Shown here: in pieces, positions 1 through 48,969 of the stretch | Layout of the letters: each line of letters opens with the position of its first letter | Position numbering within the stretch: position 1 is the first letter of the stretch | Assembly: GCA_024763035.1 (NCBI GenBank) | Contig: JANTGG010000002.1 | Location: 1 to 48,969 of the forward strand | Origin: Desulfocapsa sp. | GTDB lineage: Bacteria > Desulfobacterota > Desulfobulbia > Desulfobulbales > Desulfocapsaceae | Reading direction: 5' to 3' | Length of the DNA: 48,969 nucleotides | Notes under the pieces: generated by a model | What the model was told of the DNA's origin: nothing | Seen by the model: the letters and a program-made list of their open reading frames with translations, nothing else | Databases searched by the model: none | Made by a program: the position numbers and the translations under genes

Positions 1-20
1 CAGAGTGCCTTAGGTTCGTT

Positions 21-93
21 CATTCTTGCCTTCGAAGCGTACTGGTGTTACTCGAGAAGGTTAGAATGGGCGAAGATGAGGTGCTCTGAACAG
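21..93 (+). repeat. 73-bp repeat, left copy
   Basis: This stretch aligns without gaps to 1627-1699, with about 58 of 73 positions identical by eye. Both copies end in the same run, GATGAGGTG(C/T)TCTGAACAG. Read in one frame the copies share a short peptide ending MxEDEV(L/F) and a TGA stop; the left copy is open from the window edge while the right copy has an upstream stop. The two copies bracket cysC and the DUF721 gene. The origin is unknown: it could be a gene-end relic or a dispersed element. Confidence 0.6.
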
Positions 94-182
94 TTACATC
101 TTTTGCAGTAATGTTCTCGCAGGCAAGCCGGCAGGGAATGGTTTCCCTCAGTCTGAATTCAATATGTACAGCATGAATTACC

Positions 183-788
183 TTAACGTAAAATAATCCC
201 CCGTTCACGCAGTTCCTCAATGATCGCATTCACGCATTCCCGCAAGGGACGATGGCCGGTGTCCAGTTCAATATCAGGATTTTCCGGAGCTTCATAGGGT
301 GAGGAGATTCCGGTGTAATTTTTGATCTCTCCGGCACGTGCTTTTTTATAGAGCCCTTTCACGTCACGTTCTTCACATATTGCAAGGGAACAGTTGCAGT
401 AGACTTCAATGAGATTGTCAGCACCAATGATCTCCTTTACCCGCTTCCGGTCGGCTGCAAGCGGTGAGATAAAGGCGGTGAGTGAGATAACCCCGCTGTC
501 AAGGAAGAGATTGACCATCTCGGCAATGCGCCGCATATTTTCACTTCGGTCCTCGAGACTGAAGCCCAGATCCCCGCACAGTCCGTGACGTACGTTGTCG
601 CCGTCAAAGACATAGGTTCTGCAGCCCATCAGGTGCAGCCGTTCCTCCACTGCGTGGGCAAGGGTGGACTTTCCGGAGCCGGAAAGCCCGGTGAACCAGA
701 GGTTTACGCTCATGTGGCCATTTAATGTTTCGCGCCGGGGGCGGCTGACTGCTGCACGGTGTCTGACTACGTCGGGTGATTTTGCCAT
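183..788 (-). CDS. cysC: adenylylsulfate (APS) kinase
   Basis: The 201-residue product phosphorylates adenosine 5'-phosphosulfate with ATP to give PAPS in the cytoplasm. The Walker A motif GLSGSGKST lies near residue 35, followed by the DGDNVR substrate motif and the FISPLAADR segment typical of CysC. Length and the pre-domain segment (RRETLNGH) match the family, which is why the ATG at 788 is preferred over further upstream codons in the same frame. No clear Shine-Dalgarno site precedes it. It faces away from the cysteine synthase fusion at 1739, so the neighbourhood is sulfur-related but not one operon. In a dissimilatory sulfate reducer PAPS would serve sulfation or assimilation rather than respiration; that is inference. 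Confidence 0.93.
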   Translation of the reverse strand: MAKSPDVVRHRAAVSRPRRETLNGHMSVNLWFTGLSGSGKSTLAHAVEERLHLMGCRTYVFDGDNVRHGLCGDLGFSLEDRSENMRRIAEMVNLFLDSGVISLTAFISPLAADRKRVKEIIGADNLIEVYCNCSLAICEERDVKGLYKKARAGEIKNYTGISSPYEAPENPDIELDTGHRPLRECVNAIIEELRERGIILR

Positions 789-928
789 TTTTTTTTGTGG
801 AAGGAGATTAAAATAGTATGTGTCTGTTGGATATGGGGTAGTATATGTGTACAGACTTAAAGAGTAAACAGCAATCTGCAATTTTTTTTTCGTGAATACC
901 GTCAAAGCAGAGTTGATGTCCGTTGCTT

Positions 929-1001
929 GTAGGAGCTTGCCCCTGCAAGCGATTTTCCAGGTTAGCAACTCCTTGAATCGTTCGCAGGGGCGAGTTCCTA
1001 C
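929..1001 (+). repeat. REP-like 73-bp palindromic element, copy 1
   Basis: The ends are inverted: it begins GTAGGAGCTTGCCCCTGCAAGCG and finishes with a GTTCGCAGGGGCGAGTTCCTAC type complement. Closely similar elements of 72-73 bp lie at 13628-13699 and 43065-43137, always between genes. The layout resembles bacterial REP/REPIN sequences mobilised by stand-alone Y1 transposases; no such transposase is in the window. Confidence 0.75.
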
Positions 1002-1051
1002 GGGGGCATTTGTTTGCGCTGAGGCGGGAAACGTGACTGTTTTTTTAGTAA

Positions 1052-1540
1052 ATGGATGTGTTGCCGCCAATGAAACATAGCAAAACCACCCTTGAGGGGC
1101 TGGCAAGTCTCCTGCCCCAGCTCAGTAGACAGCAGGGCTGGCAGGAACAGATAGATATGCACACGGTATTTACCCGTTGGCACAGTTTGCTCGATGAGGA
1201 GACAGCCGCCCACTGTCAGCCGCTGAAGATTGTAAAAAAAGTGTTGTGGATAGAGGTTGAAAACTCTGCCTGGCTCCAGCAGCTGCAGTTTCAGACCGTG
1301 CAGCTGCTGGATGTGTTTAACCGGAGCCTGAAAAAATCCCGGCTTCAGGGGCTTCGTTTTTGCGTGGCGGGACAAGACAGGAAGCGTGCCGGAGAGCCGG
1401 AGATTGTCTTGCGCTATGTGCCGCCGGCGGAAGAAGAGCTTGCCCGTTTTGAGCAACAGATTGAATCCATCCCGGATGCTGATGCACGTGAAGCACTGCT
1501 GCATTTCTGGTATCTGTCCCATGCCTGTCGTAAGGAGTGA
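1052..1540 (+). CDS. DUF721 (DciA-like) protein
   Basis: The 162-residue product carries the DUF721 pattern: a tryptophan-containing start, a basic-hydrophobic strand, the VENSAWLQQLQF segment near residue 70, then LLDVFNRSL. In other bacteria this family (DciA) interacts with the replicative helicase DnaB as an ancestral loader. Only that domain is visible; the C-terminal third is charged and unremarkable. The start could be the ATG at 1052 or the one at 1070; neither has a good ribosome site. It is a single gene, divergent from cysC, with a REP-like element between the two starts. Role as a helicase loader is inferred from family only. Confidence 0.75.
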   Translation: MDVLPPMKHSKTTLEGLASLLPQLSRQQGWQEQIDMHTVFTRWHSLLDEETAAHCQPLKIVKKVLWIEVENSAWLQQLQFQTVQLLDVFNRSLKKSRLQGLRFCVAGQDRKRAGEPEIVLRYVPPAEEELARFEQQIESIPDADAREALLHFWYLSHACRKE

Positions 1541-1626
1541 CAGCTGTTCTTCCTTCTTGCGTCCGCGGCGGATTGTGAATAGTATACGTTCATATTCCCG
1601 GCAGGTGTGTTGCCCTGTTTGTAACG

Positions 1627-1699
1627 CATTTCTGCCCTTAAAGTGTACTGCTGTTATTTGAGATGGCGGGAATGGACGAAGATGAGGTGTTCTGAACAG
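1627..1699 (+). repeat. 73-bp repeat, right copy
   Basis: This is the second copy of the element at 21-93, ungapped and about 79 percent identical. It lies directly upstream of the cysteine synthase fusion gene, ending 39 bp before its start codon, so it could also carry part of that gene's promoter. In the shared peptide frame the copy has an in-frame TAA, so at least this copy is not part of a longer gene. Confidence 0.6.
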
Positions 1700-1738
1700 G
1701 AACCTCTGTTTTATAAAAGGAAACCGATAGAGACAGCA

Positions 1739-4090
1739 ATGCTTTTTGATACAGTACTGAATGCCATTGGCAACACGCCGCTTATACGGATTAATCGACT
1801 GAACACCAGTAAAGTTCCTGTGTATGGAAAGCTGGAGTCCAGAAATCCTGGCGGCTCTGTAAAAGAACGGATCTCCCTTTCCCTTATTGAGGCAGGTGAA
1901 GCAAGCGGTGAACTAACGACAGAGAAGATCGTGCTGGAGGCGACCAGTGGGAATACGGGTATCGGGCTTGCCATGGTCTGTGCCGCTAAAGGGTATCGCT
2001 GCCTGCTGGTAATGCCGGAGTCCGCATCCCTTGAACGAAGAAAAATCATGCAGGCGTATGGTGCCGAGATCCTGCTTACCCCTGCCAATCGCAGTACCGA
2101 CGGTGCCATAGAAAAAACCTATGCCATGGCCCGTGAATTCCCGGATCGCTATTACCTGACAGATCAGTTTAACAATGAGGCGAACTGGAAGGCCCATTAT
2201 CAGCAGACAGCTCCGGAAATATGGGAACAGAGTGAGGGGAAAGTTACCCACGTTGTTGCAACACTTGGAACATCCGGGACGGTGATGGGCTTGTGCAGGT
2301 GGTTCTCAGAGAATCATCCCGAGGTACATGTTATCGCCGTGGAGCCCTTTCTTGGTCACAAGATACAGGGGCTAAAAAACATGAAGGAATCCTATCGACC
2401 GGGGATATTTGACAAATCACTTCCTGAAAAAATTGTAACCATCAACGACGAGGACGCCTTCCGTATGGCACGATTGCTTGCCAGAAAGGAGGGGTTGCTG
2501 GTGGGGATGAGCAGCGGTGCTGCAATGTTTTCTGCTCTGCAGCTGGCTGCTGAGCTGGACGAAGGGCTTGTGGTTACTATTCTTCCGGACGGTGGTGAGA
2601 GATATCTTTCCACACCACTTTTTACCCGGAAAAACGAGGTAAAAGAAAAAAAATCCGCACTCTGTTTTTTCAACACCCTGACAAAGAAGAAAGAAGAGTT
2701 TCGTCCCGCCCGGGATAAAAAAGTCACTTTTTATACCTGCGGTCCAACGGCGTATGAGCCTGCCAATCTTTCCCTTTGCAGGCGTTTTGTTGTGTCCGAC
2801 CTTATTACCCGCTATCTGGAATATAAGGGTTATGAGGTAAATTCGTGCATGAATTTCACCGATCTTGATGATAATACCATCGAGGGTGCGGAGAAGGCGA
2901 ATATGTCCCTGCACGAATTTACCATCAAATATATCGATGGCTTTATGGAAGATATTGATGCTCTTGGCGTCAAGCGGGCAACCAATTATCCCAAGGCATC
3001 CGAGCACGTGGCGGATATGATAGAGATCAGTCACGAACTCCTGCATAAGGGGTATGCCTATGAAAAGCATGGTTCCATTTATTTTGATATATCAAAGTTT
3101 AAAAAGTACGGGCGATTGTCCGGCATTGACCTGCGCAAGATTCAGCTTGGGAAAACAGTTGATCTTGATAATTACGAGAAAGACAATCCCCGTGATTTTA
3201 CGTTGCTGAAGCGTTCTACGCTGGCAGAGCTGAAAAAGGGGATCTTCTACGAGACCGACTGGGGCAATGTGCGTCCGGGCTGGCATATCGAGTGCTCAGC
3301 CATGTCTACCAAGTATCTCGGTGAGACCATGGATATTCACACCTCCAGCCGTGATCTCATCTTCCCTCATCATGAAAACGAAATAGCCATTGCCGAGGCA
3401 CTCACCGGTAAACCCCTGGCAAGATACTGGCTGCATTCCGAATTGCTTCGTGTCGATGGAAAGAAGATGTCTGCTGAAGCCGGAAATGTGGTAACATTAA
3501 AGGATATCGTCCTGCGGGGATTTACACCGAGGGATATCCGCTTCATGCTGCTCTCTGTCCATTATCGTAAACCATTGAACTTTTCCTTCAAGCGTCTGAT
3601 AACTGTCCGTACGGCGTTGCGCCGTCTCGATGAATTTACCTGCAAACTGCTTTGCCTGCCTCCCGGCAAACCGCATCCGGAAGTGGCTGCCTTTGTTTCC
3701 ACCATGGAGGAACAGTTTTTTGCAGCACTCGATGATGACCTCAATGTTTCCAAAGGGATGGGGGCGGTGTATCGCTTTATTAAAAAGACCAATCCCATTC
3801 TCCATGTAAATCATCTCGATGGTGATCAGAAAAAATATATTCTGGACAGTTTGCGTAAGATCAATGAAATTCTGCAGATCTTCCGATTAAAAGGCTGTCC
3901 TCTTGCTCCTTCCGTGAATGCACTGATCCAAAAGAGAGAGGAGGCGCGGCAGGGAAAAGACTGGCAGGCGGCGGATGAAGCAAGGGATGAACTTATCCGG
4001 CGGGGGATTCAAATTATCGATACCGCCACGGGACCGGTATGGAAACCGGTGGGCGAAGGATGCTCCGGATCAAAATCTGACAAAAAATGA
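1739..4090 (+). CDS. cysK/cysS: cysteine synthase fused to a cysteinyl-tRNA synthetase-like protein
   Basis: The 783-residue protein has two full modules. Residues 1-300 are a PLP-dependent O-acetylserine sulfhydrylase type: PLP lysine K42 in PGGSVKER, TSGNTG at 69-74 and the phosphate loop GTSGT at 177-181. Residues 325-780 are a class I cysteinyl-tRNA synthetase fold: zinc ligands C334, C519, H544 and E548 are all kept, and the DALR/anticodon region and C-terminal helices are present. The ATP signatures are altered: the HIGH position reads NLSL (343-346) and KMSKS reads KMSAE (576-580). The ATG at 1739 is chosen because CysK homology begins there; upstream in-frame codons fall in a repeat. 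It may charge tRNA-Cys, or act as a paralogue in another cysteine-activating reaction; the sequence cannot decide. Confidence 0.88.
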   Translation: MLFDTVLNAIGNTPLIRINRLNTSKVPVYGKLESRNPGGSVKERISLSLIEAGEASGELTTEKIVLEATSGNTGIGLAMVCAAKGYRCLLVMPESASLERRKIMQAYGAEILLTPANRSTDGAIEKTYAMAREFPDRYYLTDQFNNEANWKAHYQQTAPEIWEQSEGKVTHVVATLGTSGTVMGLCRWFSENHPEVHVIAVEPFLGHKIQGLKNMKESYRPGIFDKSLPEKIVTINDEDAFRMARLLARKEGLLVGMSSGAAMFSALQLAAELDEGLVVTILPDGGERYLSTPLFTRKNEVKEKKSALCFFNTLTKKKEEFRPARDKKVTFYTCGPTAYEPANLSLCRRFVVSDLITRYLEYKGYEVNSCMNFTDLDDNTIEGAEKANMSLHEFTIKYIDGFMEDIDALGVKRATNYPKASEHVADMIEISHELLHKGYAYEKHGSIYFDISKFKKYGRLSGIDLRKIQLGKTVDLDNYEKDNPRDFTLLKRSTLAELKKGIFYETDWGNVRPGWHIECSAMSTKYLGETMDIHTSSRDLIFPHHENEIAIAEALTGKPLARYWLHSELLRVDGKKMSAEAGNVVTLKDIVLRGFTPRDIRFMLLSVHYRKPLNFSFKRLITVRTALRRLDEFTCKLLCLPPGKPHPEVAAFVSTMEEQFFAALDDDLNVSKGMGAVYRFIKKTNPILHVNHLDGDQKKYILDSLRKINEILQIFRLKGCPLAPSVNALIQKREEARQGKDWQAADEARDELIRRGIQIIDTATGPVWKPVGEGCSGSKSDKK

Positions 4091-4092
4091 TA

Positions 4093-4121
4093 TTGCATTT
4101 TTATCCGCTATCCTTTATTAA
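4093..4121 (+). promoter_or_regulatory. promoter of tRNA-Arg
   Basis: TTGCAT and TATTAA are separated by 17 bp and lie just before the tRNA gene. Transcription would start near 4128, about five bases before the mature 5' end. Confidence 0.6.
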
Positions 4122-4132
4122 AAGGGCATTAT

Positions 4133-4209
4133 GCGCCAATAGCTCAGCTGGATAGAGCAACGGCCTTCTAAGCCGTAGGTCGCAGGTTCGAATCCTGCTT
4201 GGCGTACCA
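4133..4209 (+). tRNA. tRNA-Arg (anticodon TCT)
   Basis: A full cloverleaf can be drawn. The acceptor stem GCGCCAA pairs with TTGGCGT (one G-T pair), the anticodon stem is ACGGC/GCCGT with loop CTTCTAA and anticodon TCT at 4167-4169, the T arm contains GGTTCGAATCC, and CCA is encoded at 4207-4209. It reads AGA codons. Confidence 0.97.
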
Positions 4210-4214
4210 TTTTC

Positions 4215-4252
4215 AAGAGCCTGATTCACTAGGAGTCAGGCTCTTTTTTTTG
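4215..4252 (+). terminator. intrinsic terminator after tRNA-Arg
   Basis: AAGAGCCTGA and TCAGGCTCTT form a 10-bp stem with an 11-base loop, followed by a run of T. It ends the tRNA transcript. Confidence 0.9.
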
Positions 4253-4344
4253 TTTTTGGGAAAGAGACTGGAAAGAGAAATCTGGTCTTGCTATACTGTT
4301 GTAAGGTATCCTCAAATACGTTTCCGGCAAAGGGCATCACAACA

Positions 4345-4506
4345 ATGAAAAAGATTATTCTGTTCATAAGTATAAGCCTGTTCAGCTGGCTTGGCTGGTG
4401 GCTGGGGGCTCCCGTTGGAATTATGACCGGGTATTTTGCCAGTGTTGCCGGCGGAATGATTGGTGTGTATGTCGGAGTGAAGTTTAATCGGGCATATCTC
4501 GACTGA
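4345..4506 (+). CDS. small glycine-rich membrane protein
   Basis: The 53-residue product starts MKKIILFISISLF and is almost entirely hydrophobic, with two predicted membrane segments (about 3-20 and 24-45) and a glycine-zipper-like spacing (GxxxG-type positions in the second segment). The ATG at 4345 is chosen because residues before it in the frame are polar and unrelated. It ends 13 bp before the cupin gene, so the two are probably cotranscribed. I do not recognise a family; a role in the inner membrane is all that can be said. Confidence 0.6.
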   Translation: MKKIILFISISLFSWLGWWLGAPVGIMTGYFASVAGGMIGVYVGVKFNRAYLD

Positions 4507-4519
4507 ACAGGTGGACAAT

Positions 4520-4888
4520 ATGGAGCCCTGTATTCACAGGGATACAGACAGTGTTGAGTTTTATACACCTGAAAGGTGTTATATTACTGAACTGTCAAAC
4601 AGCTCCGGTGATAAGGATGTCTCCATCGCAAGGGCCCGGGTGACTCCTGGAGTGACAACATGCTGGCATCGTCTGCATGGGATCTCAGAACGATATTGTA
4701 TTCTAAGCGGCAGGGGGCTTGTGGAAATCGGCGAGCTGCCGCCCGAGGAGGTGCTGCCCGGAGATGTCGTCTGTATCCCTCCACTCTGTCGGCAGCGTAT
4801 CACCAATATCGGAACGGGGGATCTTCTGTTTCTCGCTGTCTGCTCCCCACGGTTTTCAAATGATTCTTATGAAGACCTGGAATCGTAA
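4520..4888 (+). CDS. cupin-domain protein
   Basis: The 122-residue protein has a single cupin fold. The segment VTPGVTTCWHRLHGISERYCILSG gives the first motif in reduced form, followed by GRGLVEIGE and the second motif region PGDVVCIPPLCRQRITN. Metal-binding histidines are partly present (H in CWHRLHG) and partly replaced, so an enzymatic role is uncertain; many such proteins act as mannose-6-phosphate isomerase-like sugar or small-ligand binders. Start: AGGTGG six bases ahead favours the ATG at 4520; a GTG at 4511 is possible. It follows the small membrane gene closely. Confidence 0.75.
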   Translation: MEPCIHRDTDSVEFYTPERCYITELSNSSGDKDVSIARARVTPGVTTCWHRLHGISERYCILSGRGLVEIGELPPEEVLPGDVVCIPPLCRQRITNIGTGDLLFLAVCSPRFSNDSYEDLES

Positions 4889-4931
4889 ATGCTCCTGCTG
4901 AATGAATTGCTGCAGAATCTAAACCGGATAC

Positions 4932-5010
4932 CGTTGAGTGCGGAGTTGGAATCTCAGTTGAGATCATTGATAAGGTTTTTGAACCGTATTTAACAACCAG
5001 GTTGGAGGTA
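4932..5010 (+). pseudogene. remnant of a sensor histidine kinase ATPase domain
   Basis: The frame at 4932-4979 reads VECGVGISVEIIDKVF and, after a one-base shift at about 4980, EPYLTTRLEVGN. Joined, this is the G1 box of a histidine kinase (D-x-G-x-GI...D-K-I/V-FEP-Y/F-x-TT-K/R). No histidine box or other domain is found around it. It is a short decayed fragment without a start codon, between the cupin gene and the lysine-rich gene. Confidence 0.5.
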
Positions 5011-5015
5011 GGCAA

Positions 5016-5042
5016 CCGTGCAGACGCAAATGACCTGCACGG
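5016..5042 (-). terminator. hairpin after the lysine-rich gene
   Basis: CCGTGCAG and CTGCACGG form an 8-bp stem with an 11-base loop, 13 bp beyond the stop of the minus-strand lysine-rich gene. There is no T tract on either strand, so termination is only possible, not shown. Confidence 0.35.
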
Positions 5043-5054
5043 CAGGAGAATCGC

Positions 5055-5186
5055 TTACTTTTTCTTCTTTTTGTCTTTCTTTTTCTTATCTTTCTTCTTT
5101 CCTTTTTTGGTATCTTTTTTCTTGCACGCTTTTGTCTTACAGCTTTTTTTCTTTTCGTCTTTTTTCTTGTTTTTCTTTTTTGCCAT
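5055..5186 (-). CDS. very lysine-rich small protein
   Basis: This 43-residue product contains 28 lysines, with two cysteines (C16, C21), four aspartates, one glutamate and no hydrophobic core. A GGAG ribosome site lies seven bases before the ATG at 5186, which supports translation and fixes the start. The coding strand is almost pure purine. The composition recalls histone H1-like tails and nucleic-acid-binding basic peptides, and would be disordered in isolation. It is transcribed alone, downstream of and on the same strand as the secreted protein gene at 5342. No family is recognised; nucleic acid or polyanion binding is an inference from charge. Confidence 0.65.
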   Translation of the reverse strand: MAKKKNKKKDEKKKSCKTKACKKKDTKKGKKKDKKKKDKKKKK

Positions 5187-5237
5187 GCCGTTCTCCTGTT
5201 GCTGGAATTCCTGACGCTGGAAGGACTGTTCATATTG

Positions 5238-5264
5238 TCCCGACAGGACCACTTCCTGTCGGGA
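5238..5264. other. perfect 11-bp hairpin
   Basis: TCCCGACAGGA and TCCTGTCGGGA flank the five-base loop CCACT. The hairpin is 78 bp beyond the stop of the gene at 5342 and 52 bp before the lysine-rich start, so it may cap the upstream transcript or sit in the lysine-rich leader. No T tract follows it. Confidence 0.6.
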
Positions 5265-5341
5265 ACTGCTGTTCTTGTAATGAAATGATAAAGTCGTGTG
5301 CTTTGTCAAGAAATTTTACACCAGGAAGCCGGTACCGCCGC

Positions 5342-5959
5342 TTATTTTTTCTGTACAGTAATTTTGGGGGAGAGCTGCAGCTGCAGGGTCTCCGGATGTA
5401 GCTGGATTGCGGTAATGTTCATGGAGACAGCCAGTATCTTTCTGCCGGTATCTGTGAGAAATGGCTGAATTTTCTGAAGTCTAAGCGGGAATTCCCGGTT
5501 GTTGAAAAGAGGCATCAGGGCAGCGGCGACATCTGCTCCATTGTTTCCGCCCTGCTGAATTTCTGTAATAACCGGACGCAGGTAAAGTGTTTGGGTTTTT
5601 CTATCAAAACGGATGCTTGTGTCACATTGAAAGTTCAGGGTGAGGGAGCCGAGTTTCATCCGGATGTCGTGTCCGGCAATTGTGGTGACGAGATTGAGGT
5701 CATGACCAGACAGGGTGATGCGGTTTGAGATACCATCTTTTTTAAACTGCAGATTCTGAATTGTATCTATGGAGACAGCCCCCACGATACTGTTTGCGTC
5801 CACGTTGAAAAAAAGCGGCAGACTCTTCTGAACGGCCTCATTGATGACACTCTGGGGCAGATTCATGGTGATTGGTGCAGGCGACGCTCCGCTGACAGCA
5901 GGTATGATGGTTAGCAGAGTAAGGAGGAGAGGGAAGAGCATTGTTATTAGTGTTTTCAT
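5342..5959 (-). CDS. secreted protein, possibly lipid-binding (YceB/DUF1439-like fold)
   Basis: The 205-residue protein starts with a clear Sec signal peptide (MKTLITMLFPLLLTLLTIIP, cleavage near SGA-SP about residue 25). The mature part is an alternation of amphipathic strands (VSIDTIQNLQFKK, RITLSGHDLNLV, KLGSLTLNFQC, LYLRPVITEI) after one N-terminal helix, a layout seen in YceB/SMP-like tubular lipid-binding domains. The similarity is structural in style and I see no diagnostic motif. Its ATG overlaps the stop of the upstream membrane gene by four bases (ATGA), so the two are translationally coupled and probably act together in the envelope. Confidence 0.6.
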   Translation of the reverse strand: MKTLITMLFPLLLTLLTIIPAVSGASPAPITMNLPQSVINEAVQKSLPLFFNVDANSIVGAVSIDTIQNLQFKKDGISNRITLSGHDLNLVTTIAGHDIRMKLGSLTLNFQCDTSIRFDRKTQTLYLRPVITEIQQGGNNGADVAAALMPLFNNREFPLRLQKIQPFLTDTGRKILAVSMNITAIQLHPETLQLQLSPKITVQKK

Positions 5960-6861
5960 GGTGACTCCAGTCTGGTGTGACGTGTATTGGCGTTGAGAAT
6001 AAGGGTGTGTGCCCAGAGCAGCAGGGTGAGCAGCAGTCCGATAAACGAGGAAAAGTCCCTGAAAGATGGCTGGGGGTGGAGTTCTTTTATCGTTATCGAG
6101 TGTTCCGTCTGGAAACGTCCGCGGATGGAGAGTCTTGTTGATGGACCTTCGGGAGGATTGCTAATCGCAAGCTCCTCTCCCGTGTAAATTTTGATGGTTT
6201 TGGTATCCGCCCGGTAATATTCCCGATCCAGGAGGATGGGTTTTCCTGTTCTGGTTTCTCTGTTACGAAGGGTTTGACTGTAACGAATGTTATTGGCAAG
6301 GGCATCGTCAATAAGGGGAACAGGGGCGACCCCATAAAACAGCAGGCAGATGATAAGAACAAGGGCTTTTGCTTTATTCGGAAGCTGCAGCTGCAGATCG
6401 GCATGGATCGCTTTTCGCCAGCTCCCCATGACGATCAGGAAACCGATGCCGCTAAAGAGATAAGCAGAAAAATGCTCCGGCCAGATCAGGTTGAAGGCAG
6501 TGAAAGCGGAGGAAAAGGGGAGAAACAGCTGTACACCATTTCCCCATTTAATCTGTATTGCATCAAGAAGCAGATGAAGCAGACTGTTGCCGGCAAGGAG
6601 CAGAAAGAGTGTTCGACTGTTTTTGACCATCATGGCAATTGCCAGGGAGAGCAAAAGGCAAAAGGCAAGGCTCGCCTGGCTGGTGGTGTATAATTTAATC
6701 GAGATGGGGTCAAGACCGGGAAATTCTTCGAGAATACGCTGGACAATCCAGGGGATATCAGGGATAATGCAGCCTGCCATGATCCACTGCAGGGGGATGG
6801 TTTTTATTCCCAGGCGGTTGAGTGGTGTCTGTATGCCTATGTGGGCGAGCGTGTTTGGCAC
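5956..6861 (-). CDS. integral membrane protein, metal-dependent hydrolase-like (DUF4184/YdjM type)
   Basis: The 301-residue protein begins VPNTLAHIGIQ from a GTG at 6861 with AGGAAA about six bases upstream; the family N-terminus (PxTxAHxG) fits this start, whereas upstream in-frame codons give a non-conserved extension. A histidine (AHIG) and an aspartate pair (CIIPDIPW) resemble the metal site of membrane-bound hydrolase families, with another histidine and aspartate in LLHLLLDAIQ. About seven hydrophobic segments follow. The last part (about 210-285) is soluble. It is coupled to the secreted gene at 5342. Its promoter and first codons are inside a repeat that recurs at 7722. The substrate is unknown. 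Confidence 0.65.
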   Translation of the reverse strand: MPNTLAHIGIQTPLNRLGIKTIPLQWIMAGCIIPDIPWIVQRILEEFPGLDPISIKLYTTSQASLAFCLLLSLAIAMMVKNSRTLFLLLAGNSLLHLLLDAIQIKWGNGVQLFLPFSSAFTAFNLIWPEHFSAYLFSGIGFLIVMGSWRKAIHADLQLQLPNKAKALVLIICLLFYGVAPVPLIDDALANNIRYSQTLRNRETRTGKPILLDREYYRADTKTIKIYTGEELAISNPPEGPSTRLSIRGRFQTEHSITIKELHPQPSFRDFSSFIGLLLTLLLWAHTLILNANTRHTRLESP

Positions 6862-6963
6862 TATCTTTTCCTGCGTTGTGTGGTTCTGTCTTGTGTCCCT
6901 GTCTGGGCAGGATAATACTTCTTCTGCCCGTTGCAAAGTTTTTCTGCAAAAGGTGCAGGGGAG
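6831..6963. repeat. ~130-bp direct repeat, left copy (covers start of the membrane gene)
   Basis: From GTATGCCTATGTG to the GTGCAGGGGAGC region this segment matches 7722-7852 at roughly 90 percent identity. It contains the GTG start, ribosome site and upstream region of the minus-strand membrane gene. The two copies bracket the toxin-antitoxin pair. Confidence 0.85.
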
Positions 6964-7021
6964 CAAAGGGAGCAAAGCAAGCCGGTTAAGTCCGCTGTTC
7001 GCTTTTTTTTTATTTTCCTTA

Positions 7022-7067
7022 TTGCATCCGATTTCTTTTTGCTATAGACTAACCTTGTGGACTAACC
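7022..7067 (+). promoter_or_regulatory. promoter and repeat operator of the toxin-antitoxin pair
   Basis: TTGCAT (7022) and TATAGA (7043) form a plausible promoter with 15-bp spacing. GACTAACC occurs twice, at 7047-7054 and 7060-7067, directly before the antitoxin ribosome site. Phd-type antitoxins autorepress by binding repeats in this position, so these are the likely operator. Confidence 0.5.
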
Positions 7068-7079
7068 GTGGAGGCGAAT

Positions 7080-7304
7080 ATGCAGATCGTAAATGTACAT
7101 GAAGCGAAAACACATTTTTCTAAATTATTGCTGCGCGCCCATATGGGTGAAGAGGTAATTATCGCAAAGGCAGGAGAGCCATACGCAAAGCTGGTTCCTC
7201 TCGAGTCTTTAAAAAAAAGGAAGGCAGGTATAGCAAGAGGATCTGTTACAGATTGCTTTTTCGAGCCGTTACCAGACGAAGAGCTTGACGCATGGGAAAA
7301 ATAA
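7080..7304 (+). CDS. Phd/YefM-family antitoxin
   Basis: The 74-residue protein begins MQIVNVHEAKTHFSKLL, the standard Phd/YefM DNA-binding N-terminus, followed by the IAKAGEPYAKLVPL strand; the C-terminal tail (SVTDCFFEPLPDEELDAW) is the usual toxin-wrapping helix. The ATG at 7080 is preferred because GGAGG precedes it by six bases and homology begins there; a GTG at 7068 is in frame. It overlaps the toxin gene by 13 bp. It should neutralise the PIN toxin and repress its own promoter. Confidence 0.92.
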   Translation: MQIVNVHEAKTHFSKLLLRAHMGEEVIIAKAGEPYAKLVPLESLKKRKAGIARGSVTDCFFEPLPDEELDAWEK

Positions 7305-7690
7305 ATATTCTACTGGATACCCATATCTTTCTGTGGTGGCTTTTTGATGACAATAGATTGCCGAAAGGTATTCGGGGGAGTATTGAGAATGTTGATAATC
7401 AGATATTTGTCAGTGCTGCTTCGGTTTGGGAAATATCAACGAAGTTTCGTTTAGGGAAGCTTCCAGAGGCTGTCAGTGTGGCACAGGATGTTACCAGTTG
7501 GATTGAAAAAGCCGGTTTCCAGCCACTGTCAGTTAGTCCGGTGCATGCACAACTTGGGGGCGATTGGAAGGTGGCCCATCGGGATCCGTTTGATCGCATG
7601 CTTGCAGCCCAGGCACAAATAGAAAAAATGCAGTTAGCCTCTGTAGATAAGATGCTACAGTTATTTCCCATTGAAATCCTCGACTGTTAA
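7292..7690 (+). CDS. vapC: PIN-domain toxin, VapC type
   Basis: The 132-residue protein is a PIN-domain ribonuclease. Acidic residues of the Mg site are in place: D9 in LLDTHIFLWW, E47 in VWEIS, and D97 and D101 in HRDPFDRMLAAQA, with D118 in SVDK. Members cleave RNA, often tRNA or rRNA. It is translationally coupled to the Phd-type antitoxin, a common mixed pairing. The pair has lower GC than its neighbours and sits between two copies of a 130-bp repeat, suggesting insertion. Confidence 0.92.
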   Translation: MGKINILLDTHIFLWWLFDDNRLPKGIRGSIENVDNQIFVSAASVWEISTKFRLGKLPEAVSVAQDVTSWIEKAGFQPLSVSPVHAQLGGDWKVAHRDPFDRMLAAQAQIEKMQLASVDKMLQLFPIEILDC

Positions 7691-7721
7691 TCTTGATTGT
7701 CTTCTGGTGGTATGAGGCTTG

Positions 7722-7852
7722 TATGCCTGTGTGAGCGAGCGTGTTTGGCACTATCTTTTCCTGCGTTGTGTGGTTCTGCCTTGTGTCCCTGTATGGGCAG
7801 GATAGTACTTCTCCTGCCCGTTGAAGTTTTTCTGAGAAATGGGCAGGGAGCA
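7722..7852. repeat. ~130-bp direct repeat, right copy
   Basis: This copy carries, on the minus strand, the same ribosome site, GTG codon and first eleven codons (VPNTLAHTGIQ) as the membrane gene at 5956-6861, after which similarity stops. It is a duplicated, promoter-plus-start fragment lying between the toxin gene and the helicase. Confidence 0.85.
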
Positions 7853-7883
7853 TCCTTTTATTCAAAGTGTACCTTTTGGGCTT

Positions 7884-9233
7884 ATGGCATCTCTTACCGT
7901 GGCGGCAGACTGTCTTCTGACAGATATTCCATCGGATCTCGAAGAGGCTGTCAGGGAGCGGCTGACCATCGATAATCCCAAATATGTGTCGGCGAAAAAA
8001 TATGGTCGCTGGATCGGGAAAAAGCTGCAGCCGAAACTGAGGTATTACGAATCTGTACCGGGTGGCCTGCGGTTTCCGCGTGGTTTTGCCAATCAGGCAG
8101 TTCTTCTCTGTCGTCATTTTCTTCAGAAAACACCCTCCATTATTGATACCCGTCTGTTGCTGCCGGAAGTGGATTACCACTTTTCTGCAGAGCTGCGCCC
8201 TTATCAGGAATCTGCTGTTGCTGCCATGGAAAGACGATCTTTCGGGGTGCTTGAGGCAGGAACAGGAAGCGGGAAAACGGTAATGGCGCTGGCCCTTATC
8301 GCAGCAAGAAAGCAGCCTGCCCTTGTGCTTGTACATACAAAAGAGCTTTTGTACCAGTGGCAGGAGCGGATTGAGAGTTTTCTTGGCTGTTCGGCAGGGC
8401 TTGTGGGGGATGGGCAGTTTTCGGTGCAGTCTGTCACTGTTGCCATTGTGAATACTGCCCGTAAACGGGTGGCAGAGCTTGCACCCTGTTTTGGTCATCT
8501 GATTGTTGATGAATGTCACCGGGTTCCGGCGGCCCTTTTTACAGATGTTGTGAATAGCTGTGCCAGTCACTATCTCCTCGGTTTGTCCGCCACGGCCTTT
8601 CGCAGTGATGAGGGGCTGACCAAACTGATTTATTTTTATATGGGAGACCGGATTCATCAGGTCGACCAGGAAGAGCTGACGAAAACAGGGGCGATCGTTA
8701 AACCTGAGCTGATTCGCCGAAAGAGCGACTTCAGCTTTCACTATCGGGGGGATTATCAGCCGCTCATTACAGCCCTTACAAAAGACAGTGGCCGCAATCG
8801 TATGATAGTTGATGATGTTGTGAAGATGACAGGGACTGCAGCTCATGGGACCCAGCTGCTGGTCTCTGATCGGGTCAGTCATTGTCAGGTGTTTGCAGAA
8901 CTTCTGGAGAGCAGGGGGGTAAGGGTTGCCATGCTTACCGGTCAGACACCGGCAGAACAACGCAGCCGGATAGTCCGAAGGGTGCAGGAAGGCGATGTGC
9001 AGGTGCTTGTGGCGACTCTGCAGCTTATCGGCGAAGGATTTGACTGTTCCGGATTAAGCACCCTTTATCTCACCACTCCCATCACCTTTGAGGGTCGTTT
9101 GCTGCAGGTACTGGGACGCATTATGCGCCCGGAGGAAGGGAAGCGGGCACGTGTCTTTGATTATGTGGATGAGTCTGTTTCTGTACTTCGTCGTTCTGCA
9201 GAGAACAGGCGGAGGGTTCTTGAGAGTTTGTGA
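7884..9233 (+). CDS. superfamily 2 DEAD/DEAH-type helicase (XPB/RadD-like)
   Basis: The 449-residue protein has an N-terminal recognition region (to about 115), then helicase motifs: Q-like LRPYQESAV, Walker A GTGSGKT, motif Ia HTKELLYQW, Walker B DECH, motif III SAT, and in the second lobe VATLQLIGEGFD and motif VI QVLGRIMRP. Arrangement and size resemble the Ssl2/XPB-like branch that includes RadD and phage T4 UvsW. It likely translocates on nucleic acid in repair or replication; no partner is adjacent. The ATG at 7884 is preferred because an alternative at 7839 lies inside the duplicated repeat; neither has a strong ribosome site. Confidence 0.88.
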   Translation: MASLTVAADCLLTDIPSDLEEAVRERLTIDNPKYVSAKKYGRWIGKKLQPKLRYYESVPGGLRFPRGFANQAVLLCRHFLQKTPSIIDTRLLLPEVDYHFSAELRPYQESAVAAMERRSFGVLEAGTGSGKTVMALALIAARKQPALVLVHTKELLYQWQERIESFLGCSAGLVGDGQFSVQSVTVAIVNTARKRVAELAPCFGHLIVDECHRVPAALFTDVVNSCASHYLLGLSATAFRSDEGLTKLIYFYMGDRIHQVDQEELTKTGAIVKPELIRRKSDFSFHYRGDYQPLITALTKDSGRNRMIVDDVVKMTGTAAHGTQLLVSDRVSHCQVFAELLESRGVRVAMLTGQTPAEQRSRIVRRVQEGDVQVLVATLQLIGEGFDCSGLSTLYLTTPITFEGRLLQVLGRIMRPEEGKRARVFDYVDESVSVLRRSAENRRRVLESL

Positions 9234-9309
9234 ACCACATCGTTTTTTGATGTTATACGTTGTGTCAGCCCTGGTTTAGCGGATTGTCTGGACAGATATT
9301 TTTATTTAC

Positions 9310-9338
9310 TTGCTGATTCTGTGATGTTTTGGTATTAT
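9310..9338 (+). promoter_or_regulatory. promoter upstream of typA
   Basis: TTGCTG and TATTAT are spaced by 17 bp (an overlapping TATAAT starts three bases later). A transcript from here would have a leader of about 108 bases that contains the terminator at 9372. Confidence 0.5.
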
Positions 9339-9371
9339 AATAAATTTTGCTCTCTTCTTGAGGGCATCTGG

Positions 9372-9402
9372 AGCATCCGTAACTGCACGGGTGCTTTTTT
9401 TA
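9372..9402 (+). terminator. intrinsic terminator in the typA leader
   Basis: AGCATCCGT and ACGGGTGCT form a 9-bp stem with a six-base loop followed by seven T. It is 139 bp beyond the helicase stop and 51 bp before the typA start. It may simply end the helicase transcript, or attenuate typA. Confidence 0.8.
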
Positions 9403-9452
9403 TTTCGCAGTCCGGTAAAAAGGGCTGAACCGTATTATTAAGAGGCTGTCAG

Positions 9453-11252
9453 ATGGAACAGGATAAGATTCGTAATGTGGCAATTATTGCCCACGTTGAT
9501 CATGGAAAGACGACTCTCGTTGATGAGTTGTTCAAGCACTCCGGTATCTTTCGGGAGAACCAGGAAGTGGCAGAGCGTATGATGGATTCCATGGATCTTG
9601 AACGGGAACGCGGAATCACCATCACGGCTAAAAACGGGTCCTACGAGTACAAGGATTTCTGGATTAATATTATTGATACCCCCGGTCATGCCGATTTCGG
9701 CGGACAGGTGGAACGTGTTTTGCGAATGGCTGACGGGGCATTGCTTCTGGTGGATGCTCAGGAAGGGCCCATGCCGCAGACCTATTTTGTTCTGAAGAAG
9801 GCTCTGGAAAATCATCTGCCGGTTATTGTTGTAATTAATAAGATCGACAAGCCCGCTGCCCGTTGTGAGTGGGTGGTGGATCAGGTATTTGATCTCTTTG
9901 TGAAGCTCAACGCTCCCGATGATGTTCTCGATTTTCCGGTTGTATATGCCTCTGCCAAAGAGGGCTATGCCTTAAAAGAACACACCGACCCCATAGAAAA
10001 CGGCGGCAATATGCATATCATCTCAGAGATGATAGTGGATCATATCCCGGCTCCTTCCGGATCAAGTGATGCCTCCCTGCAGATGCAGGTGGGCACAATC
10101 GATTATTCTCCTTATCTCGGGCGTCTTGGCATTGGTAAGGTTGTAAACGGAACCATGTCCATCAATCAGCCCATTGTCGTTGCCCGGCGTGACGGATCGA
10201 TCAAGCCCATCAGGATCACAAAGATTTACCGTTTTTCCTGTGATGAAAAAATACCCGTCGAGACTGCTGTCACAGGGGAGATTGTTGCCGTTGCAGGAAT
10301 GAACGATGTGACTGTCGGCGTGACCTTTACCGACCCTGAGGATCCACAGCCCCTGCCTTTGATCGATATTGATCCCCCCACAATTTCCATGAACTTTATC
10401 CCCAACGATTCACCCTTTGCCGGACAGGAGGGAAAGTATGTTACGTCCCGCCATATTGGTGAACGTCTGGAACGGGAGGTTCTGGGTGATGTTGCCCTGC
10501 AGTTTGAAACCCTGACAGACGGGGTCGGTTTTCGGGTTTCGGGTCGTGGTGAACTGCATCTTTCCATCCTTATTGAAAAGATGCGGCGTGAAGGATATGA
10601 GTTGCAGGTGACCAGACCGCAGGTTATTCTGCGGGAAGAGGACGGGAAAACCCTTGAACCCTATGAGTCACTGACCGTGGATGTGGACGAGAAGTATCAG
10701 GGGGCAGTCATCGAAAAACTCGGCAATCTGCGCGGGCAGCTGGAAGAGATGACCAGTGAACACGGCATGGTTCGTCTTCAATTTAAAATCCCCACCCGCG
10801 GCCTGCTCGGCTACCGGTCCGAATTTATGACCGACACCAAGGGAATGGGCATGATGAGTTATGTCTTTGCTGAATATGGTCCCTGGGCCGGTGAAATTAA
10901 AAACAGAATTAACGGTGTGCTTACAGTAAAAGAACCGTGTACAGCTGTTGCCTACGCTCTTTTTAACCTGCAGGATCGTGGGAAGCTTTTTATTGCGCCC
11001 GGTGCACCCCTTTACAAGGGGCAGATTGTGGGTGAGTGCAGCAGAGCTGCCGATCTGGTGGTAAATCCCGCCAAGGGAAAGAAACTGACCAATATGCGGG
11101 CGTCCGGTTCGGATGAAGCCGTTATCCTGACGCCTCCAACTGAAATGACCCTGGAAGACTGTATTGCCTACGTGAATGACGATGAGCTGGTGGAGGTGAC
11201 ACCGGAATCCATTCGCCTGCGTAAACGGATGACAGTCCCCGGAAGGAAGTAA
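9453..11252 (+). CDS. typA: ribosome-associated GTPase TypA/BipA
   Basis: The 599-residue protein is a translational GTPase of the EF-G/LepA group. G motifs: AHVDHGKTT near residue 15, RGITI, DTPGHADFGG near 75 and NKIDK near 128. Length and the C-terminal domain (TRGLLGYRSEFMTDTKG and NPAKGKKLTNMRASG) are diagnostic of TypA. It associates with ribosomes and helps large-subunit assembly under stress and at low temperature in other bacteria. AGAGG lies nine bases before the ATG. A very small membrane frame follows after five bases. Confidence 0.97.
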   Translation: MEQDKIRNVAIIAHVDHGKTTLVDELFKHSGIFRENQEVAERMMDSMDLERERGITITAKNGSYEYKDFWINIIDTPGHADFGGQVERVLRMADGALLLVDAQEGPMPQTYFVLKKALENHLPVIVVINKIDKPAARCEWVVDQVFDLFVKLNAPDDVLDFPVVYASAKEGYALKEHTDPIENGGNMHIISEMIVDHIPAPSGSSDASLQMQVGTIDYSPYLGRLGIGKVVNGTMSINQPIVVARRDGSIKPIRITKIYRFSCDEKIPVETAVTGEIVAVAGMNDVTVGVTFTDPEDPQPLPLIDIDPPTISMNFIPNDSPFAGQEGKYVTSRHIGERLEREVLGDVALQFETLTDGVGFRVSGRGELHLSILIEKMRREGYELQVTRPQVILREEDGKTLEPYESLTVDVDEKYQGAVIEKLGNLRGQLEEMTSEHGMVRLQFKIPTRGLLGYRSEFMTDTKGMGMMSYVFAEYGPWAGEIKNRINGVLTVKEPCTAVAYALFNLQDRGKLFIAPGAPLYKGQIVGECSRAADLVVNPAKGKKLTNMRASGSDEAVILTPPTEMTLEDCIAYVNDDELVEVTPESIRLRKRMTVPGRK

Positions 11253-11257
11253 CATCT

Positions 11258-11353
11258 ATGGTGGATATCCTTATTCTGATCGTTTCCGGAATAGCGGGAA
11301 TTGCTACTTTTTTTCTCATTGCCAGAAAATTCGGCAGTGACTGCATCCCCTGA
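11258..11353 (+). CDS. small membrane peptide, frame continues past a TGA
   Basis: An ATG at 11258 preceded by AAGGAAG eight bases upstream opens a 31-codon frame with one hydrophobic segment (ILILIVSGIAGIATFFLI) ending at TGA 11351. The same frame continues to 11419 and encodes a second hydrophobic segment (LMLYGSIGMGVFVFWVL), so the whole would be a 53-residue two-helix membrane protein interrupted by one TGA. It follows typA by five bases and is likely cotranscribed. It may be a nonsense-mutated gene or a genuine one-helix peptide. No family is recognised. Confidence 0.5.
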   Translation: MVDILILIVSGIAGIATFFLIARKFGSDCIP

Positions 11354-11427
11354 CTCATGCTCTACGGCTCCATAGGTATGGGGGTTTTTGTGTTCTGGGT
11401 ATTGAAGATGCTGCTTTGATTTGGCTG

Positions 11428-11853
11428 TCAGGTTTTTTTGAATGTGAAGTAGTCCGTTAGGATCTTTTTGTGGTCAAAGACCAGATCCGGCAGGGTGGCT
11501 TCGGTGTAGAGAGCTGCTTCTGCGGCATCGTCTCCTGCAGTGGGCAGGGTGTCTGACCGGGCAATGAACACGGTTGAGGCAGTGTGCTGTCTTGGATCCC
11601 TGTCGGGATCCGAGTACGTTCTGAATTGCTGCAGGTTTGTTACAGTGATGCCGGTTTCCTCTTCGGCTTCCCTTGCTGCTGCTGTCTCATAGGATTCCCC
11701 GTAATCGACAAATCCTCCGGGCAGTGCCCAGCCGTGGGGAGGGTTTTTGCGTTTTATAAGAACGATACTCTCCCCGATTTCAATGATGATATCAACGGTG
11801 GGAACAGGATTGCGGTAGATATTCAGCGGTTGGTGACAGTGTGGACAGTGCAT
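11428..11853 (-). CDS. Nudix hydrolase with N-terminal zinc ribbon
   Basis: The 141-residue protein starts with a half zinc ribbon (CPHC at residues 3-6) and carries a full Nudix box, GGFVDYGESYETAAAREAEEETG, at about 48-70, with all required glutamates. It hydrolyses nucleoside diphosphates linked to another moiety; the compact size and a SRPDR-like PDRDPR segment suit ADP-ribose or NADH-type substrates, but the substrate cannot be read from sequence. It converges on typA. A gap of 27 bp separates its start from the HAD gene upstream on the same strand, so it may be the last gene of a panE-HAD-nudix operon. Confidence 0.92.
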   Translation of the reverse strand: MHCPHCHQPLNIYRNPVPTVDIIIEIGESIVLIKRKNPPHGWALPGGFVDYGESYETAAAREAEEETGITVTNLQQFRTYSDPDRDPRQHTASTVFIARSDTLPTAGDDAAEAALYTEATLPDLVFDHKKILTDYFTFKKT

Positions 11854-11880
11854 GCTTTGACCGATGGTTGAAAGTGATTT

Positions 11881-12456
11881 TCAGGAAAGAGAGAGGTGTG
11901 CCTCTAATTCCTGCCAGTTGCTGACGTTTTCAAGGTTGTGTTTGTCCGGATTCCAGGGTTGGTTGAAGAGGATGGGGGTGATCTTCTGCTCCAGTAACTG
12001 CAGGCAGGTATCCACTCTGTCATCCACGAAATAACTCAGGTCATGTTTCTGAATGTAGCGGGCCTTGTCGTCATGGTCGCCCATTGCCACAAGTTTTATC
12101 CTGCTGCATGTTCGGGCGGAGAAGTGATGCTGCAGCCAGTCTTCAACCGGATTCCCGACGGGACGGGCTGTGATGATGGTGACAGGGGTCTCCTCTGCAA
12201 GGGCACTGATAACGTCCACTGCACCGGCCAGGGGCTGCAGCCCGGTACCGATGGAATCGTGAAGGATGGACTGAAATATCTGCTCCACCTTGGCAGGTTC
12301 TATATTCAAACACTCTTCCACCTGAAAACTGGTGATTTCCTCCAGACGAAAAGAGCAGTAGTCGTATTCCTCACAGGCAAGACGGAGAAAGGCCTCTCCG
12401 ATATCTGCGATGACGCCATCGAGGTCAAATCCTATTTCATCACTCTTTATGTTCAT
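11881..12456 (-). CDS. HAD-family 5'(3')-deoxyribonucleotidase-like protein
   Basis: The 191-residue protein has HAD motif I FDLDGVIAD (nucleophile D10, acid D12), motif II IITAR near residue 97, a lysine in the motif III region (DDKARYI) and motif IV YFVDDRVD near 137. A small helical cap lies between motifs I and II, as in NT5C-type nucleotidases. It likely dephosphorylates nucleotides or another small phosphomonoester. Its start overlaps the panE-like stop by four bases (ATGA), so the two are translationally coupled. Confidence 0.8.
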   Translation of the reverse strand: MNIKSDEIGFDLDGVIADIGEAFLRLACEEYDYCSFRLEEITSFQVEECLNIEPAKVEQIFQSILHDSIGTGLQPLAGAVDVISALAEETPVTIITARPVGNPVEDWLQHHFSARTCSRIKLVAMGDHDDKARYIQKHDLSYFVDDRVDTCLQLLEQKITPILFNQPWNPDKHNLENVSNWQELEAHLSLS

Positions 12457-13385
12457 TTCTTCCGCTTTTCCAGGTTTCGTATTTGGGAGAGCAGTTCGTC
12501 ATTTACAGGGGTTGGAACATTCAGTTCCTTTCCCAGGCGGCTGATCTCCCCGTTAATGGCATCGATCTCTGTCGGTCTGTTATTGCGTATATCCTGAAGC
12601 ATGGAGGAGACATTGCCGGCAGTGCGTTTACAGACATTGAGGGTGGCTTTTACGGGAGAATTCTCAATGGTGATTCCGATTTTGCGGGCAACTGCTTCCG
12701 CCTCTTTGACCAGTGTTTTAAGTTTTCCACGGGCGGCACAGGAGGTGAGCAGCTGTCCGTTCTTCCGGTTGTAGAGCGCTGTAAGACCGTTTATTCCAAC
12801 ATTCACAAAAAGCTTCTCCCAGAGCCTGTTCAGGATGGTGTCACTTACTGAGCAGGAAAATCCGGCATAAGCGAGTCTTTCATTGAGCTGCTGGAGTTTT
12901 TTTCTGTTGTTGTCAGGAGCGGGAGAGAGGAAGCCAAGAACAGTGTGCCCGCTTCCCGCGTGTTTGACATGACCGTCTGCCAGGAGTGTTGCCCCCTCGG
13001 AACTTGTTGCGTATGCAACCTGCAGTGGCAGGGTGTGCTCTTCACCATATTTCAGATGGGATATGCCGTTCTGGAAGAAGACAAGCAGGGTGGAATAGTT
13101 GAGCAGTGGCGCAATAGAGTGAAGGGTGGATGATAGCTGGTGGGATTTAACGCAGCAGAGCAGAATGTCTACCGGCTCAATGGATGCCGGTTCGGCAGTT
13201 ACCGGAATGTGACAGCATTGGGGCGTCTCAGTAGATTGGTAGAGGATCCCCCGGCTGTTGAGGAGCTCTGCCCGTTCTTTTTTATGGTCAATGAGCAGGA
13301 TCTGGTCCTGCTCATTGTCTGCCAGAAAGAGTCTGGCTGCAAAGAGACACCCAAGGGCACCTGGACCGATAACCGCTATACGCAC
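12453..13385 (-). CDS. panE: ketopantoate reductase family (PanE/ApbA)
   Basis: The 310-residue protein has a Rossmann start, IAVIGPGALGCLFAARL, a KSHQ segment for NADPH binding, the catalytic lysine in LWEKLFVNVGIN (about 190) and the C-terminal SSMLQDIRNNRPTEIDAING signature. The family reduces 2-dehydropantoate to pantoate for coenzyme A synthesis, though paralogues act on other 2-oxoacids. It is the first gene of a likely three-gene minus-strand operon with the HAD and Nudix genes. Function as pantoate enzyme is probable, not certain. Confidence 0.88.
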   Translation of the reverse strand: MRIAVIGPGALGCLFAARLFLADNEQDQILLIDHKKERAELLNSRGILYQSTETPQCCHIPVTAEPASIEPVDILLCCVKSHQLSSTLHSIAPLLNYSTLLVFFQNGISHLKYGEEHTLPLQVAYATSSEGATLLADGHVKHAGSGHTVLGFLSPAPDNNRKKLQQLNERLAYAGFSCSVSDTILNRLWEKLFVNVGINGLTALYNRKNGQLLTSCAARGKLKTLVKEAEAVARKIGITIENSPVKATLNVCKRTAGNVSSMLQDIRNNRPTEIDAINGEISRLGKELNVPTPVNDELLSQIRNLEKRKK

Positions 13386-13524
13386 ATTGTTCTCCTGCAG
13401 CGTGGATTTTAGTGCCTTACTCCTGAAAAGCTGTAATAAAAAACACGAAGTTCCGTACTCGCTTTAATGACAGAGTGTTACAAACATCACCAGATAGCAA
13501 GGTACGAGATCTTCGAGGCAATTA

Positions 13525-13608
13525 TACCCCTCAAGGGGGGCAGAAAAGAGCACAGGCTTACTGTTCATTGTCGCTGTAAGTCCATCCATGATTAGCACTG
13601 ACGCTCAG
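13525..13608 (+). repeat. two-part dispersed repeat, uninterrupted copy
   Basis: The left part (13525-13577, with an ACCCC-TCAA-GGGG hairpin and GGCTTACTGTTCATTG) matches 45798-45851. The right part (13587-13608, CATGATTAGCACTGACGCTCAG) matches 47387-47408 with one mismatch. Here the parts are nine bases apart; at the other site ilvC lies between them. Confidence 0.65.
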
Positions 13609-13627
13609 GTACATGCAAAATGAAACT

Positions 13628-13699
13628 GTAGGAGTTCGCCCCTGCGAGCGATTTTCCATGTCTGGCAACGCCTTGATTTTGCAGGGGCGAGCCCCTGCA
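13628..13699 (+). repeat. REP-like element, copy 2
   Basis: It has the same plan as 929-1001: starts GTAGGAGTTCGCCCCTGCG, shares the GATTTTCCA centre and a CAACGCCTTGA segment, and ends GCAGGGGCGAGCCCCTGCA. Confidence 0.75.
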
Positions 13700-13741
13700 T
13701 CAAATGCAGTTTAGTCATGTTTTGATGGTGATCACGTGGTT

Positions 13742-14635
13742 TTATTGAACCGTTTTAGCCTGCTCTACAATAGCTGTGTATTTATAGCCGGCACCAAAAT
13801 CCTTGTCGGCGGCAAGTATTCCTTCAACGGTAATGATATCATCAATGGCAACGGTTTCCGCCGTTGTGATCACAAGGTCATGACTGTTGCTCATGGGGCT
13901 GCCGGTTCCATCCTGCAGATGTACCCAGTTTCTTCCCATGATCATGGGGCTGAATTTGACGACTTTAGCCCGGATGCGAACAGTTTTTCCGTTTAACTCT
14001 TTTCTTTTGCCAAATATTTCTTCAACGGTGTAAGCGTTCTCTCCTGCCGCCTTTTCAACACTGACCTCAATGTAAGGAGCGATAGCCCCAACGCTGCCGC
14101 CGGATTCTTTCATGGACTGCTGCATCATGGGAGCTCCGCCTTCAGCTTTTACAGCACTGGCAAACGAGTCATCCGCCGGGGCTGGCATTTTGTGAGGATT
14201 GGGCATGTTGCCCATTGCAGTTTTGCCCATGCCGTGGGCAGAGGCAGAAGCAGTGTCAATGATACCTGCTGAAAAAATAACAGCATCAAACGTTCTGTTC
14301 AGAGTCTTACTGGTAAAATTCTTCATTGTCATGCCGGGAGCACAGCTAACCTCAGTTCCCACTGTGACCGTACTTTCAGGGATGGCAACCCACGGCTGAG
14401 CACTTCCTGTATCGATTTTGAGATATGTGTAGCCGCCGCTTTCCATAGACTCCAGCACCTTTCCATGTATTGCTGCTTTTGTGCTTGCAACGGCGGGTGC
14501 AGCGGGTGCCGTGCGGGCTGTCTCGGATTGAGTTGCAGCTTTTTCTTTTTTGGTCGTTTCCTGTTCATTACCACTGCATGCTGCAAGGGTAAGAACGAGA
14601 GCGATTACGATTCCTGTTGCAAAATATTTTTTCAT
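13742..14635 (-). CDS. lipoprotein with two OB-fold-like domains
   Basis: The 297-residue protein has a lipobox (LTLAACSGN, cysteine about residue 20), so it is lipid-anchored after export. A low-complexity linker rich in Thr, Ala and Pro follows. Residues about 55-125 (GKVLESMESGGYTYLKID...) and 190-295 (NGKTVRIRAKVVKFSP...NWVHLQDGTG) are OB-fold-like, similar to NrfJ-type proteins seen beside multihaem cytochromes. The middle is rich in Met and His (HGMGKTAMGNMPNPHKMP), which might bind metal. GAGG upstream supports the ATG at 14635. No cytochrome gene is adjacent, so the partner is unknown. Confidence 0.7.
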   Translation of the reverse strand: MKKYFATGIVIALVLTLAACSGNEQETTKKEKAATQSETARTAPAAPAVASTKAAIHGKVLESMESGGYTYLKIDTGSAQPWVAIPESTVTVGTEVSCAPGMTMKNFTSKTLNRTFDAVIFSAGIIDTASASAHGMGKTAMGNMPNPHKMPAPADDSFASAVKAEGGAPMMQQSMKESGGSVGAIAPYIEVSVEKAAGENAYTVEEIFGKRKELNGKTVRIRAKVVKFSPMIMGRNWVHLQDGTGSPMSNSHDLVITTAETVAIDDIITVEGILAADKDFGAGYKYTAIVEQAKTVQ

Positions 14636-14687
14636 GCCTGATGTCCTCTGCAAGATTGTAATAACACGAAGGTGCTATGAGTTGTTT

Positions 14688-15212
14688 TCAGTCGTCTTCA
14701 ACGAGAAAGGAAACGAATTCAAGAATGGATTTTGACCAGATATCGTAAGCTTTAGGGGTTAGATGGACGCCGTCTCCCTGGAAGAAATCCGGATTTGGCT
14801 GGATTTTTTTGAACATATCAAGATAACAGCAACCGGTTCTCATGGTCAGCATTTCCACTTCAGCGTTGATTTCCTGCAGTCCGTCATGGTCAAGCCACGG
14901 AATCTGAAAGGGAAAAAGGCTGTTGGTTATGATATCTGTAGTAGGGTAGCTTGATGTCAGCTGAATAATAATTTTCTGAAGAGTATCCAGATAGTTATAG
15001 TCTTCAATGATCAGATTGTTGGTCCCGATCATGAGCATGACAATTTCCGGAGAATCTACGGCCTCGGTGATGGATGGAATCCTGTCCAGAAGTCCCTGGG
15101 CAGTTTCTCCGGGCACACCATAGTTGAGGATTTTAAAGTGGTGCATCCGCTCCTGCCAGTTGAAGTCGGCAACAAGAGAATCACCAAGAAAGAGAAAAGT
15201 GCCCTGAGTCAT
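14688..15212 (-). CDS. SGNH/GDSL-family hydrolase
   Basis: The 174-residue protein has block I FLGDSLVADFN with the nucleophilic serine at about residue 11, the block II glycine (NYGVPGET), block III GTNN and block V DGVHLTPKAY with the catalytic Asp-His pair. These enzymes are esterases or acyl hydrolases; size and motif order resemble TesA-like and acetylhydrolase members. No signal peptide follows the ATG at 15212, so it is probably cytoplasmic. It ends 52 bp before the lipoprotein start and could share its transcript. Confidence 0.9.
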   Translation of the reverse strand: MTQGTFLFLGDSLVADFNWQERMHHFKILNYGVPGETAQGLLDRIPSITEAVDSPEIVMLMIGTNNLIIEDYNYLDTLQKIIIQLTSSYPTTDIITNSLFPFQIPWLDHDGLQEINAEVEMLTMRTGCCYLDMFKKIQPNPDFFQGDGVHLTPKAYDIWSKSILEFVSFLVEDD

Positions 15213-15500
15213 AGAGTTTGTCTGCTTTATCGTACAATAGTTGTGTGAGCCATACCGTCCCGATTCGTGTCGAGTGGCAAGAAAGTAAGTATTCTTTTTA
15301 AAATAACAAGGAGAGATTGTCAAAACCCTTTTCTCTTTCGGACTCTTTATTCATAGATAAATTATCTTGCAAAATATAATAATAGGAATTATGATTAAAT
15401 TGTACTGCAAAATGATGGTCGAAAAGTTTCTCATGTATATATGCAGAGCAGTTTATCATAAACAGGCAGTGTCATTGATGCCGCAGCAAAGGAGCTTGTT

Positions 15501-16448
15501 ATGGGAATGTTTCAGCAATTGGAGATTGGCGATAAAGTTACTCCTGAGATCGATTGGGAGATGACCCCTGAACTCACCTTCGGGACTTTTGAATCCTGGG
15601 GAGGGCGTGAACAGCTGAGGAGTAGAATAACCGGCACCGAGCGGGTGTATTATTTCTTTATCGATAACTGGGAAGAAGAACCGAAACTTTGTCTGATGGA
15701 ACGTGGGGTGAAGTATGCCAAAGTTCTGGCAGAGATCAAGGCTCCGCGGCAGATGATGGAGAACTGTGTCAGGAACCAGGGGAGTTCTTCGCTGTTTGAG
15801 AAAAGCTATGCCATCGATGCCGATATCAAAGAATGGCTTATCGGCAATATTTTGGCTAAAGATAATCCTGCAGCAGTGATTCCCATACGGGAGGAAAAAG
15901 AGATCGAGGATATGGGGGATGCCCTGCCTCTTCTTGCGGACGCAGAACCCTGTGAAAACTGTGTTGATTTACCTTCTGCCCATTCCTTTATAAACGATGG
16001 TGAACTCGGACCGTTGCTGGAAAAATGGAATCTGTTTGATACGGAGCATAATCCGGAAGGGAATTTTGAGAATAAGCTGCTTGATCCTGCAGATGGAAAA
16101 ACTGTTGTGGATCAGCGTACCGGCCTTATGTGGCAGCGGGGCGGACTTGATATTACCGCTGTTCGCAGTATGAAACGGAATATCGAACAGTTGAACAAAG
16201 AAGGTTTCGCCGGATATCATGACTGGAGAATGCCCAGCATGGAAGAGGCAATGTCCCTGATGGAACGTGAAAAAAACGCCAAAGGAACATATCTCCACCT
16301 CTGTTTTTCCAAGGATCAGCCCTTTATCTTTGTGGAAGCCCAGCGTAAACCCGGCGGATACTGGTTCGTCGACTACAAACAGGGAAGGGCCTTCTGGTCG
16401 TCAGGTACGATTCCCGGAGGATTTGCACGCCTGTGCAGGACGGTGTAG
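15501..16448 (+). CDS. DUF1566 (Lcl) C-terminal domain protein
   Basis: The 315-residue protein has an N-terminal part (1-125) of unknown type that begins MGMFQQLEIGDKVTPEIDW and reads as a soluble beta-rich domain, a short acidic linker, then a DUF1566 domain from about 195: VVDQRTGLMWQRGG, YHDWRMPSMEEAMSL and FWSSGTIPGGFARLCR. The DUF1566 fold resembles C-type-lectin-like modules. No signal sequence is present. GGAG lies eight bases before the ATG. The transcript is ended by the hairpin at 16537. Function is unknown. Confidence 0.75.
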   Translation: MGMFQQLEIGDKVTPEIDWEMTPELTFGTFESWGGREQLRSRITGTERVYYFFIDNWEEEPKLCLMERGVKYAKVLAEIKAPRQMMENCVRNQGSSSLFEKSYAIDADIKEWLIGNILAKDNPAAVIPIREEKEIEDMGDALPLLADAEPCENCVDLPSAHSFINDGELGPLLEKWNLFDTEHNPEGNFENKLLDPADGKTVVDQRTGLMWQRGGLDITAVRSMKRNIEQLNKEGFAGYHDWRMPSMEEAMSLMEREKNAKGTYLHLCFSKDQPFIFVEAQRKPGGYWFVDYKQGRAFWSSGTIPGGFARLCRTV

Positions 16449-16536
16449 GGGAAAATTTGTGACGGGAAAAAGTGCTGCTGCTGGAAGCCCTCATTCCAGG
16501 ATCCCATCCTTCCAGTCTTAGCTCACCATCAAACAA

Positions 16537-16573
16537 AAACCGCCCATGATTTATTAAGAATCATGGGCGGTTT
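16537..16573. terminator. bidirectional terminator
   Basis: AAACCGCCCATGATT and AATCATGGGCGGTTT make a perfect 15-bp stem with a seven-base loop. It lies between convergent units, the DUF1566 gene and tRNA-Lys, and can serve both; A and T runs form its outer stem. Confidence 0.9.
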
Positions 16574-16581
16574 GTTGTACC

Positions 16582-16657
16582 TGGTGGGTCGTCGGGGAGT
16601 CGAACCCCGGACCTGCTGATTAAGAGTCAGATGCTCTACCAATTGAGCTAACAACCC
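16582..16657 (-). tRNA. tRNA-Lys (anticodon CTT)
   Basis: On the minus strand the acceptor stem GGGTTGT pairs with ACGACCC (one wobble), the anticodon arm is CTGA-CTCTTAA-TCAG with anticodon CTT, the T arm holds GGTTCGACTCC, and CCA is encoded. It reads AAG codons. Confidence 0.97.
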
Positions 16658-16687
16658 GGATAATTTTTTACAGATATTGCGAAAGAA

Positions 16688-16716
16688 TTATTAGCATACA
16701 GGATGGAATCCGTCAA
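16688..16716 (-). promoter_or_regulatory. promoter of tRNA-Lys
   Basis: On the minus strand TTGACG and TAATAA are separated by exactly 17 bp, 31 bp before the tRNA. Confidence 0.6.
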
Positions 16717-16744
16717 GCTCGGTTGCAGTGGTAATCACATTCTC

Positions 16745-16984
16745 TTATCTGTGCTTAACGCTTTTTGTCTGCACCTGGGCGATACGTTCTCCGCTCATAT
16801 TGGAAAAATTCTCACATTCCCGCTTATTAAGAAAGGGGCATGTCTCGGTCATAAACCATTTTTGTTTGGGGCACCAGAATCGGTTTTTGAAAGGTTCGTT
16901 GCAACCCTTTTTGGTTAAGAGCCTGCGTTTGCGATTTCCGTAACTGACGTCCCTGTCTTGTATAGAAAACTGCCATAGTGTCAT
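16745..16984 (-). CDS. small cysteine-containing orphan protein
   Basis: The 79-residue basic protein has four cysteines (about C28, C38, C49, C57) with many aromatic and lysine residues, a pattern that could fold around a zinc ion or disulfides. GGAGGG lies six bases before the ATG at 16984, one of the best ribosome sites in the window, and is the main reason to accept the gene. It lies alone between two convergent or parallel units, with the palindrome at 17041 in its upstream region. I recognise no family. Confidence 0.6.
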   Translation of the reverse strand: MTLWQFSIQDRDVSYGNRKRRLLTKKGCNEPFKNRFWCPKQKWFMTETCPFLNKRECENFSNMSGERIAQVQTKSVKHR

Positions 16985-17040
16985 GTTGCCCTCCTCAATC
17001 CTTGAGAATATTGATGAACAAACTATGACACTGTATCGGC

Positions 17041-17069
17041 ATATTTCCCGGAAATATTAAGGGAAATAT
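17041..17069. promoter_or_regulatory. inverted repeat upstream of the orphan gene
   Basis: ATATTTCCC and GGGAAATAT form a 9-bp inverted repeat with an 11-base spacer, and ATTTCCCGGAAAT is an overlapping palindrome. It lies about 60-85 bp before the start at 16984 and could be an operator or the end of the accAD-side transcript; neither has direct support. Confidence 0.4.
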
Positions 17070-17130
17070 ACAAAATCTATTACACAACCTGGTTGTGTCT
17101 TTCCTTATGCGGTCTGGTTTGCGGCTTCTG

Positions 17131-19407
17131 TTACCTGTAATACAAACTGGGGCTACCCATGGTCATCAGGGATTTATGGAGGTTTCTGCGGAAATCACGT
17201 CGATCCCAGATACCTTGGATATGTCCGCGCTTCAGGGCATTACGGGCTGAATGGTAATCCGGCGGGATGTCAATTCCTGTTGTCTCCCGAATAACCCTGT
17301 GCCCGGCAAAACCGATGCGGCTGGAGCGGATGGCAAACTGATAGGGGGAGCAGCCGAGAAAGCTGGCAACCGGTCCGGCATAGGAATTGTTGTCGTAGAC
17401 GACGATGTAGAGACCTCCAGCATCGATATATTCACGAACAGCCATGGTGCACTTGGGCATTTGTGTGACGCCCAGTGTTCCTTCCTGGATACGGATGCCG
17501 CCAGTGGTGTGTACATAAGAGAGCAGAGGGCGCTTTTTTCGTTTCGCCAGTTCACATGCCTGCACAAATTTCTCACCTTCTGCGGAGCCCACAGTCCCCT
17601 GACGAAAATCAGCATAGAGCATGGAGACAACAATCTTTATATCCATCACCTCTGCTTCAAAGGTGAGGTTGCCTGCGTTGCGTCCGGTCTTCTTTTTTGC
17701 AAGTTTCAGCCGTTCGTCAAATCCTTTGTAACCAAGCGGATTGCCAGACCGGATATCTGTGTTAAAGAGCTGAACACTGTCGGGATCAAAAATATTGTGG
17801 AGATACCACTTATGTTCGAGGGGGAAGTGATGGCCGCATGTCTCACAGACTCCTGCAAATTCACCAAACAGATCCGGTACCCAGAGATCCTTGCATCCGT
17901 ATTTCTTGGCATTGGGACATGTGACAGTCCTATCCTCGTTGGCGAGGGGGCTGGTGTAGGTGTCTGTCAGTTCCAACGGATCCTGCACAAAGTCGGAACT
18001 GTCTGATGCGGATTTGTTATAGGTTATTCGCAGGACGGGTGCATTCTTTTTCGGCTTGTCTTTGGCGAAGAAGTCCTTAACCGTATGCAGCGGGGTGGAG
18101 AGTTTCTTCAGGACAACGGATCCCTCCCCGGACACATCTTTGATGACTTTTTTCATCTGTTTGTGAGATGATTTCACCACATCATAGCGAAGGTTGTAAT
18201 AAATCTTTTCGTTTTTTTCCTGAAACTGTTTAAAAAATGATTCTGTGGGCAGCGGCATTCCTTCAAATCCGTGCATTCCCATTTGCCGGTATTTCCTGGA
18301 GCGCTGAATCAGCAGGCGGCGGGTCTCGTCACTGTTAAGATCCCAGGGGATGTCTACGGCGAGATCTTTACGTTCTGTTTTCTGTTTTTTCCGTTTGTTT
18401 TCCCAGTCGCGAAATGCCTTGAAACTTTTTGTGTTCAGGACCACTTTGTCTGTTGCCCGGGTAATCTCAGAGCGGAGCTGGGCAAAAAAGGCAAAGTCGT
18501 CGTGCCGTGCGCCAAGGGGCGGTTCTTTGACTATGGCATCAATTGTTCCGAGATTTCGGTTGTCAAGAGCGGTAAGTTTCAGTCGTTCTGCACACACCTC
18601 AATCAGTTCTTTGGGGACTTTTTCCCCTTCCCGGATTCGCCCTTCAATGGCGGCGGCACCTTCCGGTGAGATAACCGAGTAGTAGCCGTGGGAACACATA
18701 AGGCGGAAATCTGAGAGCCCGATGGCCTCTGCACCACCTGAACCGCCCTCGGAAATCATGGAGATGATGGGAACACGCAGCTTGCTCATGGCGTAGATAT
18801 TTCTGGCGATCTGCTGGGCAGCCCCCGGATATTCTTCGATGGGGAAAGAGCCGGGGGTGAAGATGTAAAAATGAATGGGGATGCCCTCTGTCTCGGCAAC
18901 CTTCATGTAGCGAAGGGCTTTTTCGTTGCCCTCCGGACGACATGAACCGCCATTACGGAATTCCTCACCGTGACCGGTCTCCTGACCGATGACCATAACC
19001 GTTGCCGTGTAGGGTTTGCCCTTGATTCGCCGGACGATGGTCGCCTTGGCACAAACCATGGCAGGGTCGATATTGGCATCGTCCTGACCACCGAGTTCGG
19101 TGTAGTCTTCATAGACATTTTCCAGGATATCCTTCAGACTGAACCGTTCAATGGTGCGCACAATGCGTACCCGTTCCATGGGCGTCAGCTGTTCTTCGGC
19201 ACGTTCCTCCAGGAAACTGATGGATTCGTCCAGTTTGCGGATTTCGCCTTCAAACTCTTCTTTGCTCAGTTCGTAAGGGTTCTGTTTAAGGGAGGTGCAT
19301 GTTTCCTGAAAGCCGAAGAGGTTACCCCAGTTGGTAAAATCTTTTATCTGGATCAGGTAGTTTATGCGCTCCTCAATTTTCTGAAGCCTTTTTAATAATT
19401 CATTCAT
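17131..19407 (-). CDS. accAD: acetyl-CoA carboxylase carboxyltransferase, alpha and beta fused
   Basis: The 758-residue protein joins both carboxyltransferase subunits in the order alpha-beta. Residues about 1-335 are AccA-like (coiled N-terminus, ISEGGSGGAEAIG, YYSVISPEGAAAI). A charged linker of about 130 residues follows. From about 480 the AccD part has a zinc-ribbon segment with unusual spacing (C-x7-C, later CETC), then YVHTTGGIRIQEGTLGVTQMP and SRIGFAGHRVIRET. It transfers carboxylate from biotin to acetyl-CoA, the first step of fatty acid synthesis. The biotin carboxylase gene lies 127 bp upstream on the same strand. No biotin carrier (AccB) gene is nearby. Confidence 0.93.
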   Translation of the reverse strand: MNELLKRLQKIEERINYLIQIKDFTNWGNLFGFQETCTSLKQNPYELSKEEFEGEIRKLDESISFLEERAEEQLTPMERVRIVRTIERFSLKDILENVYEDYTELGGQDDANIDPAMVCAKATIVRRIKGKPYTATVMVIGQETGHGEEFRNGGSCRPEGNEKALRYMKVAETEGIPIHFYIFTPGSFPIEEYPGAAQQIARNIYAMSKLRVPIISMISEGGSGGAEAIGLSDFRLMCSHGYYSVISPEGAAAIEGRIREGEKVPKELIEVCAERLKLTALDNRNLGTIDAIVKEPPLGARHDDFAFFAQLRSEITRATDKVVLNTKSFKAFRDWENKRKKQKTERKDLAVDIPWDLNSDETRRLLIQRSRKYRQMGMHGFEGMPLPTESFFKQFQEKNEKIYYNLRYDVVKSSHKQMKKVIKDVSGEGSVVLKKLSTPLHTVKDFFAKDKPKKNAPVLRITYNKSASDSSDFVQDPLELTDTYTSPLANEDRTVTCPNAKKYGCKDLWVPDLFGEFAGVCETCGHHFPLEHKWYLHNIFDPDSVQLFNTDIRSGNPLGYKGFDERLKLAKKKTGRNAGNLTFEAEVMDIKIVVSMLYADFRQGTVGSAEGEKFVQACELAKRKKRPLLSYVHTTGGIRIQEGTLGVTQMPKCTMAVREYIDAGGLYIVVYDNNSYAGPVASFLGCSPYQFAIRSSRIGFAGHRVIRETTGIDIPPDYHSARNALKRGHIQGIWDRRDFRRNLHKSLMTMGSPSLYYR

Positions 19408-19534
19408 AGGTATGCTGTGTGTGTTCTAACCCTGGTAAACGGCAAGTAAAGCCGGCACTTTTTCAGTAGCCCCCGGGGAGTATAAGCGGTCTTGTAACGT
19501 ACTGTTAATAAACACCAAAAGAAGTTGTCGGACG

Positions 19535-20938
19535 TTAAAAAGTCAGGAGTCGATTCAGGTTGTTTCGCAGGTAGTCCAGGTTGGTGACGATGGGCTGACC
19601 TTTTGAATCCTGTCCTTTAATACTGGTTTCGTTAATAAACTGAGCAGCCCGCTTCTTCGCCTCTTCGACACTTTCCCCCCAGACCAGCGCGAGGGCCAGA
19701 TTGGGATCATATTCACTGGGGATGGTGTAGGGGCGGTCGAAGGGGACGTGGGAATACACCACGGACCAGTCATGTTCAGGGAAGGTGAAGTCTGTAATGG
19801 TGCCGATCCAGGGAGCAAAGCCGCGGTTGGTGTCTTCTGCCACGATACGCAGCTCTATGGATGCCCCCTTGAATTCAACCTGATTCTGCTTGTAGCCGAT
19901 TTTTTCGCCGAGGGCGAGTCGGATCTGTTCCCGGATCAGGTTGGGATGTTTGCCGTCCAGATAACTGATGCGGGCGGAGACATCATTTTCCACCTGTATC
20001 CGCGTGTTGACCTCGAGCAGGTAGGGCTGCCCCGAACGGGAGACTATCCATTCCCATGTGCCCACGTTGTCGTAGCGAACGTGAGCTGCAAGTCTCAGGG
20101 AGTACTCGACAATCTGGTCAAGAACCTTCTTTTCGTCAAAGTCGTAATCAAAGCAGGATGCATGAAATCCGGGTGCTGCCTCCACGCGTTTCTGACGTCC
20201 GGTGGATTGAATGGTACAGTTCCGGGAGGAAAAATGAATCCGCTCACCATGCCGGGAACAGAGCAGCTGCACCTCAAGGTGGTTGTAGTCTGTGAGGCAC
20301 TGTTCGATAAGAACGCCGCCATCGCCGAACTGCCGTTTGGCATAGTTCTGTACTTGTCGATAGATGCGGCGGAACTGCTCGAGTTCTGTGACTTCCTCAA
20401 TACCCATGCCGCCGCCGCCCGCTGCAGCTTTTACAAGGATTGAGGGATTTTTGATTCCCTGGCTTGTCTGATCTTCCATGAGTTCCCTGGCGATCTCTTC
20501 AGCCTCCATTTCGTTATAGATGGGGCTGTCGGTTCCGGGAATGGTCGGGATGTTGAGTTTGTTGGCCACCCGTTTTGTGTTGATTTTATCACCGAGGTTT
20601 TTTACCACTTCCCAGTTCGGACCAATAAAGATCAGGGAGCGGTCGCGGATGGAGGCACGTCTTGCAAAGCGAAAGTCTTCCGAGAAAAACCCGTACCCGG
20701 GGTGGATGGCAGTGCAGCGGGTGTGGTCTGCCACTGCGAAGAGATCGTTTGGTTCGGTGTAGCTTGTGATGCACCAGGCATTTTGCTGCGGACCGTCGGT
20801 GTTGTTTAACTGGACATGTTCAGAGTCTTTGTCCGCTTCGGTGTAAACGACCACGTAATCAAGACCGAGGTCTTTGCAGGCGTTCATGATGCGGATGGCA
20901 ATTTCGCCCCTGTTTGCTATCAGGACCTTTCCTTCCAA
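19535..20938 (-). CDS. accC: biotin carboxylase subunit of acetyl-CoA carboxylase
   Basis: The 467-residue ATP-grasp protein has the biotin carboxylase N-terminus KVLIANRGEIAIR, HPGYGFFSED, the glycine loop KAAAGGGGMG, and EVNTRIQVEN, where the family usually has EMNTRIQVEH. The loop before it (RNCTIQSTGRQKRVEAAPG) is also longer than in standard AccC. It carboxylates biotin on the carrier protein using ATP and bicarbonate. The start is read as TTG at 20938 because AAGAGG lies six bases before it and family homology starts there; an ATG at 20983 would add 15 unconserved residues. It precedes the fused carboxyltransferase. Confidence 0.92.
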   Translation of the reverse strand: MEGKVLIANRGEIAIRIMNACKDLGLDYVVVYTEADKDSEHVQLNNTDGPQQNAWCITSYTEPNDLFAVADHTRCTAIHPGYGFFSEDFRFARRASIRDRSLIFIGPNWEVVKNLGDKINTKRVANKLNIPTIPGTDSPIYNEMEAEEIARELMEDQTSQGIKNPSILVKAAAGGGGMGIEEVTELEQFRRIYRQVQNYAKRQFGDGGVLIEQCLTDYNHLEVQLLCSRHGERIHFSSRNCTIQSTGRQKRVEAAPGFHASCFDYDFDEKKVLDQIVEYSLRLAAHVRYDNVGTWEWIVSRSGQPYLLEVNTRIQVENDVSARISYLDGKHPNLIREQIRLALGEKIGYKQNQVEFKGASIELRIVAEDTNRGFAPWIGTITDFTFPEHDWSVVYSHVPFDRPYTIPSEYDPNLALALVWGESVEEAKKRAAQFINETSIKGQDSKGQPIVTNLDYLRNNLNRLLTF

Positions 20939-21018
20939 CGTGTTCCTCTTGTAAGTAGTCGGGATGGCAAGAAAAAAAGCCATGCCTGAATAAAATTAAA
21001 AAGTATATCTGATTTCTT

Positions 21019-21047
21019 TTGCGACAATATTTAATCCTGTCTACTAT
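21019..21047 (+). promoter_or_regulatory. promoter upstream of lnt
   Basis: TTGCGA and TACTAT are spaced by 17 bp. Transcription would start close to 21054, so either the lnt mRNA is nearly leaderless or translation begins at the second Met (21078), with the GGAGGA at 21057 as ribosome site. Confidence 0.45.
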
Positions 21048-21053
21048 AGTCAG

Positions 21054-22643
21054 ATGGAGGAAATTAGAAAAGAAAAAATGTCTCCCCGAAAAAATCAGTT
21101 CAGATTCCCGGCAGTTGGCCTTACTGTTTTGCTGCTTTGGGCCGCCCTTCCCGGAGGGGGAGGATGGCTGCCGCTGCTTGGGCTTGCCTGTGTGCCGTTG
21201 TTTGTCTGTATCTGCCAAAGCAGCAGGCGTCAGGCCATGTTTCTTGGTCTGTCTGCCGGTTTTTTCTTTTTTCTTGCCGAACTGTACTGGATCGTCTCCG
21301 TACTTGGTCAGTACGGCGGGCTGCCCTTATACCTCTCGCTTCCGGCACTGTTGCTTTTGTCGCTCTATATGGCATGCTATATGATGATATTTGCCTGGCT
21401 GGCAAATGTGTTTGTCAATCGATTTTCATTTGCCCTGTGTCTGTGGCTGTTGCCCGCCGCCTGGACAGGGCTTGACTGGTTGCGCTCTTTTGCGGGCAGC
21501 GGCTTTCCCTGGATGGATCTGGGCTACGGCGTTACTTTGCAGCCTGTTTTGATGCAGGCGGCAGATATTGCGGGACATTACGGGCTGACCTTTCTGGTGA
21601 TTCTGCTTAACACCCTGTTTGCCTTTGTGTGCCTGCACAGGAAAGATACAGCTCTTTGTCTGCGACTGACTCTGCCGGTGGCAGCTCTTTTACTGATGGC
21701 TGGCGGCTATTCGGTAATTCGCTGGCAGCAGATTTCTGCAGAAGAAGGGGGGGAGGCGCTGAATATCGCCGTTGTGCAGAGTAATGTGGATCAGGCTCAG
21801 AAATGGAATCCTGCCCGACAGCAGCAGACGATTCTTGACTTCATCACCCTCAGTTCACAGGTGATGAAAGATTCCCCCCGACCGGATCTCGTGGTCTGGC
21901 CGGAAACGGCACTTCCCTTTTTTCCTGTGCACCATCCACTGTTGGCCCCAATTGCAGATTTTCTGAAATATGAAAAGGTTATGCTCCTGACGGGTGCTCC
22001 CTGGTATGAACGTCCCGGGAATCCTGAGGGGAAGGTGAAGTTTTTTAACTCCAGCCATCTCTTTGATACTACTGGGGAAATTGTCGGAATGACGTCGAAG
22101 ACGCACCTTGTGCCTTTTGGCGAGTATGTGCCCATGCAGGATCTGCTGCCCTTCATCGCTCCTCTGGTTGAGGCGGCGGGAGATTTTACAGCGGGCAGGA
22201 TTCAATCGCCTCCTGCTTGTCAGAAGGCGAATATTGGGGTATTAATCTGTTTTGAATCCATATTTCCGGAAATATCCAGAAAGTGGGTGGACACAGGGGC
22301 AAATATACTGATAAATATCACAAACGATGCCTGGTACGGTCGTTCGAGTGCTCCGTATCAGACACTTGCCATGACCCGTATGCGGGCAGTGGAGACGCGA
22401 CGTTCGATTGTGCGTTCGGCAAATACCGGATTTTCCGCATTTATAGATCCTCTTGGGCGTCTGCTGCAGTTGTCGCCGCTGTTTGAACCCTGGCAGGCCG
22501 TGGAGAGGATGCCGCTGCGTGAAGGGCGAACCCTGTTTGTCCGGGGCGGATATCTTTTTGCTCCGTTGTGCTTTGTTTTTGCATTTTTGGGACTGGCGGC
22601 CGCAGTGTTTGGAAAGGGAAAAATGAAACATGATGACCACTGA
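21054..22643 (+). CDS. lnt: apolipoprotein N-acyltransferase
   Basis: The 529-residue inner-membrane enzyme adds the third acyl chain to lipoproteins. About six hydrophobic segments fill residues 15-215, then a periplasmic nitrilase-like domain carries the triad: glutamate in VVWPETALPF, lysine in SKTHLVPFGEYVP and cysteine in GVLICFESIFPE. A final membrane helix lies at about 500-520. Length matches the family. The start may be Met1 (21054) or Met9 (21078). It precedes prfB on the same strand with a 116-bp gap. The lipoprotein at 13742 would be one of its substrates. Confidence 0.96.
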   Translation: MEEIRKEKMSPRKNQFRFPAVGLTVLLLWAALPGGGGWLPLLGLACVPLFVCICQSSRRQAMFLGLSAGFFFFLAELYWIVSVLGQYGGLPLYLSLPALLLLSLYMACYMMIFAWLANVFVNRFSFALCLWLLPAAWTGLDWLRSFAGSGFPWMDLGYGVTLQPVLMQAADIAGHYGLTFLVILLNTLFAFVCLHRKDTALCLRLTLPVAALLLMAGGYSVIRWQQISAEEGGEALNIAVVQSNVDQAQKWNPARQQQTILDFITLSSQVMKDSPRPDLVVWPETALPFFPVHHPLLAPIADFLKYEKVMLLTGAPWYERPGNPEGKVKFFNSSHLFDTTGEIVGMTSKTHLVPFGEYVPMQDLLPFIAPLVEAAGDFTAGRIQSPPACQKANIGVLICFESIFPEISRKWVDTGANILINITNDAWYGRSSAPYQTLAMTRMRAVETRRSIVRSANTGFSAFIDPLGRLLQLSPLFEPWQAVERMPLREGRTLFVRGGYLFAPLCFVFAFLGLAAAVFGKGKMKHDDH

Positions 22644-22759
22644 AGCCCGGATACCTGAAAAATGGAACTTCGTGTTTTGTTTTACAGTTTTTCAGGAGTT
22701 AGGCACCAAAAGAAAAAATAATAAAGGTGACTGGAGTCACCATTTACTGGAGTACCCAT

Positions 22760-23870
22760 ATGTCAACTGAAACAGGAGCTGCCGTTTCCAAACAGAAACT
22801 GCAGGATCTCAAAGGCCGGATGCTGGCCTTGAAGGAGCATCTTTGACCTTGCCAGACGAAAAGATGAATTAGAACGTCTGGAACAGCAGACCCTGATGCC
22901 GGGGTTCTGGGATGATGCCGATGCCGCCCGCAAGGTGCAGAAGGATCTGGGGCAGCTGCAGGATATTATTAAGAGCTGGGAAGGTGCCTGGGAAGACTTG
23001 GAAGAGACGGAACTGCTGCTTGAGATGGCGATGGAGGAAAATGACTCTGCCATAGAACATGAGGTAGCGGATTCTTTACCGGGAATTGAAGAAAAACTCG
23101 ATATTGCTGAACTGGAATGTATGTTTTCCGGTGAACATGATGCGGCAAATGTTATTATGTCCATCCATGCCGGGGCAGGTGGTACCGAAGCTCAGGATTG
23201 GGTGGGAATCCTTCTGCGTATGTATCTGCGCTGGGCGGAAGCCAAGGGGATGAAGGCGGATATTCTTGATCTGCAACCCGGTGACGAAGCAGGCACTAAA
23301 AGTGTTACCCTTATGATCAAAGGGCGTTATGCCTACGGCTATATGCGTTCGGAACTTGGTATTCACCGATTGGTGCGGATCTCTCCATTTGATGCAAGCG
23401 GCAGAAGGCATACCTCTTTTGCTTCGGTGATGGTGATGCCGGAGCTTGATGACAGCATTGATGTGGATATTGATGACAAGGATCTGCGTGTTGATACCTA
23501 CCGTGCAAGCGGTGCCGGCGGGCAGCATGTGAACAAAACGGATTCTGCCATTCGTCTTACCCATATTCCCACCGGGACGGTGGTACAGTGCCAGAATGAG
23601 CGATCCCAGCATCGCAATAAAGATATGGCGATGAAGATGCTTGTGTCTCGTCTGTATGAGCTGGAAAAAGAGAAACAGGCTGCCCAGCAGGAAGGGTTGC
23701 ATGGAGACAAAAAGGAGATTGCCTGGGGCAGTCAGATCCGCTCCTATGTGCTGCAGCCGTACCGGATGATCAAGGATCACCGCACTGAGGTTGAGCAGGG
23801 CAATGTTGACAAGGTACTTGACGGTGGTATCGATGTATTTATCAAGGCATACCTGCTTTGGGCGAAGTAA
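22760..23870 (+). CDS. prfB: peptide chain release factor 2, programmed +1 frameshift
   Basis: RF2 ends translation at UGA and UAA. The first frame (ATG at 22760, 28 codons) ends at CTT TGA C (22841-22847); after skipping T22844 the second frame reads DLARRKDELERLEQQTLMPGFWDD and continues to 23870, giving about 369 residues. The stop-recognition motif SPF (RISPFDASG) and the catalytic GGQ (GAGGQHVNKTDSA) are present. The site has the internal AAGGAG element, as in E. coli prfB, so RF2 level controls its own synthesis. A short hairpin (22726-22741) precedes the ribosome site GGAG. A GlcF-like gene follows after 9 bp. Confidence 0.97.
22832..22847 (+). promoter_or_regulatory. RF2 autoregulatory frameshift site
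   Basis: AAGGAG at 22832-22837, then CAT CTT TGA C. The Shine-Dalgarno-like stretch lies three bases before the CTT slip codon, the same spacing class as the E. coli site. The TGA is at 22844-22846. Confidence 0.95.
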
Positions 23871-23879
23871 AGAGCCTCC

Positions 23880-25085
23880 GTGCCTGATCCCGTGTCTGCA
23901 GCTTCCACATGTGCTAAATGCGGTGCCTGTTCCGTTGTCTGTCCTGTCTATCGGGTAAGTGGTAATGAGGCACATATTGCCAGGGGGAAGCTTCATCTGC
24001 TTGATGTGCTGGGGCTGCATGAGGGGGGGAAAGAGTTTGTTGATATCTTTTCCGCTTGTCTGCTGTGCGGAGCGTGTACGGCGGTGTGTTCCAGGAATAT
24101 AGATATCACCGCAGAGCTTGTACAGGCACGTTCCGCTTTTTCTTCCCATGCCGGTCCCCATGGATATGAAAAATATCTGCTGCGGAAACTTTTCGATTCT
24201 CCGGCTGGTCTGAAGAGCGGCGCTGTTCTTGGACGTACTGCAGAAAAACTGCTTGCCCCCCGGCTGCCGAAGGATTCCGGGCTCAGGATACGCCTGGCGC
24301 TGTTTTCCGGGGAAGATCCTGCTCCTGCAGGGAAGGGGAGGGGGCGGCAGAATAGTGGGGAGAAGTTAAGTTGGTTTCCCGGCTGCACGGCTCAATATCT
24401 CTTCCCAAATGTTGCTTCTTCCTGTGAGATTCTGCTTGCGGATCACGGGTATAGCCTGATTGCTGCAGATGGTCTCGCCTGTTGCGGGCTTGCTGCTCTT
24501 GCTGCCGGAGACGTAGAGAGCGCACGAAAGAACGGGCGAAAAAATATCAGGGCCCTTGAGTCCACCGAGGGAGATATCCTGGTTTCCTGTGCTTCATGTT
24601 TTGCCCATCTGCAGCACTATCCAAAGCTCTTTGCGGATGATCCCGGATGGGAGGTGCGTGCTCGGACAATGGCAGGGAGGCTACGGGAAATAAGTGCCTT
24701 TCTGGCATCATCTGCAACGGGCAGTCGGGAAAGGAGCGGCAGGCAGATTCGTGTCTTTTATCACGACCCCTGCCACATGCGTTTCGGGGCATCCGGTACA
24801 GATCAAAGCCGGAAACTGCTGGCGGAAACCGGCAGAGCTGAGATAGTCGAGCTTGCTGACGGTCCCCGCTGCTGCGGTCAGGGCGGACTTTTTCATATAG
24901 CATATCCTGAGATCGCAAAGGACATACGGGACAGGCTTGTTGCGGATGTTCTTGACCTGTGCCCAGATTTTGTCACAACCAGCTGTTCCGGGTGCCTGAT
25001 GCAGTGGCGGCAGGGGCTTGCAGCAGCAGAAAGTGATGTGAAGGCGGTGCATCTTGCCGACTTGCTGAAACAGCTGCAGCAATAA
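23880..25085 (+). CDS. GlcF/LldE-like (Fe-S) oxidoreductase subunit
   Basis: The 401-residue protein has two 4Fe-4S motifs, CAKCGACSVVCPVY near residue 11 and CLLCGACTAVCSRN near 60, then two cysteine-rich CCG domains: GCTAQY...ACCGLAALAAGD and HDPCHMRFG...CCGQGGLFHI, with SCSGCLMQW at the end. This layout is that of GlcF (glycolate oxidase iron-sulfur subunit) and lactate-utilisation proteins. It passes electrons from a flavin dehydrogenase to the membrane or to heterodisulfide-type partners. The partner dehydrogenase gene is not adjacent. Start is GTG at 23880, nine bases after prfB. Confidence 0.88.
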   Translation: MPDPVSAASTCAKCGACSVVCPVYRVSGNEAHIARGKLHLLDVLGLHEGGKEFVDIFSACLLCGACTAVCSRNIDITAELVQARSAFSSHAGPHGYEKYLLRKLFDSPAGLKSGAVLGRTAEKLLAPRLPKDSGLRIRLALFSGEDPAPAGKGRGRQNSGEKLSWFPGCTAQYLFPNVASSCEILLADHGYSLIAADGLACCGLAALAAGDVESARKNGRKNIRALESTEGDILVSCASCFAHLQHYPKLFADDPGWEVRARTMAGRLREISAFLASSATGSRERSGRQIRVFYHDPCHMRFGASGTDQSRKLLAETGRAEIVELADGPRCCGQGGLFHIAYPEIAKDIRDRLVADVLDLCPDFVTTSCSGCLMQWRQGLAAAESDVKAVHLADLLKQLQQ

Positions 25086-25229
25086 TTCCGATTCGTCCTT
25101 GCGGGGAGTGAGCAGGGAGTGTAATAAAAGGGAACAAAAACTGAGAGTGGTTTTCGTTACAGAAATCTCTGTTAATTGCTTGCGGCTTTTTACGGGGAAT
25201 CATAAAATACTTTCACTGGATACAAGGGT

Positions 25230-26324
25230 ATGTCGTACACACCGGTTGTAGGAAAATCCATCCGGCAGCAGCTGGAAAAACGGGAGGAGGAGATCCTCTC
25301 CCCCTATGCGACCCTGAACAAGAACTCCAGGGGACGTATGCTGGTGGAAAAAGGTGATACCTGCGATATTCGCATGCCCTTTGCCAGGGATCGTGACCGT
25401 ATTACCCATTCCAAGACCTTCCGCCGCTTAAAACATAAGACGCAGGTCTTTCTTGCCCCCGCAGGAGACCATTACCGGACGCGTCTGACCCATGTCCTTG
25501 AAGTGTCGCAGATTGCTCGAACCATCAGTTCGGCGCTCTGTTTGAATGCCTCTCTGACTGAGGCCATTGCCCTTGGGCACGATCTTGGGCATACGCCCTT
25601 TGGACACGCTGGAGAGGCAACGCTGAATGAACTGCATCCCAGTGGCTTCAGGCATTACGTGCACAGTCTGCGGGTGGTTGATTTTCTTGAGAACAAAGGG
25701 AAGGGGCTGAATCTGACCTTCGAGGTACGTAATGGTATCATTAAACATTCCAAGGGGAGAAATGATATCTTCCCCGAAGATGATTCAGAACTGCCGGTAA
25801 CCCTTGAAGGGCAGGTGGTTCGGGTGGCGGATATCGTCGCCTATGTCAATCATGATATGGATGATGCTCTGCGGGCGGGGATATTGAAAGAGAACGATCT
25901 GCCGGCAGATATCTGTGCGGTTATCGGGGAGAGGCATTCCAAGCGGACAGGAGCCATGGTTCGTGATCTGATTGTAGAAACCCTGGGTGCCCGTGATGGC
26001 AGGCTGCATGTGAGTAAAAAAATGCTGAAGGCCATTACAGATCTTCGGATGTTTCTCTATGAAAATGTGTACCGCTATTACCGGGTGCACAACGAGTTTG
26101 AAAAGGCCCAGCGTATCATTCGTGATCTGTATTCATACTTTATGGAAAATGGTCTGGGATATTTTGACGGGAATGCATGGAAGTCCAGAGGGCAGGATGC
26201 ATGGGACAGTGAGCAGGTTGCCCATCGTCAGGTGTGTGATTTTATTGCCGGTATGACCGATCGTTATGCTCTGAGAATCTATGAACAGATTTTTCTTCCC
26301 AAGCCATGGAGCATCCGAATTTGA
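25230..26324 (+). CDS. dgt: dGTP triphosphohydrolase-like HD protein
   Basis: The 364-residue protein has the HD-domain metal residues: H in YRTRLTHVLEVSQIAR, HD in ALGHDLGHTPFGH and a later D in VRVADIVAYVNHD. The N-terminal RITHSKTFRRLKHKTQVF segment is typical of Dgt-like deoxynucleoside triphosphohydrolases. Such enzymes cleave dNTPs to deoxynucleoside and triphosphate and adjust pool sizes; the shorter Dgt-like type may prefer other dNTPs than dGTP. It lies between the GlcF-like gene and valS, with gaps over 140 bp, so it is probably transcribed alone. AAGGG lies just upstream of the ATG. Confidence 0.9.
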   Translation: MSYTPVVGKSIRQQLEKREEEILSPYATLNKNSRGRMLVEKGDTCDIRMPFARDRDRITHSKTFRRLKHKTQVFLAPAGDHYRTRLTHVLEVSQIARTISSALCLNASLTEAIALGHDLGHTPFGHAGEATLNELHPSGFRHYVHSLRVVDFLENKGKGLNLTFEVRNGIIKHSKGRNDIFPEDDSELPVTLEGQVVRVADIVAYVNHDMDDALRAGILKENDLPADICAVIGERHSKRTGAMVRDLIVETLGARDGRLHVSKKMLKAITDLRMFLYENVYRYYRVHNEFEKAQRIIRDLYSYFMENGLGYFDGNAWKSRGQDAWDSEQVAHRQVCDFIAGMTDRYALRIYEQIFLPKPWSIRI

Positions 26325-26347
26325 TCTGAAAGTTTTGCAGATCTCCA

Positions 26348-26374
26348 ACACCGGTGGCGAGCGGTAAGCCGGCA
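26348..26374 (-). repeat. partial copy of the two-part repeat, reverse orientation
   Basis: On the minus strand this reads GCCGGCTTACCGCTCGCCACCGG, matching the GCCGGCTTACCATTCATTGCCG core of the copy at 45798. Only the core is recognisable. Confidence 0.4.
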
Positions 26375-26476
26375 TAAATACCTTACAGGTTCAACTCTGT
26401 TGAAGCATGAAAAGTCCCGTCTCCATGGGGCTTTCACATATAAAGACAAAGCCTATTACACAAAAGACAGTCAATT

Positions 26477-29152
26477 ATGAATATGAAAGAGAGTGGAAAG
26501 ACTCTGGCAAAGAGTTATGAGTTTGATAATGTAGAAGAAAAATGGCTGCAACGCTGGACTGAAGCCGGATCCTTCCGGGCGACCATGGAAGAGGGAAGGC
26601 CTTCCTTTTCGGTGGTTATTCCTCCCCCGAACGTCACCGGTGTGCTGCATGTCGGTCACGCCCTGAATAACACTATGCAGGATGTACTGGTGCGCTATCA
26701 TCGTATGTGCGGTGACAACACGGTGTGGATTCCCGGTACCGACCACGCCGGTATCGCCACCCAGAACGTGGTTGAACGGCAGCTGGCAACGGAGGGAAAA
26801 AATCGGCATGATCTCGGGCGGGAGGCCTTTATTGAGCGTGTCTGGGAGTGGCGGAAAGAGAAAGGCGGAACCATTATCAATCAGCTCAAACGTATGGGGG
26901 CGTCCTGCGACTGGGAGCGTGAACGCTTCACCATGGATGAAGGATTGTCCGTGTCGGTGCGTGAAGCCTTTGTTGATCTGTACAAAAAGGGGCTGATTTA
27001 TAAGGGGGATTACATCGTCAACTGGTGTCCCCGCTGTCTCACCGCCCTTGCTGATGATGAAGTGGAGCATGAGGACAAAAAAGGCAAGCTGTATCACATC
27101 CGCTATCCCTTCGCAGACGGTTCTGGACATGTGGTTGTCGCCACAACCAGACCCGAGACCATGCTCGGTGATACCGGTGTCGCCGTGCATCCTGATGATG
27201 AACGGTACAGCCATCTCGCTGATGTGGGGATCAGACTCCCCCTTACCGATCGTACTATTCCGGTTGTGTTTGACCATCACGTGCAGAAAGATTTTGGAAC
27301 AGGGGCCTTAAAGGTCACGCCCGCCCATGACCGTGATGATTATGAAATCGGATTACGGCACTCTTTGGATATTCTGAAGGTGATGGATGATCATGGTGTG
27401 ATGAATGAGGCAGCTGGAGCGTATGTGGGGCTTGATCGTTTCAAATGCCGGAAACAGATTGTCAGTGATCTGGAGGAACAGGGCTTTCTGGAGGAGATTG
27501 AAGATTATGACCATGCAGTGGGGCAGTGTTACCGCTGTGCCACCGTGGTTGAGCCGACCACCTCGCTGCAGTGGTTTGTCTCTGTTCGTCCCCTTGCCGA
27601 CAAGGCTGTTGCCGCTGTGAAAGATGGACGTATCACGATTTATCCCAAAACCTGGTACAATACTTTTTACTCCTGGATGGATAATATCCGCGACTGGTGT
27701 ATTTCCCGGCAGATCTGGTGGGGGCACCGTATTCCTGCCTGGACCTGCAGCGACTGCGGCGAACTGATGGTGGAGTCGGCTGATCCGGAATGCTGCAGTA
27801 AATGCGGTTCTAAAAATATTGTTCAGGAAACAGATGTGCTTGATACCTGGTTCTCTTCAGCCCTCTGGCCTTTTTCCACCATGGGCTGGCCGGAAAAGAC
27901 TCAGGAGCTGGAATTTTTCTATCCCACGTCGGTGCTGATTACCTCCTTTGACATCCTTTTCTTCTGGGTGGCGAGAATGATGATGTTCGGGCTTCATTTT
28001 ATGGAAGATGAAGTGCCGTTTAAAGATGTGTATCTGCATGCACTGGTGCGTGATAAGCATGGCAAAAAAATGTCAAAATCCACCGGCAATGTGATTGATC
28101 CGCTGGTGGTCATGGAGCAGTACGGAACAGATGCCATGCGTTTTACCCTCACCGCCTTTGCCGCTCAGGGACGCGAAATAAAGCTCGATGAAGAACGCAT
28201 TGAAGGCTATCGTTTTTTCATCAATAAAATATGGAATGCAGCCCGTTTTGCTCTGATGCATGTTGAAGGCTGCGATACTGATATCACCGATGTGGTGAAG
28301 AATCATCGGGAACTGCCCCTTATTCATCAGTGGATATTGAGCAGGATCGCCAGGACCATCGAAGATGTGCGGCGGGCTCTTGATGAGTATCGATTTAATG
28401 ATGCGGCGTCTGTCCTCTATCAGTTTATCTGGCATGAGTTCTGCGATTGGTACCTTGAGTGGATCAAATCTGATCTGTTCAGTAAGGACGAAGTCCTTCG
28501 GGATCAGGCAAGGGGAACGCTGCTCTATGTTTTAGAAACCGTGTTGAAACTTATCCACCCCATCACTCCCTTTGTCACAGAAGAGATCTGGAGTGTGCTG
28601 CCGGGAGAACGTGCCCTTCTTGTTAGCAGTGAGTATCCGCAGGGTGAAGAGCAATGGAAGAATGACGGGGCAGAGTCCCGGGTGGATTTGCTTATGGGAA
28701 TTATCACTGGGTTTCGTAATATTCGCTCCGAGGCGGATGTGCATCCTTCGGCGAAGATTGATGCCTTTATTATCTGTGCTGATAAGGGAAATGCAGAGTT
28801 TATCCGTTCGTTTTCAACGTCCCTCTCCGATATGATCAGGCTGGAGTCTCTTAGCGTTGACCAGGAAGGGGAAAAACCAAAAGATGCCGCCACGTATATC
28901 TACCAGGATATAGAGTTGTATGTTCCTTTAAAAGGACTGGTGGATGTTGACAAGGAGCGTGAAAAACTCGCCCGGGAACGGGGAAAAATCGACAAGTCTC
29001 TCAAGCAGATAAACGGAAAACTGGGGAATCAAAAGTTTCTTGCCAATGCTCCGCCTGAAATTGTTGCCAAAGAGCAGGGGAAAAAAGAGGAGCTCGAGGC
29101 AAAACTAGCCAAGATCAATGAGGCGGAGAGGAGACTGGAAGAGATTGGATAG
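26477..29152 (+). CDS. valS: valyl-tRNA synthetase
   Basis: The 891-residue class I enzyme charges tRNA-Val. Present are PPPNVTGVLHVGHALN (the HIGH motif as HVGH, residue about 56), the CP1 editing domain with TTRPETMLGDTGVAVHP, KMSKSTGNVIDP, the anticodon domain, and a C-terminal coiled-coil (EREKLARERGKIDKSLKQ to the end). Two CxxC pairs (CSDCG, CSKCG near 420-440) suggest a zinc site in the insert. Length is typical. nadC overlaps its end by 35 bp if the upstream nadC start is used. No T-box is seen in the 152-bp upstream gap. Confidence 0.97.
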   Translation: MNMKESGKTLAKSYEFDNVEEKWLQRWTEAGSFRATMEEGRPSFSVVIPPPNVTGVLHVGHALNNTMQDVLVRYHRMCGDNTVWIPGTDHAGIATQNVVERQLATEGKNRHDLGREAFIERVWEWRKEKGGTIINQLKRMGASCDWERERFTMDEGLSVSVREAFVDLYKKGLIYKGDYIVNWCPRCLTALADDEVEHEDKKGKLYHIRYPFADGSGHVVVATTRPETMLGDTGVAVHPDDERYSHLADVGIRLPLTDRTIPVVFDHHVQKDFGTGALKVTPAHDRDDYEIGLRHSLDILKVMDDHGVMNEAAGAYVGLDRFKCRKQIVSDLEEQGFLEEIEDYDHAVGQCYRCATVVEPTTSLQWFVSVRPLADKAVAAVKDGRITIYPKTWYNTFYSWMDNIRDWCISRQIWWGHRIPAWTCSDCGELMVESADPECCSKCGSKNIVQETDVLDTWFSSALWPFSTMGWPEKTQELEFFYPTSVLITSFDILFFWVARMMMFGLHFMEDEVPFKDVYLHALVRDKHGKKMSKSTGNVIDPLVVMEQYGTDAMRFTLTAFAAQGREIKLDEERIEGYRFFINKIWNAARFALMHVEGCDTDITDVVKNHRELPLIHQWILSRIARTIEDVRRALDEYRFNDAASVLYQFIWHEFCDWYLEWIKSDLFSKDEVLRDQARGTLLYVLETVLKLIHPITPFVTEEIWSVLPGERALLVSSEYPQGEEQWKNDGAESRVDLLMGIITGFRNIRSEADVHPSAKIDAFIICADKGNAEFIRSFSTSLSDMIRLESLSVDQEGEKPKDAATYIYQDIELYVPLKGLVDVDKEREKLARERGKIDKSLKQINGKLGNQKFLANAPPEIVAKEQGKKEELEAKLAKINEAERRLEEIG

Positions 29153-29984
29153 CTTGCAGCTGCATACACTTCTTCGCTCATTTCTTAATGAAGATATCGG
29201 GCATGGCGACATCAGCAGCGAGTCGCTGTTTTCGCAAGACGATACGGGGCGGGCAATACTTGTATCCCGGGAATCCTTTGTTGCCGCCGGTGCAGGAAGT
29301 GTTGCCGCCGAGGTCTTTTTGCTGCAGAATCCGGATATTAAGGTGAGCGATGTGGTGAAAGATTCCACCCCTGTGGCTGCTGGTGATACCCTTCTGTGCG
29401 TCAGTGGTCCGGTACCTGATCTTTTAAAAGCCGAGCGGGTGGCGTTAAATCTTCTGCAGCGTCTGTCCGGGATTGCAACGATCACAGCTGCCTTTGTGGA
29501 AAAGGTTAAACCCTATCCTGTGCGTATAACAGACACCCGCAAAACGACCCCCGGGCTGCGGCTTCTGGAAAAATACGCCGTGCGGGTCGGGGGCGGGGCT
29601 AATCACCGCTTTAATCTCAGTGATGGTGTCCTTATTAAGGATAATCATATCGCCGCCTGCGGTTCTCTCAGTCGTGCTGTAAGAACCCTGCGTGCAAACG
29701 TTCCGCACACCCTGAAAATCGAAGTGGAGACGGACACCCTTGAGCAGGTTCGTGAAGCATTGGATTGCGGTGCGGATATCATCATGCTCGACAATATGCG
29801 TCCAGCTCAGTTACGGCAGGCTGTAGCTATGATTGACGGGAGGGCTGTAACAGAGGCTTCCGGAGGCGTCACCCTGGATACGGTTGCGGCAATTGCAGCG
29901 TCTGGTGTGGATGTCATATCCGTTGGTGCTTTGACCCACTCAGCCCCTTCCTGCGATGTTGGTATGGACTGGGCAATGTCTTGA
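29118..29984 (+). CDS. nadC: nicotinate-nucleotide pyrophosphorylase (carboxylating)
   Basis: The 288-residue protein converts quinolinate and PRPP to nicotinate mononucleotide in NAD synthesis. Family marks: EDIGHGDISSESL near the N-terminus, ALNLLQRLSGIAT, ITDTRKTTPGLRLLEKYAVRVGG with the PRPP/quinolinate Arg and Lys, LIKDNHIAACG and the C-terminal ISVGALTHSAP. The start is uncertain: ATG at 29118 lies inside valS, while a TTG at 29145 would give a length closer to the conserved region. Overlap with valS indicates one operon. Confidence 0.95.
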   Translation: MRRRGDWKRLDSLQLHTLLRSFLNEDIGHGDISSESLFSQDDTGRAILVSRESFVAAGAGSVAAEVFLLQNPDIKVSDVVKDSTPVAAGDTLLCVSGPVPDLLKAERVALNLLQRLSGIATITAAFVEKVKPYPVRITDTRKTTPGLRLLEKYAVRVGGGANHRFNLSDGVLIKDNHIAACGSLSRAVRTLRANVPHTLKIEVETDTLEQVREALDCGADIIMLDNMRPAQLRQAVAMIDGRAVTEASGGVTLDTVAAIAASGVDVISVGALTHSAPSCDVGMDWAMS

Positions 29985-30133
29985 TTTTTCTGTCTGAATA
30001 ACTCTTTTGTAAGCAACATCCCTGTATAATAGAAAAATTCTTGATTCTTTGCTGTAAAGTGTGCATACTGAAATACGTAGGTTGTTTGTTATTTTGTTGA
30101 ATAAAACTTGAGGTCTGAAAAAGGAATTCGATT

Positions 30134-30937
30134 ATGCGTTGTCCAAAATGCGGGTATATTACATTTGATCACATGGATACCTGTCTGAAGTGTAAGAAAA
30201 ATATTTCAGGCAATGAGAGTGTGGTGGCAGGTACAACATACCATGCAGCAGCACCGTCATTTCTTCGTTTTAATAAGACTGCAGATACTGCTGAAGAGGA
30301 AGACTCCGAGCTGACCACTGCAATGGACAGTGATGAGAGTAGTTTTGAGTTTACCGATCCGGATCTGAATGCCCTGACAGAAGAAGCTGAGGACTTTGTC
30401 TTTACAGAGGATAGTAATGATGAAGAAGAACTGGTCGTAATTGAGGAAGAGACGGAAGAAATTGCTCCCCTTGAGGAGGAGAGTGTTGATCTGGGAGAAG
30501 ATGAATTCCTCCTGGAGGCTGATGATGATATTGGATCGGATCTCGATGAAGAAACGGCTGAATCAGCCTTTGCCATCCCCGATGAATTGTCTGATATCTC
30601 AGATCTTGCACCTCCTGTCCAGGAAAGTGAAGAAGACGGGATGGAGTTATCTCTTGACGAGGACCTGAGTGCTGATGCGAATGCGGAGCTTGATGGCTTT
30701 GATTTTGATTTGGATTTAGGTCTTGGCGATGAGGCGGGACAGGAAGTTGAGGTCGAAGTTGAATCGCTGTCTCTTGATGATATTGACCTTTCAGAAGAAG
30801 AGATAGGGGCTGAAGACGATGATCTTGACGGTTTGAATGTGGATCTTGATCTGGATTTGGGGACGGAGGATAATGTTGAGTCTGAAGAAGACGAATCTCC
30901 CGGCAGTCTGGATGGACTCTCCCTTTCCCTCGATTAA
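30134..30937 (+). CDS. acidic protein with N-terminal zinc ribbon
   Basis: The 267-residue protein starts MRCPKCGYITFDHMDTCLKC, a CxxC...CxxC zinc ribbon in the first 20 residues. The rest is strongly acidic and poor in aromatic residues, with many aspartate and glutamate runs and a repeated LDxDLDL-type pattern toward the C-terminus; it should be disordered. AAGGAATT precedes the ATG. It stands alone between nadC and tRNA-Phe. Similar ribbon-plus-acidic-tail proteins occur in Desulfobacterota (from memory, unverified); the function is not known to me. Confidence 0.7.
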   Translation: MRCPKCGYITFDHMDTCLKCKKNISGNESVVAGTTYHAAAPSFLRFNKTADTAEEEDSELTTAMDSDESSFEFTDPDLNALTEEAEDFVFTEDSNDEEELVVIEEETEEIAPLEEESVDLGEDEFLLEADDDIGSDLDEETAESAFAIPDELSDISDLAPPVQESEEDGMELSLDEDLSADANAELDGFDFDLDLGLGDEAGQEVEVEVESLSLDDIDLSEEEIGAEDDDLDGLNVDLDLDLGTEDNVESEEDESPGSLDGLSLSLD

Positions 30938-30970
30938 AAGAGACACTTCTGCAGGAAACACGAAAATATA

Positions 30971-30999
30971 TTGACACTTACTGGAATGTTCAGTAAATA
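30971..30999 (+). promoter_or_regulatory. promoter of tRNA-Phe
   Basis: A consensus TTGACA and TAAATA are separated by 17 bp, 16 bp before the tRNA. It is one of the best promoters in the window. Confidence 0.75.
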
Positions 31000-31015
31000 G
31001 CACTGCACACGAGGT

Positions 31016-31091
<76 letters not shown>

Positions 31092-31178
31092 CAGTAGTTT
31101 TAATGGGTTAAGTCATTAATTTGGCTTAACCCATTTTGCGTTTCAGGTCTGTTTTTCCCAAAATGGATCTAACCATGC

Positions 31179-31365
31179 TTACTCATAGTTACCCATCATA
31201 CCGGAATAGAGTTTATTTAACGCTTTTCCGTCATTGTTGTTCACTGCATTCTTGAGGTACTTTGTGTAAACCTTAATGATCATGTCAGTATCTCTATGAC
31301 CATGACATGGGCAATCCATAATGGCTTTTCGCTAAGGCTTATGTAGCCGTGCACGAGCTTTGAAG
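31179..31365 (-). pseudogene. C-terminal remnant of a tyrosine recombinase (phage integrase)
   Basis: On the minus strand one frame reads YISLSEKPLWIAHVM and, after a one-base deletion near 31300, GHRDTDMIIKVYTKYLKNA, ending at TAA 31179-31181. Together this is the end of a phage-type integrase, with GHxDT and the nucleophilic tyrosine (VYTKY). The catalytic Arg and upstream domains are missing. It points toward the tRNA-Phe gene 88 bp away, the usual place of an integrase of an island integrated at that tRNA. Confidence 0.75.
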
Positions 31366-31455
31366 CTAAAAATGTATTTTAGAAATTGGGTTTGAAAAAC
31401 CTATGTATCGTTTTGCTCGTACCGTTTACTTTTTGTACAAAATGATGAGTGACGT

Positions 31456-31520
31456 AGACATGGCAGAGATTCTTTTTTGTTGTTTGCGTGGTAACAAACA
31501 ACATGTCTCTTGCCATGTCT
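31456..31520. other. long imperfect hairpin
   Basis: The outer arms AGACATGGCAGAGA and TCTCTTGCCATGTCT pair with one bulge, and the inner arms TGTTGTTTG and CAAACAACA pair perfectly around an eight-base loop. It may be a small mobile element, an RNA structure or a recombination site; it lies 145 bp before the ATPase remnant. Confidence 0.6.
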
Positions 31521-31665
31521 TTTAGCAATTAATTCCTTTACAGGTACTCATTAACCGGATGAATCTTATTTTATCTTCTACAGGAAATGGTGGCGGTTAA
31601 TTGTTCCTTGCACTAGTCTCATGGTAGGAATATATTGTGCCCATGATGCAAAAAAGGAGGCAAAA

Positions 31666-32851
31666 ATGGAATCGGTGGGTCGCTTTTTCAGGGGACCTAA
31701 GCAAAGTTATTTTCTTTTTGGCCCGAGGGGTACAGGGAAATCAACATGGCTCAGGCAACAGTATCCCGATGCTCTTATTATAGATCTTTTGGCGCCGGAG
31801 GTGTTTCGTATATATTCGGCCAGGCCGGAACGGTTGCGTGAGAGTGTAAAAGGGGCAGAAGGGGAGACCATCGTAATTGATGAAGTTCAGAAAATTCCAG
31901 AGCTTCTTGATGTTGTGCATGAGTTGCTTGAGAGTGGTTCGGGATTACAATTTATTCTGACTGGTTCCAGTGCCCGTAAACTGAAAAGGACGGGAGTTGA
32001 TCTTTTGGCAGGTCGTGCAATTGTCAAAACAATGCATCCTTTTATGGCATCTGAGCTCAAATGAATCGTTTAGCCTGGTTGATAATCTGCAATTTGGACT
32101 GGTGCCGTTAATTATCGGTTCTATGGATCCGGCAGAAACCCTCGCATCGTATGTTGCACTGTATTTAAGAGAAGAGGTGCAGATGGAAGGTGCTGTGCGG
32201 AATATTGGTGCCTTTAGTAGATTTCTTGAGGCAGTCAGTTTTTCTCACGGCATTACTTTGAATGTCTCCGAAGTGGCGAGGGCATGTCAGGTTAAACGGA
32301 AAACCGTGGATAATTATCTTGCAGTGCTTGATGACCTGTTGCTCTCTTATCGTGTACCTGTTTTTGCTAGGCGTGCTAAACGACATCTGGTTTCTCATTC
32401 TAAATTTTATTATTTTGATAGCGGTGTTTTTCGATCTTTGCGGCCGACTGGCCCCTTAGACAGCCCACAGGAAATTGATGGGGGAGCACTTGAAGGTCTT
32501 ATTGCTCAGCATTTAAGGGCGTGGATTGCCTATGGTAATAAAGTCAGCACGCTGTATTACTGGCGAACAAAATCAGGAGTTGAAGTGGACTTTGTACTCT
32601 ATGGAGAAGATACTTTTGTTGGTATTGAAGTAAAGAATTCTGCCAGGGTTACCAGCAAAATGCTTAAAGGGTTAAAGGCTTTCTCGGTAGACTATCCGGA
32701 GGCCCAGCTGTTACTTCTTTATCGTGGCGAGGAAAGGCTATTAATCAATAATATACTTTGTCTCCCATGCGACCAGTTTTTGCAGCAATTGATACCCGGT
32801 CAAGCAATAGTGAAACAGTCAGGAAATGTGAGCAATGACGAAAAGCAGTGA
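31666..32851 (+). pseudogene. AAA ATPase (AAA_14 with DUF4143), frameshifted
   Basis: The first part (31666-32064) encodes Walker A GPRGTGKSTWL, Walker B TIVIDEVQKI and the sensor segment LTGSSARKL, then hits TGA after MASELK. The remainder (DUF4143 domain, with VSEVARACQVKRKTVDNYL winged-helix region and YYWRTKSGVEVDFVL nuclease-like end) continues in the next frame to 32851. One extra A in CTCAAATGAATC near 32058-32061 explains the break. AAAGGAGG precedes the ATG. Such ATPases are common accessory genes of unknown role. It could be a true mutation, a sequencing error or, less likely, programmed slippage. Confidence 0.85.
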
Positions 32852-33006
32852 TAAGAATATATTCTATGATTTGATTTTCCTGGGGCTCTGCCCAAAACCC
32901 CGAGGTTTTGTTGAATGAGGAGGAAAATACTCATTTCTTTGCTTGTCTTGAACAAAAAATAGCTATTTTTCCATCAATTACGGTGCTCACTCACAATGTA
33001 CTTATT

Positions 33007-33034
33007 CAGGCTTACTGTTCATCACCGAGGTTAG
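33007..33034 (+). repeat. partial copy of the two-part repeat
   Basis: CAGGCTTACTGTTCAT is identical to the core of the copy at 13525, and a GTTAG follows as in the copy at 45798. As at ilvC it ends right at the stop codon of a minus-strand gene (the histidine kinase). Confidence 0.45.
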
Positions 33035-33035
33035 C

Positions 33036-35285
33036 TTACCTTTCTACGTCTGCAGACTCCGCTTCAAGCACCTGCTTCACTGCTGCTGCAAGCGGGGCGA
33101 GCGTGTAAGGTTTTCGCATAAACATATTTGCTCCGAGTTCCAGGGTCTTTTCCACCGCTTCTGTTTCGGAAAATCCGCTGGTGATAATTGCCTTCTGACC
33201 TGGGCTGATGGCTGCAATCTGCTCGTAGGTCTGCTGTCCACTGATGCCGTTGTCCATAACCATATCGAGGAGGAGCAGATCTACCCTGTTTTCTTTTACG
33301 TATTCAACAGCCTCTTCGCCGGAACCGACTGATTCAGCCTTGTAGTTCAGTACAGAAAGCATCTGTACAGCAACATCGCGCTGCTGTGCTTCATCATCTA
33401 TCACCAGTATTTGTTCACCGTTTCCGCGCAGCTCTTCAATTTCACGAGTTTCAGCCAGGCTGCTCACGTCCTCCCTGACGCCCGGGAAGTAGAGGTCGAA
33501 TCGGGTGCCCTTGTGGCTGCTTGCAATGGTTACCGCTCCTCCGTGATCCTGCATGGTGTTCCAGACAATTGCAAGACCCAAGCCCGTGCCGCTGCGCCCC
33601 ATTTTCTTTTTTGTGTAGAAGGGTTCGAAGATGTGTTCCAGGTCTTTTTTGCTGATCCCCTTCCCGCTGTCTGCCACACTGACAACGACATATTCGCCTG
33701 TTGCCAAATACTGATTTTCGGAAACCGGCCTGTCCACATATTGATTCTGCGTGGAGATGGAGATGGTGCCGACATCCTGCATGGCTTCGAGTCCGTTGTT
33801 TAAAAGATTCATCAGGCATTTTTTAATATGAACAGGAGAACAGGAAATGTTCAACAGATCGGGGTCGTATCTCTGTACGCAGCGAACAAGGGGATGGTGC
33901 AGCTGGGTTTGCTGAAATTCAGGTGACTCCAGATATTCTTTGATCAGATCATTCATATCTGTAATATATTTTTCACTTGCCACCCCCCTTGCCACAGTTA
34001 GCAGGTCGGTTACCACTGCTGCAGCCCGTTTGCCGGAATCCTGGATCTTCTCCACGGTTTTCCGCTGACTGCTGTCCCGGGGCATGTCGAGAAGGAGCAG
34101 TTCGGGATAACTGACGATACCGGACAGAATATTGTTGAGATCATGGGCGACTCCGCCTGCCATAAGTCCGATAGCTTCCATTTTGCCGGCTCTTTGGGCC
34201 TTTTCTTCAGCAATTTTGCGTATTGTCATTTCCTTTTCAAGCTTGCGGCTGCGTTCGTCCACCCGATTTTCAAGCTCCCTGTTGTTTTGTTCCAGGGAGC
34301 TGTTGAGGTCGACAATTTTTTGTACCAGGCGTCCGTAACTGCTGCTTAGTATCAGAAAAGAGAGGATTAAGATGACAGCGCTAATGGAAAAGATACTCAG
34401 CAACAGGTGATTTTGTCGTGTGATTTCTTCGGAGATATCGAGAGCTGCAACGAGGCTTCCCTGCACCTTGTTCTCAAAATTGTTCAGCTCAAGAACCTTT
34501 ACAAGGATGTAGGGTCTGCCCTGCAGAATTATTTGCTGTTGATGAAAAGACCAGTCATAATCCTCTTTTATTCCGGAAAACAGGTCGATGTCCCGGGCCT
34601 GCAGCATGTGTGTTTTTCCGGATTGAGAGGGGAGGGGGGATTTTTCAATAAACCGGGCAACGTCATTTGGAAGAACCATCGCCACAGGGATTTGCAGTTT
34701 TTCCCGGATGAGATCAGGCAGAAGGGTGCCATCTAAGCCGAACTGCACTGTTCCAATATGCTGCCCGTTGTAAAGAACCGGTTGCACGATACCATACTGA
34801 ATGCCGTAGAAACCAGAGGTAAAACCGGCGTATGACTGTTTTGTCTGATTTGCGGCAGCCACGTCGGGACGCATTTCGCTGATATTGTCACCGGAATTTT
34901 GGGGAGCATGCACCCGGAGAAAGGCACGGTTGTCGGGTGTTATCCAGGCGAATGTGGCAAAATGGCTGCTTTCCTTACGCAGGGTCTCGAAAAAAGGAAG
35001 ACTTAGCCGCAAGAGTTCTTCTTTGTCTCTTCTGGCAAATGCCTGCAGCAGTTTCTTGTGGCTGCCTGATGTCTCCGGGTTAACAAGGCTTTTGATTCGT
35101 TTTTTGAACTGACTGCTGTTCTGATTCTTTGCGACCTGCGTTATTGCACGGACACTTTTGACCCTCCCTTCAACATACCTGTCCAGACCTGTCTGGATGT
35201 TTTGCATCATCAGTCCGGTAAAAATTGCACAGATCAGTGCGATAAGGAGCATGATCGAACTGATGACTTTCCATTTTGTGTTCAT
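33036..35285 (-). CDS. hybrid sensor histidine kinase with extracytoplasmic sensor and receiver
   Basis: The 749-residue protein has a membrane helix at about 8-27, a periplasmic sensor of about 270 residues (double Cache-like, with FATFAWITPDNRAFLRVHAP and IGTVQFGLDGTLL), a second helix near 305-325, a coiled linker, a histidine kinase core (GGVAHDLNNILSG with the phospho-His, NLLNNGLEAM, DSGKGISKKDLEHIFEPFYT, GTGLGLAIV) and a C-terminal receiver with phospho-Asp in LLLLDMVMDNG and K in MRKPYT. It is separated by 9 bp from the chemoreceptor gene upstream, so the two form one operon. No output regulator gene follows; phosphotransfer to a distant partner is inferred. Confidence 0.93.
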   Translation of the reverse strand: MNTKWKVISSIMLLIALICAIFTGLMMQNIQTGLDRYVEGRVKSVRAITQVAKNQNSSQFKKRIKSLVNPETSGSHKKLLQAFARRDKEELLRLSLPFFETLRKESSHFATFAWITPDNRAFLRVHAPQNSGDNISEMRPDVAAANQTKQSYAGFTSGFYGIQYGIVQPVLYNGQHIGTVQFGLDGTLLPDLIREKLQIPVAMVLPNDVARFIEKSPLPSQSGKTHMLQARDIDLFSGIKEDYDWSFHQQQIILQGRPYILVKVLELNNFENKVQGSLVAALDISEEITRQNHLLLSIFSISAVILILSFLILSSSYGRLVQKIVDLNSSLEQNNRELENRVDERSRKLEKEMTIRKIAEEKAQRAGKMEAIGLMAGGVAHDLNNILSGIVSYPELLLLDMPRDSSQRKTVEKIQDSGKRAAAVVTDLLTVARGVASEKYITDMNDLIKEYLESPEFQQTQLHHPLVRCVQRYDPDLLNISCSPVHIKKCLMNLLNNGLEAMQDVGTISISTQNQYVDRPVSENQYLATGEYVVVSVADSGKGISKKDLEHIFEPFYTKKKMGRSGTGLGLAIVWNTMQDHGGAVTIASSHKGTRFDLYFPGVREDVSSLAETREIEELRGNGEQILVIDDEAQQRDVAVQMLSVLNYKAESVGSGEEAVEYVKENRVDLLLLDMVMDNGISGQQTYEQIAAISPGQKAIITSGFSETEAVEKTLELGANMFMRKPYTLAPLAAAVKQVLEAESADVER

Positions 35286-35294
35286 TGTCGTGGT

Positions 35295-37424
35295 TTAGCG
35301 GATGCCATGTTCCTGCAGGCATGCAACATACTTTGTGTCCACTCCTTTGATATGGTCCACCAGCCAGCTTTTCAGGAAATCCATGATTTCTACAGAGATC
35401 GTAGAGTTTCCTTCCTGGAATTTTCGTTGAAAGTCGACTATCTGAGCAACCAGCTTTTTGTGCCGCTCCTTGTGGGCGGTAATGTCGGGATAATCACATT
35501 TCTGTAAAAGCCCTTCCTCGTAGGAAAAGTGTGTGGATGTGTAGTCAACAAGCTGGTTAAGAATAGTCCCCGCCTGCTGTGAGCCGCTGCCGCTTTTCAT
35601 TGCCCGATGCAGATCGTTGATCAGATCGATAAGCTTGCGGTGCTGCTTGTCAATTTCACGGATATTAATCTGCACTGAGCTGTTCCAGTGAATGAGATCC
35701 CTGCCTGAAGAAGAGCTGTTTTGCGGTATCGAGCTCCGACTATTGCCCTGCCTGTTAATCTTAAACTGCTCAATCATTTTCTTCAGACCAAGCACGGTTT
35801 TTCCAAGATCTTTGGCCGTATCCTCAACATCTCTACTGGTGGTGGAAAGTTCTTCGGTCATGCTATGGACTTCTTCTATGCTGTCGGCTATTTCTGCGGA
35901 AGACGCAGAGCTTTGGGCTACGTTTTCATTGACCTCTCCAATACCCATGGCTGCCTGGGTGATGTTTTCGGTGATTTCGATGGTGGTTGCGGATTGTTCG
36001 GAAACGGCCCCTGCAATCGCGGCAACGATCTCGTCGACACGGGTGATAACATCTGTTATCTGCCTGATTTCATCCACAGTCTCGTTGGTTGATCCCTGCA
36101 TTGCCTCAATGGAAGAACGGATTTCTCCGGTGGCATCGGCGGTTTGTTTGGCAAGTTCCTTGATTTCATTTGCCACCACCGCAAAACCTTTACCTGCTTC
36201 ACCGGCTCTTGCTGCTTCTATGGTTGCATTCAAGGCGAGGAGATTGGTCTGTTCGGAAATATCTGTGATAACCTGGGTGACCTTGTTGATTTTGCTGGCG
36301 GCTTCGCCCAGGGCATCAACTTTTACGGTGGCACTGCCAGCGAGAGCTACTGCATCTTCTGTGATGACACGGGCTTCACTTGTCTTGGTGTCTACCTCGC
36401 TGATGGAGTTGGTAACCTCCTCCGAGGCTGCTGCAACGATGGATACGTTGGTGGATGCCTCCTCGCTGGCGGCGGCAACCGACTGCATATTACCGCTGAG
36501 TTCCTGGGTGGACGCGGCGACAATATTTGCCCGGTCTGAAACGGTATTGGAGTTTTCCCCCATGGATTGGGCGATCATGTTCAGTTCGTTGGAGTTGGAG
36601 CTGAGCCCCATAACGTCGTTGCTCATGCTTCCGATCATTTGATTGAGTCGATCTGACATACTGTTCAGAGCAGTTGCCAACTGCCCGAACTCATCTTTCT
36701 GCACGATATCAAGTCGGGTGGTGAGATCACCGTCTGCCAGGCTGTCAGCCATGGAAACAGCTTTGTTAAGAGTGGTGGTGATCAGGCGGGCGAGGAAAAA
36801 TGAAAAGAGCAGGGCGAGAACAACGGCGATGAGAGAGCAGGCGATGGTGAGCCGCGACTTAAAGGTTGCATCGCTCTGCAGTTGTAAGTTGTTCGTTTGC
36901 ACATGTTCGGAAACGACATCGGCTACGCTGTGCAGACCGGATTTGATCTGTTTGAGAGCGGTGCGGGTTTTTGTGTTGTATATCTGAAAGGCTTCATCCC
37001 GGTCTCCGTTATTTCGTGTGACAGATTGTTGGATTTCTTTTGCCGACTGGTGCAGGGCATAATGCGGTTTTTCCAGTTCTTTCAGGAGAGGTTTTAGCTG
37101 CGGCAGCATTTTCTCCGCTTTTTCCCGACCTTCACCATAAAGCCATTTGCCGAGTTTACAGGTACGGTCATCCATCTCTACTTTCAACGGTTCCGTGGTG
37201 TCACTGAGAAGGAAGATGATCACCTTGTTCTGCCAGTTCATGTGGTCGATTTCACGCTGCAGCATAATGGTTTGAAGCTGGTTGAAATAGACACTCTCGT
37301 CTATGGCTGCAGCAAGCTGTTTGAAACCTGTCTGGCTGATGGTGCTGATACCAAGCAACAGCAGGATAACAAAACCAAAACCGATACCCAGCTTTTTTCC
37401 CATTCCAATATTTTTCCACTGCAT
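35295..37424 (-). CDS. methyl-accepting chemotaxis protein with CZB-like and hemerythrin domains
   Basis: The 709-residue protein has a membrane helix at about 12-30, a periplasmic region that contains a zinc-binding CZB-like set (REIDHMNWQNKV, then DDRTCKLGKWLYGEG, and later H residues), a second helix near 190-212, HAMP, a long signalling helix pair with the tip EISEQTNLLALNATIEAARAGE, and a C-terminal hemerythrin domain (IDKQHRKL, THFSYEE, HKERH, DHIKGVD), with the diiron ligands in place. This resembles DcrH of Desulfovibrio, an oxygen or redox sensor. GGAGGT before the ATG at 37424 fixes the start. It is followed by the histidine kinase gene. Confidence 0.95.
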   Translation of the reverse strand: MQWKNIGMGKKLGIGFGFVILLLLGISTISQTGFKQLAAAIDESVYFNQLQTIMLQREIDHMNWQNKVIIFLLSDTTEPLKVEMDDRTCKLGKWLYGEGREKAEKMLPQLKPLLKELEKPHYALHQSAKEIQQSVTRNNGDRDEAFQIYNTKTRTALKQIKSGLHSVADVVSEHVQTNNLQLQSDATFKSRLTIACSLIAVVLALLFSFFLARLITTTLNKAVSMADSLADGDLTTRLDIVQKDEFGQLATALNSMSDRLNQMIGSMSNDVMGLSSNSNELNMIAQSMGENSNTVSDRANIVAASTQELSGNMQSVAAASEEASTNVSIVAAASEEVTNSISEVDTKTSEARVITEDAVALAGSATVKVDALGEAASKINKVTQVITDISEQTNLLALNATIEAARAGEAGKGFAVVANEIKELAKQTADATGEIRSSIEAMQGSTNETVDEIRQITDVITRVDEIVAAIAGAVSEQSATTIEITENITQAAMGIGEVNENVAQSSASSAEIADSIEEVHSMTEELSTTSRDVEDTAKDLGKTVLGLKKMIEQFKINRQGNSRSSIPQNSSSSGRDLIHWNSSVQINIREIDKQHRKLIDLINDLHRAMKSGSGSQQAGTILNQLVDYTSTHFSYEEGLLQKCDYPDITAHKERHKKLVAQIVDFQRKFQEGNSTISVEIMDFLKSWLVDHIKGVDTKYVACLQEHGIR

Positions 37425-37544
37425 AATGACCTCCGTTCGTTGATCTTTGCACATTGGTATTCAGTTCTGTGCAGATGGTACTTTTTTTTTGATGATGATT
37501 TTCCCTGATCGCCACCACAGCCCAAAGAGGCGTAAGATGGTACT

Positions 37545-37610
37545 GCAGGAGCCTGCCACTGCGTGTGAATTTCCCCGGATTCAGCAACACGTTGCAACGG
37601 CTCACGGATG
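37545..37610 (+). repeat. decayed REP-like element
   Basis: GCAGGAGCCTGCCACTGC resembles the first arm of the REP-like element at 43065, and CAGCAACACGTTGCAACGG its centre. The match is weak toward the end. Confidence 0.35.
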
Positions 37611-37731
37611 TGAGTCGCCTTTGTTACGTAAAGTGTCGTCGAGTCCGGGTGCTGATCAGGTAAACTTTTCCTGTACTCTGTGACCGGGATGTACTTCGCA
37701 CAGGTTTCACAGATAATGCTATCACTAACAG

Positions 37732-37745
37732 TTGATAATTATCAA
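37732..37745. promoter_or_regulatory. palindrome, possible Fur-type operator
   Basis: TTGATAATTATCAA is a perfect 14-bp palindrome and GATAATGCTATC lies 19 bp before it. GATAAT/ATTATC units are those of Fur boxes. It lies 79 bp ahead of the DUF1538 promoter; which gene it would control is unclear. Confidence 0.4.
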
Positions 37746-37823
37746 ATAAATTTGTAGGGTTGTGAGAAATAAGGAGTTTTCCGGTAACTCTTCCGGCAGT
37801 TGACAGGTACTGAGCGTTGAAGC

Positions 37824-37852
37824 TTGGAGAAGTGGGGAGGGATGTGTATAAT
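37824..37852 (+). promoter_or_regulatory. promoter of the DUF1538 operon
   Basis: TTGGAG and a perfect TATAAT are separated by 17 bp. Transcription would start near 37859, about 60 bases ahead of the first gene. Confidence 0.6.
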
Positions 37853-37918
37853 GAAGCTGCAGCATGACGAGATCCCTGATGTGCGGCAAAGGGTGCAGCT
37901 TTGGAAGCTGTATGTGAC

Positions 37919-38662
37919 ATGAACATTCTACCAGTTTGTATTCATTTGGATAAATTAAAAGATGCCTGCAAGGATTTGCTGCCCATAGTAGTGGTGATCG
38001 CCTTTTTTCAGGTTGTCGTTCTGCGGCAGCCTCTACCACAGTTCAGGGATGTGCTGTTTGGTGCTCTTCTTATTGTGACGGGTCTGACCCTCTTTGTGCA
38101 GGGGCTGGAGATGGGGCTCTTTCCAATCGGCGAGGCGATGGCTCAGGCACTGACCAGAAAGGGCAGCCTTTTCTGGCTTCTTTTCTTCGCCTTTTTCCTT
38201 GGATTTTCAACAACTGTGGCGGAACCGGCCCTTATTGCTGTTGCTGCAAAAGCTGCAGCCATTGCCGGGCAGGGAGGTCTGATAGATCCCGGACAGGAAT
38301 CACTTCGGCAGTACGCATTCGGGCTTCGCATGTCTGTTGCCTTTTCAGTGGGGCTTGCCATACTGATCGGTGTGCTGCGTATCCTGCGCGGGTGGCCTGT
38401 CCACTATCTGATTATTGGCGGCTATCTGCTGGTTATGCTGATGACGGTAATTGCCCCCAAAGAGATTATCGGTATTGCTTATGATGCCGGCGGGGTAACC
38501 ACTTCCACCATAACGGTACCTCTGGTTGCTGCTCTGGGGGTGGGGCTGGCGTCAACAATCCGGGGGCGCAGTCCTCTGGTGGACGGGTTTGGTCTTATAG
38601 CCTTCGCCTCTCTTCTGCCCATGATTTTTGTTATGGGCTACGGCCTTCTTCTTTTTCAATAA
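37919..38662 (+). CDS. DUF1538 membrane protein, first of pair
   Basis: The 247-residue inner-membrane protein has about seven hydrophobic segments. DUF1538 hallmarks are [14 protein letters not shown] in the middle and [23 protein letters not shown] near the end; the small-residue, Ser/Thr-rich stretches look like half of a transport path. The ATG at 37919 is used; a TTG at 37901 is in frame. It is followed after four bases by a homologous gene, so the two may form a heterodimeric channel or transporter. Substrate is unknown. Confidence 0.85.
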
Positions 38663-38666
38663 TCCT

Positions 38667-39452
38667 GTGGAATTTATACAAGAATTCAGTTCTGTTTTTT
38701 TTGCAACCTGCAGAGATGTTCTTCCGATTATTGTACTGATACTCGGTATGCAGGTTTTTGTCCTGCGGCAGAAGCTCAGGAATATGAAGCGTATTGTGCT
38801 CGGTTTTGTCTATGTTGTTCTTGGTCTCTCACTCTTTCTTGCCGGGCTGGAGAAAGCACTGTTTCCCCTGGGAGAAATAATGGCAAGTCAGCTGTCAGAC
38901 CCCTCTTTTCTGTATGGAATAAATGAAACCGTTACCCATGCCGACTGGAAGGCCTACGGCTGGGTGTATCTGTTTGGGGCAATGATCGGTTTTGCCACAA
39001 CCATTGCCGAGCCGTCTCTAATTGCTGTTGCTTATAAGGCAAATGAAGTCTCTGCAGGTACAATCTCCACCTGGGGATTGCGGATAACCGTCGCCATCGG
39101 CGTTGCTTTCGGGATAAGTCTTGGAACCTTTCGGATAGTGAGTGGAACGCCGTTGTATCTCTATATTCTCGCAGGGTATGTGATAGTGATTGTGCAGACT
39201 TTTTTTGCCCCTAAAAGCATTGTTGCCCTTGCCTATGATTCGGGAGGTGTTACAACATCCACCGTCACCGTGCCCCTTGTGGCGGCATTGGGGCTTGGAC
39301 TTGCCGATACCGTGCCCGGAAGAAATCCCGCCCTTGACGGATTCGGGTTGATTGCCTTTGCCAGTCTCTTTCCAATTATTGCTGTGATGGGTTATGCTCA
39401 GTTAATGGACTGGAAAATAAAACATAGAAATAAAAACAATGGAGTCCAGTAA
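38667..39452 (+). CDS. DUF1538 membrane protein, second of pair
   Basis: The 261-residue protein is a paralogue of the preceding one: FATTIAEPSLIAVAYKA and [23 protein letters not shown] occupy the same positions. It differs by an extra polar segment (NETVTHADWKAYGW) between helices. The start is unclear: GTG at 38667, four bases after the previous stop, fits best, while ATG-like codons at 38628 would overlap the first gene. Its TAA overlaps the ATG of the PII-like gene (TAATG). The pair plus PII forms a translationally coupled unit. Confidence 0.85.
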   Translation: MEFIQEFSSVFFATCRDVLPIIVLILGMQVFVLRQKLRNMKRIVLGFVYVVLGLSLFLAGLEKALFPLGEIMASQLSDPSFLYGINETVTHADWKAYGWVYLFGAMIGFATTIAEPSLIAVAYKANEVSAGTISTWGLRITVAIGVAFGISLGTFRIVSGTPLYLYILAGYVIVIVQTFFAPKSIVALAYDSGGVTTSTVTVPLVAALGLGLADTVPGRNPALDGFGLIAFASLFPIIAVMGYAQLMDWKIKHRNKNNGVQ

Positions 39453-39799
39453 TGCGCTTTAAACTTATATTGTCCTCGGTAAAGCCGGATCTTACTGATA
39501 CTATTGTGGATGCTGCAAAGGCGGCAGGGGCCACCGGAGCAACCATTATTCCGGCAAGGGGAACGGGTATTCGTGAGGCAAAGAGTTTTTTTGGTCTCTC
39601 CCTTGAAGCCCAGACTGATATTATCATGTTCCTTGTGGAGGAGCATCGCATGGAGGAAATTCTTGCGGCGATCACACAAAGCGGGCAGTTTCATAAACCG
39701 GGAACGGGGATAGCCTTTGTGATGCCGGTGGAACATGTTGTGGGATTGGAGAGTCAAATGGAGCGATTTAAAGAAGATGTACGCAAAAGTTATTTTTAA
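39452..39799 (+). CDS. PII-family signal protein
   Basis: The 115-residue protein has the ferredoxin-like PII fold: KLILSSVKPDLTDTIVDAAKAAGATGATIIPARGTG at the N-terminus, a long variable loop (SFFGLSLEAQTD), and the B-loop-like HKPGTGIAFVMPVEHVVGL. The uridylylation tyrosine of GlnB is absent, so it is a PII-like branch member rather than a nitrogen regulator. PII proteins bind nucleotides and regulate neighbouring transporters (as GlnK does AmtB). One-base overlap with the DUF1538 gene implies it gates that transporter; this is inference. Confidence 0.85.
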   Translation: MRFKLILSSVKPDLTDTIVDAAKAAGATGATIIPARGTGIREAKSFFGLSLEAQTDIIMFLVEEHRMEEILAAITQSGQFHKPGTGIAFVMPVEHVVGLESQMERFKEDVRKSYF

Positions 39800-39954
39800 G
39801 TAAACGGGTCTGTCTCAGCTTCAGGGAAAACAGGCTGGGGATTGTGTCGTGGTATTTTTGTACCAGGGACAAAGGTGAGTTGAAAACCAGTCGGGTGATA
39901 AATTGTTGACACATATCATCCGGCAATGCAGGGAACAGGGGGAGGTAAATAGTA

Positions 39955-40356
39955 ATGACCCAGGAAAAAGAGATCATACGGGTGGAGGATGTGATGACGG
40001 AGGATGTCATCTATATTGATGGGATGGCGACAGCACGGGAGGCGGCTGCTGCCATGCGGGCAAATAAATGCCGCTGTCTTATCGTACAGAAACGGCATGC
40101 AGATGATGCCTGGGGGCTGGTTGCTGTTCAGGATTTTATTCAAGGAGTTCTGCTTGCCGACCGCTTTGCAGCAGAAGTGAATGTCTTTGAGATCATGACT
40201 AAGCCGGTCATTACCGTGCCTTTTGATATGGATATCCGTTATGCTGCCCGGCTGCTCTTTCGGGCCGGCATCCGGCGGGCACCTGTTGAAAAAAATGGAG
40301 AGCTGGCAGGGATTATTTCTCTTTCTTCCCTGATTATCAATAATGAGCTATTCTGA
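39955..40356 (+). CDS. CBS-pair domain protein
   Basis: The 133-residue protein consists of two CBS motifs only: VEDVMTEDVIYIDGMATAREAAAAM with CLIVQ, and VFEIMTKPVITVPFDMDIRYAARLL with RAPVEKNGELAGIISL. CBS pairs bind adenosine nucleotides and usually regulate a partner. GGAGG lies nine bases before the ATG. It follows the PII-like gene by 155 bp with no terminator seen, so it is likely part of the same operon and may sense energy state for the DUF1538 system. Confidence 0.88.
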   Translation: MTQEKEIIRVEDVMTEDVIYIDGMATAREAAAAMRANKCRCLIVQKRHADDAWGLVAVQDFIQGVLLADRFAAEVNVFEIMTKPVITVPFDMDIRYAARLLFRAGIRRAPVEKNGELAGIISLSSLIINNELF

Positions 40357-40497
40357 TCCCATATTAAAAATAATAATTTTTCATTATTTGATTGGCAGCA
40401 GGAAGAATGTGCTTATGGTCTGTTCAAAACATTTTTCTTTCCTCCGTACGATGCTCCGCGTGTCTGCTGCGGATCTCCTTTTCTTTGGTGTACCCTC

Positions 40498-42255
40498 ATG
40501 TCAACTTCTCAAACTGTGCCGAACTTCAATGACCTTTCTTTGCCTCATCCGCTTCTGAAAGCCATTAAGGATCTCGGCTATGAAACGCCCTCTCCCATCC
40601 AGGAAAAGATGATACCCCTTGTGATGCAGGGGCACGATGTTATCGGACAGGCACAGACCGGCACCGGTAAGACGGCTGCTTTTGCACTTCCTCTTATTGC
40701 CCGGTTGAACACCAAACAGCGGGGAGTGCAGTATCTTGTTCTTGCACCAACCCGGGAGCTTGCCATTCAGGTGGCGGAGTCCTTCCAGCAGCTGGCAAAG
40801 TACATAAAAGGTTTTCAGGTTGTCCCCCTGTTTGGGGGGCAGGATGTGAAGATTCAATTGCGCAGACTGCAGAAACAGGTGCCGGTTGTAGTTGGGACAC
40901 CCGGGCGGGTGATGGATCATATCCGCAGGGGGACGCTGAAACTCGATTCCCTGCAGTGTCTGGTACTTGACGAGGCAGATGAGATGCTGCGCATGGGATT
41001 TATTGACGATGTGGAGTGGATTCTTTCAAAAACGCCTGATAAACGCCAGGTTGCTCTGTTTTCTGCCACCATGCCCAAGGTCATCCGGAAAATTGCCCAG
41101 AAATACCTGCATGACCCGGAAGAGATTCTTATCAAATCTAAAACATCCACCGCGAGCACTGTTCGCCAGAGGTATATCTTCACCAGCTATCCGCAGAAAC
41201 TTGACACCCTGGGCCGCATACTTGAAGCAGAGGAGTTTGATGGTGTGCTTCTTTTTGTGCGGACAAAGATAGAGACGGTAAAGGTTGCAGAAAAACTTGC
41301 AGCCCGCGGCTTCTCAACAGCGGCCCTGAATGGTGATATTGTTCAGAGTCAGCGTCTGCGTACAGTTGAGACCTTTAAAAAAGGAAAACTGGACATTCTG
41401 GTGGCAACAGATGTTGCTGCCCGTGGTCTTGATGTTGATCGGATCAGTCATGTGATTAACTACGATATTCCCTATGATACCGAGTCCTATGTGCATCGGA
41501 TTGGTCGAACAGGCAGAGCGGGCAGGAAGGGGGAAACCATCCTCTTTGTAACGGGCAGGGAAAAGAGGATGCTGCGCAGTATCGAAAAGGAGACGGGGCA
41601 GAAAATTACCCCCATGAAGATGCCGTCAACTGCGGTGATCAATGATAAGCGTTTGGCTTCTTTTAAGGAGCGAATCAGCGAGACGATGACAACCCGGGAT
41701 ACCAGCTTCTTCTCAACCCTGATTGCCGAATACAGGGAGGAGAATGATCTTGAGTATCGTGATATTGCTGCTGCCCTTGCCAGTATGGTACAGGGAGACG
41801 CACCCCTGCTGCTGCCGGATGAGCCCATTAAGGGGTTTAAGAAGCCGGCGAAAACACCGCTTACTGAGAAACCGGCTGGCAAAGTTCGCACGACAGAGAC
41901 ACGAACAGGTATGGAGCGGTATCGAATCGAAGTGGGGAAGAACCATCAGGTTAAACCCACCAATATTGTCGGAGCAATTGCCGGAGAAGCAGATCTTGAC
42001 GGTGCCTATATCGGTTCCATTTCAATTTTTGATGATTATTCAACCGTTGATCTTCCTGAAGGAATGCCCAGGGAGATTTTTGATCAGCTTCGCTCTGTCC
42101 AGATTATGGGACGTTCCATCCGCCTCACCCTGCTTGGTCCCGGTGACGAGAGATTAACCAGAAAATCCAGACGGAGTAGACGCAAGAAGCCGCATCATAG
42201 AAAAGGGGGCTACGAAGCAGTTGCTAAACGGCGCAGGAAGACTCGAAAAAAATAG
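40498..42255 (+). CDS. deaD: DEAD-box RNA helicase with DbpA-like RNA-binding domain
   Basis: The 585-residue protein has the full DEAD-box set: Q motif (FNDLSLPHPLLKAIKDLGY...PSPIQ), AQTGTGKTAAF, PTRELAIQ, LDEADEML, SAT, and in the second lobe VATDVAARGLDVDRI and HRIGRTGRAG. A DbpA-type RNA-binding domain lies at about 475-550 (YRIEVGKNHQVKPTNIVGAIAGE), followed by a lysine/arginine-rich tail. It matches CsdA/DeaD, which remodels ribosome precursors and mRNA at low temperature. It is a single-gene unit; no clear ribosome site precedes the ATG. Confidence 0.93.
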   Translation: MSTSQTVPNFNDLSLPHPLLKAIKDLGYETPSPIQEKMIPLVMQGHDVIGQAQTGTGKTAAFALPLIARLNTKQRGVQYLVLAPTRELAIQVAESFQQLAKYIKGFQVVPLFGGQDVKIQLRRLQKQVPVVVGTPGRVMDHIRRGTLKLDSLQCLVLDEADEMLRMGFIDDVEWILSKTPDKRQVALFSATMPKVIRKIAQKYLHDPEEILIKSKTSTASTVRQRYIFTSYPQKLDTLGRILEAEEFDGVLLFVRTKIETVKVAEKLAARGFSTAALNGDIVQSQRLRTVETFKKGKLDILVATDVAARGLDVDRISHVINYDIPYDTESYVHRIGRTGRAGRKGETILFVTGREKRMLRSIEKETGQKITPMKMPSTAVINDKRLASFKERISETMTTRDTSFFSTLIAEYREENDLEYRDIAAALASMVQGDAPLLLPDEPIKGFKKPAKTPLTEKPAGKVRTTETRTGMERYRIEVGKNHQVKPTNIVGAIAGEADLDGAYIGSISIFDDYSTVDLPEGMPREIFDQLRSVQIMGRSIRLTLLGPGDERLTRKSRRSRRKKPHHRKGGYEAVAKRRRKTRKK

Positions 42256-42323
42256 GACAGAAAGGCGGATGAATTCCACCTGCAGACCCCTTGATGCAAA
42301 TAGTATTTATTTTTAAAAAGCCC

Positions 42324-42352
42324 TTGACGAAGGGTGTGGTTTATTGTAGTAA
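42324..42352 (+). promoter_or_regulatory. promoter of rubrerythrin
   Basis: TTGACG and TAGTAA are separated by exactly 17 bp, 63 bp before the start codon. Confidence 0.75.
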
Positions 42353-42362
42353 TGATTATTGT
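42347..42362 (+). promoter_or_regulatory. PerR/Fur-like operator over the rubrerythrin promoter
   Basis: TAGTAAT-G-ATTATTG is a 7-1-7 imperfect palindrome like a PerR box and covers the -10 element and likely start site, the position of a repressor that responds to peroxide or iron. Confidence 0.45.
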
Positions 42363-42414
42363 TAGCTAGATAAAGCAGTTCCTTCCCCAAAAAAAAGAAT
42401 AAAAGGAGATCGTT

Positions 42415-42963
42415 ATGAAAAAGTTTACCTGTACCATGTGTGGCTATACCCATGTAGGAGATACCCCTCCCGAAAAATGCCCTCACTGCGGTGCTTCTGC
42501 CGATAAATTCACTGAAATGCTTGGTGACACCCTTGAGTGGGCTGATCAGCATGTTGTCGGTGTTGCCAAAGGATGTGATGCTGAGATTATGGAAGGACTC
42601 CAAGCCAACTTTGCCGGTGAGTGTACTGAAGTTGGAATGTATCTTGCCATGAGCCGTATGGCAGATCGTGAAGGATATCCTGAAATCGCCGAAGCGTACA
42701 AACGTATTGCCTGGGAAGAGGCAGAGCATGCCTGCAAATTTGCCGAGCTGATCGGTGAAGTTGTTGAAGAGAACACTGAGGCAAATCTGAAAGCCCGTGT
42801 TGCTGCAGAAAATGGTGCCTGTGCCGGGAAAAAGGCAATTGCCACCAAAGCAAAAGAGCTTGGTTACGATGCCATCCATGACACCGTTCATGAGATGTGT
42901 AAAGACGAAGCTCGTCATGGAATGGCGTTTGCCGGTCTTCTGAAACGTTATTTTAAGGGATAA
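42415..42963 (+). CDS. rubrerythrin with N-terminal rubredoxin domain (reverse rubrerythrin)
   Basis: The 182-residue protein starts with a rubredoxin-type iron site (CTMCGY and CPHCGA, residues about 6-28), then a ferritin-like four-helix diiron domain ([40 protein letters not shown]). In classical rubrerythrin the order is reversed, so this is the reverse type, which reduces hydrogen peroxide and in some anaerobes oxygen with NADH-derived electrons. AAAGGAG lies seven bases before the ATG. It is monocistronic, with its own promoter, PerR/Fur-like site and terminator, and fits the oxygen-sensing genes at 33-37 kb. Confidence 0.95.
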
Positions 42964-42990
42964 TATTTCTGCAGGTCAGGCCGAATGAAA

Positions 42991-43025
42991 AAGGCGTTTC
43001 TGGTTTACCGGAAACGCCTTTTTTT
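42991..43025 (+). terminator. terminator after rubrerythrin
   Basis: AAGGCGTTTC and GAAACGCCTT make a perfect 10-bp stem with a ten-base loop, followed by seven T. Confidence 0.93.
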
Positions 43026-43064
43026 GGGTGGTTAGCATTAAAACACAGTCGGTTTGAATCATTT

Positions 43065-43137
43065 GCAGGAGCTTGCCCCTGCAAGTGATTCAAGGTGTTG
43101 CCAGACCTGCCAAACCGTTCGCAAGCTGAACTTCTAC
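43065..43137 (+). repeat. REP-like element, copy 3
   Basis: GCAGGAGCTTGCCCCTGCAAGTGATT at the left matches copy 1 nearly exactly; the right arm ends GTTCGCAAGCTGAACTTCTAC and is diverged. Total length 73 bp as in copy 1. Confidence 0.7.
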
Positions 43138-43185
43138 AGTTCTGTTTTACATTTATGTGGGATTCTGTGGTCGATTTATCGGAAA

Positions 43186-44652
43186 TCAGTAGTCTGTCGA
43201 ATCCCACATGGATGCGTCGAAGCGAAGTGTCCTGTTTCGTCCACTCTCTTTTGCCTTATATAAGGCGATATCCGCATATTTTATACATTCCCAGAATGCC
43301 TCTCCATCGACGGGAAAAACGGAAACACCGATGCTGAGGGTTTTTCGAATAGTCAGATTCTCCACCCGAAAGAGTTGTTCTTCAACCGCCGTCCGGATCT
43401 TTTCGGCAACATCGATGGCCTTGTCCATATCACATTCTGTCAGCAGTATCAGAAATTCCTCCCCGCCGTAACGAATCACAATGTCAGATGCCCGGACATT
43501 GTTCTGCAGGATAACGGCAAGCGTTTTGAGAATCTGGTCGCCCACATCGTGTCCGTACTCGTCGTTCACCTTTTTGAAATAATCAAGATCACACATGAGA
43601 ATGCCCATGGAGGTCTTACGACGCTTGATTCCGGCAAGAATGGGGTTGATGTTCGTTTCCAGAAAACGCCGGTTACACAATCCGGTGAGGGCATCTTTGG
43701 TTGCCATCTCCTGAAGGTTTGATGCGAGCCGTTTGGAGTGAAGAACCGGTAATGCCTCTTTTAAATAAAGGCCTGCCTGGTGGATATGCTTTTCAAGTTC
43801 AAGTTCACGTTCGGGACTGTCCACAAACAGTGAAAAGAACTGCACCACTCCAAGAACTTTACCTGAGACGATCATGGGGACACAGGTGTGGGTCATAATA
43901 TCCGTATGGGGAAAGACCGGGCAGATATTTGGAAATCCGTTGGATGAGACAATGTCGCCTGTGCGTCGTGCTCTGCAGATATGGGAACTGCTCATGGCAC
44001 AGAGTTCCTGCTCCATGTCGATGGGCCAGGTGTAGGCAGCTTGAATGGAGTCGTCTTTTTCCCGGATTTCCCAGATGACAAAAGAGGGAAGCTGCAGGGT
44101 GTGGCGGAATACATAGGCAAGCCTTGCGTAGACCTCCTCCACTGTTTCATCGGACTCAATGGTTCTGCGAAATAATGATAGGTCATGGATATGGGTAGTC
44201 AGGCCATTTACAAGACCTGCAATTTCGCCAAGTTTGTCGCCGGTAACAATGGGGATGGATGTGCCCTGTGTACAGCCGTTACCTCCATGGTTGCGGCTGA
44301 GAAGGTTTTTCAGGGAGCAGGTCATTTTGTTCAGAAAATCCACCAGGGCCTGCACGCAGAGAAAACTTGTCAGGCTCATGAAGAGCATGACGAGTACAAC
44401 CAGTATACCGCCTTGAATGAGGTAGGTGTCCACTGTGTCCAGTGGGGTGGCAAGAACCTCGGGGGAGACATTCAACTGCTTCAGTTGTTCCCGTATGCTG
44501 CACACAAACAGGTAACTGTGCAGACCAATGGCGATGTAGCCGAGGAGGAAGCTGGTGAGTACCACCAGGAATTTTTGATAGATGGAGAGTTTGAAAAACG
44601 GCTGCCAGAGATTTTTCCAGATGGTTTGGTAGTCAGATGTTTGGCTCGGCAT
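43186..44652 (-). CDS. diguanylate cyclase with GAF sensor
   Basis: The 488-residue protein has two membrane helices (about 28-50 and 78-100), a HAMP-like linker, a GAF domain at about 165-315 (LPSFVIWEIREKDDS, HTCVPMIVSGKVLGVVQFF) and a C-terminal GGDEF domain with the active motif RYGGEEFLILL. The inhibitory I-site RxxD (RASD) lies five residues before it, so product inhibition should work. It makes cyclic di-GMP in response to a cytoplasmic ligand. It is transcribed alone, convergent with the rubrerythrin gene. Confidence 0.95.
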   Translation of the reverse strand: MPSQTSDYQTIWKNLWQPFFKLSIYQKFLVVLTSFLLGYIAIGLHSYLFVCSIREQLKQLNVSPEVLATPLDTVDTYLIQGGILVVLVMLFMSLTSFLCVQALVDFLNKMTCSLKNLLSRNHGGNGCTQGTSIPIVTGDKLGEIAGLVNGLTTHIHDLSLFRRTIESDETVEEVYARLAYVFRHTLQLPSFVIWEIREKDDSIQAAYTWPIDMEQELCAMSSSHICRARRTGDIVSSNGFPNICPVFPHTDIMTHTCVPMIVSGKVLGVVQFFSLFVDSPERELELEKHIHQAGLYLKEALPVLHSKRLASNLQEMATKDALTGLCNRRFLETNINPILAGIKRRKTSMGILMCDLDYFKKVNDEYGHDVGDQILKTLAVILQNNVRASDIVIRYGGEEFLILLTECDMDKAIDVAEKIRTAVEEQLFRVENLTIRKTLSIGVSVFPVDGEAFWECIKYADIALYKAKESGRNRTLRFDASMWDSTDY

Positions 44653-44812
44653 ATATCAGTCTTTGATCTTTTCGTTCTGCTGATGTGATGGGAAGGGTGC
44701 TGTAAGACCCCATATTGTTATGCTCTTATAAGTAGAGTAGCAAAGGATAAAATCTTTGTCAAAGAAGTTTGTGCTTTTTTTATTTGTACACAGGTGCAGA
44801 AAAAACACGGCG

Positions 44813-45736
44813 TTACCTGTGCTTTACAAGGGAAGCAAGAAAAGAATCAAGGAAGAGCTGGAAGAAGTGGAATACAAGGCAGACGATAATTGCAGATCCT
44901 GTCTCAAACTCTACGCTGGCTAAAACTGCCAGAGCAATGGCAAGGGTTTTCTGGGAAGCGACGAAAACAAGGGCCTTGTTGTCTGAGTTGCTAAGAGCCA
45001 TAAATTTTCCGGTCTGTTGAGTGATAAGGAGCAGGAGGCAGTGGACCATTGCCACGGCGGCAACGATCATGCAATAATCACTGATGCTGAGACCGGAAAA
45101 AGCAGATCGTGAACCTGCCATGGAGGAGTAGACAACGAGGATGACACAGCTGGAGTTGACGTAGCCCCAGACAGGCGAAATACGATCAACTGCCCGAATC
45201 TTTCGCAGTATTTTCCCGAGAATAAAGGGAAGCAGAACAAAGAGGAACATCTTGAAAAGAAGACGGGTCTGATCAATGTCGATGGGACCTGCGGCATGCA
45301 GGCAGAAATCGAGCATAAAGGGCATGGTGATGATGCCGAGCAGGTTGATGGAGACGGTTAAAAAAAGTGCCAGCACTGCATTGCCGTGACTCACTTCCGT
45401 AATTACCACTCCCGAAGAGATGGTTGGCGGCATGGTACTGATAATGATAAGCCCGGCAGCAAGGGGAACTGGGAAGGCAAGCAGATTGCTGACCAGCAGT
45501 CCCAGTAAAGGGGCAAGAAAAAGAGAAATACATGAAGCTGCAAGAAACAGGGCAGGAAGTCGTCTGTTGAGGCTGAGCCCTTTTTCTCCGGTCTGATATC
45601 CGCTGACCAGAAAGATTATACACACCAGTATCTTCAGACCGTTGTTGTCAGAAATGAATGCTGCGGCGGACGGCAGAAAAAATCCGAGGAGAACAGCACA
45701 AATCAGACCGACGGGGAGAAAGAGGGTTCTAAACAT
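44813..45736 (-). CDS. BASS/SBF-like transporter (bile acid:sodium symporter superfamily)
   Basis: The 307-residue protein has about nine to ten hydrophobic segments and the SBF-like marks STMPPTISSGVVITEVSHGNAVLAL in the middle and FVASQKTLAIALAVLASVEF near the end, the two crossing helices of the Na+ site. It belongs to the YfeH-type branch (SBF_like), whose substrates are mostly undefined organic anions. It lies between the diguanylate cyclase and ilvC on the same strand, 115 bp after ilvC, with a perfect hairpin just upstream of its start. Confidence 0.88.
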   Translation of the reverse strand: MFRTLFLPVGLICAVLLGFFLPSAAAFISDNNGLKILVCIIFLVSGYQTGEKGLSLNRRLPALFLAASCISLFLAPLLGLLVSNLLAFPVPLAAGLIIISTMPPTISSGVVITEVSHGNAVLALFLTVSINLLGIITMPFMLDFCLHAAGPIDIDQTRLLFKMFLFVLLPFILGKILRKIRAVDRISPVWGYVNSSCVILVVYSSMAGSRSAFSGLSISDYCMIVAAVAMVHCLLLLITQQTGKFMALSNSDNKALVFVASQKTLAIALAVLASVEFETGSAIIVCLVFHFFQLFLDSFLASLVKHR

Positions 45737-45745
45737 GGGAAGGAT

Positions 45746-45778
45746 GTCACGTATTCACGCAGAAGGTGAATACGTGAC
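45746..45778. other. perfect 13-bp hairpin between ilvC and the transporter gene
   Basis: GTCACGTATTCAC and GTGAATACGTGAC flank a seven-base loop. The hairpin is 10 bp upstream of the transporter start on the minus strand. No T tract follows, so it may hide the ribosome site or be a DNA-binding palindrome rather than a terminator. Confidence 0.65.
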
Positions 45779-45797
45779 GGGAGCACCGTAAGTACCT

Positions 45798-45851
45798 ACA
45801 CCCCTCAAGGGGGTACTGAAAAGAGTGCCGGCTTACCATTCATTGCCGTTG
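45798..45851 (+). repeat. two-part repeat, left half at the ilvC 3' end
   Basis: It holds the same ACCCC-TCAA-GGGG hairpin and GAAAAGAG...GGCTTAC...TTCATTG core as 13525-13577. It ends one base before the ilvC stop codon. Confidence 0.65.
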
Positions 45852-47324
45852 TTAGATAATGGGTTTCATTGCGCCCATGTAAGAACGCAGCTCTTCACCA
45901 ATCATCTCCACGCCGGTGTAGCGGATGGATTCGTTGGTTTCAATAAGCTCAACATTGCTGACACCGTTATCTTTTACTTCCAGTCCTTTGCCGATGACAT
46001 CGGTGTTCACTGTTTTCATAAAGTCCTGGAGCATGGGGAATGCAGCATGGTTGAAGAGGTAACAGCCGTACTCGGCGGTGTCGGAGATAACCACATTCAT
46101 CTCATAGAGTTTCTTTCTGGCAATAAGATTGGCGATGAGGGGGACCTCATGCAGGGATTCGTAGTAGGCGGACTCTTCTTTGATTCCGGCGGAAACCATG
46201 GTGTCAAATGCAAGTTCAACACCCGCTTTAATCATGGCTACCATCAGGATGCCTTTGTCAAAATACTCTTGCTCTGTGATCCCGGTATCGGCAGCATCGG
46301 TTTTCTCAAAATCTGTCTCACTGGTTTCGCGACGCCATTTAAGGAGATTTGCATCATCATTTGCCCAGTCTTCCATCATGGTGCTGGAAAAATGCCCGGA
46401 CATGATGTCGTCCATGTGCTTGTGGAAAAGTGGCTCAAGGATGGATTTCATCTCTTCGCAGAGCTCATTTGCTTTAATTTTTGCAGGGTTGGAAAGGCGA
46501 TCCATCATATTGGTGATGCCGCCGTGTTTTAACGCTTCGGTGATGGTCTCCCATCCGTACTGTACAAGCTTTACGGCATAGGCAGCGTCTATTCCCTGTT
46601 CTGTCATTTTGTTGTAGCAGAGCAGGGAGCCGGTTTGCAGCATACCGCAGAGAATGGTCTGTTCACCCATAAGATCGGATTTTACCTCTGCGACAAAGGA
46701 AGATTGCAGGCAGCCCGCACGATGTCCGCCTGTTCCTGCGGCGTAGGCTTTGGCAATATCCCAGCCGATTCCCTGTGGATCGTTTTCGCGGTGAACGGCA
46801 ATAAGGGTGGGAACGCCGAATCCGCGTTTGTACTCTTCGCGGACCTCGGTTCCGGGAGACTTAGGGGCAACCATAACAACGGTGATGTCATCGCGGATCT
46901 GCATACCTTCTTCGACGATGTTAAATCCGTGGGAGTAGGAGAGACAGGAATCCTTTTTCATCAGCGGCATAATATTTTCAATGACATTGCTGTGCTGTTT
47001 GTCCGGAGTCAGGTTGATAACAAGATCAGCAGTGGGCAGCATTTCCTGGTAGGTGCCCACAGCGAAATCATTTTCGGTGGCATTCTTCCAGGACTGACGT
47101 TTGTCTGAGATTGCTGCATCACGCAGGGTGTAGGAAACATCCAGCCCGGAGTCACGCAGGTTCAATCCCTGGTTCAACCCCTGGGCACCACAGCCGACAA
47201 TGACAATTTTTTTACCCTTCAGCGCTTCAACATCGTTGAACTCAGACATGTCCATAAAGCGGCACTGACCCAGCTCTTCAAGCTGCAGACGGAGAGGAAG
47301 ACTGTTAAAATAGTTATTTGACAT
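45852..47324 (-). CDS. ilvC: ketol-acid reductoisomerase, class II (long form)
   Basis: The 490-residue enzyme converts acetolactate or acetohydroxybutyrate to the dihydroxy acid with NADPH and Mg, the second step of valine and isoleucine synthesis. N-terminal Rossmann motif [17 protein letters not shown], then [13 protein letters not shown], metal ligands in [12 protein letters not shown], and the duplicated C-terminal knotted domain mark it as the E. coli-like long class, not the 330-residue class I. AAAGGAG precedes the ATG. It is divergent from ilvY, as in enterobacteria. The gene is flanked by the halves of a repeat. Confidence 0.97.
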
Positions 47325-47386
47325 AATAAAACTCCTTTAAAAGTGAGTGAAAGATACCCCGGTGGGGGGGAAGGCCATAAAAAAAA

Positions 47387-47408
47387 CATGATTAGCACTG
47401 AAGCTCAG
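47387..47408 (+). repeat. two-part repeat, right half upstream of ilvC
   Basis: CATGATTAGCACTGAAGCTCAG differs by one base from 13587-13608. It lies 62 bp upstream of the ilvC start codon. Confidence 0.65.
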
Positions 47409-47463
47409 CCCCTGTTTTGACGGAAATAATGTACAGAAATAAACCAATCATCAGGGTGTACTA

Positions 47464-47491
47464 AGTGTAACAATATTTTCAGTTGCGTAAA
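47464..47491 (-). promoter_or_regulatory. possible ilvC promoter
   Basis: On the minus strand TTTACG and TACACT are separated by 16 bp. The leader to ilvC would be about 130 bases. The match is modest. Confidence 0.35.
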
Positions 47492-47532
47492 GTGATTTAA
47501 ACAGAATATAATGTTGCGATAATGTCAACATT
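47483..47532 (+). promoter_or_regulatory. ilvY promoter and IlvY-type operator
   Basis: TTGCGT (47483) and TATAAT (47507) are separated by 18 bp. AATGTTG-N9-CAACATT at 47510-47532 is a perfect 7-bp inverted repeat covering the expected start site, as expected for an autoregulated LysR-type gene that also controls the divergent ilvC. Confidence 0.6.
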
Positions 47533-47549
47533 CAACACCCCGCAGAGAA

Positions 47550-48434
47550 ATGAATAACCACGAACTCCATCTCTTCAAACATCTCGCTGCCTCCCTCCAT
47601 TTTGGGAAAACCAGCCGGGCATGCCATGTTACCCCGTCAGCCCTGACGAGAACGATCCAGCGACTGGAAGAAGAACTGGGGGAGCAGCTGTTTCTTCGGG
47701 ATAACCGCTCTGTTCAGCTGACGCCTGCAGGAGAACTGTTTCGTCTGTATGCAGATGATGTTCTGCAGCGTTATGATCTTCTGCAGAGTAAACTCTCAGG
47801 CGACCAGGATCTTGGCGGGGAACTTTCTCTGTACTGTTCTGTGACAGCAGCCTATTCCATTCTTCCTGAGATCTTTCAGCAGTTTCGTGCTGCCCATCCG
47901 GGGATACATATCAGCCTGCAGACAGGAGACGCTGCCCTTGCCCTGCATACGCTGCAGAATCGGGAAGTAGATGTAACCGTCGCCGCACTGCCCGCAAATC
48001 TGCCTGAGTCGGTGAAGTTTTTGAAAATTCTGGAAACGCCCCTTGTTTTTATTGCATCGGCTGAGTTTTCCGAGAGGGTGCAGTACAAAAAAGGGGAAAT
48101 AGACTGGCAGGAGACGCCGATCATTATTGCGGAGTTCGGTCTCAGTCGTGAGCGAACGGAGAGGTGGTTTCGGGAAAAGGCTATTGTGCCGAATATCTAC
48201 GCCCAGGTGGCGGGAAATGAGGCAATTATCACCATGGTCAGTCTCGGCTGCGGGGTGGGTGTGGTGCCGCAGCTGGTACTTGAAAAAAGTCCCCTGCAGG
48301 ACCAGATTGACCTGCTTGAAGTTTCACCGCAGCTGGAATCATTTTCCATTGGTATCTGCACCTTAAAAAAGAATATGCTCCGACCCCAGGTGCATGCATT
48401 CTGGCAGATTGCTGCAGGTATAGAAAAGGCCTGA
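47550..48434 (+). CDS. ilvY: LysR-family regulator of ilvC
   Basis: The 294-residue protein has the LysR helix-turn-helix (LHFGKTSRACHVTPSALTRTIQRLEEELG) and effector domain. Segments GELSLYCSVTAAYSILP and AGNEAIITMVSLGCGVGVVPQLVLE are very close to E. coli IlvY, and the position divergent to ilvC agrees. IlvY senses the ilvC substrates acetolactate and acetohydroxybutyrate and activates ilvC. Start ATG at 47550 fits the family length; the ribosome site (AGAGAAA) is weak. Confidence 0.93.
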   Translation: MNNHELHLFKHLAASLHFGKTSRACHVTPSALTRTIQRLEEELGEQLFLRDNRSVQLTPAGELFRLYADDVLQRYDLLQSKLSGDQDLGGELSLYCSVTAAYSILPEIFQQFRAAHPGIHISLQTGDAALALHTLQNREVDVTVAALPANLPESVKFLKILETPLVFIASAEFSERVQYKKGEIDWQETPIIIAEFGLSRERTERWFREKAIVPNIYAQVAGNEAIITMVSLGCGVGVVPQLVLEKSPLQDQIDLLEVSPQLESFSIGICTLKKNMLRPQVHAFWQIAAGIEKA

Positions 48435-48489
48435 GAGAAGGAATTTCTTTTTTTCTGCACGGATGTATCTGCCGCTTGACAAACAGCCG

Positions 48490-48531
48490 ACCAGGATATC
48501 CGGGGAACGTTTTGGATATCCCGGTCTTTTT
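48490..48531 (+). terminator. terminator after ilvY
   Basis: ACCAGGATATCC and GGATATCCCGGT form a 12-bp stem with one mismatch and a 12-base loop, followed by CTTTTT. Confidence 0.65.
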
Positions 48532-48587
48532 ACGGTAAGCAGGCATAGACGGAAGGCTGCTTCCTATCCGTTATTTCTGTGGCTATC

Positions 48588-48797
48588 TCAGCATCCTTCA
48601 ATGGCTGCTGCAGCCGCTTTCTGGGTTTTAAGCTTTACCTTTGTACCCACTGCCATTGTGGCACCTTTGTCACCGCAATCCATGGTGATCATATTTCCTT
48701 CAACTTTTTCCACGGTGCATTTCAGTGTGGCTGCGTAGAGTGTGGCGGCTGTACTGAGCATAAACAGCATGGTGATAAGCATAGTCATTTTTTTCAT
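48588..48797 (-). CDS. small secreted protein
   Basis: The 69-residue product has a Sec signal peptide (MKKMTMLITMLFMLSTAATLYA) followed by about 47 residues with three cysteines: KCTVEKVEGNMITMDCGDKG, then the C-terminal EGC. The mature part reads as a short beta-barrel-like fold. GGAGG lies seven bases before the ATG at 48797, which fixes the start; upstream in-frame codons lack support. It is alone at the right edge, convergent with ilvY. No family recognised. Confidence 0.65.
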   Translation of the reverse strand: MKKMTMLITMLFMLSTAATLYAATLKCTVEKVEGNMITMDCGDKGATMAVGTKVKLKTQKAAAAAIEGC

Positions 48798-48969
48798 TTT
48801 GGATCCTCCGCTGAACATTTTAATGTGTGGGCTTCATTGCCCCTTGTCTTGTTGTTACTGTAGGCAGAAAATGGGGAGAAAAAAAGACGATATGGGTTGA
48901 TGTCGGGTTGTTGTTGTATTTAAATGTCGCTAAAACAATGGGATGTGGTTTTCTCATGTCGGGTGCATT
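48798..48969. other. right end, no gene seen
   Basis: This 172-bp end contains the upstream region of the small secreted gene. I see no further gene or structure. Confidence 0.5.

Follow-up and report, generated by a model that had tools for sequence, protein, structure and literature searches.

A cysteine synthase fused to a CysRS-like module with eroded ATP motifs: a candidate for control of cysteine synthesis by tRNA-Cys

Why would an enzyme predicted to make cysteine be joined, in one polypeptide, to a module that resembles CysRS, the enzyme charging tRNA-Cys? This question is raised by a gene at positions 1739–4090 of the window, i.e., the whole stretch of 48,969 nucleotides of Desulfocapsa sp. 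DNA that was analyzed; this gene and all other window features located below lie on the forward strand. The open frame spans 1643–4090 and encodes, from the ATG at 1739, 783 amino acids plus a stop codon; the protein starts with MLFDTVLNAIGNTPL, and homologues were found. Pfam matches were obtained for PALP (residues 7–284; 240.7 bits), tRNA-synt_1e (321–620; 314.4 bits), DALR_2 (659–715) and CysS_C (722–761), the last three making the CysRS-like half a complete module. Scores of the NCBIfam models for cysteine synthase (TIGR01136; 355.9 bits) and CysRS (TIGR00435; 404.8 bits) were above the respective cut-offs of 344.15 and 340. Thus, the fusion noticed in the initial annotation is real, with both modules in one frame of 783 codons.

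The cysteine synthase (PALP) domain with a CysM-like short loop comprises residues 5–295 (1751–2623; Pfam, NCBIfam and alignment). It is followed by a fast-evolving linker (residues 296–307; 2624–2659) delimited by site rates and by pLDDT values below 50 at residues 285–305. The CysRS-like catalytic domain with its eroded ATP motifs (residues 309–625; 2663–3613; Pfam, alignment and site rates) precedes a helical bundle and anticodon-binding region (residues 655–770; 3701–4048; DALR_2, CysS_C and the structure model). An AlphaFold2 model built from 30 sequences (9 fusions and 21 CysRS) reached a mean pLDDT of 84, with low confidence at residues 285–305, and a pTM of 0.61; it does not define how the halves are positioned relative to each other. 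CysRS structures led the Foldseek hits of this model (8qhp ahead of 1u0b, the complex with tRNA-Cys), with cysteine synthases ranking lower. N-terminal extensions were present in the fusions L128, L165 and L156 and had no Pfam match.

An assembly or frameshift artefact joining two genes, a possibility raised in the initial annotation, was rejected because frames crossing the junction recur in 81 of the 93 genomes of the window's family, some of these matches ending at contig ends. Ten of the 12 family genomes lacking a fusion match are less than 90% complete, while two (G046 and G080) are not. In a sample of the phylum, about 155 of 395 genomes carry the fusion: 150 among the matches listed and five more by a best E-value of at most 8.1e-171, two of the latter being confirmed as fusions (G369 and G480); one more genome, G158, is ambiguous. 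Patterns derived from the window protein yielded at least 8 full-length fusions among the 80 matching loci listed, with the titles Desulfocapsa, Desulfopila, Desulfobacula, Desulfobacteraceae, Desulfobacterales (2) and 'Deltaproteobacteria' (2); one of the last two (L009) is labelled Myxococcota in the tree. In this tree, made with a quick method, a branch with a support of 100 separated 61 fusion CysRS halves from 41 standalone CysRS and that of E. coli. Since the fusion halves fall on one side of this branch, a single lineage with a single origin is the simplest reading. The fusion was not named in the titles or abstract openings of the open-licence literature searched.

Conservation was analyzed in 96 fusion loci (94 distinct; 87 after removal of near-duplicates) and compared with 20 standalone CysRS. 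In the first half, the PLP lysine K42 (1862–1864), the SGNTG substrate loop (residues 70–74; 1946–1960) and K213 in the QGLKNM loop (residues 210–215; 2366–2383) were found in 96/96 loci. G177, T178, G180 and T181 of the GTSGT loop for the PLP phosphate (residues 177–181; 2267–2281) were likewise invariant, as were Q143, S258 and D284. The complete PLP site read in the initial annotation is thereby borne out, and conservation makes it very probable that this half is an active cysteine synthase. It has the PLP site and fold of CysK/CysM (TIGR01136) and is 43% identical to E. coli CysM, with which it shares the short loop. It differs from these enzymes by the joined CysRS-like half. In 26 of 53 fusion genomes, no CysK-type match other than the fusion was found (E-value of 1e-40 or better); its frequent status as the sole synthase found had escaped the initial annotation.

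The motifs for ATP use and charging in the second half have decayed. NLSLCRR replaces HIGHxRx (2765–2785), HTSSRD replaces HGGGxD (3338–3355), KMSAE replaces KMSKS (3464–3478), and the position of KIIK reads NTIE. The altered HIGH and KMSKS had been recognized from the start; the changes in HGGGxD and KIIK had not. Both HIGH histidines (H37 together with H40) were found in 0/96 fusion loci, and the second KMSKS lysine (K269) also in 0/96. In standalone CysRS, H37 was present in 20/20, H40 in 19/20 and K269 in 20/20. For making persulfide, E. coli CysRS is described as requiring K73, K76, K266 and K269 (PMC5660078); these positions read N, E, K and A in the window, and no fusion (0/96) has all four lysines. 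All these zero counts were unchanged in the 87 loci without near-duplicates. Loss of the aminoacylation motifs is thus strongly inferred from conservation, and the window protein very probably does not charge tRNA. A few fusions such as L012 (HLGN and KMSRS) keep near-canonical motifs and may use ATP. At 13 positions, at least 92 of the 96 fusions have the same residue, while standalone CysRS are less fixed or different. Among these positions are R349, next to the old HIGH site and invariant like R348 (both 96/96), and an inserted L-K-x-G (residues 498–501); R349, R492 and K499 are specific to the fusions relative to CysRS. Fixed positions of this kind suggest that the former active site may have taken on a new role.

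Retention of all four zinc ligands in the window, also stated in the initial annotation, was confirmed. They are C334 (E. coli C28; 2738–2740), C519 (E. coli C209; 3293–3295) and, within HHENE at residues 544–548 (3368–3382), H544 (E. coli H234) and E548 (E. coli E238), conserved by alignment in 79, 83, 96 and 68 of the 96 fusions, respectively. All four are present in 65 fusions, while 15 have lost one ligand, 5 have lost two and 11 have lost three. Many positions of the catalytic domain are invariant (96/96), e.g., H234 and R42 in E. coli numbering.

The initial annotation had missed that the residues reading the anticodon rank with the best-conserved positions. R733, R737, W742, D746, R749 and D761 (3935–4021) align with R423, R427, W432, D436, R439 and D451 of E. 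coli CysRS. In the E. coli complex, R427 and D436 are reported to hydrogen-bond G34, W432 to stack on it and R423 to take part in its water network (PMC12684709); anticodon and U73 are described as main elements of tRNA-Cys identity in E. coli (PMC9976931). In the fusions, R423, D436, R439 and D451 are conserved in 96/96 and R427 in 94/96, the remaining two having K; position 432 is aromatic throughout (W in 74, F in 16 and Y in 6). Of the 31 fusions that have lost a zinc ligand, 29 retain all five charged positions. Thus, retention of the anticodon readers is strongly inferred from conservation, and binding of tRNA-Cys by the CysRS-like half is probable. The kept residues of the anticodon domain could be structural rather than tRNA-reading.

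Site rates were computed for the 87 fusions and, separately, for the 20 standalone CysRS plus that of E. coli. The rate percentile of HIGH rose from 21 in standalone CysRS to 61 in the fusions and that of KMSKS from 5 to 58, while the G34 readers remained slow (18 and 17); the whole anticodon domain was at 54 and 59. Twelve ATP-site positions evolved faster than six anticodon positions in the fusions (Mann-Whitney p 0.005; positions picked after the counts), and the same comparison gave no difference in standalone CysRS (p 0.89). The zinc ligands were at percentile 18 in the fusions versus 7 in standalone CysRS, and the cysteine-pocket positions at 19 versus 7. On average, zinc site and pocket in the fusions thus change about as slowly as the G34 readers, and the former cysteine site may be as important as the anticodon domain. 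Together with the invariant catalytic-domain positions, these rates indicate that loss was concentrated in HIGH and KMSKS, with the cysteine pocket partly kept.

Pairwise identities were compared with those of the true CysRS of the same genomes. Among 18 family genomes (153 pairs), the catalytic domain was 86.9% identical in the fusion and 87.7% in CysRS, and the C-terminal region of the fusion was the more conserved (84.8% versus 64.1%; higher in 153/153 pairs). In the 136 pairs from 17 genomes across the phylum, the fusion had a relaxed catalytic domain (45.0% versus 64.3%), and its C-terminal region (36.3% versus 37.0%; core 43.3% versus 47.7%) was no better conserved than that of CysRS. 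Judged from the sequences compared, the CysRS-like module is under selection.

The initial annotation had suggested looking for a second, canonical cysS in the genome, and this search was positive. In the window's genome (assembly of 3.3 Mb in 209 contigs, 92% complete), cysS with intact HIGH and KMSKSLGN is located on contig 139 (L001; 970–2439, reverse strand). When 60 further genomes were searched with the CysRS model, 52 carried the fusion and 52/52 of these also had a standalone CysRS match. In 51 of the 52, the match covered the model up to position 463 of 466 or beyond; the exception, G227, has an ORF of 419 codons reaching position 384. The standalone CysRS of G253 (431.8 bits) and G197 (447.8 bits) scored lower, the former grouping in the tree with CysRS of candidate phyla. 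A role of the fusion as sole CysRS was rejected because of the canonical CysRS in the same genome. The fusion is thus a paralogue with another role, as the initial annotation had considered.

The best reading, for which we see about an even chance, is that an active CysM-like cysteine synthase is joined to a catalytically dead CysRS that binds tRNA-Cys. The PLP half would make cysteine from activated serine and sulfide (or thiosulfate). The CysRS-like half, without productive use of ATP and without charging, would dock tRNA-Cys through recognition of G34 in its GCA anticodon; the zinc pocket may still feel cysteine at the tRNA end in the lineage of the window. Occupancy or charging state of tRNA-Cys would then most likely set the activity of the fused synthase. 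Decay of the charging machinery with retention of the tRNA-recognizing parts suggests such a control of cysteine production by tRNA-Cys sensing; its probability is finely balanced, and its direction and mechanism are hypothetical. Observations that weigh against this reading are the slow zinc and cysteine-pocket positions, the C-terminal identities across the phylum, the lack of a conserved operon in 95 loci and of a nearby tRNA-Cys gene in 47 loci, and the near-canonical motifs of a few fusions. If the synthase were gated by the state of tRNA-Cys, cysteine output would follow translational demand. Amino-acid supply would thereby be tied to translation inside one bacterial enzyme across a sulfur-bacterial phylum. 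Annotation would also need correcting, since the protein passes the cut-off of the cysteine–tRNA ligase model and yet very likely charges nothing.

A comparable arrangement is known from the eukaryotic kinase GCN2, in which a dead HisRS-like domain fused to the enzyme senses uncharged tRNA; in the fusion, the part under control would be the enzyme of biosynthesis and not a kinase. Similar in proposed logic is HisZ, described as a catalytically dead, HisRS-like regulatory subunit of HisG that mediates histidine feedback (PMC9437257). Both would be dead synthetase paralogues controlling the synthesis of their own amino acid, but HisZ is a separate protein, whereas the fusion is one polypeptide, belongs to class I and keeps its anticodon readers. 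From CysRS proper (TIGR00435; E. coli CysS, PDB 1u0b and 1li5), with which it shares the domain order, the anticodon-binding domain and, in the window, the zinc site, the fusion differs by eroded HIGH, HGGGxD and KMSKS, by the joined cysteine synthase and by the presence of a true CysRS in the genome. Another non-canonical CysRS paralogue of related bacteria is CysRS* of Desulfobacterales, which is described as lacking the anticodon domain and charging SelC* (PMC9437257). The fusion keeps this domain and lacks the ATP motifs; identity with CysRS* was rejected on account of the domain and because the tRNAs found in the window are those for Arg, Lys and Phe.

Several other explanations have to be weighed against a dead, tRNA-Cys-binding module. 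The strongest of them, although unlikely, is that the pseudo-synthetase no longer binds tRNA and serves as a structural element or amino-acid sensor, e.g., for feedback by free cysteine through the zinc site. It would fit the zinc and cysteine pocket kept in the window's lineage, the average rates of these positions, which are as slow as those of the G34 readers, and the precedent of HisZ for amino-acid sensing (PMC9437257). However, the 31 fusions lacking at least one zinc ligand almost all keep the five charged anticodon-domain positions, and sensing of free cysteine would make an anticodon domain superfluous. Tethering without allostery, in which the module would hold tRNA-Cys by the synthase and cysteine would pass to the separate canonical CysRS, is rather doubtful. 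The conservation evidence for it is identical to that for the best reading, but no sign of contact with the standalone CysRS was observed. In favor of tethering, fusions often join consecutive steps of a pathway. An active but unusual CysRS, which would receive nascent cysteine from the first half and serve as an auxiliary enzyme for charging, is improbable. The TIGR00435 score, the complete zinc ligands in 65 of the fusions and the conservative changes (HLGN, KMSRS) of some members would be in line with it, but NLSL, HTSS and KMSAE in the window, the zero counts of H37 with H40 and of K269, the zinc ligands gone in 31 fusions and the coexisting canonical CysRS argue against it. With HIGH and KMSKS eroded in 96/96 fusion loci, there is no support for the idea of the initial annotation that the protein channels nascent cysteine to a charging reaction of its own.

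The persulfide synthase and ligase activities also envisaged there fared no better. MshC is not known to have an anticodon domain, whereas the fusion keeps one and reaches only 202.4 bits with the MshC model TIGR03447 (cut-off 485.1). ATP-dependent ligation would moreover need the ATP site that is eroded here, and the lysines required for persulfide synthesis are never found together. A CPERS or an MshC-like ligase on a CysRS scaffold is consequently given very little credence, although CysRS is reported to be able to make cysteine persulfide (PMC5660078), MshC is described as related to CysRS (PMC9437257), and Foldseek matched the model to the MshC structures 8hfn and 3c8z. It is also improbable that the fusion represents a third kind of RNA-coupled cysteine synthesis, with a PLP domain working only with, or on, the held tRNA-Cys, e.g., by converting a seryl-type group carried by tRNA-Cys to cysteine. 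In the SepRS-SepCysS system, described as RNA-dependent cysteine synthesis, a PLP enzyme works with tRNA-Cys (PMC5424206, PMC8762117). The fusion differs from that system in that no aminoacylating partner was seen, the PLP domain resembles CysK, and the synthetase half is a dead module of class I. Genomes in which neither a full CysE-like gene nor another CysK-type gene was found would provide the setting for such a reaction.

The donor substrate of the synthase half was approached through the distribution of CysE. Of the 27 fusion genomes that also have a second CysK, 26 gave a CysE-like match of at least 145 bits, versus 0 of 26 with the fusion alone (Fisher p 3e-14, a test that ignores shared ancestry). 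Except for that of G274, all these matches are below the curated cut-off of 210.65 bits and are therefore CysE-like by score only. Weaker matches in sole-fusion genomes comprised a partial one in G144 (116 bits) and three below 51 bits. Only G220 among the second-CysK genomes gave no such match; its second CysK is of the short-loop type. On contig 11 of the window's genome, the CysE-like gene and the second CysK are neighbors, and in the alignment the QGLKNM loop of the fusion is unlike the IQGI-GAGF that the second CysK has in genomes with CysE. A CysE-like match of this strength thus accompanies the second CysK but none of the 26 sole fusions, which suggests that the fusion functions independently of CysE. 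The pattern points away from O-acetylserine as its donor, and O-phosphoserine is a candidate.

Enzymes using O-phosphoserine are described as usually having Tyr at the position corresponding to F144 of the window protein (PMC12800425). At this position, matched to the published rule by motif, 85 of the 96 fusions have F and 11 have Y. Among the sequences inspected, Phe was present in 24/24 from sole-fusion genomes, and Tyr in 5 of 27 from second-CysK genomes, a distribution that likewise speaks against O-phosphoserine. In three genomes with neither CysE nor the fusion, the unfused enzymes carry Tyr. By the published rule, F144 points away from O-phosphoserine. As the CysE pattern and residue 144 disagree, O-phosphoserine is neither accepted nor dropped.

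No operon is conserved throughout the 95 loci compared, many of which have only about 1.5 kb of flank, and no tRNA-Cys gene was found near the fusion in the 47 loci scanned. Three tRNAs were found in the window. That for Arg (TCT; 4133–4209) lies directly downstream of the fusion, as it also does in the Desulfopila locus L007. Upstream, a DciA-like gene is present in the window and in 20 of the 95 loci (18 of the window's family, L007 and L108).

A lower-scoring standalone CysRS was found in two of the genomes carrying the fusion of cysteine synthase and CysRS-like module (loci L183, G253:C1, and L184, G197:C11). The motifs of the G253 enzyme read HIGN and KMAKS, and in the tree it clustered with CysRS from candidate phyla. 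Taken together, these motifs and this grouping suggest that the native CysRS gene of G253 has been replaced. Two short CysRS ORFs (G461:C1:2100534-2101781 and G368:C34:19106-20356) matched the CysRS model only to position ~405 of 466. They resemble CysRS*, the non-canonical paralogue of Desulfobacterales, in length; CysRS* is described as lacking the anticodon domain in a review (PMC9437257).

Three genomes, G108 (L220), G146 (L222) and G182 (L221), contained neither the fusion nor a CysE-like match. Each encoded one unfused short-loop cysteine synthase with the motifs QYN and EGLKHM, and these are possibly O-phosphoserine-type enzymes. In genome G110, a cysteine synthase match (G110:C38:95709-96596) lay within an open frame of 877 codons.

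In 15 of 95 loci, a ~334-aa protein was encoded within 300 bp of the fusion on the same strand (L169:4001-5002, minus strand, and 14 further loci), upstream or downstream depending on the locus. The representative searched had no Pfam match. Within the window, the fusion is adjoined by an APS kinase-like gene of the sulfate-assimilation type (183-944, minus strand).
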